From a virus, in the IMG/VR virus record IMGVR_UViG_3300024231_000024, positions 1 through 38,635 of that record: a stretch of 38,635 bases of DNA; one strand, 5' to 3'. The stretch's first letter is position 1. The number at the start of each line of letters is the position of its first letter. Below the pieces are notes generated by a model. The model was not told the origin of the DNA and did not search any database. It saw only the letters and a list, made by a program, of their open reading frames with translations. Of this stretch, positions 1 through 38,635 are shown one piece after another. The translations under genes were made by a program, and so were the position numbers.

Positions 1-141
1 GTAGAACTGATTTCGATACTTCTGGTGCAGACCAAGAATTACTACCTATAAATACTTACACAAGGTATGAAGGTTTTCAACAAGCAAGAAACAGAACTGA
101 AATACAGTTTGATGTAACTATTAATAGTCCTATAGCTGGTG
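1..141. repeat. Left copy of the 141-bp terminal repeat
   Basis: Bases 1-141 match 38495-38635 at 140 of 141 positions; the difference is G at 127 versus T at 38621. The repeat lies inside one continuous gene, so it marks where a circular map was opened rather than two separate loci. Confidence 0.95.
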
Positions 142-1904
142 ATGTAGAATACACTATGGAGATATTTGATGGTACTACTCCATTGGTATCTAAGAGAAGT
201 ACAAGTTTAGGTTCTGACTCTATTCAGTATGAGTTAAAATCAATAGACTACAAGACTTGGGATATTAGGTTTAGAATAACATCTGATGGTAGTGTTGCTG
301 ATTATAATGTAGAAATGACTATAGATGAGTTTTATGAAACTCGTTCTTACTCTGCTTCTATATCTGACAGTCCTTGGAGTAGCAATGATAAAACACATAC
401 ATATCCGTCAATAGAAGGTTCTTATGCTTTTCCACAAAGAGCAGAGATTATGAGGCAAGTACCAGATATGAAAGTAATAGACTTTATGACAGGTATTTTT
501 AAGATGTTTAATTTAGTTGCTAAGGTAGATGATAGTACAGGAGAGATGGATATATTACCTTTAAATGATTACTATCTTTCAGGTCAAGAAAGGGATATAA
601 CAAATTATGTAGATACTTTTAATTACGATGTAGAGAGATTGCAGTTATATGGGAATATAAACTTTAATTACGAAGATGCTTCTACTTTTGGGTTAGTTAA
701 TCATAATGAAGTACAACAAGATAATTTTGGAGATTTAAAATTTGATGCCACAGATAATGGTAAGAACAACAACTTTGTGTTTGATAAAGGTAAATATGAT
801 GTAAAAGTTCCTTTTGAGAAACTTTACTTTAGTAGGCTTCGTGATGAGAATAATAAAGATTTAACTAATATTTGTGAGAGTTGGTTAGTTAATGAAGACC
901 AAGAACCAGAAACACCTAAACCTATATTATTTTTTGGTATAAATACTTCTGTAGATACAAATGTTTATAAGTTTGGATTAAGAGATGAAACAAGTTTTAT
1001 AAGCACTTATAATAGAGGTTCTAATAGTAATTCAGATGGTTCTTTAACTATTAACTTTGGTAAAGAAGTGGATGAATATACGTTGCAAGTAAATGAAAAT
1101 AGTTTATTTAATAACTACTATAGTTCTTACATCTCAAATATGTTCAATAATGAATCAAGAAATCTAAAGATAGAAGGTAGGCTTCCTTTAAGTTTCTTAT
1201 TTGAATATTCTTTAGCAGACAGATTGATTATAAATGGTGCACCATACGTTATAAATGAAATAACAACTAACTTAAACACTAATAAAAGTCAATTAGACTT
1301 AATTACTGCTTTTGATATTAATTTAGAAGATTTTGTTGATGTAACACCACCTGCTGATGTAGTTGGGTTAGCTATAGAAACAACACTTACAGATAGAGTT
1401 AGAATGATTTGGAATCAAAATATAGAAACAGACCTTGCAGGGTATAAGGTTTATGTAGATGGTGTATTATATGCTACATTAGGTTTACAAAACAATATAA
1501 TGATTACAGGATTAAGTCAATCTACAAGCTATGCTATAAAAGTTACAGCTTATGATGAGGCAGGTAATGAAAGTTCATTATCTTCTGCTACAGAGGTTAC
1601 AGCAACTACTGGTAGTGCATCAGATGTAACTTCACCTACAATACCAACTAACCTAAGAGCAACTTTAATAGGTTCTAATGGATTTACAGTTGCTTGGGAT
1701 GCTTCAACTGATGACACAGGTGTAACTATGTATAAGGTTTATTTAGATAACGTTTTACAAACACCTTCTGATGCTAATACATTCTACACATTTGGTTTAT
1801 TATTACCAGATACAGATTATAGTGTAACAGTAGAGGCTTTAGATGCAGCGAATAATGTAAGTGCAAGAAGTGCAAAATTAGTAGTAAGAACAGTAAATGT
1901 ATAG
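1..1904 (+). CDS. Tail-tip/receptor-region protein with two FN3 domains (3' part, open at window start)
   Basis: This is the C-terminal part of the gene that starts at 37603 and crosses the circular join. The reading frame is open from base 3, and the ATG at 156 is internal. Joined, it gives about 931 residues. The body is a beta-rich tail-tip-like protein without a clear motif. The last ~190 residues form two fibronectin type III repeats, starting near 'VTPPADVVGL' and 'TSPTIPTNLRA', each with the usual W and the Y-x-V-T/V-A strand signature (YAIKVTA, YSVTVEA). FN3 repeats on phage tail proteins usually decorate the virion and bind carbohydrate weakly. It lies directly upstream of the tape measure. 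A baseplate/tail-tip role is inferred from this position and the FN3 ending. Confidence 0.75.
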   Translation, partial: RTDFDTSGADQELLPINTYTRYEGFQQARNRTEIQFDVTINSPIAGDVEYTMEIFDGTTPLVSKRSTSLGSDSIQYELKSIDYKTWDIRFRITSDGSVADYNVEMTIDEFYETRSYSASISDSPWSSNDKTHTYPSIEGSYAFPQRAEIMRQVPDMKVIDFMTGIFKMFNLVAKVDDSTGEMDILPLNDYYLSGQERDITNYVDTFNYDVERLQLYGNINFNYEDASTFGLVNHNEVQQDNFGDLKFDATDNGKNNNFVFDKGKYDVKVPFEKLYFSRLRDENNKDLTNICESWLVNEDQEPETPKPILFFGINTSVDTNVYKFGLRDETSFISTYNRGSNSNSDGSLTINFGKEVDEYTLQVNENSLFNNYYSSYISNMFNNESRNLKIEGRLPLSFLFEYSLADRLIINGAPYVINEITTNLNTNKSQLDLITAFDINLEDFVDVTPPADVVGLAIETTLTDRVRMIWNQNIETDLAGYKVYVDGVLYATLGLQNNIMITGLSQSTSYAIKVTAYDEAGNESSLSSATEVTATTGSASDVTSPTIPTNLRATLIGSNGFTVAWDASTDDTGVTMYKVYLDNVLQTPSDANTFYTFGLLLPDTDYSVTVEALDAANNVSARSAKLVVRTVNV

Positions 1905-1905
1905 T

Positions 1906-2067
1906 ATGATTAAAGATATAATAGAACTATTAAATAGTAACGATTTTTACGATATAGCAGATGACGATATTCAGTTTGCTAAAGGTGCGTACAACTTTCC
2001 TACAAGTGTAAAGAGGTTAAAAGATTATAGAAAAAGACAAAAAGCATTAAGAGATGGCAGACAATAA
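1906..2067 (+). CDS. Small protein between tail tip and tape measure
   Basis: A 53-residue ORF begins one base after the tail-tip stop and ends 14 bp inside the tape-measure gene, which suggests translational coupling. It starts MIKDIIELLNSNDF, has an acidic middle (DIADDD) and a very basic C-terminus (KRLKDYRKRQKALRDGRQ). No known family is recognised. Position and tight packing support a real gene, perhaps a minor tail or chaperone-type protein; the function is unknown. Confidence 0.65.
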   Translation: MIKDIIELLNSNDFYDIADDDIQFAKGAYNFPTSVKRLKDYRKRQKALRDGRQ

Positions 2068-4390
2068 TATTGAAATAAAGATACATTTAGAAGAAGGTGG
2101 CTCAACTGCTACTCTAAAAAACTTTAAAGATGAGGTAATAAAATCGGGGGTTTCTTTAAGGGATTTAAGAGGTGAGTTTGGTAACTTTATTGTTCATTCT
2201 AAGAAGATGTCTGCTTCTGTAAAACTTACGGGAAAAGAGTTAAAAAACTTAGAGAAAACAGTTGGTGGGTTTAAGACAGCTACAGGTGGTGCTACTGCTG
2301 CTGCTATGGAATTAGGTAGGGTTGTATCAGATGCACCTTATGGTATTCGTGGTATGGCTAACAACGTTTCTCAGTTAGCATCTCAGATAACCTATATGGC
2401 TAATGCAACAGATAAGGCTACAGGAAAGTCTGTTGGATTTGTCGGTGCTATAAAAGGTGTTGGTAGGTCTTTAATGGGTACAACAGGTGTATTGTTAGCT
2501 ATACAAGCTGTAATTGCAGCAGTAGATTATTTTGCTAATAGGACAGATAATGCGACAGATTCTGCATCTGATTTTGAAGAAGGTATAAATGGCTTAGTAA
2601 GTGTTTTAGATGACTTAGCTATATCTCAAGACAAGGCTAACGAAAAAATCTTAGAATACATACAATACAGGGCTTTTGCTGCTAAATCAGATAAGGAGTT
2701 AAAAGAATTGCTTGAGGATATGTCGGATTTGGAGGATGATATAAACAGTAAAAGAAAGAAAAACGCTGATTTCGAGTTATTGTTTAAGGAAAAGACAAAA
2801 GGATTGACAATAGAGCAATACAAGGCTCTTTCTGAATTAGAAAAAAAAGAAGTTAGAAGGTCTGCTCAAATAACAAACATAACAGATAGAATAAAAGATT
2901 ATGAGAGAAGAGTAGAGAGTGTAATTAAATTAGAAGATGAGAGGGTTAAAGCTATTAAAAGGGCTGTTGGAATTAGACAATCTCAAATAGATAATGAAGA
3001 TAATTTCAAGAAAGCAGAAGAAGGTACATTAAAGTCATTAAAAAACAAGTTAAAAGAGTTAAAAAAGGATAGAGAAGTTCTATCAAAAACATCTGAAGAT
3101 TACAAAAAACTTACTGTAGAGATAAATAATACTCAAAAAGCTATTGATGAAATTCAAGGTAAAAGTAAAAAAGTTTTTAATAACAAGAAAATCTCTATAT
3201 TCAAAACTAAAGAAGAGTTAGATTTAGATGTTAAGAATCAAGAACAAGCATTATTAAGGCTTCAAGATAAATTAAAGATTCAAAACTTAAAGAATAGCGA
3301 AGCAGAGGAATTAGCAAACGCATCTACAGAAGAAGATAAAAAAAGAATAAAAGAAAGATACTCTAAGGTTTACTTGGAGATGGAGTTGAGTAATGAAAAG
3401 AAAAGACTTGAACTTGCTAAAAGTACAGAAAAAAATATAGCAAGAGCAAAGCACAATGAACACGTTGCTAATCTAATGAGAATATTAGAAGAGTATAAGT
3501 TAAAAATTAAGTTAGATAAAAGTATAAGTGAGGCTAAGAAGAAAGAGTTAACAGGTGATGCAGAATCAAAGACAAGGGAATCTATACTTCAATCTGGTAA
3601 AGAATTAAGTGATACAATCTCACAGATAGATGAAGCGTACGAACCTTTATTTAGCCTTTACGAATCATTAGGGAAAGCAAGGAGAGATGCTCTTGGTATA
3701 GGTGATGGCGAGAAAAAGCAAGGAGAATTTGATGCTTTATCAAGTTACATAGAAAGTTACAAGGTTTTAATGTCTGGTGTTACTGATTTTGTAAATGGTG
3801 AATCTGAAAGACAATTACAGATAGAACAAAATAAAACAAACGCTTTAAACGAAGAGTTAAATAATAGATTGCTTAACGAAAATCTATCTGTAAATGAAAG
3901 AAAGAGAATACAAAACGAGATAGCAAGAAATGATGAGGAAGCAAGAAAGAAACGAAATGAGATAAAGAAAAAAGCATTTAACACTCAAAAAGCATTTAAT
4001 ATATCTATGGCTATCGCAGATACTTATCTTGCAGGAGTTAAGGTTTTAGCAGACCCTTTCTTTGTAGGAAGACCTTGGGAGAGGGGTATAGCTATGGGTG
4101 CAACAATAGCAAGTGGTTTAGCCTCTGTGGCTGCTATTGCAAGACAGAAATTCCAACCAGAAGCAGCATCTACACCAATAAGAACATCAGGTGGTGCTGG
4201 TGGAGGTGGTGGTGTAGGTAATAGAACCTTTGACTTCAACTTAGTTGGTAGTAGTCAAGGTAACCAAGTTGCAGAAGCAGTACAAGGTCAATTTGATAAA
4301 CCTATCAAGGCTTATGTAGTTTCTAAAGACATAACTAATCAACAGCAATTAGATGCTAATACTAAATCATCAGCAAAGTTTGGTGGTTAA
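2054..4390 (+). CDS. Tail tape measure protein
   Basis: At 778 residues this is one of the longest proteins here, as expected for the tail-length ruler. The N-terminal ~110 residues carry the segment 'ELGRVVSDAPYGIRGMANN', which I associate with tape measures of Bacteroidetes phages. A hydrophobic stretch follows at residues ~140-160 (GVLLAIQAVIAAVDYFA). The centre (~200-640) is a long Lys/Glu-rich coiled coil. The C-terminus has a second hydrophobic Ala/Gly-rich segment (GIAMGATIASGLASVAAIA) and a Gly-rich linker. At about 0.15 nm per residue it implies a long tail, roughly 115 nm. The small gene at 1906 overlaps its start, and a 37-bp gap separates it from the protease. Confidence 0.9.
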   Translation: MADNNIEIKIHLEEGGSTATLKNFKDEVIKSGVSLRDLRGEFGNFIVHSKKMSASVKLTGKELKNLEKTVGGFKTATGGATAAAMELGRVVSDAPYGIRGMANNVSQLASQITYMANATDKATGKSVGFVGAIKGVGRSLMGTTGVLLAIQAVIAAVDYFANRTDNATDSASDFEEGINGLVSVLDDLAISQDKANEKILEYIQYRAFAAKSDKELKELLEDMSDLEDDINSKRKKNADFELLFKEKTKGLTIEQYKALSELEKKEVRRSAQITNITDRIKDYERRVESVIKLEDERVKAIKRAVGIRQSQIDNEDNFKKAEEGTLKSLKNKLKELKKDREVLSKTSEDYKKLTVEINNTQKAIDEIQGKSKKVFNNKKISIFKTKEELDLDVKNQEQALLRLQDKLKIQNLKNSEAEELANASTEEDKKRIKERYSKVYLEMELSNEKKRLELAKSTEKNIARAKHNEHVANLMRILEEYKLKIKLDKSISEAKKKELTGDAESKTRESILQSGKELSDTISQIDEAYEPLFSLYESLGKARRDALGIGDGEKKQGEFDALSSYIESYKVLMSGVTDFVNGESERQLQIEQNKTNALNEELNNRLLNENLSVNERKRIQNEIARNDEEARKKRNEIKKKAFNTQKAFNISMAIADTYLAGVKVLADPFFVGRPWERGIAMGATIASGLASVAAIARQKFQPEAASTPIRTSGGAGGGGGVGNRTFDFNLVGSSQGNQVAEAVQGQFDKPIKAYVVSKDITNQQQLDANTKSSAKFGG

Positions 4391-4427
4391 AAACAATATA
4401 ATATAATAAACAAAACGTTACAATAAT
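4391..4427 (+). promoter_or_regulatory. Repeated intergenic element upstream of the protease
   Basis: The gap begins straight after the stop with AAAAACAATATAATA and ends with AACGTTACAATA just before the ATG. The gap before the scaffold gene (6684-6738) has the same order: AAAAACGATATAATA, then AACGTTATATAATT. It does not match the TAnnTTTG promoter. A late promoter or processing site is an inference from the recurrence. Confidence 0.4.
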
Positions 4428-5324
4428 ATGGAGAACTTAGATACAATAGAACTTTTTATAGACGAAGAAAGCAGAGAAGATGGAATATACGCTATTTCAT
4501 TAGTGGAATTTCCTGCTATAGAGGAAAACTTTGTAGCACTTAGCCAACACAAGGTAGAGTTTAAAACCTTAGACGAAGACAAGAGAGTAGTTGTAGGTTT
4601 AGCTTTAGTGCCAGACAAGAAGATTTACAGACGTAAAAAAGATTATGAGTATAACATAACATTTTCTAAAGATACTGTTAGAAAGGCGTCTGAACTGTAC
4701 TTAAAGTCATTAAGAAACAATAATACAACTTTAGAACATCAAACACTTACAAGTGGTGTATCTGTTATAGAATCTTGGATAGTTGAAGATGAGAGAATGG
4801 ATAAATCTAATGTCTATGGTTTAAATGCTAAAGAAGGTTCTTGGGTAGTAACTATGAAAGTAGATAATGATGCAGTATGGCAAGACATTAAAGATAAGAA
4901 GTATTTAGGTCTTTCTATCGAAGGTATATTTTCTGATAAGGTTGAGATGAGTAAGGATGAAATGACTGATGAAGAAAAGCTAAATAAGATAATAGAGATT
5001 TTAAAGCAAGAATCTGTAGAATTAAAAACATACAACGACTATCCACAAGTAGCAAGAAACAATGCTAAAAGAGCCTTAAAATGGAAGAAAGAGAATGGTT
5101 CAAGCTGTGGTACTTCTGTTGGTTGGACAAGAGCAAATCAGTTAGCAAATGGCGAATCATTAAGTAGAGATACCATAGCAAGAATGGCATCATTTAAAAG
5201 ACACCAACAAAATAAAGATGTACCTTATTCAGAGGGTTGTGGAGGTTTAATGTGGGATGCTTGGGGTGGAAGCGCTGGTATTAATTGGGCAATAAGTAAA
5301 TTAAAACAAATAGATAAGAAATGA
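4428..5324 (+). CDS. XkdF-like prohead maturation protease
   Basis: This 298-residue protein matches the XkdF-type putative phage serine protease family. The N-terminus has 'ISLVEFPAIEENFVALS', then 'VVVGLALVPDKKIYRR', 'TLEHQ' around residue 105 and a 'DIKDKKYLGLSIEGIFSD' segment, the usual order of conserved blocks. The C-terminal ~90 residues form a separate domain with 'SSCGTSVGWTRANQLANG', 'DTIARMASFKRH' and 'EGCGGLMWDAWGG', found fused to prohead proteases and related proteins in Bacteroidetes phages. It should cleave scaffold and capsid during head maturation, and scaffold and capsid lie 1.4 kb downstream. The C-terminal domain has a partial duplicate at 5502. Confidence 0.8.
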   Translation: MENLDTIELFIDEESREDGIYAISLVEFPAIEENFVALSQHKVEFKTLDEDKRVVVGLALVPDKKIYRRKKDYEYNITFSKDTVRKASELYLKSLRNNNTTLEHQTLTSGVSVIESWIVEDERMDKSNVYGLNAKEGSWVVTMKVDNDAVWQDIKDKKYLGLSIEGIFSDKVEMSKDEMTDEEKLNKIIEILKQESVELKTYNDYPQVARNNAKRALKWKKENGSSCGTSVGWTRANQLANGESLSRDTIARMASFKRHQQNKDVPYSEGCGGLMWDAWGGSAGINWAISKLKQIDKK

Positions 5325-5494
5325 TAACAGATTACAAAACATTACTTATAAATTTAGGAACATTTTTATTTTCAATGACAAACGTAGATATAGTATTAAA
5401 GGTTATTTTATTAGTAGTTACAATAGGCTACACACTACAAAAATGGTGGTTGTTAAATAAGAATAATGCAGAAAAGAAAAAGAAAAAAGTTTAA
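5321..5494 (+). CDS. Small single-span membrane protein
   Basis: A 57-residue ORF starts in the protease stop (ATGA overlap). It has one hydrophobic segment at residues ~23-41 (VDIVLKVILLVVTIGYTLQ) and a strongly basic tail of lysines after the membrane span. That topology fits small holin-like or virion membrane proteins, but no family is recognised. It is far from the lysis cassette at 14-16 kb, so a structural role is as likely as lysis. Confidence 0.6.
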   Translation: MITDYKTLLINLGTFLFSMTNVDIVLKVILLVVTIGYTLQKWWLLNKNNAEKKKKKV

Positions 5495-5549
5495 AGACAC
5501 AATAGCAAGAATGGCATCATTTAAAAGACATAAAACAAATAGACAATGA
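5466..5549 (+). CDS. 27-residue basic peptide derived from the protease C-terminus
   Basis: This tiny ORF overlaps the preceding membrane gene by 29 bp, and its TGA overlaps the ATG of the next gene. It begins MQKRKRKKFK and continues DTIARMASFKRH, identical to 12 residues of the upstream protease's C-terminal domain. The DNA is also identical over 29 bp, so this is a duplicated and deleted fragment of the protease 3' end. Whether the peptide is made is unknown; the overlapping stop/start layout favours translation. Confidence 0.4.
   Translation: MQKRKRKKFKDTIARMASFKRHKTNRQ
5502..5530 (+). repeat. 29-bp exact direct repeat of the protease 3' region
   Basis: Identical to 5175-5203. Downstream of it, 5532-5543 also resembles 5302-5313 near the protease stop, as if ~97 bp were deleted from a duplicate copy of the protease end. 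Confidence 0.9.
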
Positions 5550-5908
5550 GTAGAATATTAGTAAGAAACGCTATCGAATTTCAAGCACCAAACACTTATA
5601 AAATAACAACAAGTGAGGAGCAAAAATTAGAAACAGGATTAGATAATATCTTTATAGACTTTAACAGAGATGGTTCTAATATAGCAGACATTGAATTAAA
5701 CTTTTTATTTGCTAATACTGCATCTGATTTTGCAACGTTTACTGAATGGTTTAAAATAGCAGGAGATTATAAAGAATTTACATCAAGTTTACCTGCAGCA
5801 GTAGATACACAAATATCAGATAGTTGGCTTTTTGCAAACCAAGAGGATTTTCTTGCTTTTGAAAGACAATTATTTACAGATGTTTCATTAGAATTAAAAC
5901 TTAAGTAG
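5546..5908 (+). CDS. Conserved structural-region protein, function unknown
   Basis: 120 residues, starting MSRILVRNAIEFQ. Its start overlaps the stop of the 27-residue peptide, giving a coupled start. It is an acidic, mixed alpha/beta-looking protein without signal peptide, membrane span or recognised motif. It sits between the protease and scaffold in the head-gene cluster, so a virion or assembly role is plausible from context only. Confidence 0.6.
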   Translation: MSRILVRNAIEFQAPNTYKITTSEEQKLETGLDNIFIDFNRDGSNIADIELNFLFANTASDFATFTEWFKIAGDYKEFTSSLPAAVDTQISDSWLFANQEDFLAFERQLFTDVSLELKLK

Positions 5909-5919
5909 TACCGATATAA

Positions 5920-6546
5920 ATGAACAGACATACAAGATACGAGGTGTATTCTGATAAAATGACTACTGCTGAAAGATTATCATCTGAGGTAAGAAACGGA
6001 ATAGTTGTTTATGATACTGACCAAGAATCTTACTATAAGGTTGTTAATAATGTTTGGGTAAAGGATAGTGATGGAAGTACCTCAAAAGGCTGGGGTAGAT
6101 ATGACGATACTCAATGGACATCTTCTAATAAATTAGAGTTGTTAAATGGTGTTAGTTCTGTTCTAAGCAATAATGCAGGAAATGTAGTAAGAAGTTCTGA
6201 AGATGTAAATTATTATGACGGAACAACTAATAAGGTTTTAGCAGATAAAGAGAATGAATTATATATAGCTACAGTTGTATTTAAGTATTCAAGTTCTAAC
6301 GCAAACCAAACGTTTATTAGGTTACAATTAGAGGGTGGAAATGGAACACCATACGAAAGGTTAGGTTCTGATATTTCAATACCTAAAGGTAATGATGTAG
6401 AACACGAGTTCCATATGGTATTTCAATATTATGTAGATTATGAATTTGTAAATAACGGTTCACAATGGAAGATGACTTCTAATGGAGGTGATGCTTTTAT
6501 TTGGGATATTATTTTTTTTATAAGTAAAATACAAAACAATCATTAA
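5920..6546 (+). CDS. Putative fibre/decoration protein
   Basis: 208 residues. The N-terminal ~50 residues (TTAERLSSEVRNGIVVYDT, then YYKVVNNVWV) follow the pattern 'insert a parameter list, then a value and a W-V strand' common at the start of phage fibre and appendage proteins. The C-terminal ~100 residues are beta-rich with alternating aromatic residues, ending FIWDIIFFISKIQ, compatible with a jelly-roll head domain. That fold is inferred, not shown. Its position among head genes suggests a capsid fibre or decoration rather than a tail fibre. Confidence 0.5.
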   Translation: MNRHTRYEVYSDKMTTAERLSSEVRNGIVVYDTDQESYYKVVNNVWVKDSDGSTSKGWGRYDDTQWTSSNKLELLNGVSSVLSNNAGNVVRSSEDVNYYDGTTNKVLADKENELYIATVVFKYSSSNANQTFIRLQLEGGNGTPYERLGSDISIPKGNDVEHEFHMVFQYYVDYEFVNNGSQWKMTSNGGDAFIWDIIFFISKIQNNH

Positions 6547-6683
6547 TGGCTAAACAAGCAGAATACTGTAAATGTCTTAATACGTACACAAGAACAAAGT
6601 GTAAAAAGAAGAAGTGTAAACAACACCCTATATGGAAGCAAGGTATTGGTTTTATAGGGGGTAAAGGTACTACAGAAGAATAA
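6546..6683 (+). CDS. Small Cys/Lys-rich protein
   Basis: 45 residues; ATG overlaps the preceding stop by one base. Four cysteines sit in C-x-C ... C-x4-C spacing (YCKCLNTYTRTKCKKKKCKQH), with a histidine after the last Cys, and a Gly-rich end (GIGFIGGKG). The pattern could bind zinc or nucleic acid. No known family is recognised. Confidence 0.5.
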   Translation: MAKQAEYCKCLNTYTRTKCKKKKCKQHPIWKQGIGFIGGKGTTEE

Positions 6684-6738
6684 AAACGATATAATAAAAA
6701 AACAATAACGTTATATAATTATAAAACAGATTAATACA
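6684..6738 (+). promoter_or_regulatory. Repeated intergenic element upstream of scaffold/capsid
   Basis: Starts right after the stop with AAAAACGATATAATA and carries AACGTTATATAATT at 6707-6720, the same order as in the gap at 4391-4427. A related TTCGTTATATCATT lies at 8887-8900 and ACGTTATAATA at 34651-34661. Candidate late-gene control element. Confidence 0.4.
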
Positions 6739-7176
6739 ATGAAGAATCAAGAATTAAACACTTTAGACAAAATTAAGGAAGTCTTAGGTCTTTCTGTAGA
6801 GAAAGAAACTAAAGAGATTGAAGTTAAAGATGAAGTTGTTTTAAACGAAGATGTGAAGCAAGAAGAACCTAAACAAGAAGAAGAAGTTAAGGTTGAAGTA
6901 AAATACGCTACACAGGAAGAACTTGCACAAGTTGAAAGCAAGTTTATGAATATGTTTAAAGCATTTTTAGAAGAAGCTAAAAAAGAAGTTAAAGAAGTTC
7001 CACAAGAATTAGCATCTCAAAAAGAAGAAGTTAAGGAAGAGGTGGAATTGAGTGAGGTAAAGGAGATTGTACATTCTCCAGAAAATGTAGTAGAAAAGAA
7101 AGAGGTTAAGTTTAGTAAACCTTTATCTGCTATGACACCTCAAGAAAGAATTTATCAAATGTTAAATAATAAATAA
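6739..7176 (+). CDS. Probable capsid scaffolding protein
   Basis: 145 residues, extremely rich in Glu, Lys and Val with long predicted helices (repeated KxEVKEE-type stretches) and no hydrophobic core. It lies 10 bp upstream of the major capsid gene. Small, charged, helical proteins in this position are typically scaffolds removed during head maturation; the ending 'LSAMTPQERIYQMLNNK' looks like a capsid-binding C-terminus. The role is inferred from composition and position. Confidence 0.7.
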   Translation: MKNQELNTLDKIKEVLGLSVEKETKEIEVKDEVVLNEDVKQEEPKQEEEVKVEVKYATQEELAQVESKFMNMFKAFLEEAKKEVKEVPQELASQKEEVKEEVELSEVKEIVHSPENVVEKKEVKFSKPLSAMTPQERIYQMLNNK

Positions 7177-7186
7177 TAAATAAGAA

Positions 7187-8134
7187 ATGGCAACAACTAC
7201 AAGTATAACAACTACTTATGCAGGGGAATCAAAAAATCAAATTATCTCTGCAGCTTTATTAGCAGGAAACACTCTTGCTCAAGACGCAATCACTTTCAAG
7301 CCTAACATCGTAGGTAAAGAGGTTGTAAGAAGATTAGAAACTGATGGATTAATTAAAGGTGCTACCTGTGATTTCTCAGATACTTCTACTATCACATCTA
7401 CAGAAAGAATTATTGAACCTAAAGAGTTTCAAGTAAACTTAGAGTTATGTAAGACTGATTGGTTTAATGATTGGAATGGCTATCAAATGGGTGGTTCTGC
7501 TCACAGAAATATGCCTTCGTCTATTCAAGAGTATATCTTACAGTATGTAGCTGCTAAAGTAGCACAAACTAACGAGAACTCTATTTGGTCAGGTGTTGCT
7601 GGTGCAGACAACTACGATGGTTTCGCTACTTTATTAGCTGCTGATGCTAACTTGCCTGCTGCTAACGAAGTAACAGGAACTACTGTAACTGCCGCTAACG
7701 TTATCGATGAGATGGGTAAAGTATATGCTGCTATTCCAAAGGCATTATTCGGTTCACCAGAACTTTCTTTATACGTTTCTCAAGATGTTTATAAGCATTA
7801 TGCAATCGCTTTAGGTGGTTTTGCATCAGGAGGTCAAGGTGCTAATGGTATCAATGCACAAGGTTTAAACCAAGGATTCCAAGGATTACAGTTTGCAGGT
7901 GTAAATGTATTTATGGCAAATGGATTACCTGCTAACACTATGATTTTAGCTGAAAAGTCTAACTTATGGTTTGGTACTTCTATCGCTTCTGATTGGAATG
8001 AAGTGAGATTATTAGATATGGCTGACTTAGATGGTTCTAAGAATGTTAGAGTAATAATGAGATTTTTAGCAGGCGTTCAGTATGGCGTTGCAGAGGATAT
8101 CGTAACTTACGGAATTGTAAATAGTGCTAACTAA
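7187..8134 (+). CDS. Major capsid protein
   Basis: 315 residues, in the canonical place after scaffold and followed by a terminator-like hairpin. Features typical of the capsid protein of Bacteroidetes siphophages: N-terminal low-complexity Thr/Ser/Ala stretch, 'DAITFKPNIVGKEVVRRLE', 'MPSSIQEYILQYVAAKVA', 'LPANTMILAEKSNLWFGT' and an end domain 'VRVIMRFLAGVQYGVAEDIV', which resembles the HK97-fold A/P-domain order. Codon use is less AT-extreme than in its neighbours (more GCT, AAC, ATC), as expected for the most expressed gene. Confidence 0.85.
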   Translation: MATTTSITTTYAGESKNQIISAALLAGNTLAQDAITFKPNIVGKEVVRRLETDGLIKGATCDFSDTSTITSTERIIEPKEFQVNLELCKTDWFNDWNGYQMGGSAHRNMPSSIQEYILQYVAAKVAQTNENSIWSGVAGADNYDGFATLLAADANLPAANEVTGTTVTAANVIDEMGKVYAAIPKALFGSPELSLYVSQDVYKHYAIALGGFASGGQGANGINAQGLNQGFQGLQFAGVNVFMANGLPANTMILAEKSNLWFGTSIASDWNEVRLLDMADLDGSKNVRVIMRFLAGVQYGVAEDIVTYGIVNSAN

Positions 8135-8150
8135 GATTAATAATTAATAA

Positions 8151-8176
8151 TAAAGGGAGATTAATTTCTCCCTTTA
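8151..8176 (+). terminator. Hairpin after the capsid gene
   Basis: Perfect 10-bp stem (TAAAGGGAGA / TCTCCCTTTA) with a 6-nt loop, 17 bp after the capsid stop. The following bases (AATTATTT) are only a weak U-tract, so it may be a partial terminator or an mRNA 3'-end stabiliser that lets capsid message accumulate. Confidence 0.75.
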
Positions 8177-8179
8177 ATT

Positions 8180-8269
8180 ATTTGCAGTCAGAAAGAGTTT
8201 CAAATTCTACCGAAACACTTTGAAGACTATAAATTAATTAAAAAAGGTAGATTAACAAATAAAACATAA
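8180..8269 (+). other. Possible 29-residue micro-ORF without a standard start
   Basis: Between the capsid hairpin and the tail-tube gene one frame stays open and reads like protein (SQKEFQILPKHFEDYKLIKK, then GRLTNKT). No ATG, GTG or TTG is available in frame; the first candidates are ATT codons. It could be a relic of a small gene or one using a rare start. Confidence 0.25.
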
Positions 8270-8274
8270 ATATT

Positions 8275-8802
8275 TTGGCGTGTGATATATCAAGAGGTAG
8301 ATTAGAACCTTGTAAAGACAAAGTAGGTGGTATTAACAAAGTGTATTTTGTAAACAATGGTGATTTAGGTGATGTTACGTATGACGCAACAGATACCGAT
8401 GCAATTGCTACTGTTACAGGAACACCATCTGCTTACGAATTTGAAGTAAGAGGTGCATCTTCTTACACAGAAACACCTACATCAAGTAGAGAAAACGGAA
8501 CAACATACTTTGAACAAGTATTAGAGTTACAATTACCACAATTAAGTAAAGAAGACCACCAGACAATTAAGATGTTGTCTTATGGACATCCTCACGTTAT
8601 CATTGAAGACAATAACGGAAACTTGCTTTTAGCAGGATTAGAGTACGGAATGGACGTTACAGGAGGCTCTATTGCTACTGGTAGTGGTATGGGAGAATTT
8701 AACGGATACACTTTAACGTTTACAGGAATGGAAAAAATACCTGCTAACTTCTTAGCAGACACATTAGCAGCAGTTGGTTTTACTGTTGTGCCTGGTGCAT
8801 AA
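8275..8802 (+). CDS. Major tail tube protein
   Basis: 175 residues beginning MACDISRGRLEPCKDKVGG, the characteristic N-terminus of tail-tube proteins in Bacteroidetes phages. The start codon is TTG: the only stop-free codons upstream are AAC, ATA, AAT and ATT, and the TTG places the conserved ACDI motif directly at the N-terminus. The beta-rich body ends in a Gly-rich strand region (GGSIATGSGMGEFNGYTLTF). It should polymerise around the tape measure. It lies after the capsid terminator and before an independent terminator, so it may be transcribed as its own unit. Confidence 0.8.
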   Translation: MACDISRGRLEPCKDKVGGINKVYFVNNGDLGDVTYDATDTDAIATVTGTPSAYEFEVRGASSYTETPTSSRENGTTYFEQVLELQLPQLSKEDHQTIKMLSYGHPHVIIEDNNGNLLLAGLEYGMDVTGGSIATGSGMGEFNGYTLTFTGMEKIPANFLADTLAAVGFTVVPGA

Positions 8803-8828
8803 AGATTTCTTTTACTTCCAATTTGATT

Positions 8829-8863
8829 AGCCCTTGTATTGATTTACAGGGGTTTTTCTTTTT
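8829..8863 (+). terminator. Rho-independent terminator after tail tube
   Basis: Stem AGCCCTTGTA / TACAGGGGTT (10 pairs, two G-U) with a 7-nt loop, followed by TTTCTTTTT. Confidence 0.85.
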
Positions 8864-8915
8864 AAGACGAACTAAAAAATTTATATTTCGTTATATCATT
8901 AGATAGTTTAAAAAA

Positions 8916-9347
8916 ATGAAAATAGTACAACCTATTACATCTGAACAAGAAATACTTATTATTCCAAGAGAAGGTTTAGACCTTTCTAATTTGGACTTTG
9001 AGAGAAGGGTTAAAAGTGAGAATGGAACTGTAGAAAGTTCTTCTTGTGCTTCACCTATTCTTGCAGTTTATAATGATGTTACTATGGTTATAAGAAAAGA
9101 TGGACAAAATATAACTGAAACTCTAAATAACTTAAATGTAACTGAAGTAAGTAACTACTTTAAAGTTCCATTTTCATCTACAATATTAGAGGAAGGTTTT
9201 GGGTATTCTATAACATTAACTAAAGGTGGTAGTTTATTTTATAGAGATAAACTTTATGTTACATCTCAAACAGACTTTACAACAAAACATAAGCAATCTC
9301 AAAACAAATATACAGAGGTTGTAGACGATAATACTTACGTGATATAA
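8916..9347 (+). CDS. Virion-region protein carrying an RV-x-G-x-VES-x2-C motif
   Basis: 143 residues. Residues ~30-45 contain 'RRVKSENGTVESSSC', the same motif that occurs twice in the 94-residue protein at 12311. The rest is beta-rich, with 'FKVPFSSTILEEGFGYSITL'. It is the first gene after the tail-tube terminator and lies just upstream of the portal. No family name can be given with confidence; a minor structural protein is likely from position. Confidence 0.6.
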   Translation: MKIVQPITSEQEILIIPREGLDLSNLDFERRVKSENGTVESSSCASPILAVYNDVTMVIRKDGQNITETLNNLNVTEVSNYFKVPFSSTILEEGFGYSITLTKGGSLFYRDKLYVTSQTDFTTKHKQSQNKYTEVVDDNTYVI

Positions 9348-9348
9348 T

Positions 9349-11094
9349 ATGAGCGATAAAAAAGAGTTTAAAAACAATGTTAGATTTTTAAGTCTATCAT
9401 CTTATCAGACACCAGTAATTAAAGAAGAATATAACGATGATTATGTTTGCTTTGGTGAAGATAATGATTACTTTGATAGAGTGTGTGATTTATACCTAAA
9501 CAGTCCTACTAATGCTACCTGTATTAATGGTATATCTGATATGATTTTTGGTAAAGGGTTAGAATCTTTAAATTCTGATGACTTTCCAGAACAATATGTA
9601 AAGATGAAGTCCTTACTTAAACCTGCTGAAATTAAGAAGCTAATTAAGGATTATTACTTATTAGGTCAAGGTGCTTTACAGATAACATACAATACAGGTA
9701 AAACTAAGATACTAAAAGTTTCTCACTTTCCAATGGAAACATTAAGAGCAAACAAAGCACAAGAAGGCATTATAAAAAAATGGCACTATCATCCTAATTG
9801 GAGTAATAAAAAGAAAGGAGACAAAACAAAACTAATACCTTCATTTGGGTTTGGTAGTGCTAAAGAATTAAATGAATTATATATATTCAAACCTTACAAA
9901 CCTAAATTCTATTACTATGCACCTACAGAGTATCACTCTTGTTTACAGTATGCTGAATTAGAAGGAGAGGTTAGTGAATATCATATTAGCAATATACAGA
10001 ATGGTTTAGCACCAAGTTTATTTATCAACTTTAATAATGGTGTACCAGATGACCAAACTCAACAGTTAATAGAGAATAAGATTAACGATAAGTTTAGTGG
10101 TACATCTAATAGTGGTAAAGCTATGATTGCTTTTAATGATGATAAAGAAAGTCAAGCTACTATAGAGCCTATACATTTACCAGATGCACACGCACAATAT
10201 CAATTCTTATCTGATGAAGCAAGAGAGAAGATAATGTTAGGTCATAAGATTGTATCACCTATATTATTAGGTATTAAAGATAATACAGGTTTTGGTAACA
10301 ATGCAGAAGAATTAAGAACAGCATCTGTATTAATGGATAAGGTAGTTATAAGACCAAGACAAGATGAAATCCTTAACGGACTTAAAGAGATATTATCTTT
10401 CAACAATATTCATCAAGATTTATACTTTATAACATTACAACCTATAGAGTTTACTGCATCTGAAAATATAGCTACAAATATACGTAGAGAAGAAGAAACA
10501 GGAGAGAAATTATCATCTGATAAAGAACAGGAAGATTTCTCTGATGAAGAAGGTGAAAACTTAATAGACCAATTAGAAGGCTTAGGAGAGGTTTTAAGCG
10601 ATGATTGGGAGATGGTCTATAGTGAAGTATACAAAGACGAGAAAGAAGAGCTAAAAATGGCTGAAATCAAGTATAAAGATGGTAAGAGTAAAGAAGATAA
10701 TGAAGTCTATAAAATTCGCTATGCTTATATGCCTGTACGTAACAGCAGTAAGAGTAGGAGTTTTTGTACAAAAATGGAAGGGTTAACAGCTAATAAAGTT
10801 GTGTTTAGAAAAGAGGATATTAATATGATGTCTTTTAGAGGTGTAAACAAAGAGTTAGGTCATAAAGGAAGAAACTATAGTTTACTAAAGTTTAAAGGTG
10901 GTAAGAACTGTCATCATTATTGGGAATTACAAGTGTATAGAAAAAAGAGTGGTAGAAAGGTTAATGCTGATGATGCTTACGAGAAAGGATTAAGCGAACC
11001 AAACAACCCTAATGAGATGCCAATACGACCAATAGATATGCCGAACAGAGGTGGTTTATTAAGTAGAATATTTAAAAGTAATAAGAATGAGTAA
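9349..11094 (+). CDS. Portal protein with a C-terminal extra domain
   Basis: 581 residues. The N-terminal two thirds have portal features: 'FGEDNDYFDRVCDLYLNSPTN', 'KSLLKPAEIKKLIKDYYLLG', and the helix-rich clip/stem region 'LLGIKDNTGFGNNAEELRTAS'. After an acidic linker (~residues 385-430) comes a second domain with 'SSKSRSFCTKM', 'LGHKGRNYSLLKFKGGKNC' and HHYWELQVYRKK, a Cys/His-containing module found on portal or protease proteins in Bacteroidetes phages. The portal forms the ring for DNA entry and tail attachment. The GIY-YIG gene overlaps its last 8 bp. Confidence 0.8.
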   Translation: MSDKKEFKNNVRFLSLSSYQTPVIKEEYNDDYVCFGEDNDYFDRVCDLYLNSPTNATCINGISDMIFGKGLESLNSDDFPEQYVKMKSLLKPAEIKKLIKDYYLLGQGALQITYNTGKTKILKVSHFPMETLRANKAQEGIIKKWHYHPNWSNKKKGDKTKLIPSFGFGSAKELNELYIFKPYKPKFYYYAPTEYHSCLQYAELEGEVSEYHISNIQNGLAPSLFINFNNGVPDDQTQQLIENKINDKFSGTSNSGKAMIAFNDDKESQATIEPIHLPDAHAQYQFLSDEAREKIMLGHKIVSPILLGIKDNTGFGNNAEELRTASVLMDKVVIRPRQDEILNGLKEILSFNNIHQDLYFITLQPIEFTASENIATNIRREEETGEKLSSDKEQEDFSDEEGENLIDQLEGLGEVLSDDWEMVYSEVYKDEKEELKMAEIKYKDGKSKEDNEVYKIRYAYMPVRNSSKSRSFCTKMEGLTANKVVFRKEDINMMSFRGVNKELGHKGRNYSLLKFKGGKNCHHYWELQVYRKKSGRKVNADDAYEKGLSEPNNPNEMPIRPIDMPNRGGLLSRIFKSNKNE

Positions 11095-11698
11095 GGTTGT
11101 GTATTTACATAGAAGAAAAGACGATAACTCTATATTTTATGTTGGGATGGGAGATTTGAAAAGGGCTTATTGTAAAAAAAGTAGAAGTGCTGAATGGATT
11201 GAAGAAGTAGAAAAAGGATATGTTGTTGATATATTTAAAAGTGGATTAAGTAAGAAAGAAGCCTTTGAATTAGAGAAGTCTTTGATATCAGAAATAGGTT
11301 TGAGTAACTTAGTAAATAAAACCGTAGGAGGAGAAGGTGGTGGTGTTCACTACAACAATAAAGAAGTTTATCAGTATAGTTTAAATGGTGATTTTATTAA
11401 AAAATATTCAAGTATCTCTAAGGCAAGTGCCTTGACAGGTATTCATCGTCAAAACATCTCTAAATGCCTTAAAAAGAAACGAGAGTATGCAGGAGGATAT
11501 ATATGGTCTTTAAGTAAGGAATATGTAAATTCAAAACAACAAAAGATAGATAGAAATAAAGTTATATTGAATGAGTCTAATGGAGTTTTTTATGAAAATC
11601 TAAGCGACTATTGTGATTTATATAATATAAATAGAACCACTGTGTGGAGGTGGCTTTCAGGAAAAAGAGAAAATAAAACAAATCTTAAATACGTTTAA
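11087..11698 (+). CDS. GIY-YIG homing endonuclease
   Basis: 203 residues. The N-terminal ~90 residues are a GIY-YIG-type nuclease: 'VVYLHRRKDDNSIFYVGMG' in place of the GIY...YIG strands, the R of 'LKRAYC', the catalytic-type Glu in 'EAFELEKSLISEIG', and the closing 'NLVNKTVGGEGG'. Two NUMOD-type DNA-binding repeats follow: 'VYQYSLNGDFIKKYSSISKA' with GIHRQNISKCL, and 'YENLSDYCDLYNINRTTVWR'. It is wedged between portal and head-tail adaptor, overlapping the portal stop, which is typical of a selfish insertion in a late operon. Confidence 0.8.
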   Translation: MSKVVYLHRRKDDNSIFYVGMGDLKRAYCKKSRSAEWIEEVEKGYVVDIFKSGLSKKEAFELEKSLISEIGLSNLVNKTVGGEGGGVHYNNKEVYQYSLNGDFIKKYSSISKASALTGIHRQNISKCLKKKREYAGGYIWSLSKEYVNSKQQKIDRNKVILNESNGVFYENLSDYCDLYNINRTTVWRWLSGKRENKTNLKYV

Positions 11699-11700
11699 AT

Positions 11701-12213
11701 ATGAAAGCACTTTTTATATCGGTTGCTGACCTAAAAAAGAAATCTATTATTAATGGTAATGTAGATAGTGACAAGATTATTCATTTTATTGAGATAGCAC
11801 AAGACATTTACATACATCAGTATTTAGGTACATCTTTATATGATAAGTTACAATCATTAATTATATCAGACACTTTAGATGATGTAGGTAATGCTAATTA
11901 CAAGATATTAAGAGATAATTATATTAAACCTTGTATGATTTGGTTTACACATATAGAGTACTTACCAGAATCTTTATTTACTATAGATAATAGTGGATTA
12001 ACAAGACAAAGAGGAGAGAATGAAGATGCTATAGACTTTTCAGAGGTTGATAGGTTAGTAGATAAAGCAAGAGCAAGAGCAGACTTCTACACACAGAGAA
12101 TGGTAGATTACTTATGTAATAACTCTAACTTGTTTCCAGAATACTTAAACAACTCAAATGAGGATTTAAGACCTAACAGAGATAATAATAATTTTTCAAG
12201 TATAGTAATATAA
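11701..12213 (+). CDS. Head-tail adaptor/connector protein
   Basis: 170 residues of mostly helical sequence: 'DSDKIIHFIEIAQDIYIHQY', 'LGTSLYDKLQSLI', 'NYKILRDNYIKPCMIWFTHI' and a Tyr/Asn-rich C-terminus. This is the pattern of DUF6712/gp6-like connector proteins, which sit under the portal ring and close the head. Apart from the homing endonuclease it follows the portal directly, which agrees with that role. Confidence 0.7.
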   Translation: MKALFISVADLKKKSIINGNVDSDKIIHFIEIAQDIYIHQYLGTSLYDKLQSLIISDTLDDVGNANYKILRDNYIKPCMIWFTHIEYLPESLFTIDNSGLTRQRGENEDAIDFSEVDRLVDKARARADFYTQRMVDYLCNNSNLFPEYLNNSNEDLRPNRDNNNFSSIVI

Positions 12214-12329
12214 TGGAAAAGAAAAGGGATAGAAAGAAGGTTGGAAGTTATAAAGTAAAGGATAAGAACCTAATAAACTTAAATAAATTCTATAAAGAAA
12301 AAATTAAAGAATGGCAACAAACACAATAA
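12213..12329 (+). CDS. Small basic protein
   Basis: 38 residues; its ATG shares the last base of the adaptor stop and its end overlaps the next gene by 19 bp. The sequence is strongly basic (MEKKRDRKKVGSYKVKDKN...), without recognised family. Short basic proteins in packed head-tail clusters are common; function unknown. Confidence 0.55.
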   Translation: MEKKRDRKKVGSYKVKDKNLINLNKFYKEKIKEWQQTQ

Positions 12330-12595
12330 ACTGGGGTAAAATATATGAATCTTCTTGGTGGGGAATAGGTGTATCAACAAATACGATAAGTTGGGGAAGT
12401 ATTTATAGAGATTTTTCTTCTAACATATCTTTTTTAGCAGAAAAGTACACAACAAGAGTTGAAGCAGATGGTGGTGTAGTAGAAAGTATAAATTGTGTAT
12501 CAGATAAGATATCACCAAGTTCAAATTGGAATTACTATTTTAGAGTAACAGAAGATAATGGAATAGTAGAAAGTATAAATTGTATAAACGTATAA
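12311..12595 (+). CDS. Repeat protein of two tandem duplications
   Basis: 94 residues made of two pairs of repeats. The N-terminal pair is TNTINWGKIY and TNTISWGSIY, 24 residues apart. The C-terminal pair is TTRVEADGGVVESINC and FRVTEDNGIVESINC, 36 residues apart. The VESINC motif also occurs as VESSSC in the protein at 8916. It lies just upstream of the lectin-like gene. No enzymatic motif is present; a small virion or tail accessory protein is the best guess. Confidence 0.6.
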   Translation: MATNTINWGKIYESSWWGIGVSTNTISWGSIYRDFSSNISFLAEKYTTRVEADGGVVESINCVSDKISPSSNWNYYFRVTEDNGIVESINCINV

Positions 12596-12613
12596 AAATA
12601 AAAAAAGTAAATT

Positions 12614-13825
12614 ATGTCAAAAATACCAACAATAGCAATGATACCAAGTGGCTATAAAGCAAACAAACTTTATAGTGTATTACCAACTAATGGTGATGGT
12701 GATTTAACAACATCAAGAGCAAGTACAGCCACAAGAGTAAATAAGAATGGTTTAATTGAAGCAGTGGCAACAGGTGTACCAAGATTAGATTATACTAATG
12801 GTGGATGTCCGAGTTTATTAGTAGAACCACAAAGTACGAATTTAGTAACGTATTCAGAAGATTTTAGTGATGCGAGTTGGGCTAAAACAAATGCAACGAT
12901 TACAAGTAATTCAATTTTAAGTCCAAAAGGAGATTTAACTGCTGATTTATTAAAAGGTGATGGTGTTGGTGCTTTTCCAAGAGTACAGGATAGTGTTAGT
13001 TCGAGTGGTGTAGTTACTTATAGTTTTTTTGCTAAAAAAGAAGCATCAGATGAAATTACGCTATTTGTATCAGGTACAGGAATTGGTGGCAGTACTACTT
13101 CGGCTTATACTTATACTTTTTCAACTGATAGTTTTGCAAAAGTAAGTGGAGGAGATGCTGATGTTTTTTCTTCAAAATCCTTTAATGATGGGTGGGTAAG
13201 ATTGCAAATAACATTTACTACTACTACTATTACAGACGTAAGAATTTACCCACAATATAACAACACATCAACTGATGGGGTTTACATTTGGGGCGCGCAA
13301 GTAGAAGAACAATCATACGCAACAAGCTACATACCTACAAGTGGTGCAACTGCAACAAGAGTAGCAGAAACATTAAGTAAAAGTGGTTTAAGTAATTATA
13401 TTAATAGTAGTGAGGGCGTTTTGTATGCAGAGATAAGTGCTTTAGCTGATGATGAAACAAAAAGGTATATTTCATTAACAAATGGGGGGGTATCTGAAAG
13501 AATAACTATTGGTTATGAAACATCGAGTAATACATTGATAGGATATGTGATAAATTCGGGGGTTTTTTCTGCACAATTTTTTGTAACATCAAGCAATATA
13601 GCTGATTTAAACAAGGTGGCTATTAAGTTTAAACAAAATGACTTTAGCTTATGGGTTAATGGTGTTGAAGTGGCAACAGATAATTCGGGAGATGTACCAG
13701 TAGGTTTAAGTGCGATAGACTTTAGCAGAGGTAGTAATACAGATAATTTCTACGGAAAACTAAAAGACATAAGAGTGTACAACGAAGCCTTAAGTGATAG
13801 TGAATTACAAACTTTAACTTCTTAA
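12614..13825 (+). CDS. Putative receptor-binding/tail appendage protein, lectin-like
   Basis: 403 residues. The N-terminus has 'TTSRASTATRVNKNGLIEAV', 'GVPRLDYTNGGCPSLLVEPQ' and 'STNLVTYSEDFSDASW', a module I know from appendage proteins of flavobacterial phages. It is followed by a carbohydrate-binding-like beta sandwich (~75-230). The C-terminal ~150 residues resemble a LamG/concanavalin-type sandwich ending 'GKLKDIRVYNEALSDSELQ', a classic LamG closing motif. These folds bind surface glycans, so this is the main host-range candidate. A run of seven G at 13484-13490, unusual in such AT-rich DNA, lies inside the C-terminal domain. Confidence 0.65.
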   Translation: MSKIPTIAMIPSGYKANKLYSVLPTNGDGDLTTSRASTATRVNKNGLIEAVATGVPRLDYTNGGCPSLLVEPQSTNLVTYSEDFSDASWAKTNATITSNSILSPKGDLTADLLKGDGVGAFPRVQDSVSSSGVVTYSFFAKKEASDEITLFVSGTGIGGSTTSAYTYTFSTDSFAKVSGGDADVFSSKSFNDGWVRLQITFTTTTITDVRIYPQYNNTSTDGVYIWGAQVEEQSYATSYIPTSGATATRVAETLSKSGLSNYINSSEGVLYAEISALADDETKRYISLTNGGVSERITIGYETSSNTLIGYVINSGVFSAQFFVTSSNIADLNKVAIKFKQNDFSLWVNGVEVATDNSGDVPVGLSAIDFSRGSNTDNFYGKLKDIRVYNEALSDSELQTLTS

Positions 13826-13836
13826 AAAATATAATT

Positions 13837-14172
13837 ATGATAAAAATAGGTAAATACGAATTTGATTCAAAAGAACAAGTAGAAACTAAAGTAAAAGCAT
13901 TAGGAGTAGAAACTGATGAAAATGGAAACGAATATCCAACACATAAACATACTATTGTGCATTTAGGTCATATAGTAGAACAACAAGGTCAATATGATGA
14001 AGATGGTAATGAAACAGTTGCACCTGTATTATCTTCTAAATATCACGTTGATGCTTTATGGAAAGGTATTGATGACCACCCTTATGGTTGGAAGTCTTAT
14101 GCAGTTGATATAAGTGGAAATGGAGTACATTCATTTTTAGGTTTAAACTATGATTCATATAAAATAAGTTAA
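13837..14172 (+). CDS. Conserved phage protein, function unknown
   Basis: 111 residues starting MIKIGKYEFDSKEQVETKV. The middle is His/Asp-rich ('THKHTIVHLGHIV', 'KYHVDALWKGIDDHPYGWKSY'). The overall pattern, including the repeated 'DENGNEYP' / 'DEDGNETV', looks like the small proteins that follow tail appendage genes in flavobacterial phages, possibly an appendage chaperone. It ends in an overlap with the membrane protein gene at 14172. No function can be assigned from sequence. Confidence 0.55.
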   Translation: MIKIGKYEFDSKEQVETKVKALGVETDENGNEYPTHKHTIVHLGHIVEQQGQYDEDGNETVAPVLSSKYHVDALWKGIDDHPYGWKSYAVDISGNGVHSFLGLNYDSYKIS

Positions 14173-14432
14173 TGTTAGAACTAATAAAGAAAATATTAAC
14201 ACACCAAGACAGAATAGGTAGAGATAAGTTAGCACATTTTTATAGTGGTACATTAGGCTTTGCTTTATTCTGTATATTAATAAATCCTATTTGGGCATCA
14301 GTTATTGTAGTGGGTGCAGGTGTATTTAAAGAAATATATGATATAAGTACAGGTAAAGGAAAAGGAGAAGTTTTAGATGGTTTCTTTACTTCTCTACCTG
14401 TTATATTGTATTGGTTAGTAGTAATCTTCTAA
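14172..14432 (+). CDS. YfiM/DUF2279-like small membrane protein
   Basis: 86 residues with 'RDKLAHFYSGTLGFALFCIL', a second span 'NPIWASVIVVGAGVFKEIYD' and a third hydrophobic end 'FTSLPVILYWLVVIF'. The D-K-x-x-H-F...G...KE-x-x-D signature matches the YfiM-like (DUF2279) group that often accompanies phage lysis genes. It opens the lysis cassette here; a helper or holin-like role is inferred. Confidence 0.6.
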   Translation: MLELIKKILTHQDRIGRDKLAHFYSGTLGFALFCILINPIWASVIVVGAGVFKEIYDISTGKGKGEVLDGFFTSLPVILYWLVVIF

Positions 14433-14460
14433 AATAAAGCACACAAAGTGCTGATGAGGT

Positions 14461-15099
14461 ATGAATAAGTATAGGTTGTTGTTAGATGCACTTAATAAGA
14501 CAAAATGGTGGGTATTATTATTAATATTTAACATATACATAATAAATAGTTTTAAAACAGAAATAAAGTATCTTATCAACTATAAAATACTTAACAAAGA
14601 TGTAATCATAGAAAGATTAGATTCTGATGTTTTAATAGAGAATGCTTTATATGACTTAATGGAATCAACAAATGCAGATAGAGCCTATGTGTTTAGATTT
14701 CATAATGGTGTAAACTATTACAATGGAGAACATAAATCTAAAATGAGTTGTGATTTTGAAGTAACAAGAGCAGGAATAAGTAGTGAAGCACAAAGATTAC
14801 AAGATGTTCCTGTTGGTTTATACGCTAATTGGATTAAAGATGTTGTTAATTACAAAATGATACATCCTGATGTTAATGAAATACAAGATGTTAGAACAAG
14901 GTTAGAGTTACAGAGACAAGGAATTAATGCTATTGGAGTAGTACCATATTATAGAAAAGGTAAGATATTAGCTTTAATAGGAGTTGATTACGTTAGACCT
15001 TTAGATAGTATAAGGTATCAAAGGTATTTACAAGACCCAAAAGCAGCTTTAGAAAGATTTAAAGTAAGTGCAAACGAAATTGGAAATTTATTAAGATAA
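14461..15099 (+). CDS. Membrane-anchored GAF-like protein
   Basis: 212 residues. An N-terminal membrane segment (WWVLLLIFNIYIINSF, ~16-31) is followed by a domain with 'NADRAYVFRFHNGVNYYNG', 'KMSCDFEVTRAGIS' and 'GVVPYYRKGKILALIGVDY', the strand pattern of small GAF-like sensor domains. Similar membrane-tethered GAF proteins occur next to phage lysis genes, but their role is not established. A signal-sensing control of lysis timing would be speculation. Just downstream are a 25-residue membrane peptide and the endolysin. Confidence 0.55.
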   Translation: MNKYRLLLDALNKTKWWVLLLIFNIYIINSFKTEIKYLINYKILNKDVIIERLDSDVLIENALYDLMESTNADRAYVFRFHNGVNYYNGEHKSKMSCDFEVTRAGISSEAQRLQDVPVGLYANWIKDVVNYKMIHPDVNEIQDVRTRLELQRQGINAIGVVPYYRKGKILALIGVDYVRPLDSIRYQRYLQDPKAALERFKVSANEIGNLLR

Positions 15100-15114
15100 A
15101 AAAATTAAAAAGCT

Positions 15115-15192
15115 ATGGAACAAATATTTTTAGCATTAGCATTTATTATGATACCATTAATGATGCTTTGGCATAGTAGAAAAAAGAAGTAA
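15115..15192 (+). CDS. 25-residue membrane peptide
   Basis: MEQIFLALAFIMIPLMMLWH followed by SRKKK: one hydrophobic span with a positively charged end. It lies directly upstream of the endolysin. The topology fits a mini-holin or lysis accessory peptide; too short for family recognition. Confidence 0.45.
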   Translation: MEQIFLALAFIMIPLMMLWHSRKKK

Positions 15193-15209
15193 ATTATTAA
15201 AAAAAAGTT

Positions 15210-15542
15210 ATGACTCGTTATTTTAAAGAATTAGATAATTTAGATAAGATGGATAAAACCTTCTTATTAAGATTAGACGAAGCAAGAGAAAGAGCAGGTA
15301 TTCCATTTGTAATTAATTCAGCATATAGAACTCCTGAACATAATGCTAAAATAGGTGGTAAGCCTAATTCAAGCCATTTAAAAGGACTTGCAGTAGATAT
15401 TAGTGTTACTAATAGTAGACAACGTTTTATTGTCTTAAATGCTTTATTAGAGGTGGGATTTACAAGGATAGGTATTGCTGACACATTTCTGCACGTGGAT
15501 TTGGATAATGGAAAGAGTAAGGAAGTAATATGGACTTATTAA
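15210..15542 (+). CDS. Endolysin, M15 family peptidase
   Basis: 110 residues, a minimal zinc peptidase of the M15 (D-Ala-D-Ala carboxypeptidase/L-Ala-D-Glu endopeptidase) type that cuts peptidoglycan stem peptides. Key parts are visible: 'INSAYRTPEHN', the zinc motif 'SSHLKGLAVD' (His and Asp ligands) and the closing 'FLHVDLD' with the catalytic-region and zinc His. No signal peptide, so release needs the neighbouring holin. It lies in a cassette with membrane peptides on both sides and the 3TM holin-like gene. A degenerate paralogue sits at 23721. Confidence 0.85.
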   Translation: MTRYFKELDNLDKMDKTFLLRLDEARERAGIPFVINSAYRTPEHNAKIGGKPNSSHLKGLAVDISVTNSRQRFIVLNALLEVGFTRIGIADTFLHVDLDNGKSKEVIWTY

Positions 15543-15543
15543 A

Positions 15544-15633
15544 ATGGAAGGGTTAGTATTATTTATAGTGTATCTTGTAGCAGTTGCTGTTTATAATATT
15601 TATGAAAAGGTAAAGAATAGAAAAAACTGGTAA
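15544..15633 (+). CDS. 29-residue membrane peptide
   Basis: MEGLVLFIVYLVAVAVYNIY, then EKVKNRKNW: a single hydrophobic span with a basic C-terminus, two bases after the endolysin stop. Mirrors the 25-residue peptide on the other side of the endolysin. Likely lysis accessory. Confidence 0.45.
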   Translation: MEGLVLFIVYLVAVAVYNIYEKVKNRKNW

Positions 15634-15734
15634 ATTGAAATAATGCATATTATACACAAAAAGATATAAAATGATGGTAATAACCAACATTATATGCTAA
15701 ATAGTATAATAATGATAGCAAAAACAAACAAATT

Positions 15735-16220
15735 ATGAGTGATAATCCTAAATTAAGAAAGAACGGAGGCAAAGGGACTTTCTTCGGTAACCTATGGAGA
15801 AGTGTTGTAAAGAATAACATTCCTTTAGGTAAAACTATTGTTGATGCTATTGATAAGAAAGATGTTAGTCAGATATTTGAATCTATTAACAATGATAGTC
15901 AATTAACAGAAGAACAAAAAGAAATACTATTAGCTAACTTAAAGCAAGATGTTACTGAAATGGAAGAGGTAACAAAACGTTGGCAGTCTGATATGTTATC
16001 TGATAGCTGGTGGAGTAAGAATATAAGACCTTTAAGCCTTGCTTTTTTAACTTTAGCATTATTCCTTTACATTATATTAGATAGTGCAATAGAAGGCTTT
16101 AAAATAAACGAAGCGTGGATAGACTTACTATCTTCTTTATTGTTACTGGTCTACGGAGGCTATTATGGTGCAAGAGCAGTTGAAAAGGTTGTACACATCA
16201 GAAGTAATAAACAAAAATAG
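15735..16220 (+). CDS. Holin-like membrane protein (3TM/GTA-type)
   Basis: 161 residues. The N-terminal half is soluble and helical. Then comes the family signature 'KRWQSDMLSDSWWSKNIRPL', directly followed by two membrane segments (LAFLTLALFLYIILD and LLSSLLLLVYGGYYGARAV). That layout matches the '3TM holin for gene-transfer release' family (PF11351). It would form the membrane lesion that lets the endolysin reach the wall. It closes the lysis cassette and ends in a hairpin. Confidence 0.7.
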   Translation: MSDNPKLRKNGGKGTFFGNLWRSVVKNNIPLGKTIVDAIDKKDVSQIFESINNDSQLTEEQKEILLANLKQDVTEMEEVTKRWQSDMLSDSWWSKNIRPLSLAFLTLALFLYIILDSAIEGFKINEAWIDLLSSLLLLVYGGYYGARAVEKVVHIRSNKQK

Positions 16221-16239
16221 AGGTGCTGGAACACCTCTA
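16218..16239 (+). terminator. Hairpin at the end of the holin gene
   Basis: TAGAGGTG / CACCTCTA, 8-bp perfect stem with a 6-nt loop; the holin stop codon is the first three bases. There is no U-run, so it may stabilise the mRNA 3' end rather than terminate. The 100 bp that follow are AT-rich and hold no other clear element. Confidence 0.5.
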
Positions 16240-16334
16240 CTTAAATAATAATAAAATCAATTATATATGAAAAAAACAATCTCTATGCAAATATAAGTAT
16301 TATTTATTTAAGTAATGTTAAGAAAACGTTAAAT

Positions 16335-16730
16335 ATGAAGTCAGAAGAAATAAAACCAAATGATGGTAGAAGAAATAACAGTAGGAAGAAATCAATACCA
16401 TTAAGTAAAGTACCAGACAGAGAACGTAGTAATGTTCCTGCAAAGAATTATGCTAAGAAGAAAAGAACTAAGCAATACGCTAAGAAAGCATTAAAGAATG
16501 TATTTGGTAGTGAAGTAGAAGCATTTGAAGCACTTGCTAAGAAAGCTAAAGATACAGGTAATGTAAATGCTTATAAGATGTTATTTGACTATGCTTATGA
16601 TGATGAAAAAGATGTTAAGCCTGTTGCTAATAACGCACCTGTAATTAACTTCTTTGGGAGTAATAATCCAACATTAGAGGAAAAGACTATTGATGTAGAA
16701 CATAAAGAGGTAGATGATGAAAAGTCTTAG
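16335..16730 (+). CDS. terS: Terminase small subunit
   Basis: 131 residues. A very basic N-terminal half (RRNNSRKKS, KKKRTKQYAKKA) is followed by the helical block 'FGSEVEAFEALAKKAKDTGN' and 'MLFDYAYDD', then 'APVINFFGS'. This is the arrangement of small terminases in Bacteroidetes phages. It should recognise phage DNA for packaging. It overlaps the large subunit gene by 17 bp, which supports the assignment. Confidence 0.7.
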   Translation: MKSEEIKPNDGRRNNSRKKSIPLSKVPDRERSNVPAKNYAKKKRTKQYAKKALKNVFGSEVEAFEALAKKAKDTGNVNAYKMLFDYAYDDEKDVKPVANNAPVINFFGSNNPTLEEKTIDVEHKEVDDEKS

Positions 16731-17928
16731 TATTCACGAAAAGTACCAGCCATTATTTAATAGTGATAGTAGGTACTATATTGTAACAGGTGGACGTGGT
16801 TCGGGAAAGTCTTTTGGTGTAGCATTGAGATTACTGATGCTTACTTACGAGAAAGGACATAAAGTGTTGTTTACACGATATACAATGACTTCTGCACATA
16901 CTTCTATTATACCAGAGTTTGTTGAAAAGATAGATTTATTAGGTAAGAATAAAGACTTTAGGATAACTAAAGATGAGATAATGAATCTTACAACAGGTTC
17001 TTCTATTATATTTAAAGGTATTAGAACAAGTAGTGGTAATCAAACTGCTGCTCTTAAATCTCTTAATGGTATTACTACATTCGTTGTTGATGAAGCAGAA
17101 GAATTAGATGATGAAGAAACGTTTGATAAGATAGATTTATCTGTTAGAGCAATTACTAAACAGAACAGAGTTATCTTAATATTAAACCCTGCAACTAAAG
17201 AGCATTGGATTTATAAGAGGTTCTTTAGAGATGCTTTAGTTAAAGATGGTAGTAACTTAACAAAGAAGGGTGTTACCTACATACACACTACCTACAAAGA
17301 CAATAAAGCAAACTTACCAGAATCTTTCTTACAAACTATTTATAAGACTAAAAGAAATAACCCAAGTAAATACTTACATCAGATATTAGGAGGATGGAAA
17401 GAGCGTGCAGAAGGAGTTATTATAAAGAACTGGAGAACAGGTGTCTTTATGGATAGAGAGTTAATGTGTTTTGGACAAGATTTTGGTTTTAGTTTAGATG
17501 ATACAACATTAGTTAAGGTTTCTGTAGATGTATCTAATAGACAGTTATGGGTAAAACAATGTTATAATAAACCTAATCTATCTACAAGTGAGATTATAAG
17601 ACTAAACAAGGCTTACGCAAAAACTGATTTAATTATTTGTGATAACTCTGAACCAAGACTAATTAGAGAACTAAAGAATAGTGGTTTAAATATGAAACCT
17701 ACTATAAAGAAGACTGGTAGTATATTAAGTGGTATAGCTTTAATACAAGACTATGAATGGATTATAGATAAAGATAGTGTTGATATTATTAAAGAAGTAA
17801 ATAACTATGCTTGGAAGGATAAGGGAACTGTACCTATGGATAAGTTTAACCACTATATTGATGCTATTAGGTATGCTATGCAATTTTTAGTACAAGGTAA
17901 ATCTGCTGGGGTATACCATATCCGTTAG
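16714..17928 (+). CDS. terL: Terminase large subunit
   Basis: 404 residues, PBSX-type. The ATPase domain has Walker A 'GGRGSGKSFG' at ~residue 27, Walker B with the catalytic Glu 'TTFVVDEAEE', and coupling motif 'ILILNPATKEHW'. The C-terminal nuclease domain shows 'FGQDFGFSLDDTTLV' (first Asp), 'LIICDNSEPRLI' and 'HYIDAIRYAMQF' (last Asp), the three acidic metal ligands. It drives packaging of DNA through the portal and cuts the concatemer. It is the last gene of the late transcription unit, an unusual position. Confidence 0.92.
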   Translation: MMKSLSIHEKYQPLFNSDSRYYIVTGGRGSGKSFGVALRLLMLTYEKGHKVLFTRYTMTSAHTSIIPEFVEKIDLLGKNKDFRITKDEIMNLTTGSSIIFKGIRTSSGNQTAALKSLNGITTFVVDEAEELDDEETFDKIDLSVRAITKQNRVILILNPATKEHWIYKRFFRDALVKDGSNLTKKGVTYIHTTYKDNKANLPESFLQTIYKTKRNNPSKYLHQILGGWKERAEGVIIKNWRTGVFMDRELMCFGQDFGFSLDDTTLVKVSVDVSNRQLWVKQCYNKPNLSTSEIIRLNKAYAKTDLIICDNSEPRLIRELKNSGLNMKPTIKKTGSILSGIALIQDYEWIIDKDSVDIIKEVNNYAWKDKGTVPMDKFNHYIDAIRYAMQFLVQGKSAGVYHIR

Positions 17929-18243
17929 CTAAGTGAAACCCTCACAAAAAGGGTTGAACGACTTAAATAGTTATTTAACAACTAAACCTTAAAAGACTAA
18001 AAAAAAAGAATTATTGATTCTAATTACAGAATGGACTTTTCCTGTTTACAATTTTATGATGTTTAAACGCCACCCCTCTTTGGGGAGGGTGGCTTAGCTG
18101 AAGCATTTAAGCAACTTCGCAAACATAGTACAATTATCCCAAAAAAAAATGACTTTTCAAATACTTTATAAATAAAGTTTTTAAGAAGTTACTAACAAAA
18201 CATTCTTTAACATATTTTTAACATATTATATCATTCTTTTTAC
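17929..18243. other. 315-bp non-coding stretch with several hairpins
   Basis: No ORF of note. Hairpins: 17937-17955 (AACCCT/AGGGTT), 17968-17984 (TAGTT/AACTA), 18007-18021 (AGAAT/ATTCT) and the GC-rich one at 18069-18093. It lies between terL and the first early gene. It could hold the end of late transcription, a small RNA, or a packaging site. The right end carries two TTTTTAACATAT-type repeats (18206-18226) that recur at 34606-34630. Confidence 0.5.
18069..18093 (+). terminator. GC-rich hairpin downstream of terL
   Basis: GCCACCC / GGGTGGC 7-bp stem, with further G-C pairing inside, in otherwise AT-rich sequence. There is no U-run after it. It may end late transcription or be a structural part of a small RNA or pac site. 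Confidence 0.45.
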
Positions 18244-18251
18244 TATCTTTG
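18244..18251 (+). promoter_or_regulatory. Early promoter, -7 box TATCTTTG
   Basis: Exact match to the Bacteroidetes -7 consensus TAnnTTTG, ~19 nt before the ATG at 18270. The same octamer is used by the divergent minus-strand promoter at 34567-34574. It means the in-frame TTG at 18249 is inside the promoter and not a start codon. Confidence 0.8.
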
Positions 18252-18269
18252 TCTAAAATTATTATTATT

Positions 18270-18623
18270 ATGATAGCAAGACTTAGAACATTAACAAAGA
18301 AATCCAAATTAAATTTTGGTAAGCATTCTGAATTAACAGTACAGAGAATGTTAGAATTACATAGACACAGAGAACTTATTAAGTATTACTTTACTAAATC
18401 ATCTATTAACTTTATGGATGATATTTTAGATGAATTAAAAATAACAGAGGAATATCGTATAGAGAAACCTTCTATTAACTGGAACGCTTATAATAAGTTT
18501 AATGAGAATAGTTATTATTACCATAATAGAGATAAAAGTATTAGTGGTGCTGATAAACTAATAAAAAGCAATCGCATATCTAAAGAAGAGTTAGCAAGAC
18601 AGAATAGAGGGTTAAACGGGTAA
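18270..18623 (+). CDS. First early-region protein, function unknown
   Basis: 117 residues starting MIARLRTLTKKSKLNFGKHS. The ATG at 18270 is chosen over an upstream TTG because the TTG overlaps the -7 promoter box. Helical N-terminal half with 'HRHRELIKYYFTKSS', 'INFMDDILDELKITEEYRIE', then a low-complexity Asn/Tyr stretch. I have a general impression of similar proteins in flavobacterial phages but cannot name a family. Being first in the early operon suggests an immediate-early product. Confidence 0.55.
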   Translation: MIARLRTLTKKSKLNFGKHSELTVQRMLELHRHRELIKYYFTKSSINFMDDILDELKITEEYRIEKPSINWNAYNKFNENSYYYHNRDKSISGADKLIKSNRISKEELARQNRGLNG

Positions 18624-18703
18624 AACGTATAAATGGTTAATTGTTAATAACTTTTTAACTTAGCAATTAAATTAATTCGTATATTGTAGAAAAATAAATA
18701 ATT

Positions 18704-19048
18704 ATGCCAATCAATAGTAAAACAAAGGGTTCAGCTTATGAACGTAAGTTAGCAAAGGAATTTAGAGACTTTGGTTTTGAAGATTGTAAAACTTCTCGTT
18801 TTGAATCAAAGATGTTAGATGATGCTGGTGTTGATTTAACTAATACAGGTATCTTTAACGTTCAAGCAAAAGCAGTTGAAAAATTAGGTACTTACCATAA
18901 GATATTAGATTCAATGCCTAAAGACAATAACTACAACGTTATATTTCATAAGAGAAATAGATTAGGGGAAGTAGTGGTTATGACAAAGGAAGATTTTTAT
19001 GATATACTACAAATGTTAATTAACTTAAATATAGTAAATGTTAGATAA
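18704..19048 (+). CDS. PD-(D/E)XK Holliday-junction-resolvase-like nuclease
   Basis: 114 residues with the order of conserved residues of Hjc-type resolvases: 'KGSAYERKLAKEFRDFGF' (Glu), 'ARF/SRFESKMLDDAGVDL' region with 'AGVDLTNTG' (Asp), then 'FNVQAKAVEK' (Q-x-K, replacing E-x-K). Length fits the family. It likely resolves branched DNA during recombination-dependent replication before packaging. Preceded by a weak promoter-like TATATTG at 18680-18686. Its end overlaps the sigma-like gene by 11 bp. Confidence 0.7.
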   Translation: MPINSKTKGSAYERKLAKEFRDFGFEDCKTSRFESKMLDDAGVDLTNTGIFNVQAKAVEKLGTYHKILDSMPKDNNYNVIFHKRNRLGEVVVMTKEDFYDILQMLINLNIVNVR

Positions 19049-19607
19049 GGTAGCAAAATTACACAGTCTTTGGATTAAATGTTGCATCAACTTTGGTTGC
19101 AATTATCAAGACGCACAAGACATAGTACAAGAAATGTACTTAAAGATTTCTAAGGTAGAGAATAAAGATAAGTTTAAATATGGTAAAGATGATATAAATA
19201 AATACTACATTTATATGACTTTAAAAAACTTATTTATAGATATTAAGAGAAAGAAATTATTAACTGATTCTTTATTACTTAATGATGAATTAGATTTACC
19301 AGAAGATGTTAATTACGACTATGCAAGAGATACAGCATTAGAAGACATTATAAACGATATAAGAAAGGATTTGTCTAAGAAAGACCAATTTATACAAAAG
19401 TTATTTGAATTGTATTATAGAGTACCTATTAACAGTAATGTATCTTACTTCTCTAAAGAAAAGCTATCTCAACAGAAAATATCTGATGATGCTAATGTAA
19501 CAAAGTATTCTGTGTCTGAGAAGTTAAAGAAACTAAAGAAAGAGTTAAGAGGTAAATACAAAGAAGATATAGAGGATTTTTTTAACGGAGATTATGATAA
19601 ACTGTAA
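19038..19607 (+). CDS. Sigma-70-family RNA polymerase sigma factor
   Basis: 189 residues. Region 2-like sequence: 'NYQDAQDIVQEMYLKISKVE' (the DAEDIVQE helix) and 'NKYYIYMTLKNLFIDIKRKK' (core-binding/-10 recognition helix). The C-terminus has a region-4-like HTH: 'LSQQKISDDANVTKYSVSEK' with LKKLKKEL. Size and order match an ECF-type sigma factor. It would redirect host RNA polymerase, plausibly to the late genes, whose upstream gaps share a non-consensus element. It sits early in the operon started at 18244. Confidence 0.75.
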   Translation: MLDKVAKLHSLWIKCCINFGCNYQDAQDIVQEMYLKISKVENKDKFKYGKDDINKYYIYMTLKNLFIDIKRKKLLTDSLLLNDELDLPEDVNYDYARDTALEDIINDIRKDLSKKDQFIQKLFELYYRVPINSNVSYFSKEKLSQQKISDDANVTKYSVSEKLKKLKKELRGKYKEDIEDFFNGDYDKL

Positions 19608-19824
19608 AGAGGTTAGAGATTGTTGGATTAATGGTATATTTATATCACCAGTAGCAATCAATACTATGCAAGATGTAAGGATAGATGTTTACAACATAGA
19701 GAACGGAAAATTGATAACAAGAAGAAAAGGTAATACAATCTTCAAACAAAAGACAAAGAAAGAAAAAGAAAAGATTTACGAAACAATATTAGAAGCATAT
19801 AAACATTATTACAACAAATTATGA
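19594..19824 (+). CDS. Small protein, function unknown
   Basis: 76 residues, overlapping the sigma-factor gene by 14 bp and the next gene by 4 bp. Sequence starts MINCKEVRDCWINGIFISPV; the C-terminus is basic and helical (KQKTKKEKEKIYETILEAYK). No domain is recognised. Confidence 0.6.
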   Translation: MINCKEVRDCWINGIFISPVAINTMQDVRIDVYNIENGKLITRRKGNTIFKQKTKKEKEKIYETILEAYKHYYNKL

Positions 19825-20288
19825 AAAAAGACAAGTATTACAAAGATTTAGAAGAAAAAGGTTATTACGATTCAATAGATAAACGTAGTAAAGATTACAG
19901 AGAGTACAAAGAATGGAAAGCTAAATTCCAGGAGAAAGAAGAAGTAGGTTTAGGTGATGTAGTAGAAAAGATTACTAAAGCTACAGGTATTAAAAAGGTT
20001 GTAGAGGCTATTACAGATGATTGTGGTTGCGAAGAACGTAAAGAGAAGCTAAATAAGTTTAGTGTTTGGGGTAGAAGAAAGTTAAATTGTATCTCTGAGG
20101 AAGACTACAACTGGTATGTTTCAGAAAACATTAAGAAAAAATCAAGGTGGAAGTTTAATGAGATAGAAAGATTAGTTTCTGTTTACAATAGTATATTTAA
20201 TACTAAAGTAAAGCCAAGCAGTTGTTCTTCTTGTGTAAAAAGCTACCAAGAGAACTTAAATAAGTACATTCAAATTTACAATTCATAA
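19821..20288 (+). CDS. Cys-rich conserved phage protein
   Basis: 155 residues. The centre has 'GLGDVVEKITKATGIKKVVE' and then DDCGCEERKEKLNK, a motif common in small Bacteroidetes phage proteins. The C-terminus has a CSSC pair. Three pairs or near-pairs of Cys (CGC, C, CSSC) could bind zinc. The function is unknown. It ends overlapping the HNH endonuclease start by one base. Confidence 0.6.
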   Translation: MKKDKYYKDLEEKGYYDSIDKRSKDYREYKEWKAKFQEKEEVGLGDVVEKITKATGIKKVVEAITDDCGCEERKEKLNKFSVWGRRKLNCISEEDYNWYVSENIKKKSRWKFNEIERLVSVYNSIFNTKVKPSSCSSCVKSYQENLNKYIQIYNS

Positions 20289-20926
20289 TGCGATTAATCT
20301 TTGATGAAATGAAAAAATGCAGTAAATGCAAAGAACTAAAAAGTTTCTCCTTATTTTATAAGGGTAAAATATTTAAAGATGGGTATAGACCTTCTTGTAA
20401 AAAATGTGATTCGTTATCAAGGGATATTGAAAAGAGAGATAAATATAATAAAGATTATTGGTTAAAAAACAAAGAGAGATTAAGTAAGAGAAATAAGGAA
20501 TATCGTAAAAAAAACAAAGAAAGTTTAGCTAAATACCAAAGTGAGTATAGTAAGAAGTGGTATCAAGAAAATAAACAGAGAATAAACAAAAGGAATAGAG
20601 AGCGAAAAAAAACGGATATTCTATACAGATTAAGGCGTGATATATCAACATATACTTCAAGGGCATTAAAAAAAAGAGGTTACACTAAGAAAAGTAAAAC
20701 ACACGAGATAATAGGTATTGATTATTATGGTTTAAAAATACACTTAGAAAATCAATTTACAACTGGTATGAATTGGGATAACAGGTCTGAATGGCATATA
20801 GACCATATAGTGCCACTATCATCTGCTAACACAGAAGAAGAATTAATTAGATTATGTCATTACACTAATTTACAACCCTTATGGGCTGAAGATAATTTAA
20901 AGAAAGGAGGTAAGTTATCAGACTAA
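20288..20926 (+). CDS. HNH homing endonuclease
   Basis: 212 residues. The first residues MRLIFDEM repeat the N-terminus of the exonuclease that follows. Then come a zinc-knuckle CSKC ... CKKC, a long Lys/Arg-rich helix (~50-115), and the nuclease 'WHIDHIVPLSSANTEEELI' with 'LCHYTNLQPLWAEDNLKK' (H-N-H order). It appears inserted at the very start of the exonuclease gene, keeping a copy of the original start codons at its own 5' end. An internal start at 'MKKCSKC' is also possible. Confidence 0.85.
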   Translation: MRLIFDEMKKCSKCKELKSFSLFYKGKIFKDGYRPSCKKCDSLSRDIEKRDKYNKDYWLKNKERLSKRNKEYRKKNKESLAKYQSEYSKKWYQENKQRINKRNRERKKTDILYRLRRDISTYTSRALKKRGYTKKSKTHEIIGIDYYGLKIHLENQFTTGMNWDNRSEWHIDHIVPLSSANTEEELIRLCHYTNLQPLWAEDNLKKGGKLSD

Positions 20927-21645
20927 TATTAGATGCAGATAGTTTAATTTATTCAGCTTGTTTTAATGTAGAAACATTAGATGAGGCTAAGAATAATTTT
21001 GATAACTATTTAGGTTACGTTTTAAAGGATTTAAGCGACATTTGTGAGTTTGATGATATTTGGATATGCAATGGTTCTAAAAACAACTTTAGGTTAGCTT
21101 TAAATAAGCAATACAAAGCTAATAGAACACAAGAAAGACCTGCATTTTTATCAGAATTACATAATCACGTAAAGAAAGAGTTTAATTCTTATTGGGTTGA
21201 TGGTTATGAAACAGATGATGTTGTTGCTACCTTATGGAAACAATCTTGCGATGAATTAGGTGAAAATAATGTAATTATTGCTGCAAATGATAAGGACTAC
21301 AAGCAATTTCCTTGTTGGTTTTTTGATACTTACTACTCCAGAAGAGAGTTGGTTAAGATAGAAGATTTTGAGGCTAAGTATAACTTTTATCATCAAATGA
21401 TAATGGGAGATACTGCTGATAATGTAAAATACTTTAAAGGTTATGGTAAAGCTAAAGCACATAAAATACTTAAAGGTGCTAAAACAGAGTTTGCTTTAAT
21501 TAGAAGAGTTTATAGTTTGTTTTTAGAGTTCTATAAAGATGAAGCTAAAGATAAATTTAATGAATGTAAAAAAATGTTAAAATTAGTAACTGATGTTAAA
21601 CAAATCAAACAGTATGAATCGTTCAAACAGGTATCGTCTATCTAA
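20914..21645 (+). CDS. 5'-3' exonuclease (PIN/FEN-like) lacking a normal start codon
   Basis: The open frame reads VIRLILDADSLIYSACF at its N-terminus, then FDDIWICNGSKNNFR, 'QYKANRTQERPAFLSEL', 'WVDGYETDDVVATL', 'NNVIIAANDKDYKQFP', and the helix-hairpin region 'YHQMIMGDTADNVKYFKGYG'. These acidic clusters (DAD, ETDD, DKD, GDTADN) are the metal ligands of phage FEN-type exonucleases. Normal homologues should start M-R-L-I-L-D-A-D; here the M position is ATC (20917-20919), with a strong AGGAGG at 20906-20911 just upstream inside the HNH gene. The first ATG in frame lies deep inside. See findings. Confidence 0.75.
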   Translation, partial: VIRLILDADSLIYSACFNVETLDEAKNNFDNYLGYVLKDLSDICEFDDIWICNGSKNNFRLALNKQYKANRTQERPAFLSELHNHVKKEFNSYWVDGYETDDVVATLWKQSCDELGENNVIIAANDKDYKQFPCWFFDTYYSRRELVKIEDFEAKYNFYHQMIMGDTADNVKYFKGYGKAKAHKILKGAKTEFALIRRVYSLFLEFYKDEAKDKFNECKKMLKLVTDVKQIKQYESFKQVSSI

Positions 21646-22369
21646 AGACGAAGAACAAATGCTTATGAATTATAGGCAAAACAATCAAGAATCAAGAGTT
21701 TTAGTTATAGGAGACACACATTGTCCTTTTGACTTAGATACTTATTTAGATTTCTTGGTAGATACTTACAATAAGTATAATTGTAATAGAGTTATACATA
21801 TTGGAGATGAATTAGACCATCACTATAGTTCATATCACGAAACAGATGCTAATGGTATGGGTGGTGGAGATGAGTTGTCTTTAGCTATCAAAAGGCTTAA
21901 TAGATATTACAAGCACTTTCCAGAGGTAGATGTAATTATAGGTAATCATAGTAGAATTATAATGCGTAAGGCTCAAACAGGTGGCATCCCAAGAGAATGG
22001 ATTAAGGATTATAATGAAGTGTTGCAAGTTCCTACTTGGAATTTCCATACAGAGTTAGAGGTGGATGGTGTGCTTTATGCTCACGGAGAAGGTGGTACTG
22101 CAAGGACTAAATGTAAAAAGGATTTACAGTCTATGGTTCAAGGTCATTTACATACACAACTTTATGTAGAGTACGTTGTTGGTAGAAACAATAGAATATT
22201 TGGTATGCAAGTAGGTTGTGGTATTAATCACGAAGAGTATGCTTTTGGTTATGCTAAGGCAGGGTTAAAACCTGCTATTGGGTGTGGTGTAGTGATAGGT
22301 GGTAAAGAAGCTATTGCAGTTCCTATGATATTAGAAGACTACAAAGAAACTAAATACCCTTTAAGATAA
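21593..22369 (+). CDS. Calcineurin-like metallophosphoesterase
   Basis: 258 residues. Metal-binding motifs in the family order: 'VLVIGDTHCPFD' (D-x-H), 'VIHIGDELDHH' (G-D), 'VDVIIGNHSR' (GNH), 'LYAHGEGGT' (H) and 'MVQGHLHTQ' (G-H-x-H). It could dephosphorylate DNA ends or nucleotides. Its overlap with the exonuclease suggests a shared role in DNA processing. The ATG at 21614 (MNRSNRY) is an alternative start with less overlap. Confidence 0.82.
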   Translation: MLNKSNSMNRSNRYRLSKDEEQMLMNYRQNNQESRVLVIGDTHCPFDLDTYLDFLVDTYNKYNCNRVIHIGDELDHHYSSYHETDANGMGGGDELSLAIKRLNRYYKHFPEVDVIIGNHSRIIMRKAQTGGIPREWIKDYNEVLQVPTWNFHTELEVDGVLYAHGEGGTARTKCKKDLQSMVQGHLHTQLYVEYVVGRNNRIFGMQVGCGINHEEYAFGYAKAGLKPAIGCGVVIGGKEAIAVPMILEDYKETKYPLR

Positions 22370-22746
22370 TGGCGAATAAAAAATACAAAACAAAAGAAGA
22401 AAGAGCAAATGCTATAAATTCTAATAACAGAAAATATTGGAAAACAAAGAAAGGTAAGTTAATGCTTACTTATAATAATATGAACAGGAGAGTTCGTGGT
22501 TATGTTAAGAGGCATATTTACAAGGGGTTAGATATTTTGGATAGAGATTTATTTTATGAATGGTCAATTAATAATGAATATTTTAATAAACTTTATGACA
22601 ACTGGGTTAAATCTGGGTATGATAGAAAATTATCTCCAAGTATAGATAGAATAAACTCAAATGATGGATATACATTAAGTAATATTAGATGGATAACTCA
22701 TAGTGAGAACTCAAAACTTGGCTCTATATCAAGACACAGTAATTAA
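22369..22746 (+). CDS. HNH-type homing endonuclease-like protein
   Basis: 125 residues. Basic N-terminus, then 'LSPSIDRINSNDGYTLSNIR' and WITHSEN at the C-terminus, the block typical of small phage HNH/AP2-type endonucleases where D-R-I and N-I-R-W are conserved. It starts one base inside the phosphoesterase stop. It is the third endonuclease gene in the genome interrupting a run of DNA-metabolism genes. Confidence 0.65.
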   Translation: MANKKYKTKEERANAINSNNRKYWKTKKGKLMLTYNNMNRRVRGYVKRHIYKGLDILDRDLFYEWSINNEYFNKLYDNWVKSGYDRKLSPSIDRINSNDGYTLSNIRWITHSENSKLGSISRHSN

Positions 22747-22764
22747 TGTACTAATGTAATTATA

Positions 22765-23163
22765 ATGAATGAGAAATCCACTATAGATTTCATAAACAGT
22801 AACTATGGAACTAATCTTATTCTTTGTAAGGATAGTTTTAGTTCCTATGATGCTGAAGATAGTAATTATATTGTTGAGATAAAGAACAGAAGAAAGTATT
22901 ATAGTGATAAGCTAATAGAATGCCTTAAACTGTTTAAGAACTACCAGTCATCTCAATTAAAAGACAAAATATTCATCTATGTTGTTACAGATGAAAAAGG
23001 GATATACATATTTAATATAACTAAAAATATAGGTGTTATTTTAAATAGTAATCCAATACCTTTTAAGTGTCCTAAGACAACAGACTTCAATAAAAACAGT
23101 AAGATAACAAAGTATAGTTATGTGCTAAAAGAAGGTCTTGCTTCAATAAAAAAACTTTTTTAA
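22765..23163 (+). CDS. PD-(D/E)XK-like nuclease candidate
   Basis: 132 residues with 'SSYDAEDSNYIVEIKNRRKY': an Asp followed 9 residues later by E-x-K (EIK), the core of the PD-(D/E)XK fold, then a helix and 'IFIYVVTDEKGIYIF' strands. The spacing fits a single-domain nuclease such as a homing or restriction-like enzyme. It may be paired with the HNH gene upstream. The family is not certain. Confidence 0.5.
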   Translation: MNEKSTIDFINSNYGTNLILCKDSFSSYDAEDSNYIVEIKNRRKYYSDKLIECLKLFKNYQSSQLKDKIFIYVVTDEKGIYIFNITKNIGVILNSNPIPFKCPKTTDFNKNSKITKYSYVLKEGLASIKKLF

Positions 23164-23196
23164 CGTTTTCTTAGCTTTTATTAAGGAAATAAGTTG

Positions 23197-23204
23197 TAGA
23201 TTTG
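23197..23204 (+). promoter_or_regulatory. Promoter, -7 box TAGATTTG (copy 1)
   Basis: Matches TAnnTTTG 33 nt before the ATG at 23238. The surrounding sequence (GTTTTCTT ... GAAATAA ... TAGATTTGTA, AGTAAAACAATAA) is nearly the same as upstream of 24915, so two operons share one promoter type. Confidence 0.75.
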
Positions 23205-23237
23205 TAAAGTAAAACAATAATATTAATAACAAATAAA

Positions 23238-23420
23238 ATGAAAGGAACAAATTGGAACTCTGCAACAGGAGAATACACAAAGATTGTAAAACCAGAAACA
23301 CAGGAAAAAGCTAATAAAGCTAACTTATTAAAATCAAAGTATAATGTATCTATTAAAGATATTGCTTATGTGCTTAATTTAAGTGAGTCAAGAATAAGAG
23401 AATATTTGAGAGAATTATGA
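23238..23420 (+). CDS. Small HTH DNA-binding protein
   Basis: 60 residues; the C-terminal half 'YNVSIKDIAYVLNLSESRIR' followed by EYLREL is a helix-turn-helix of the 'I-K-D-I-A-x-x-L-x-L-S-x-S-x-I-R' type. First gene after promoter copy 1, so a regulator of this operon or of early genes is plausible. Its stop overlaps the ATG of the 22-residue membrane peptide. Confidence 0.65.
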   Translation: MKGTNWNSATGEYTKIVKPETQEKANKANLLKSKYNVSIKDIAYVLNLSESRIREYLREL

Positions 23421-23485
23421 AAACAGTATTAATAATATTAGTAGTGCTATTTATTGTAGCATACTTAAAAACAAGCAAATTATGA
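23417..23485 (+). CDS. 22-residue membrane peptide
   Basis: MKTVLIILVVLFIVAYLKTS, then KL: nearly all hydrophobic. It overlaps the stop before it and the start after it by four bases each, so it is translated as part of the operon if at all. Function unknown. Confidence 0.45.
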   Translation: MKTVLIILVVLFIVAYLKTSKL

Positions 23486-23715
23486 GAAGTACACAATTAC
23501 ATTACGAAACAGGTAAAGATTACGATATTATAGATGTATGTAAAGATTACGCACTTAACTTTAACAAAGGAAACATAATCAAATACGTAGCAAGAGCAGG
23601 TAAAAAAGATGATGAATTACAAGACTTGCGTAAAGCATTAGATTATCTGCAAAGAGAAATAGCTTATTTAGAGCAAAAGCAGAAAGAGTATGTTAGAGAA
23701 CGAATAGATAGATAA
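23482..23715 (+). CDS. DUF3310 protein (T7 gp1.7-like)
   Basis: 77 residues with the complete signature 'DYDIIDVCKDYALNFNKGNI' followed by IKYVARAGKKD and 'ELQDLRKALDYLQREI'. The DUF3310 family includes T7 gp1.7, a nucleotide kinase, but this short version has only the helical core, so enzyme activity is uncertain. A role in nucleotide metabolism is inferred from the family. Confidence 0.8.
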   Translation: MRSTQLHYETGKDYDIIDVCKDYALNFNKGNIIKYVARAGKKDDELQDLRKALDYLQREIAYLEQKQKEYVRERIDR

Positions 23716-23720
23716 CACTT

Positions 23721-24170
23721 ATGAGTTGGTACAGTAAAAGAAAGGATTTAATCAAGTATCAGCACGAAGTAGACTATACAGATGCTTATACTAAAGAAAT
23801 GGATACAGAAGGCTTAAAAGTGCTTAAATGGTCTATGTTCGATAGTCCAGATAAGTTAGGTAGTGGTAAAATGTTTATGGAAAGTGAACCTGTGTTTATA
23901 TTAGATGAAGCATTAAGAAAAGAAAGGTTACAAGCATTCATAGAATTGGGTTACACCTCTAAGACTTATGCAGATAAGATTAGATTAAATACAGATAGCG
24001 CACACAGGTTAGGTAAAGCTGTTAAGTTTAGATGTATTAACCCTAATCAAAGGTTTAGACTTGTAAAACAACTTATTCTTCATAGAATAGAGAGAATACA
24101 TTTATTTAATGAAAGTATTTATTTTGATACTGATAACTATATTAAGAAACCAGAGTTATTATTCTTTTAA
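23721..24170 (+). CDS. Degenerate M15 peptidase homologue (probably non-catalytic)
   Basis: 149 residues. The C-terminal 100 residues line up with the endolysin at 15210: 'SAHRLGKAVKF' matches 'SSHLKGLAVDI', 'NPNQRFRLVKQLI' matches 'NSRQRFIVLNALL', and 'SIYFDTDN' matches 'TFLHVDLD'. The first zinc His is kept, but the zinc Asp is Lys (AVKF) and the last His is Tyr/Phe (IYFD). It also keeps the 'FDSPDKLGSGKMF' N-terminal element typical of phage M15 proteins. It lies in the early operon, not with lysis genes. Likely a repurposed, non-catalytic fold. Confidence 0.55.
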   Translation: MSWYSKRKDLIKYQHEVDYTDAYTKEMDTEGLKVLKWSMFDSPDKLGSGKMFMESEPVFILDEALRKERLQAFIELGYTSKTYADKIRLNTDSAHRLGKAVKFRCINPNQRFRLVKQLILHRIERIHLFNESIYFDTDNYIKKPELLFF

Positions 24171-24188
24171 CACCTTAAATTAAAAAAT

Positions 24189-24821
24189 ATGAGAGTATTA
24201 GTAGCTTGTGAAGAAAGCCAGGCAATTACAAAAGAGTTTAGAAAATTAGGACACGAAGCATTTAGCTGTGATTTACTACCTTGTAGTGGTGGGCATCCCG
24301 AATGGCACTACCAACAAGATGTTTTTGAAGTAATAAATAAAGGTTGGGATATGATGATAGCACACCCACCTTGTACTTTTTTAGCTGTAAGTGGTGCAAG
24401 ATGGTTGTATAACAAAGATGGTTCTAAAAATATTGAACGTTGGGAAAACCAGGCAAAAGCATTAGAATTTGTGCAAAAATTAATGGATGCACCAATAGAT
24501 AAAATTGCTATTGAAAATCCTGTTAGTGTAATAAGTAGTCAAATAAGAAAGCCAGACCAAATAGTACATCCCTGGATGTTTGGTGATAAAGCAAGTAAAA
24601 GCACTTGTTTTTGGTTAAAGAACTTACCTTTATTAGAGTCAACAAACATTGTAGAAAAAGGTGAGTTTATAGAGTTTACAAGTAAAAAAGGTGTTAAAAA
24701 GAAACAGCCTAAATGGTATTTTGATGCTTTAAAAAATGCAAAAACACCTGCTGAACGTAGAACTTTAAGAAGTAAAACATTTAAGGGTATGGCAGAAGCT
24801 ATTGCAAATCAATGGGGATAA
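24189..24821 (+). CDS. DNA methyltransferase-like protein
   Basis: 210 residues in the Rossmann-type layout: 'MRVLVACEESQAITKEFRK' (SAM-binding start), 'GHEAFSCDLLPCSGG' (acidic residue after strand 2), 'DMMIAHPPCTFLAVSGARW' (catalytic PPCT motif), 'APIDKIAIENPVS' and 'PWMFGDKASKSTCFWLK'. This is a widespread phage family annotated as C-5 cytosine methyltransferase-like. It could protect phage DNA from restriction. It lacks an obvious target-recognition domain. Confidence 0.75.
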   Translation: MRVLVACEESQAITKEFRKLGHEAFSCDLLPCSGGHPEWHYQQDVFEVINKGWDMMIAHPPCTFLAVSGARWLYNKDGSKNIERWENQAKALEFVQKLMDAPIDKIAIENPVSVISSQIRKPDQIVHPWMFGDKASKSTCFWLKNLPLLESTNIVEKGEFIEFTSKKGVKKKQPKWYFDALKNAKTPAERRTLRSKTFKGMAEAIANQWG

Positions 24822-24871
24822 TTTTAACACTTTTTTAAGTTTTCTTTAACAATTAATAAGAAATAAAGCCT

Positions 24872-24879
24872 TAGATTTG
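24872..24879 (+). promoter_or_regulatory. Promoter, -7 box TAGATTTG (copy 2)
   Basis: Same octamer and flanks as copy 1 at 23197, 35 nt before the ATG at 24915. It splits the early region into separately started units. Confidence 0.75.
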
Positions 24880-24914
24880 TAGAGTAAAACAATAACAATT
24901 TAAAACAAGTAAAA

Positions 24915-25148
24915 ATGAAAAACAAGAACACTTACGCATTATTAGCATTATTTTTAGGAGGATTTGGAGTACACAAATTCTATGTAGGACAAATTGGTAG
25001 AGGTATTTTATATTTTATATTTGCACCAATATCAGCAGTATTAGGATTCTTTCAAGGGATATATTGGTTACTATCAAGTACAGAAAGTTTTGACAATAAA
25101 TATAATAAGCAAAGAATACAAAGAGAGATATTAAATAGTTTAAAATAG
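24915..25148 (+). CDS. TM2-domain membrane protein
   Basis: 77 residues: 'TYALLALFLGGFGVHKFYVG', QIGRGILYFIF and a second span ending YWLLSS form a full TM2 domain (two helices with the G-x-x-G-x-H-x-F-Y-x-G signature). TM2 proteins are small and common in bacterial genomes, and phage copies are rarer. First gene after promoter copy 2. A membrane role during early infection, such as changing the host envelope, is only an inference. Confidence 0.8.
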   Translation: MKNKNTYALLALFLGGFGVHKFYVGQIGRGILYFIFAPISAVLGFFQGIYWLLSSTESFDNKYNKQRIQREILNSLK

Positions 25149-25153
25149 AAATT

Positions 25154-25312
25154 ATGAAGAAACTATTAATACAAAGATTGGCTCAGCTTATAGATAGCTT
25201 ACCAAGAGGTGTTAAGAGAACTAATGTAATGAATGACTATTTAAGTTTAAAGTTATCTAAAGATGATAAGTTTTATTTAACTATGACAGATAAATATAAG
25301 AATTATGAGTAA
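25154..25312 (+). CDS. Small protein, function unknown
   Basis: 52 residues (MKKLLIQRLAQLIDSLPRGV ...), basic and helical, starting 6 bp after the TM2 gene and overlapping the next start by 8 bp. The first of four consecutive overlapping micro-genes. Confidence 0.6.
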   Translation: MKKLLIQRLAQLIDSLPRGVKRTNVMNDYLSLKLSKDDKFYLTMTDKYKNYE

Positions 25313-25457
25313 GGATTTGTTTGAATACAGATTATTACTACAACAACACCAGAAACAAATTGAAAACTTAAAGTCTAAATGTGATTACTTTAAGTTGAAG
25401 ATAAAAGAGTTAGAAGAATTAGATGAATCACAATATAAATTATTTAACGATGAGTAA
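25305..25457 (+). CDS. Small coiled-coil protein
   Basis: 50 residues; heptad-like helix from 'YRLLLQQHQKQIENLKSKCD' to 'KIKELEELDE'. Overlaps both neighbours by 8 bp. No family recognised. Confidence 0.6.
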   Translation: MSKDLFEYRLLLQQHQKQIENLKSKCDYFKLKIKELEELDESQYKLFNDE

Positions 25458-25596
25458 ATTACAATCAGCAAGCAGAGTAAGAGAGCATATATTACAACTA
25501 CACTCTGACTACAGAAAAACAAAAAGTCCTATTATATTAGATTTAATAGAAGATTGGAAACAGGTTTACATTAACAAAAAAAACAATAGAAGATGA
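25450..25596 (+). CDS. Small protein, function unknown
   Basis: 48 residues (MSKLQSASRVREHILQLHSD ...), basic C-terminus KKNNRR. Overlaps the previous gene by 8 bp and the next by 4. Probably a helical adaptor or regulator; no family recognised. Confidence 0.6.
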   Translation: MSKLQSASRVREHILQLHSDYRKTKSPIILDLIEDWKQVYINKKNNRR

Positions 25597-25754
25597 AAGA
25601 ATTAATAGATTTTCAGTATAGACGTATAGAAGCGTTAGACAAGAGAGTTAAAGAGTTGGAAAGGTATGTCTTGGAGTTATCTGATGAAGATTGTCCAGCA
25701 GACTACAGAAGAATAGTAAGAAGTGAAATATTAAATAAACCAATAGCAGATTAA
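25593..25754 (+). CDS. Small coiled-coil protein
   Basis: 53 residues with 'RRIEALDKRVKELERYVLEL' as a clear amphipathic helix and an acidic turn. It ends 3 bp before the ERF gene. Function unknown; location suggests a replication or recombination helper. Confidence 0.6.
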   Translation: MKELIDFQYRRIEALDKRVKELERYVLELSDEDCPADYRRIVRSEILNKPIAD

Positions 25755-25757
25755 ATT

Positions 25758-26312
25758 ATGAACATTTTAGAAAAACTACAGTTGATACAAACAACTTTGC
25801 ACGTTCACAAAGGACAAAGAAACAAATTCGGTAATTACAATTATCGTTCAGCAGAGGATATATTAGAGGCTATTAAGCCAATATCTAAAGAAACTAAGAC
25901 AATGTTTAAGATAACAGAAGAATTAGTTGAAAGAGGTGGTTATTTAGCTATTAAATCTACAGCAACAATCTATGATTTAGAAGAGCAAGAGGTTAGCAGT
26001 ATTAGTTCTGATGCTTATGCTATATTAGATTTTGATGCTAAAGGTATGCAGAACCCACAGAGAACTGGTAGTTCTTCATCTTATGCTAAGAAGTATGCAT
26101 TAGGTAACTTACTACTTATAGATGACACTAAAGATAGTGATGCTGTAAACGACCATAAAGGAAGTAGTAAACCTCAATTAAAAATCAATACAGAACCATT
26201 TAAGAAGGCTTTAGAGGCAGTTAAAAATGGTAGCGTAACTGTAGAGCAGATAGAGAGGAAATATACGCTTACAGCCTCTGTAAAACAAATGTTACAATCA
26301 AGAAGCAAGTAA
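25758..26312 (+). CDS. ERF-family single-strand annealing protein
   Basis: 184 residues. ERF signatures: 'GQRNKFGNYNYRSAEDILEA' (FGNYxYRSAEDILEAVKP in family members), 'GMQNPQRTGSSSSYAKKYAL' and 'GNLLLIDDTKDSD'. The N-terminal ~140 residues are the annealing domain; the C-terminal ~40 are a basic tail. It pairs complementary single strands in recombination. Together with the exonuclease, SSB-like protein and resolvase it gives a complete recombination set. Confidence 0.85.
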   Translation: MNILEKLQLIQTTLHVHKGQRNKFGNYNYRSAEDILEAIKPISKETKTMFKITEELVERGGYLAIKSTATIYDLEEQEVSSISSDAYAILDFDAKGMQNPQRTGSSSSYAKKYALGNLLLIDDTKDSDAVNDHKGSSKPQLKINTEPFKKALEAVKNGSVTVEQIERKYTLTASVKQMLQSRSK

Positions 26313-26313
26313 T

Positions 26314-26613
26314 ATGAATCAATTAACAACAGAAGCAGAAGTAATAAATTTAATAGGTTATGAAACGCCTTTAAAATTTGAATTTGTATCAGATAACATA
26401 TTTACTTTTAAAACAGTAATACCAAGTCAAGAAAATGATATAGTATTTTATGAGATAGAATTTTTCAGTAATCCAAATGAATCTTTAGAATTTTTTGCTT
26501 ATGATTCTTTTTCAAACTTTCTACTGAAATATCAAATACATACAGTAAATGCTATAAATAATTTAGAAAATACAAGAACAGAAATATTTTTTAGAACTTA
26601 TGAATCAATTTGA
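26314..26613 (+). CDS. Protein of unknown function
   Basis: 99 residues (MNQLTTEAEVINLIGYETPL ...), Phe-rich with many acidic residues, no recognised domain. It starts 1 bp after ERF and overlaps the next gene by 14 bp, so it belongs to the same operon. Confidence 0.55.
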   Translation: MNQLTTEAEVINLIGYETPLKFEFVSDNIFTFKTVIPSQENDIVFYEIEFFSNPNESLEFFAYDSFSNFLLKYQIHTVNAINNLENTRTEIFFRTYESI

Positions 26614-26746
26614 ATTAAAACCAACAGACAAAAAAGACCATTACAGATTACTTATTAATGGAGTAGATGTAACAGGCGAAAGAGAAAGAAGTGATTTTAG
26701 ACACTTAGTACAAGAAATAGATAATACAATTAACGTAGGAATATAA
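26600..26746 (+). CDS. Small protein, function unknown
   Basis: 48 residues (MNQFELKPTDKKDHYRLLIN ...) overlapping the previous gene by 14 bp. Contains 'GVDVTGERERSDFRHLVQEI', an alpha/beta-looking mini-domain. No family recognised. Confidence 0.55.
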   Translation: MNQFELKPTDKKDHYRLLINGVDVTGERERSDFRHLVQEIDNTINVGI

Positions 26747-26767
26747 ATTAAATTAAAACCAGAAATT

Positions 26768-27067
26768 ATGAGTGCATTAGTAAATTTCAGCTTAGACTTA
26801 AGCAAACTACCTAAAGATAAGATTATCAAGGGTAAAAAAGGACAATACATTAACATTACTGCAAGTATTAACGATGAAACAAAGTTTGGTAACAATGCTT
26901 CTTTCTTTGTATCTCAATCAAAAGAAGAAAGAGAAGGTAAAGAGCCTAAGAATTACTTAGGTAATGGAAAAGTTATCTGGACTGATGGAAATATTGTTGT
27001 TGCAGAGAAGGAAGAGCAATCACAACCTGCATCTGTGGTAGATTCTAACGATGACTTGCCATTTTAG
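26768..27067 (+). CDS. SSB-like single-stranded DNA-binding protein
   Basis: 99 residues. The N-terminal ~75 form a beta-rich OB-like domain (SLDLSKLPKDKIIKGKKGQY, then INITASIN) and the C-terminus ends DSNDDLPF. That acidic D-D-L-P-F tip is how bacterial SSBs dock partner enzymes, so this phage protein should coat single strands and recruit host or phage replication proteins. It lies between ERF and the ATPase, and a strong terminator follows it. Confidence 0.75.
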   Translation: MSALVNFSLDLSKLPKDKIIKGKKGQYINITASINDETKFGNNASFFVSQSKEEREGKEPKNYLGNGKVIWTDGNIVVAEKEEQSQPASVVDSNDDLPF

Positions 27068-27083
27068 AGTAATTTAATTTAGT

Positions 27084-27115
27084 ATAGGGTAGGTTTTGGC
27101 TTACCCTATTTTTTA
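27084..27115 (+). terminator. Rho-independent terminator after the SSB-like gene
   Basis: ATAGGGTA / TACCCTAT 8-bp stem with a 10-nt loop, followed by TTTTTATT. Confidence 0.85.
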
Positions 27116-27136
27116 TTAACCTTTAAAAAAATAACA

Positions 27137-27337
27137 ATGAAATGGATTAGTGTAAAAGATAAGTTGCCAGAAAGAGAGTTAGATGTATTGTTTATTACAA
27201 AGGACAAAACAATGTATGTAGGTGGCTTATGTAGTTGGGAAACTTGTAAAAGTTTTCATTACAATAGCACAGGATTTGAACCAACTGGAATAGATGATGT
27301 TACACATTGGCAATTACTACCAGAAGTAATTAATTAA
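27137..27337 (+). CDS. DUF551 protein
   Basis: 66 residues beginning 'MKWISVKDKLPERELDVLFI' and ending 'GIDDVTHWQLLPEVIN'. The W-I-S-V-x-D-x-L-P start and V-T-H-W-x-x-L-P end are the whole DUF551 pattern, known from many phages and of unknown function. It lies alone after a terminator; no clear promoter is visible in front of it. Confidence 0.8.
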   Translation: MKWISVKDKLPERELDVLFITKDKTMYVGGLCSWETCKSFHYNSTGFEPTGIDDVTHWQLLPEVIN

Positions 27338-27363
27338 TTTATTAACCTTAAAAATATATTAAT

Positions 27364-28194
27364 TTGGATAACCTTAGATTAGAAGAAGAAGATAGATTAT
27401 TAATGCAATACATAGACGAAAAGAATGAATGTGTTGTAGATTTAACAGAAAAAATAGATAGACCTCCTGTTTGCTTAACAAAAGGAGAGAAGATTTACAG
27501 AGGTAAGAATGGATTAACAAAATTCGATATACCTTTAGCTACTTATGGTAACTTTAGTTTCGTACAAGCACCACCAAAGAGTTATAAGACATTCTTTATG
27601 TCATTACTTGCAGGTGCTTATGCAGGTGCAGATGTATCTTACATAGGAGATATACAAGCACATAGAGGAAATAGAAAGTTAATACATTTTGATACAGAAC
27701 AAGGTAAATGGCATTGTAAGAGAGTGTTTATGAGAGTTGTTGATATGATTGGTGATAATAAAATACCAGACTTCTATGAAACATTCTCATTAAGAGAACT
27801 TAACTACAATACAAGAAGACAGTACATAGAATATAAGTTACAACAAATGGTTGATAATGGAGATAAGATTGGTTTAGTTGTTATAGATGGTATTGCTGAT
27901 TTAGTTTCTGATGTAAATGATTTAAAGCATAGTAACTTAGTTGTACAGTGGTTAATGGAAGTTACCTCAAGATTTAATTGTCATATTGTAACTATCATTC
28001 ATAGTAATTATGGTTCAGATAAGCCAACGGGTCATTTAGGTAGCCTGTTAGAAAAAAAAGCAGAATTACAGTACACACTTAAAGCAAATAAAGATACTGG
28101 ATGTATTGATGTTGTATGTAGAAGAACAAGGAATGTACCATTTGAACCATTTAGTTTTAACCTAACAGATTCTAATTTACCTACAATAAGTTAA
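27364..28194 (+). CDS. RecA/RepA-type ATPase, probable replication helicase or recombination ATPase
   Basis: 276 residues starting at TTG (MDNLRLEEEDRL); no ATG is available after the upstream stop at 27349. P-loop-like 'FVQAPPKSYKTFF' (A-P-P-K-S-Y-K-T, a relaxed Walker A), 'KLIHFDTEQGKW' and Walker B 'IGLVVIDGIADLVSD' followed by 'CHIVTIIHSN' and 'GSDKPTGHLGSLLEKKAE'. This is the AAA_25/RepA group used as replicative or mobilisation helicases in Bacteroidetes phages. Its place after ERF and SSB agrees with a replication role. Confidence 0.75.
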   Translation: MDNLRLEEEDRLLMQYIDEKNECVVDLTEKIDRPPVCLTKGEKIYRGKNGLTKFDIPLATYGNFSFVQAPPKSYKTFFMSLLAGAYAGADVSYIGDIQAHRGNRKLIHFDTEQGKWHCKRVFMRVVDMIGDNKIPDFYETFSLRELNYNTRRQYIEYKLQQMVDNGDKIGLVVIDGIADLVSDVNDLKHSNLVVQWLMEVTSRFNCHIVTIIHSNYGSDKPTGHLGSLLEKKAELQYTLKANKDTGCIDVVCRRTRNVPFEPFSFNLTDSNLPTIS

Positions 28195-28264
28195 AAAGTG
28201 TTAAAATATTTGCAAGGTATATTTTTATTTTGTAGTTTAGCATAGAATTTAAAAACAATATATT

Positions 28265-28582
28265 ATGAAAATTACAGGACAATTACAATTAGATAGTTTA
28301 TTAGAAAACTTTGATGCTTTAGACAGGGATTTTGTGTTTAAAGTAGACGAATACGAAATAGGAACAACAGACAATGAATACATTTTTGTTAAAATAGATG
28401 TTTATGTAGACTTAGATTATGAAGGAGATGTTAGAGATTATAGTGTAGATGTAGAAGTATATCCAGAATACTTTGGTTCTGATGAAGATGGTGGAGAATT
28501 AGAACTTGAATTAGATGATGATGAATTAGTAAGTTTAGAGAAAGAAATACACCAACAGATAAGTTGGAAGATAAAAGCATAA
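28265..28582 (+). CDS. Strongly acidic protein, possible DNA mimic
   Basis: 105 residues with 31 Asp/Glu against 8 Lys/Arg. The acidic residues alternate with hydrophobic ones in beta-like runs ('DVYVDLDYEGDV', 'GGELELELDDDEL'). No family recognised. Such charge is typical of phage DNA-mimic proteins that block host nucleases or restriction enzymes, but acidity alone is not proof. A weak promoter-like TATTTTG lies at 28226-28232 and a strong terminator follows. Confidence 0.6.
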   Translation: MKITGQLQLDSLLENFDALDRDFVFKVDEYEIGTTDNEYIFVKIDVYVDLDYEGDVRDYSVDVEVYPEYFGSDEDGGELELELDDDELVSLEKEIHQQISWKIKA

Positions 28583-28607
28583 GACTTTTATTCTTTGTAA
28601 TCAAATA

Positions 28608-28646
28608 AAAAGTGTTTTAGTTAATTCTAAGGCACTTTTCTTTTTG
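28608..28646 (+). terminator. Rho-independent terminator after the acidic protein
   Basis: 13-bp stem AAAAGTGTTTTAG / CTAAGGCACTTTT (two G-U) with a 6-nt loop and CTTTTTG tail. Confidence 0.85.
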
Positions 28647-28662
28647 TTTAATATGATAGGGT
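28646..28662. repeat. 19-bp repeat, copy A (one mismatch, shortened)
   Basis: GTTTAATATGATAGGGT; matches the unit ATGTTTAATATGATGGGGT over 17 bp with one difference. It is the outermost copy, straight after the terminator of the + strand operon. Confidence 0.75.
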
Positions 28663-28666
28663 AGAA

Positions 28667-28697
28667 AATAAAAAAAGGTAGCTTAAAACTACCTTAA
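28667..28697 (-). terminator. Terminator of the minus-strand 86-residue gene
   Basis: AAGGTAG / CTACCTT 7-bp stem with 7-nt loop; on the minus strand it is followed by TTTTT. It lies 20 bp beyond the gene's stop, between repeats A and B. Confidence 0.75.
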
Positions 28698-28698
28698 A

Positions 28699-28717
28699 AT
28701 GTTTAATATGATGGGGT
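28699..28717. repeat. 19-bp repeat, copy B
   Basis: Exact ATGTTTAATATGATGGGGT; its last base is the final base of the minus-strand gene's stop codon. Confidence 0.9.
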
Positions 28718-28977
28718 TATGCACCTGTGTAGGTGTAATTGTGATTTTCAATTAATGGTTGGTTATTCCATTCTGTATAACACATATTAAAATTTTTCTT
28801 ACTTAATTTAATTGTATCTGAGTTTGCTTTAATATCTCCAGCAATAACTCCAGCATCCTTATCTAACTTGGTTAATCTATTTAAAAACACGAATGCTTTT
28901 GTTTCTCTCTCTATTATAAAAAAATTATAAATAGTTCTGTCGTAGCCTGATGACTTGTAATAAATAGTTTGTTTCAT
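28717..28977 (-). CDS. Lone minus-strand protein of unknown function in a repeat-flanked cassette
   Basis: 86 residues (MKQTIYYKSSGYDRTIYNFF ...), with a basic/aromatic N-terminus and 'SKKNFNMCYTEWNNQPLIEN' near the end. No recognised family or membrane segment. It faces opposite to all genes around it, is closed by its own terminator, and has direct 19-bp repeats at both ends (one touching its stop, four in tandem 13 bp upstream of its ATG). A cassette-like element or repeat-bound regulator is suggested. Confidence 0.6.
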   Translation of the reverse strand: MKQTIYYKSSGYDRTIYNFFIIERETKAFVFLNRLTKLDKDAGVIAGDIKANSDTIKLSKKNFNMCYTEWNNQPLIENHNYTYTGA

Positions 28978-28990
28978 TTTAATTTAATTT

Positions 28991-29066
28991 ATGTTTAATA
29001 TGATGGGGTGCGTTCAATATAAAGGGGTATGTTTAATATGATGGGGTATGTTTAATATGATGGGGT
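28991..29066. repeat. Four tandem 19-bp repeats (copies C-F)
   Basis: Head-to-tail units at 28991-29009, 29010-29028 (degenerate, GCGTTCAATATAAAGGGGT), 29029-29047 and 29048-29066; three are exact copies of ATGTTTAATATGATGGGGT. They sit upstream of the minus-strand gene and next to a very AT-rich stretch. Possible iterons or operator array. Confidence 0.9.
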
Positions 29067-29357
29067 CTTGCTTGGTACTTGGTATTGCATAGTACCTCAA
29101 ATTTGATATAGTTTTTTTCTATGCTAAAATAATTTATATAAAATTTATCTATATACTTGTTTTTGTTATTTATTTTTTGTACTCGCATATGTATTCTAAT
29201 ATGATTGCAAGGTATAAAGTGTATCCAGCACCTCAAAACATAAAAAATACAGTTTTTGTTTTAGCTTAATTAGTTGTAAATTAATTAGTTAACTATTTAT
29301 TTTGACATTTTTTTAATTTTTTTTGTCAAATTATTTTTTTATATCGAAAATCTGTTT
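29067..29357. other. AT-rich non-coding stretch upstream of the structured RNA
   Basis: No supported gene in 290 bp. It holds GGTACT...AGTACC (29075-29097) and a second inverted repeat at 29301-29330. Very T-rich runs make it a candidate unwinding region next to the repeat array. Confidence 0.5.
29301..29330. promoter_or_regulatory. Inverted repeat TTTGACA ... TGTCAAA
   Basis: Perfect 7-bp arms 16 bp apart in T-rich DNA, 28 bp upstream of the -7 box at 29358. Candidate binding site for a regulator of the downstream RNA and operon. Confidence 0.5.
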
Positions 29358-29365
29358 TATATTTG
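29358..29365 (+). promoter_or_regulatory. Promoter, -7 box TATATTTG
   Basis: Exact TAnnTTTG match; transcription should start near 29370-29373, at the 5' end of the structured RNA. Confidence 0.75.
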
Positions 29366-29369
29366 TAGT

Positions 29370-29529
29370 GTACTTTTAAGGTATGGCTGACTAACAGTCA
29401 CCTAGAGATTTGATAAGCTACAAGCGAAAACGTGAATGACAGCTTTTTAAATTGTTCGGGCAACTAGATTTAAAGTTTTAAAGAAACTTAATAATAGCGA
29501 GTAAGAATTTATTTTTTTACTCGCTTTTG
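29370..29529 (+). ncRNA. Structured leader or small RNA ending in a terminator
   Basis: Promoter-to-terminator unit of ~160 nt without an ORF. Hairpins in order: 29385-29402 (GG/CC plus TGACT/AGTCA, one bulged C), 29415-29445 (AAGCT/AGCTT, long loop), 29448-29472 (TAAA/TTTA plus TTG/CAA, loop TTCGGG), 29473-29489 (AAGTTT/AAACTT), and the terminator 29496-29529 (AGCGAGTAA/TTACTCGCT then TTTGTT). It could be an independent small RNA or an attenuator/riboswitch controlling the 29559 operon. No known RNA family is recognised. Confidence 0.6.
29496..29529 (+). terminator. Terminator ending the structured RNA
   Basis: 9-bp perfect stem AGCGAGTAA / TTACTCGCT with a 12-nt loop and U-rich tail, 30 nt upstream of the next start codon. 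Confidence 0.85.
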
Positions 29530-29558
29530 TTGGTATAAATAATTAAAATAATAACATT

Positions 29559-29795
29559 ATGAAAATTTACTCAATCTATAAAATAGACAGTCATTTTAAA
29601 CTCTTTTATAATTTTAACACATTAAAATACGAGCAAAGAGAAAACAGACTTAATTCAGATAATTTTTGTACATCTAAAATAACTACAAAAAAGATAATAG
29701 ATGCGCATAATGAAATTGAAAATAAAAAAAACTGGGGCTGCGCTCAATATTCATATATCAAAATAATAACAATAATTAAAACAAGTATAAAATGA
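29559..29795 (+). CDS. First gene of the accessory operon, function unknown
   Basis: 78 residues (MKIYSIYKIDSHFKLFYNFN ...), aromatic- and Lys-rich, with 'KKNWGCAQYSYIKIITIIKT' at the end. No family recognised. It follows the structured RNA, so its expression may depend on read-through of the terminator. The whole block to 31750 is more AT-rich in codon use than the neighbouring replication genes. Confidence 0.55.
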   Translation: MKIYSIYKIDSHFKLFYNFNTLKYEQRENRLNSDNFCTSKITTKKIIDAHNEIENKKNWGCAQYSYIKIITIIKTSIK

Positions 29796-29902
29796 AAAAT
29801 CTAAACATTAAAACAATCGCAAAAACATTAGTATTTTTAAGCATCTTATTTTTAGGTGCTGTAATTATATTAGATGCAATTAAAAACGGTGCAAACCTTT
29901 AA
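29792..29902 (+). CDS. 36-residue membrane peptide
   Basis: MKNLNIKTIAKTLVFLSILF and a further hydrophobic stretch LGAVIILDAIK: a basic start, one membrane span and a short tail. ATG overlaps the preceding stop (ATGA). Function unknown. Confidence 0.5.
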   Translation: MKNLNIKTIAKTLVFLSILFLGAVIILDAIKNGANL

Positions 29903-29912
29903 AATAAACAAA

Positions 29913-30083
29913 ATGACAGCAATAGAAAAACAAAAAAAGTTAAATAGTAAACTAAATTTGCTACTTTTAGAAAATAATTTAGATAATAAAATAGTTTTCG
30001 ACCTGATAGAAAATTTTTACAAGTACGGTCGAGAAAATTACGAACAAGGTAAAAAAGAAATAAAACAAATTTATAACTTATAA
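29913..30083 (+). CDS. Small helical protein, function unknown
   Basis: 56 residues from MTAIEKQKKLNSK. A longer frame starting at 29874 would lie inside the membrane-peptide gene, so the ATG at 29913 is chosen. Long amphipathic helix, then 'FYKYGRENYEQGKKEIKQIY'. No family recognised. Confidence 0.5.
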   Translation: MTAIEKQKKLNSKLNLLLLENNLDNKIVFDLIENFYKYGRENYEQGKKEIKQIYNL

Positions 30084-30094
30084 AAATTAATAAA

Positions 30095-30451
30095 ATGACA
30101 AATAAACAAATAACAAAGTTTCAAGATTTAATCAATAAGGTTAACGCTAAACAAAATTTTACTTATAAATTAAGTGACTCTAAAAGTAGATATATAGTAA
30201 GCTATAAAAATTTATATACTGGTAAAAATCCAAGTTTAGAAAGTGAGTTAATTTTAACAATTGAAAAGTTTATAAATTCTAATATGTATGATAGTTTAGG
30301 CGGCTGGTATGATAAAAAAACAAATTTATATTACTTGGATGCAAATTTACATATTAGCGATATTAATATAGCGTTAAAAATAGCAAAATTAAAAAATCAG
30401 ATAGCTATTTTTGATAATAAAGAAAAACAAGTAATTTATTTAAATAATTAA
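30095..30451 (+). CDS. Protein of unknown function
   Basis: 118 residues (MTNKQITKFQDLINKVNAKQ ...). Contains 'SLGGWYDKKTNLYYLDANLH', 'ISDINIALKIAKLKNQIAIF' and ends DNKEKQVIYLNN. The strand-helix-strand order resembles small viral proteins that act on host factors, but no family can be named. Third larger gene of the accessory operon. Confidence 0.5.
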   Translation: MTNKQITKFQDLINKVNAKQNFTYKLSDSKSRYIVSYKNLYTGKNPSLESELILTIEKFINSNMYDSLGGWYDKKTNLYYLDANLHISDINIALKIAKLKNQIAIFDNKEKQVIYLNN

Positions 30452-30455
30452 CAAT

Positions 30456-31046
30456 ATGATAAGCAAATATAAACTAAAAAAATATAGCTACAATTTAGAA
30501 AGTATTTTAAATTTAGCAAATGAAAATGATATAAAAACGGGGTTAAATTGGTATAAAGATTTTTATCTTTGGTCTGAAAATTTAGGTAAAAAATATAATT
30601 CAGATACGTTTACAATTGCACAAGTTTTTAGTGCATTAAGTCCGCGCAACAAATTAGAAAAAAATAAAATTGATACATTAACGGTCCTGGAGGCAATTAA
30701 GCAAGGTTTAAAACCCGAACAAATTAAAGTAAGTACTTTTAACAGAAATAAAGAAAAGGCTTTTAATATAGCTTTAAATAAAGATAGTATAAACAAAGAT
30801 AGCTTAAAAACTTACTCTTTTTGTCAAAATGTAGGAAACTTAAATAGTAATTTTGTTACTGTCGACGTTTGGCAATTAAGAGCGTTAACAGGTAAAAAAG
30901 AAAATAAAACGCCTACAAAATTAGAATATTTGCAACTTGTTGAGCTGCACAAAAAAATAGCTAATAAAAATAATATTTTAGGCTATCAATTACAGGCCAT
31001 AACTTGGGAAACTTTAAGAAATAATTATAAAACAATTTTAAATTAA
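30456..31046 (+). CDS. HhH/DNA-glycosylase-like phage protein
   Basis: 196 residues with 'FTIAQVFSALSPRNKLEKNK' (the A-x-L-S-P-R-x-x-W/L-x-x-N pattern), 'KVSTFNRNKEKAFNIAL', 'LKTYSFCQNVGNLNSNFVTV' and 'DVWQLRALTGKK'. This order (A-L-S-P, K-A-x-x-I, F-x-x-N-x-x-G, V-T-V-D) is known from a widespread phage family thought to share the helix-hairpin-helix DNA-glycosylase fold. The invariant 'VTVDVW' Asp is present. Activity has not been shown, to my knowledge; a base-editing or DNA-binding role is inferred. Confidence 0.55.
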   Translation: MISKYKLKKYSYNLESILNLANENDIKTGLNWYKDFYLWSENLGKKYNSDTFTIAQVFSALSPRNKLEKNKIDTLTVLEAIKQGLKPEQIKVSTFNRNKEKAFNIALNKDSINKDSLKTYSFCQNVGNLNSNFVTVDVWQLRALTGKKENKTPTKLEYLQLVELHKKIANKNNILGYQLQAITWETLRNNYKTILN

Positions 31047-31050
31047 AAAT

Positions 31051-31323
31051 ATGGAAACTACTATAAAGGAAATAAAACAAATATTTAAAAACAACAATAT
31101 ACCTTTAAACGAGGTTAAACACGATTTTAAAGTTATTAAATTAGCTGCAAATAGTATTATTAAAGATAATGACAATATCAACGCAAAAGATATCGTTAAC
31201 CTGGTTTTTTTTAATCAACCTATAAAAAATTTATACACTCATTCATATGGGTTCCATACCAGGCAAGGACGCTATATTATTGAGCTATTTAAGGAAAGTT
31301 ACTATAAATTTTTAAACGTATAA
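31051..31323 (+). CDS. Protein of unknown function
   Basis: 90 residues (METTIKEIKQIFKNNNIPLN ...), helical N-terminus, then 'HSYGFHTRQGRYIIELFKES'. Four bp after the HhH-like gene. No family recognised. Confidence 0.5.
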   Translation: METTIKEIKQIFKNNNIPLNEVKHDFKVIKLAANSIIKDNDNINAKDIVNLVFFNQPIKNLYTHSYGFHTRQGRYIIELFKESYYKFLNV

Positions 31324-31327
31324 AAAT

Positions 31328-31528
31328 ATGGATGCAATAAAATTAAATCAATCAACCGTAAAAAAAATACTTAACACAAAAAAAGCTTTTATATGTTACA
31401 ATACACAAAACAATATAATTAATGACTATATTTTAACGGATGACCTTATAAGACACAAAAATAAGTATACATTTTTTAAGGTTATAAGCTGCATTAAAAA
31501 AGAAATTTTAACAGTAAAAAAATATTAA
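31328..31528 (+). CDS. Small protein, function unknown
   Basis: 66 residues (MDAIKLNQSTVKKILNTKKA ...), basic; 'KKAFICYNTQNNIINDYILT' has a strand-turn-strand look. Belongs to the accessory operon by spacing (4 bp). Confidence 0.5.
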   Translation: MDAIKLNQSTVKKILNTKKAFICYNTQNNIINDYILTDDLIRHKNKYTFFKVISCIKKEILTVKKY

Positions 31529-31546
31529 TACTAAAATAAAAATAAT

Positions 31547-31750
31547 ATGTATTTATATAAACAAGAAAAAAACAAAATTATAGACTCATTAGCAAGTAAT
31601 AACAGGATAAAAATGATTAATTGCCTTGTTGAGTTAGCAGGGGATGAGTTAACAACCGTTAACGAGTGTATAAAGCTATCAAAATACTCTAAAAAACAAT
31701 TGAGATTAGATTTAGTTAATTTATATGGTTATTTTGATAATTTAGATTAA
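31547..31750 (+). CDS. Small protein, last gene of the accessory operon
   Basis: 67 residues (MYLYKQEKNKIIDSLASNNR ...). 'INCLVELAGDELTTVNECIK' and 'LSKYSKKQLRLDLVNLYGYF' suggest a compact helical domain, possibly HTH-like, without a firm family match. Terminator follows 17 bp after the stop. Confidence 0.5.
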   Translation: MYLYKQEKNKIIDSLASNNRIKMINCLVELAGDELTTVNECIKLSKYSKKQLRLDLVNLYGYFDNLD

Positions 31751-31767
31751 TAACAACTAAAATAAAT

Positions 31768-31792
31768 AAGGCTATTTAATTAGCCTTTTTTT
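31768..31792 (+). terminator. Rho-independent terminator of the accessory operon
   Basis: AAGGCTA / TAGCCTT 7-bp stem, 6-nt loop, TTTTT tail. Confidence 0.85.
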
Positions 31793-32226
31793 ATACCTTA
31801 TAATTAACCATAAACAAACCTAATAATTAAGGTACTTTATATAAAGATAATTTATACAAATATTTTTTAAAGGTGCTGGTAATGATATAGGATATAGGAT
31901 AGGAGTATAAACACGCCTTTTTTCACCCATATTAACCCTCCTAATCAATCCAATTAACAATTTAATAGTAAGATACCAGAAGTGTATTAAAGTTGATTAG
32001 AAGTTGTTTAACGTGATATGAATGTTTAGAATATGTAGTTATTCAATTTAATAAATTCAACGTACAGTCAAATAGATATATTTGAGTGACGGAATGAAAT
32101 GACGTAAAATGAATGTTGGAGAAGTGTAGTTATTCGATTTAATAAATTCAATACATACTCAAAAAGTAGTCCTTATAGGGTCAATTTTTAGATTTATAAC
32201 TTACTGATTTACAACGTTTCTAAAAT
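31793..32226. other. 434-bp non-coding stretch between convergent operons
   Basis: No supported gene on either strand. It contains two imperfect 50-bp direct repeats (32011-32060 and 32102-32151; about 41 of 50 identical) each including TGTAGTTATTC and ATTTAATAAATTCAA, whose core ATTTAATAAAT is a palindrome. A short purine-rich tandem (ATAGGAT twice, near 31889) lies left of them. Candidate replication, partition or regulator-binding locus. Confidence 0.6.
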
Positions 32227-32267
32227 AAAAGTTGTCGCTACTTTTCAGAACTATGCGACACTTTTTT
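32227..32267 (-). terminator. Two-way terminator hairpin
   Basis: TGTCGC / GCGACA core plus AAAG/CTTT outside (one bulge), loop of 16 nt. T-runs follow on both strands, so it can stop the minus-strand operon and any + strand read-through. Confidence 0.75.
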
Positions 32268-32273
32268 ATAATA

Positions 32274-32675
32274 TTACTTTAAATGTCTTTCTACAGTTCT
32301 TATAGATACACCTAATATATCTGCTATTTCTTTATTACTTATAGTTGGTTTAAGAGTTTTAATCTCATTTATTTTCTGTTTAGTTTTCTTAGAATACTCA
32401 TTAGAGATTTCTTTTATCTTAACGTCTACTTCTAATTCCTTAATCATTTCATTAAAGTAAGATTCACTTCTTTGTTTATATTCTTTATCCCATCTGGATA
32501 CAGTAAAGTATATCCAACTCATAGGTTTGTTATAGTCTTCAAAGTTAGCTGTATAATGTCTTTGCCATTTACCATCTATTTTAGACATCCATACGAACTC
32601 ATAGCCATCATATATTACTTTATGGTTAGTTATCTCTTTTAATTGTCTTAAATGTTCTGTTGACCAACTACTCAT
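32274..32675 (-). CDS. HTH DNA-binding protein
   Basis: 133 residues. The C-terminal 'ISNKEIADILGVSIRTVERH' is a textbook helix-turn-helix (N-K-E-I-A-D-I-L-G-V-S-x-R-T-V). The N-terminal ~70 residues are aromatic-rich (YEFVWMSKIDGKWQRHY) and may form a small ligand or protein-binding domain. Last gene of the minus-strand operon; probably a regulator. Confidence 0.7.
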   Translation of the reverse strand: MSSWSTEHLRQLKEITNHKVIYDGYEFVWMSKIDGKWQRHYTANFEDYNKPMSWIYFTVSRWDKEYKQRSESYFNEMIKELEVDVKIKEISNEYSKKTKQKINEIKTLKPTISNKEIADILGVSIRTVERHLK

Positions 32676-32699
32676 AATTTATTTATTTGAAATTAAACA

Positions 32700-32768
32700 T
32701 TAATCTTCTTCACAGTAACAAGTATTATTACCTAACCAACAATTACATTTTCTTTTGTTATAGTTCAT
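32700..32768 (-). CDS. 22-residue Cys-rich peptide
   Basis: MNYNKRKCNCWLGNNTCYCE, then ED. Two C-x-C pairs six residues apart (C-N-C ... C-Y-C) are a plausible zinc or metal site. The start overlaps the upstream gene's stop by 11 bp, as in other coupled genes here. Too short to place in a family. Confidence 0.4.
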   Translation of the reverse strand: MNYNKRKCNCWLGNNTCYCEED

Positions 32769-33072
32769 TTAATTTTATTTTATTTGCGAAATCAAGATAG
32801 TCTTGTACAGTGTAATTAGGTACAACGTAATCTTCATCAAAAAACATTTCTAAATAGTAATAAGGATTTAAGTCAAACCTTTTTTCATACTTATGACTTG
32901 CTAAGGTAGCAAATTTAGTGCTACCATCTTCAAGAAAAATAACAACATTTAAGTAACACCTTTCATAATTACCTTTTTGTGTATTTATCATTGCTAAAAC
33001 TTTTCTACCACCTTCTCCTTTAACTTTCTGTATTGTGTATTTTATTGTTTCTTCTATTTCTGATTGTTCCAT
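32758..33072 (-). CDS. Protein of unknown function
   Basis: 104 residues (MEQSEIEETIKYTIQKVKGE ...). A helical start, then beta-rich 'YLNVVIFLEDGSTKFATLAS' and 'NPYYYLEMFFDEDYVVPNYT'. No family recognised. A GC-richer hairpin (33092-33133) lies in its leader. Confidence 0.5.
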   Translation of the reverse strand: MEQSEIEETIKYTIQKVKGEGGRKVLAMINTQKGNYERCYLNVVIFLEDGSTKFATLASHKYEKRFDLNPYYYLEMFFDEDYVVPNYTVQDYLDFANKIKLNEL

Positions 33073-33091
33073 AATTTTGTTTTAAACATTA

Positions 33092-33133
33092 CCAAACCTC
33101 TACATAGTGGATGCTACGATACGTGAGGCTTGG
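33092..33133 (-). promoter_or_regulatory. Leader hairpin upstream of the 104-residue gene
   Basis: CCAA-x-CCTC pairs with GAGG-x-TTGG around a 24-nt loop, between the lipoprotein stop and the next start. There is no U-run after it, so a translational or RNA-stability element is more likely than a terminator. Confidence 0.4.
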
Positions 33134-33144
33134 CTTTGTTATTC

Positions 33145-33423
33145 TTATCTATATCCGAACCAGCTACATACAGTATCACCAACTCTTGGTGCATCAGCAA
33201 GTTCTCTGTAGTTTGTTGTTTTATATTCTAATTCACCACTACATTGATTTTTAAATGTTACTTTAAAGTTATAGGTACAAGAACCTGTATAAGAACAAGC
33301 CCTTCTGTTGTTCTCTACTCTAACTATCTCATAGCATTGTTCCCTACATATATCTGAATCTGATTCACTACAAGAGTAAAAAGTTAATAATAATACTGTT
33401 GCTAATAATTTAATTGCTTTCAT
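33145..33423 (-). CDS. Phage-encoded lipoprotein, likely surface exposed
   Basis: 92 residues. N-terminal signal MKAIKLLATVLLLTFYSC: basic start, hydrophobic core, lipobox-like F-Y-S-C. The residues after the lipidated Cys (SESDSD) are Ser/acidic, like the lipoprotein export signals that carry Bacteroidetes lipoproteins to the outer face of the outer membrane. Six further Cys suggest disulfides. Phage lipoproteins commonly block superinfection by masking or altering receptors; that role is inferred from analogous phages, not shown here. Confidence 0.7.
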   Translation of the reverse strand: MKAIKLLATVLLLTFYSCSESDSDICREQCYEIVRVENNRRACSYTGSCTYNFKVTFKNQCSGELEYKTTNYRELADAPRVGDTVCSWFGYR

Positions 33424-33434
33424 AATTTATCTAT

Positions 33435-33755
33435 TTATTTATTTGTTACGTAATAATGTTCTTTTACTTGTTCTACTAAATCTGTTATCATATCTACCCA
33501 AGATTCATCTTCTGTAACTTCATCTGGTTCTATTTCTTCATTAACCACCATATTCAACTCTAAATCTCTAAAGTTATCTATAATGTCTGCGTATAATAAG
33601 TCTATAGGAGAGTTTACTATATCAGTAACGTTATTAGCAAGTTGTTTAATGTTTAAGACATCTTGTGATACTAATCTTTGTCCTATAGCTTCTGATGAGA
33701 TACATACTAATATAAATCTCGTAAATGCTTTGTCTAATTCTTCTTGTTTGTTCAT
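33435..33755 (-). CDS. Protein of unknown function
   Basis: 106 residues (MNKQEELDKAFTRFILVCIS ...). Mostly helical and acidic, with 'ELNMVVNEEIEPDEVTEDES' near the C-terminus. No family recognised. It lies 11 bp upstream of the lipoprotein on the same strand. Confidence 0.5.
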   Translation of the reverse strand: MNKQEELDKAFTRFILVCISSEAIGQRLVSQDVLNIKQLANNVTDIVNSPIDLLYADIIDNFRDLELNMVVNEEIEPDEVTEDESWVDMITDLVEQVKEHYYVTNK

Positions 33756-33785
33756 CTTATTGTTTATTTAATTAATTATTATTTA

Positions 33786-34292
33786 TTACCAAGTATCCTC
33801 TAAAGGACTACTACCTTCTATTATTTCACATCTATCTTTAGATTTCCAACTCCAAGACTTAACTCTCAGATTAACTAATTCGTATATCTCCTCTCTATTC
33901 TCTTTAGCTATACTATCTATTAGTTTATCTAACTTATCTTTCTCTCTATCATCTTTCTTATTAAGTATGTGTACTGGCTCATACTTTTCTTTAAAGTCTG
34001 AAAAGAACTTATCATAATAGTACCTCCAAGTAGGGTTCATCTTATAATTGGTTTCTAAACCACTAATACCCACATAAATAGTAGACCTATCTACTTTATA
34101 ACCTAACCTAAACATTATGTCTTCTGCATCTCTATCATTAAAGCCTTTGCAAAATAATATCTTATAAAACACTGCTCTAAGAAAGGGTGTGGGTTGTTTT
34201 CTTGTCTTTTGAAAAGGGTCTATCTTTAAAACCTTCTTAAAATTATTGTACTCATACTTAATCTCTGCAAACATTTCTTTAGTTAGCTTCAT
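33786..34292 (-). CDS. DnaA-domain-IV-like protein
   Basis: 168 residues. The block 'KTRKQPTPFLRAVFYKILFC' with 'DIMFRLGYKVDRSTIYVGIS' follows the pattern of the DnaA C-terminal DNA-binding domain (R-K-x-x-x-x-x-R-x-x-x-Y ... I-x-x-x-x-G-x-x-x-D-R-S-T-I). The rest is helical with no ATPase motif. It may bind phage or host origin sequences; similarity is by pattern only. Confidence 0.45.
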   Translation of the reverse strand: MKLTKEMFAEIKYEYNNFKKVLKIDPFQKTRKQPTPFLRAVFYKILFCKGFNDRDAEDIMFRLGYKVDRSTIYVGISGLETNYKMNPTWRYYYDKFFSDFKEKYEPVHILNKKDDREKDKLDKLIDSIAKENREEIYELVNLRVKSWSWKSKDRCEIIEGSSPLEDTW

Positions 34293-34539
34293 AATACCAA
34301 TTTAATTTATTTTTATCAACTTCTTTATTTAATCTCTTTTCTAAAATATTCATTATACTACTAATAAGTTCTGTAGATAATTCCATCTTCTTTTTACATT
34401 GTAAACCTAATGTACCATTTCTATCTAAAGACAACTGTACATTATCTGCATCTATAGTTATCTCATACGCTACACCATTAATATACTCAAAGGTAGGTAT
34501 GGTAGTAGCTATTGTTTCATATAGTTTTAAATCTTTCAT
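34279..34539 (-). CDS. First gene of the minus-strand operon, function unknown
   Basis: 86 residues (MKDLKLYETIATTIPTFEYI ...). Beta-rich N-terminal half, helical C-terminal half ('LSTELISSIMNILEKRLNKE'). Overlaps the next gene by 14 bp. It is directly downstream of the TATCTTTG promoter. No family recognised. Confidence 0.55.
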   Translation of the reverse strand: MKDLKLYETIATTIPTFEYINGVAYEITIDADNVQLSLDRNGTLGLQCKKKMELSTELISSIMNILEKRLNKEVDKNKLNWYYEAN

Positions 34540-34566
34540 TTAACTTGTTTTTTAATTAATACATAG

Positions 34567-34596
34567 CAAAGATACAATATAAAATGACTTACACAA
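34567..34596 (-). promoter_or_regulatory. Minus-strand promoter (-7 TATCTTTG, -33 TTG)
   Basis: On the minus strand TATCTTTG (34574-34567) lies 19 bp from a TTG (34596-34594), the Bacteroidetes spacing, just upstream of the operon ending at 32274. Confidence 0.8.
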
Positions 34597-34599
34597 CCT

Positions 34600-34661
34600 T
34601 TTTAACAAATTTTAACATATTTTAACATATAAAGATAAATTTTACCTTTTACGTTATAATA
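34600..34661 (+). promoter_or_regulatory. Late-region control element
   Basis: Repeats of TTTTAACAWAT (34600-34630), then ACCTTTTACGTTATAATA (34644-34661) just before the first late gene. The repeats recur at 18206-18226; ACGTTATA recurs before capsid-region genes. No TAnnTTTG box is present, only TACCTTTT. Confidence 0.5.
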
Positions 34662-34665
34662 GTAT

Positions 34666-35358
34666 ATGGAAGAATTTATTATTAAAATACCTGCAACAAA
34701 GAGGGATATAAAACTAAAGGACTGGCAGAAGTTTCAAGACGTTTTAGAAAAGAATAAAGATGTAAAAGATAGTGATGAGTTTATTAACCTAAAAGCACTA
34801 CAATTCTTTTGTGGTTTAGATTTAAAGATTATTAATAATATACCTTTAAACCAATTTCAAGAGGTATTAGACCACTTAGGAGAGGTGTTAAATGAGAATG
34901 ATATTAGGGTTAATACTTTTAAATTAAGAGGAACTGATGGTGTAGAGGTTGAGTTTGGTTTAGTGCCTAACTTAGATGAAATGAGTTATGGTGAGTATAA
35001 GGATTTAGAGAATTATATTTACGATTATAAGACAGCACATAAAGCAATGGCTGTGTTATATAGACCTGTTCAGTATAGAAAAGGAGATGCGTATCACATA
35101 CAAAGGTATAAGGGTTCAGACCACTTATCAGACATAATGAAAGATGCACCTCTGGATGCTTACTTAGGTGTAAGGGTTTTTTTTTACAATTTAGCGAAAA
35201 AATTGCCTCTTTATACGATGGATTGTACACTTCAACAGTTACAGGAGAACGTGGAGAATCGCTTAGACAATCCTTCGGAAAAAAGTGGGGTGGATACCAA
35301 GCAATCTATACACTTGCACAGGGAGATGTTACGAAATTTGATGAAGTTACAACCTTAA
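34666..35358 (+). CDS. Tail assembly chaperone, G-type frame
   Basis: 230 residues (MEEFIIKIPATKRDIKLKDW ...), acidic and helical, with 'PLNQFQEVLDHLGEVLNEND', 'VEFGLVPNLDEMSYGEYKDL' and 'YRPVQYRKGD'. This resembles the tail-tube/tape-measure chaperones found at the start of tail modules. The final ~57 residues overlap a second open frame in the -1 register. It opens the late operon and precedes the tail-completion gene. It should coat the tape measure during tail assembly. Confidence 0.7.
   Translation: MEEFIIKIPATKRDIKLKDWQKFQDVLEKNKDVKDSDEFINLKALQFFCGLDLKIINNIPLNQFQEVLDHLGEVLNENDIRVNTFKLRGTDGVEVEFGLVPNLDEMSYGEYKDLENYIYDYKTAHKAMAVLYRPVQYRKGDAYHIQRYKGSDHLSDIMKDAPLDAYLGVRVFFYNLAKKLPLYTMDCTLQQLQENVENRLDNPSEKSGVDTKQSIHLHREMLRNLMKLQP
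35178..35184 (+). promoter_or_regulatory. Putative -1 frameshift site (run of T)
   Basis: GGG followed by nine T (35177-35185). In the chaperone frame it reads T TTT TTT, a legal -1 slippery heptamer; codons 172 and 173 are both TTT. A short hairpin CAATTT/AAATTG lies just downstream (35187-35205). Confidence 0.65.
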
Positions 35359-35447
35359 ATGTGCATAAAGCATTAATGTACTTAGAATACATTAAGGAAT
35401 TAAACGAAACAGAGAATAAGATTATGAAACAAAATATGAAACGATGA
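35184..35447 (+). CDS. Tail assembly chaperone, T-type frame (via -1 frameshift)
   Basis: The -1 frame is open from 35112 and reads LQFSEKIASLYDGLYTSTVT, then 'SFGKKWGGYQAIYTLAQGD' and 'VTKFDEVTTLNVHKALMYLE'. The latter part is a conserved block in Bacteroidetes chaperone proteins. There is no ATG; the only start is a TTG at 35223. A -1 slip at the T-run would join it to residues 1-173 of the chaperone, giving ~260 residues, the G/GT arrangement of other tailed phages. Ends 4 bp inside the next gene. Confidence 0.65.
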   Translation, partial: LQFSEKIASLYDGLYTSTVTGERGESLRQSFGKKWGGYQAIYTLAQGDVTKFDEVTTLNVHKALMYLEYIKELNETENKIMKQNMKR

Positions 35448-35902
35448 GAGAATTTTACACAGCAGTAGATGCAGTTAAAGATGCTTTAAGAGCAAATAAT
35501 AGCATAAATACTGTTACTTTTGGGGATTTATCAGATATAGACTTAGATAAGACTACTATATTTCCATTATCTCACATTTTCGTAGAAAGAGTAAGAAATG
35601 AGGATAATATGCTGATATTTGACTTCTCTGTACTGGTTGCTGATATAGTTGATTTTAATAATGAAGAAACAGAGTTTGATGATTTCTTTGGTAATGACAA
35701 CTTACACGATGTATTAAACACCCAATTAACAGTTATTAATGGTCTTATAACAAGCCTTAGAAGAGGTGATTTATACAGAACTCAATATCAATTAGACAAC
35801 GAACCTATTGCAGAGCCATTTAAAGAGCGTTTTAAGAACCTTTTAGCAGGTTGGGAAGCAACTATATCAATTAGAGTTAAAAACAACGTTACAATCTGTT
35901 AA
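35444..35902 (+). CDS. Tail completion/terminator protein
   Basis: 152 residues (MREFYTAVDAVKDALRANNS ...), alpha/beta with 'FPLSHIFVERVRNEDNMLIF' and 'FDFSVLVADIVDFN'. The 'short helix, P-L-x-H, then strands, D-V-L-N-T helix' order is that of tail-terminator-type proteins. It overlaps the chaperone T frame by 4 bp. The tail-end role is inferred from order and pattern. Confidence 0.6.
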   Translation: MREFYTAVDAVKDALRANNSINTVTFGDLSDIDLDKTTIFPLSHIFVERVRNEDNMLIFDFSVLVADIVDFNNEETEFDDFFGNDNLHDVLNTQLTVINGLITSLRRGDLYRTQYQLDNEPIAEPFKERFKNLLAGWEATISIRVKNNVTIC

Positions 35903-35903
35903 A

Positions 35904-36419
35904 ATGGGTAAATTAAAGGAAGTTTTATCAGATTTAGCTAAAGACTATAAGGACGCTATACAAAGACTGATAGTACAGGAAGAATTAGTTGATAAAGGTG
36001 ATTTAAAGAACTCTATTAGGTTTGAAATAAATGATAGTGGTTTTTCTATAATTTCTGATGAGAAGTATGCTTATATCTTAGGTTCTAATGGTTATTTGAA
36101 GAGGTGGAAAAAGCCACCTGCACAGGAATTAGCTGAATGGGCGAAAAGAAAAGGAATGCGACCTCTACTTAGAGATAGTAAGGGTAGGTTTAAGAAGATG
36201 ACGGATAGAAGTTTTCTTAGTTTGGGGTATGCATTAGCCAAAAGTATTGATAAGAAAGGTACTGCTAAAAGGTATGGTTATAGAGGTTCAAGAATTATAC
36301 AAAGAGTTAATCAAGAGCTGGAAGGAAAACTTGCAGGAGAGATTACAGAAGCGTACAGATTAGAACTTATAGAAGGAATGAAACAAACATTTGAGTTTGA
36401 TAATGTAAAAATACAATAA
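35904..36419 (+). CDS. HK97 gp10-like neck/head-tail joining protein
   Basis: 171 residues. 'LVDKGDLKNSIRFEINDSGF' and 'ISDEKYAYILGSNGYLKRWK' match the gp10-like pattern (small, basic, S-I/L, then Y-A-x-x-x-x-G). 'PPAQELAEWAKRKGM' is a family hallmark. The C-terminal half is helical and basic. It joins the tail to the head and lies next to the tail-completion gene. Confidence 0.7.
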   Translation: MGKLKEVLSDLAKDYKDAIQRLIVQEELVDKGDLKNSIRFEINDSGFSIISDEKYAYILGSNGYLKRWKKPPAQELAEWAKRKGMRPLLRDSKGRFKKMTDRSFLSLGYALAKSIDKKGTAKRYGYRGSRIIQRVNQELEGKLAGEITEAYRLELIEGMKQTFEFDNVKIQ

Positions 36420-37603
36420 TGAGTTTAATATTAACAAGAAGTCCTTATTTCGTAAGTAGAGAGGATTTAGATAATGATGCTACCCTTAAATTAGAAATAG
36501 GATATTATGATATAGATTTAGGTGGATTAGATATTCAGAAAACATATAATTTAGCTTTTAGAAACTCTTTCTTTATAGATATATCTCCATTGTTAAGGGA
36601 TTATATAAGTAATGATTATAAATATTCTTCATTCTCTGGCTCTTATATTAGCACTATATCAGATAAAATAGCAACAGTAAGAACCACTTTATCTGGTAGT
36701 AAGAGTGGTGTTGCTCAATCAGATGTTGTAGATAGTCATTTTATAACCGATGGTTACTTATATTCTTCTGATGAATTTAATGAAGATTTTTCAATCAAAC
36801 TGCAAGAGAGGTCATATTATGCAGGAAGTACAGATTTAATATACAAATTAGACGACAGTAATGTTTCTCTTTCATTTTTAGCCACAACTGTAGATATATT
36901 TGCATCTAACTCACCAGAAAATATTAATATTACATATAAAAATAAAGGAGAAGTGTTGTTTACAAATACGGTTAATTTTGATTATGATTACACTAACTTT
37001 TCTTACAGAAAGAACTCATCTAATAATTTAAAATCGTATAAGGAGAGAATTGAATTGCAAAACGCTGTATTAGAAGAAAGTATTTGCTTATCTAACTTTT
37101 TAGATGAATTTATTTTAGAGGATTATGATGAGATACTTATATCTTCTAATTATGGTGTTCATAGAATAAAAGTAAAGACAGTAGAAGTTTGTAAACATAA
37201 ACCTTATAGAGTTACATTTGTTAATAGGTACGGTGTCGAGGAAGATTTGTGGTTTTTTAATCGTTCTGATGTATCTACAACTATAAATAAGGAAACTTTC
37301 AGAGGTAATGCGTTGCCAAGATATAGTGCTGGTGATGGTGTTAAAACGATAAGCCACTTTAACGTAAATGGTAATGAAAAGATAGCTCTGAATAGTGGAT
37401 TTGTAGATGAAGAAATGAATGAAGCGTTTAGACAATTATTATTATCAGAAGAAGTTACCTTATACGATTATAAAGAAAATAAAACTTATAATGTTAATTT
37501 AGGTACTTCTGAATTACAATATAAACAACATATAAACGAAAAACTAATAAACTACACAATAGAATTTGAATTTGCTCACGAAGTAATAAACAATGTAGGA
37601 TAA
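36419..37603 (+). CDS. Tail-tip/baseplate protein
   Basis: 394 residues (MSLILTRSPYFVSREDLDND ...). Beta-rich throughout, with 'NSFFIDISPLLRDYISNDY' and 'CKHKPYRVTFVNRYGVEEDL' followed by WFFNR. This looks like the structural proteins that precede the tail-tip gene in flavobacterial phages. It overlaps the next start by one base. The exact part of the tip is unknown. Confidence 0.6.
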   Translation: MSLILTRSPYFVSREDLDNDATLKLEIGYYDIDLGGLDIQKTYNLAFRNSFFIDISPLLRDYISNDYKYSSFSGSYISTISDKIATVRTTLSGSKSGVAQSDVVDSHFITDGYLYSSDEFNEDFSIKLQERSYYAGSTDLIYKLDDSNVSLSFLATTVDIFASNSPENINITYKNKGEVLFTNTVNFDYDYTNFSYRKNSSNNLKSYKERIELQNAVLEESICLSNFLDEFILEDYDEILISSNYGVHRIKVKTVEVCKHKPYRVTFVNRYGVEEDLWFFNRSDVSTTINKETFRGNALPRYSAGDGVKTISHFNVNGNEKIALNSGFVDEEMNEAFRQLLLSEEVTLYDYKENKTYNVNLGTSELQYKQHINEKLINYTIEFEFAHEVINNVG

Positions 37604-38635
37604 TGAGATTAAAAACACAGCTTTATATTGACACTTCTAATAATACTATAGATGGAGAAGCTAATTATGAATTAGTAGATTTCTTTGACTTTGAATCTAT
37701 AGAAATTACTGAAACTATTAAGAATATACAAGAGTTTGATGTTGTTTTTACAGATTATACAAAAGAATTTGTTGTACCTGCAAATAAAACTAACAACAAG
37801 ATATTTCAACACTATTATTCTACATCTCTAATAAATTCGTTTGATGCAAGAATTAAGAAAAGAGCAAGAATATTTATTAATGGTATATTCTTTAAGCAAG
37901 GTTATATAAGACTAACTGCTGCTAAAATAAAGAATGGTTACCCTTATGCTTACAATCTTACTTTCTTTGGTGCTTTAAGTGGTTTAGGAGATGTTATAGG
38001 TGATGATAAGTTATCTGATTTAGATTATCTAAATAGATTTGACCACGAATTTAACCTATCTAATGTAAGTAGTGGTTTAAAAAAAGGATTGCAGTATAAT
38101 GGTACTGCTATGGAAGAATTTACTAATATATCAAAAGATATAATATACCCTCTAATATCTGTACAGAATAAATGGTTTTATGATGGTGGAGGAGTAACTG
38201 CTGATGATGAATTTCAAGAAGGTTTTTCTGTAAATATTTATAAAGACAATGGTGGTGCAGATGCTAATTATGGTCTAAGATACACTCAATTAAAACCTGC
38301 AATAAAAGTTGCTCACATATTTAAGGCAATAGATGAAAAGTATGATTCTATAAATATAAAACAAGACTGTTTTGTTTATGGTTCAAAGTTAAATGAATTA
38401 TACTTACTATTACATAACAAGAAGGGCTCTTTAACGCAAGGTGTTGGTGGTGAAGAAACATTTTCTAAGACTTTTATAGCTTACTCTAATAATGGTAGAA
38501 CTGATTTCGATACTTCTGGTGCAGACCAAGAATTACTACCTATAAATACTTACACAAGGTATGAAGGTTTTCAACAAGCAAGAAACAGAACTGAAATACA
38601 GTTTGATGTAACTATTAATATTCCTATAGCTGGTG
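37603..38635 (+). CDS. Tail-tip/receptor-region protein (5' part, continues at window start)
   Basis: The first 344 codons of the protein that continues at base 3. Starts MRLKTQLYIDTSNNTIDGEA; contains 'ITETIKNIQEFDVVFTDYTK' and 'ARIFINGIFFKQGYIRLTAA'. The start/stop overlap (TAATG) with the previous gene supports the ATG. After the join it runs through the FN3 domains to 1904; expected full length ~931 residues. Confidence 0.75.
   Translation, partial: MRLKTQLYIDTSNNTIDGEANYELVDFFDFESIEITETIKNIQEFDVVFTDYTKEFVVPANKTNNKIFQHYYSTSLINSFDARIKKRARIFINGIFFKQGYIRLTAAKIKNGYPYAYNLTFFGALSGLGDVIGDDKLSDLDYLNRFDHEFNLSNVSSGLKKGLQYNGTAMEEFTNISKDIIYPLISVQNKWFYDGGGVTADDEFQEGFSVNIYKDNGGADANYGLRYTQLKPAIKVAHIFKAIDEKYDSINIKQDCFVYGSKLNELYLLLHNKKGSLTQGVGGEETFSKTFIAYSNNGRTDFDTSGADQELLPINTYTRYEGFQQARNRTEIQFDVTINIPIAG
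38495..38635. repeat. Right copy of the 141-bp terminal repeat
   Basis: Matches 1-141 with one mismatch (T at 38621, G at 127), changing Ser to Ile in the tail-tip protein. Unit genome length is then 38,494 bp. Confidence 0.95.

Follow-up and report, generated by a model that had tools for sequence, protein, structure and literature searches.

A homing-type HNH gene at the first codons of a phage exonuclease gene and a proposed Shine-Dalgarno-driven start at AUC

How might a phage gene be translated when its frame opens without a usual start codon? The question is raised by a 38,635-nt viral sequence (IMG/VR record IMGVR_UViG_3300024231_000024, positions 1 to 38,635; hereafter the window), in which an HNH endonuclease gene runs into a 5'-3' exonuclease frame that has ATC where ATG is expected. 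An earlier reading of the letters (the original prediction) held that the HNH gene was inserted at the exonuclease start, and listed initiation at ATC driven by a Shine-Dalgarno (SD) sequence, termination-reinitiation, a -1 frameshift and a sequencing error as possible explanations. Here, we compare the locus with its relatives and weigh these explanations, together with others, against each other.

The exonuclease frame has ATC where relatives have ATG

Positions 20914 to 21645 form an open exonuclease frame that begins V-I-R-L-I-L-D-A-D. It follows a TAA stop codon at 20911-20913, which sets the upstream limit for a start in, or a shift into, this frame. The intact gene (20917-21645, + strand, as are all features of the HNH-exonuclease locus given below) belongs to the FEN/Pol I 5'-nuclease family, with matches to PF02739 (5_3_exonuc_N, 4.7e-14), phrog_107 (3.7e-44) and Pol I 5'-nuclease models. 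Searches for exonuclease relatives in the genome_contigs collection returned none, and the PDB held no sequence relatives at E<=0.01. From 20914 onward, the frame contains no ATG, GTG or TTG before the TTG at 21349, which lies far past the conserved N-terminal motifs. Ordinary gene callers would miss or shorten an exonuclease that starts on ATC. At its 3' end (21593-21645), the exonuclease overlaps a metallophosphoesterase ORF, and 18 nt are absent here in L004, L005 and L009, which gives these loci a different exonuclease C-terminus.

We compared 80 related loci, one of which (L069) is truncated. Six carry the ATC and the other 73 have an ATG, in all cases exactly five codons before the DAD motif, the N-terminal Asp motif that is present in the readable exonuclease homologues. 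TTG is listed as a further start for 12 of the 73, and these 12 have the ATG at -5 as well. The homologous position in the window is the ATC at 20917-20919, which we infer to be the exonuclease start codon. The claim that the gene lacks a normal start was thus borne out, and homologues that normally start elsewhere, which had been named as evidence against it, were not found among the 73.

The ATC is found in four contigs that also carry the HNH gene (L001, L002, L003 and L007) and in two with a different gene upstream (L004 and L008). Including the window, this makes seven contigs, and the exonuclease frame is intact in all of them as far as they reach. When the junction was searched with a variable base in the start codon (pattern GGAGGTAAGTTATNAGACT), just the ATC forms and two unrelated contigs matched. 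A single base change at 20919 would give ATG, which had made a sequencing or assembly error one of the listed options. The same base recurs in six other contigs, each from a further IMG dataset, which excludes such an error.

The HNH gene carries an exonuclease start

The HNH ORF (20288-20926) encodes 212 residues, starting with MRLIFDEMKKC (sequence start MRLIFDEMKKCSKC). It is an endonuclease VII-like HNH gene, matched by phrog_1035 (1.2e-21) and displaying the HNH motif residues WHIDHIVPLS...NLQPLWAEDNL; Pfam and NCBIfam gave no match at 1e-3. The gene upstream (19821-20288, 155 residues, function unknown) ends in a TAA that overlaps the HNH ATG as TAATG. The same TAATG junction ties the upstream gene directly to an ATG-started exonuclease in L009 and L045, which lack the HNH gene and represent the empty site. 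A comparison with HNH-less relatives had been proposed as a check in the original prediction.

The first 19 nt of the HNH gene (20288-20306, ATGCGATTAATCTTTGATG) correspond to codons 1-6 of the exonuclease plus a G. In L001, this leader is identical to the exonuclease start of L005 at 19/19 nt, and the window leader agrees with it at 17/19. Similarity to HNH relatives in other phages starts only at residue 7 of the window ORF, and the leader is therefore an addition to the HNH gene. The comparison shows that the HNH ORF is fused to the ATG and the first six codons that formerly belonged to the exonuclease, and that it thereby uses the old exonuclease initiation site. The HNH ORF and the exonuclease starts of the relatives thus confirm that an HNH gene with an MRLI[LF]D leader sits at the exonuclease start.

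A second copy of the exonuclease start, ATC AGA CTA ATA TTA GAT G, follows the HNH gene. When the left flank of the window is joined at GATG to the right flank at CAGAT, a layout like that of L009 results. As judged from these alignments, the exonuclease now begins with a duplicate of its first codons that has ATC in place of ATG. The original prediction counted 12 of 16 bases alike between the two RLI[FL]D stretches, which is correct (14/19 over the longer stretch), and concluded that this is not a recent duplication. The stretches do differ, but the conclusion needs refinement: they are two versions of the same exonuclease start, the left one like that of HNH-less relatives and the right one carried with the HNH block, and in L001 they agree at 16 of 19 positions.

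The window and L001 share a block of 638 nt (20303-20940) that is 100% identical and carries the HNH gene, the SD sequence and the ATC, between flanks that diverge on both sides (exonuclease dS 0.148). Because the block is identical while the flanks differ, it is, on this comparison, the footprint of an HNH unit that has recently passed between two phage backgrounds, taking the ATC along, with conversion tracts that are very short. The element has an endonuclease domain, is sporadically present with an empty site, and has moved independently of its flanks, as free-standing homing endonucleases do. That it is of the free-standing homing type, recently moved and inserted at the first codons of the exonuclease, is well supported by these sequence relationships. 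An alternative would place the HNH ORF within a self-splicing intron or an intein whose removal restores the exonuclease. The position near the 5' end and the leader in frame with the HNH ORF would suit this, but an Rfam search of 20100-21100 for group I and II introns gave no match even at E<=1, the insertion is almost wholly coding, and the exonuclease start is duplicated, which leaves the alternative hardly credible.

Free-standing HNH genes of T4-like phages, such as mobE in Aeh1 nrdA and mobA in the T4 topoisomerase gene, likewise lie without an intron in conserved DNA-metabolism genes and are patchy among relatives, and the T4 mobE start likewise overlaps the upstream stop (UAAUG) (PMC2988022). 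In contrast to these, the insertion described here, at codon 6, captures the start codon of the target gene, which stays whole but with a non-AUG start instead of being divided into two protein halves. The ShiLan-type HNH in a phage methylase is also found within or at a host gene with no recognisable intron or intein (PMC11855218). In that case, the HNH lies concealed, out of frame, within a host frame that stays open, whereas here it is the first cistron and the host gene would have to be restarted.

In L004/L008 and in L005/L006, the place of the HNH gene is held by another gene of about 115-124 residues, function unknown, which we call gene X. In L005 and L006, gene X lies between the upstream gene and an exonuclease that starts with ATG. 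It had no match in the phage collection, and a viral_contigs scan matched only the L005 and L006 contigs themselves. Gene X of L005 contains GGAGGTAACCTTTCA, which agrees with GGAGGTAAGTTATCA at 12 of 15 bases. The SD-ATC junction may have originated from the HNH tail, with the ATG lost in the overlap of HNH gene and exonuclease, or from a deletion in gene X. A search for the origin of the shared tail found that the other contigs holding AAGGAGGTAAGTTATCA are unrelated.

An extended SD sequence precedes the ATC

The terminase of the phage is 49.5% identical to that of Nonlabens phage P12024L, followed by those of Riemerella phages, which points to Flavobacteriia as the most likely host, probably marine. 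In Bacteroidia, including Flavobacteriia, bS21, bS18 and bS6 sequester the 16S tail with the anti-SD, and an SD is absent from most genes (PMC9976891, PMC8710568). An exception is rpsU, whose extended SD (9-13 pairs, below -13 kcal/mol) is preferentially translated by ribosomes lacking bS21 (PMC9976891).

We confirmed the 16S tail CACCTCCTTTCT in many Flavobacteriaceae genomes. The sequence AGAAAGGAGGT at 20901-20911 pairs with this flavobacterial tail over 11 nt (-17.7 kcal/mol), and no other anti-SD match on the two strands of the window is as strong; in stretches L081, L083 and L088, too, it ranks first. Across the 43 gene starts tested, the exonuclease has the sole strong match, at -17.7 kcal/mol, with the next at -7.8 and the median at -0.8 kcal/mol. 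Of the options listed in the original prediction, SD-driven initiation at the ATC is the best. Three of 20 simulated windows had a stronger match somewhere, and strength alone is not rare. The notable point is location: the strong SD lies 6 nt upstream of the only gene that lacks a usual start codon. The AGGAGG motif at its core (20905-20910, within the codons AAA GGA GGT) occurs seven times on the + strand and twice on the - strand of the window. Its position 6 nt before the ATC had been read correctly, but describing it as a rare AGGAGG understated it: the match spans 11 nt, none in the window is better, and SD sequences are little used in this lineage.

We compared this sequence with seven rpsU leaders from flavobacterial genomes, which have a similar sequence, energies of -17.6 to -20.8 kcal/mol and a spacing of 7-10 nt. 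A flavobacterial rpsU leader reads TAAAGAAAGGAGGTGCCACT-ATG and the phage leader TAAAGAAAGGAGGTAAGTT-ATC. With 11 contiguous pairs and -17.7 kcal/mol, the phage SD falls within the definition of the rpsU type, except that the start is ATC and not AUG. The Flavobacteriales rpsU leader, autoregulated through bS21-free ribosomes (PMC9976891), has the near-same sequence AAAGAAAGGAGGT, and the phage pairing energy is within the rpsU range. The two differ in that rpsU has an AUG at 7-10 nt, whereas the phage exonuclease has an AUC at 6 nt and an SD inside the preceding coding sequence. A hairpin around the SD (GAUAAUUU...AAGUUAUC) was considered and rejected, since it is no better than in shuffled sequences and its left arm is missing in L004.

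The KKGGK codons that form the SD could serve the HNH C-terminus, with the SD present by chance. Retention of both SD and ATC in L004 and L008, behind a different gene, favours a function as far as these alignments tell, and represents one further arrangement only.

A proposed start at AUC

We propose, with a probability of roughly 0.6, that the exonuclease is started at AUC by SD-driven initiation, perhaps coupled to HNH translation. The homing-type HNH gene has inserted at the first codons of the exonuclease and now occupies its ATG. The 11-nt SD inside the last HNH codons would hold 30S subunits, or ribosomes newly released at the HNH UAA at 20924, and these would start at the AUC 6 nt downstream, giving an exonuclease with the N-terminus MRLILDADSLIY. 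The yield would be low and, less certainly, favoured by bS21-lacking ribosomes or by HNH coupling, because the anti-SD is normally sequestered and an SD this strong is typical of rpsU.

Among the points that weigh against this model, AUC initiates very poorly in E. coli, flavobacterial ribosomes are largely SD-blind, and a spacing of 6 nt is shorter than the 7-10 nt of the rpsU leaders read. In one set of constructs, initiation at AUC in E. coli reached 0.1-0.3% of the AUG level, and in clostridia 5-20% (PMC9680021); AUC has also been ranked within the seven strongest E. coli start codons (PMC12350097). Flavobacterial ribosomes are described as mostly SD-blind (PMC8710568, PMC9976891).

The HNH stop codon (20924-20926) follows the ATC at a distance of 4 nt. 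This overlap could allow termination-reinitiation independent of the SD, with ribosomes ending at UAA 20924 and restarting at AUC 20917 or AUA 20926. The TAATA at this point resembles TAATG overlaps elsewhere in the genome, and coupling has been proposed for T4 free-standing endonucleases (PMC2988022). Such a process overlaps with the SD-driven model, but it leaves the extended SD unexplained, and a restart at AUA would leave the N-terminus short by three residues compared with all homologues read. As the sole explanation, we regard it as distinctly unlikely.

The overlap of the two frames also suggested a -1 frameshift that would produce an HNH-exonuclease fusion. Known -1 frameshift sites have SD-like sequences upstream, as is the case here. 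The shift would have to fall between 20911 and 20926 (AAG TTA TCA GAC TAA), and the 13 nt between the TAA at 20911 and the HNH TAA at 20924-20926 contain no slippery heptamer (X XXY YYZ) and no plausible re-pairing; the predicted RNA fold is no better than in shuffled sequences (z -0.44). This option from the original prediction is therefore very improbable.

The main rival to SD-driven initiation at AUC is that the exonuclease is partly or wholly silenced, being dispensable or replaced by other nucleases, and that the ATC allele hitch-hikes with the homing element. As part of the identical block that moved recently, the ATC could spread without conferring any benefit. Between ATC-bearing contigs the exonuclease is conserved (dN/dS 0.04-0.06), but given the recent movement of the HNH block, this purifying selection may be older than the ATC itself. 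The allele is possibly young, and just 2 synonymous and 3 nonsynonymous changes separate the L001 and L008 exonucleases, too few to show constraint after the ATC arose. Against silencing stand the frame left intact in the seven contigs, the persistence of the ATC in L004/L008 without the HNH gene, and a strong SD that is correctly placed. We consider silencing unlikely.

A more specific proposal is that the exonuclease has come under 'specialised' bS21-free ribosomes: the homing element would have swapped an SD-less AUG for an extended SD and AUC, and the protein would be made mainly when anti-SD tails are free. We rate this as rather unlikely. If true, the rpsU-type switch would have a second user in Flavobacteriia, one that is not a ribosomal gene and does not start on AUG. 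The insertion itself is a variant of free-standing homing-endonuclease insertion, and the link to rpsU-type control is the interesting part.

The bacterial infC gene has a near-cognate AUU start that is conserved and regulatory. It resembles the phage exonuclease as a real gene with an AUN start; the phage AUC differs in lying at an insertion junction and being confined to one close phage group. Homing elements that split genes or flank them are known. The one in this phage appears to have taken the start codon of its target, which seems to survive on a hardly used start codon and a signal normally reserved for rpsU in the host lineage. If translation is shown, the exonuclease would be a natural AUC-initiated member of a known gene family. 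It would then also test, in nature, whether an extended SD can offset a poor start codon when ribosomes are SD-blind, and would add a second gene for probing bS21-free ribosomes.

HNH relatives adjoin exonuclease genes in other phages

To place the HNH gene in its family, we inspected 75 readable relatives in other viral contigs (loci L093-L168), many of them redundant. Since 69 of the 75 lie directly upstream of the start of a 5'-3' exonuclease, identified by Pfam and distantly related to that of the window, the genomic context suggests that this HNH family resides at, and perhaps targets, the exonuclease 5' end. The adjoining exonucleases start with GTG (38), ATG (30) or TTG (1). We considered whether HNH neighbours generally erode the exonuclease start codon. 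Exonucleases with no HNH detected upstream still start with 37 GTG and 36 ATG, and weak starts there are not attributable to the HNH gene because GTG is equally frequent without a detected HNH neighbour.

The window has a second HNH-like gene at 22369-22746 (phrog_1035, 2.2e-08; phrog_3377, 1.3e-06), directly after the metallophosphoesterase gene and starting on its last base. In relatives, a further HNH copy follows the terminase gene (L083:9371-9542, L084:2050-2221 and L087:1493-1664), where the window has none. The DNA of these post-terminase copies is 77% identical to the C-terminal part of the window HNH gene.
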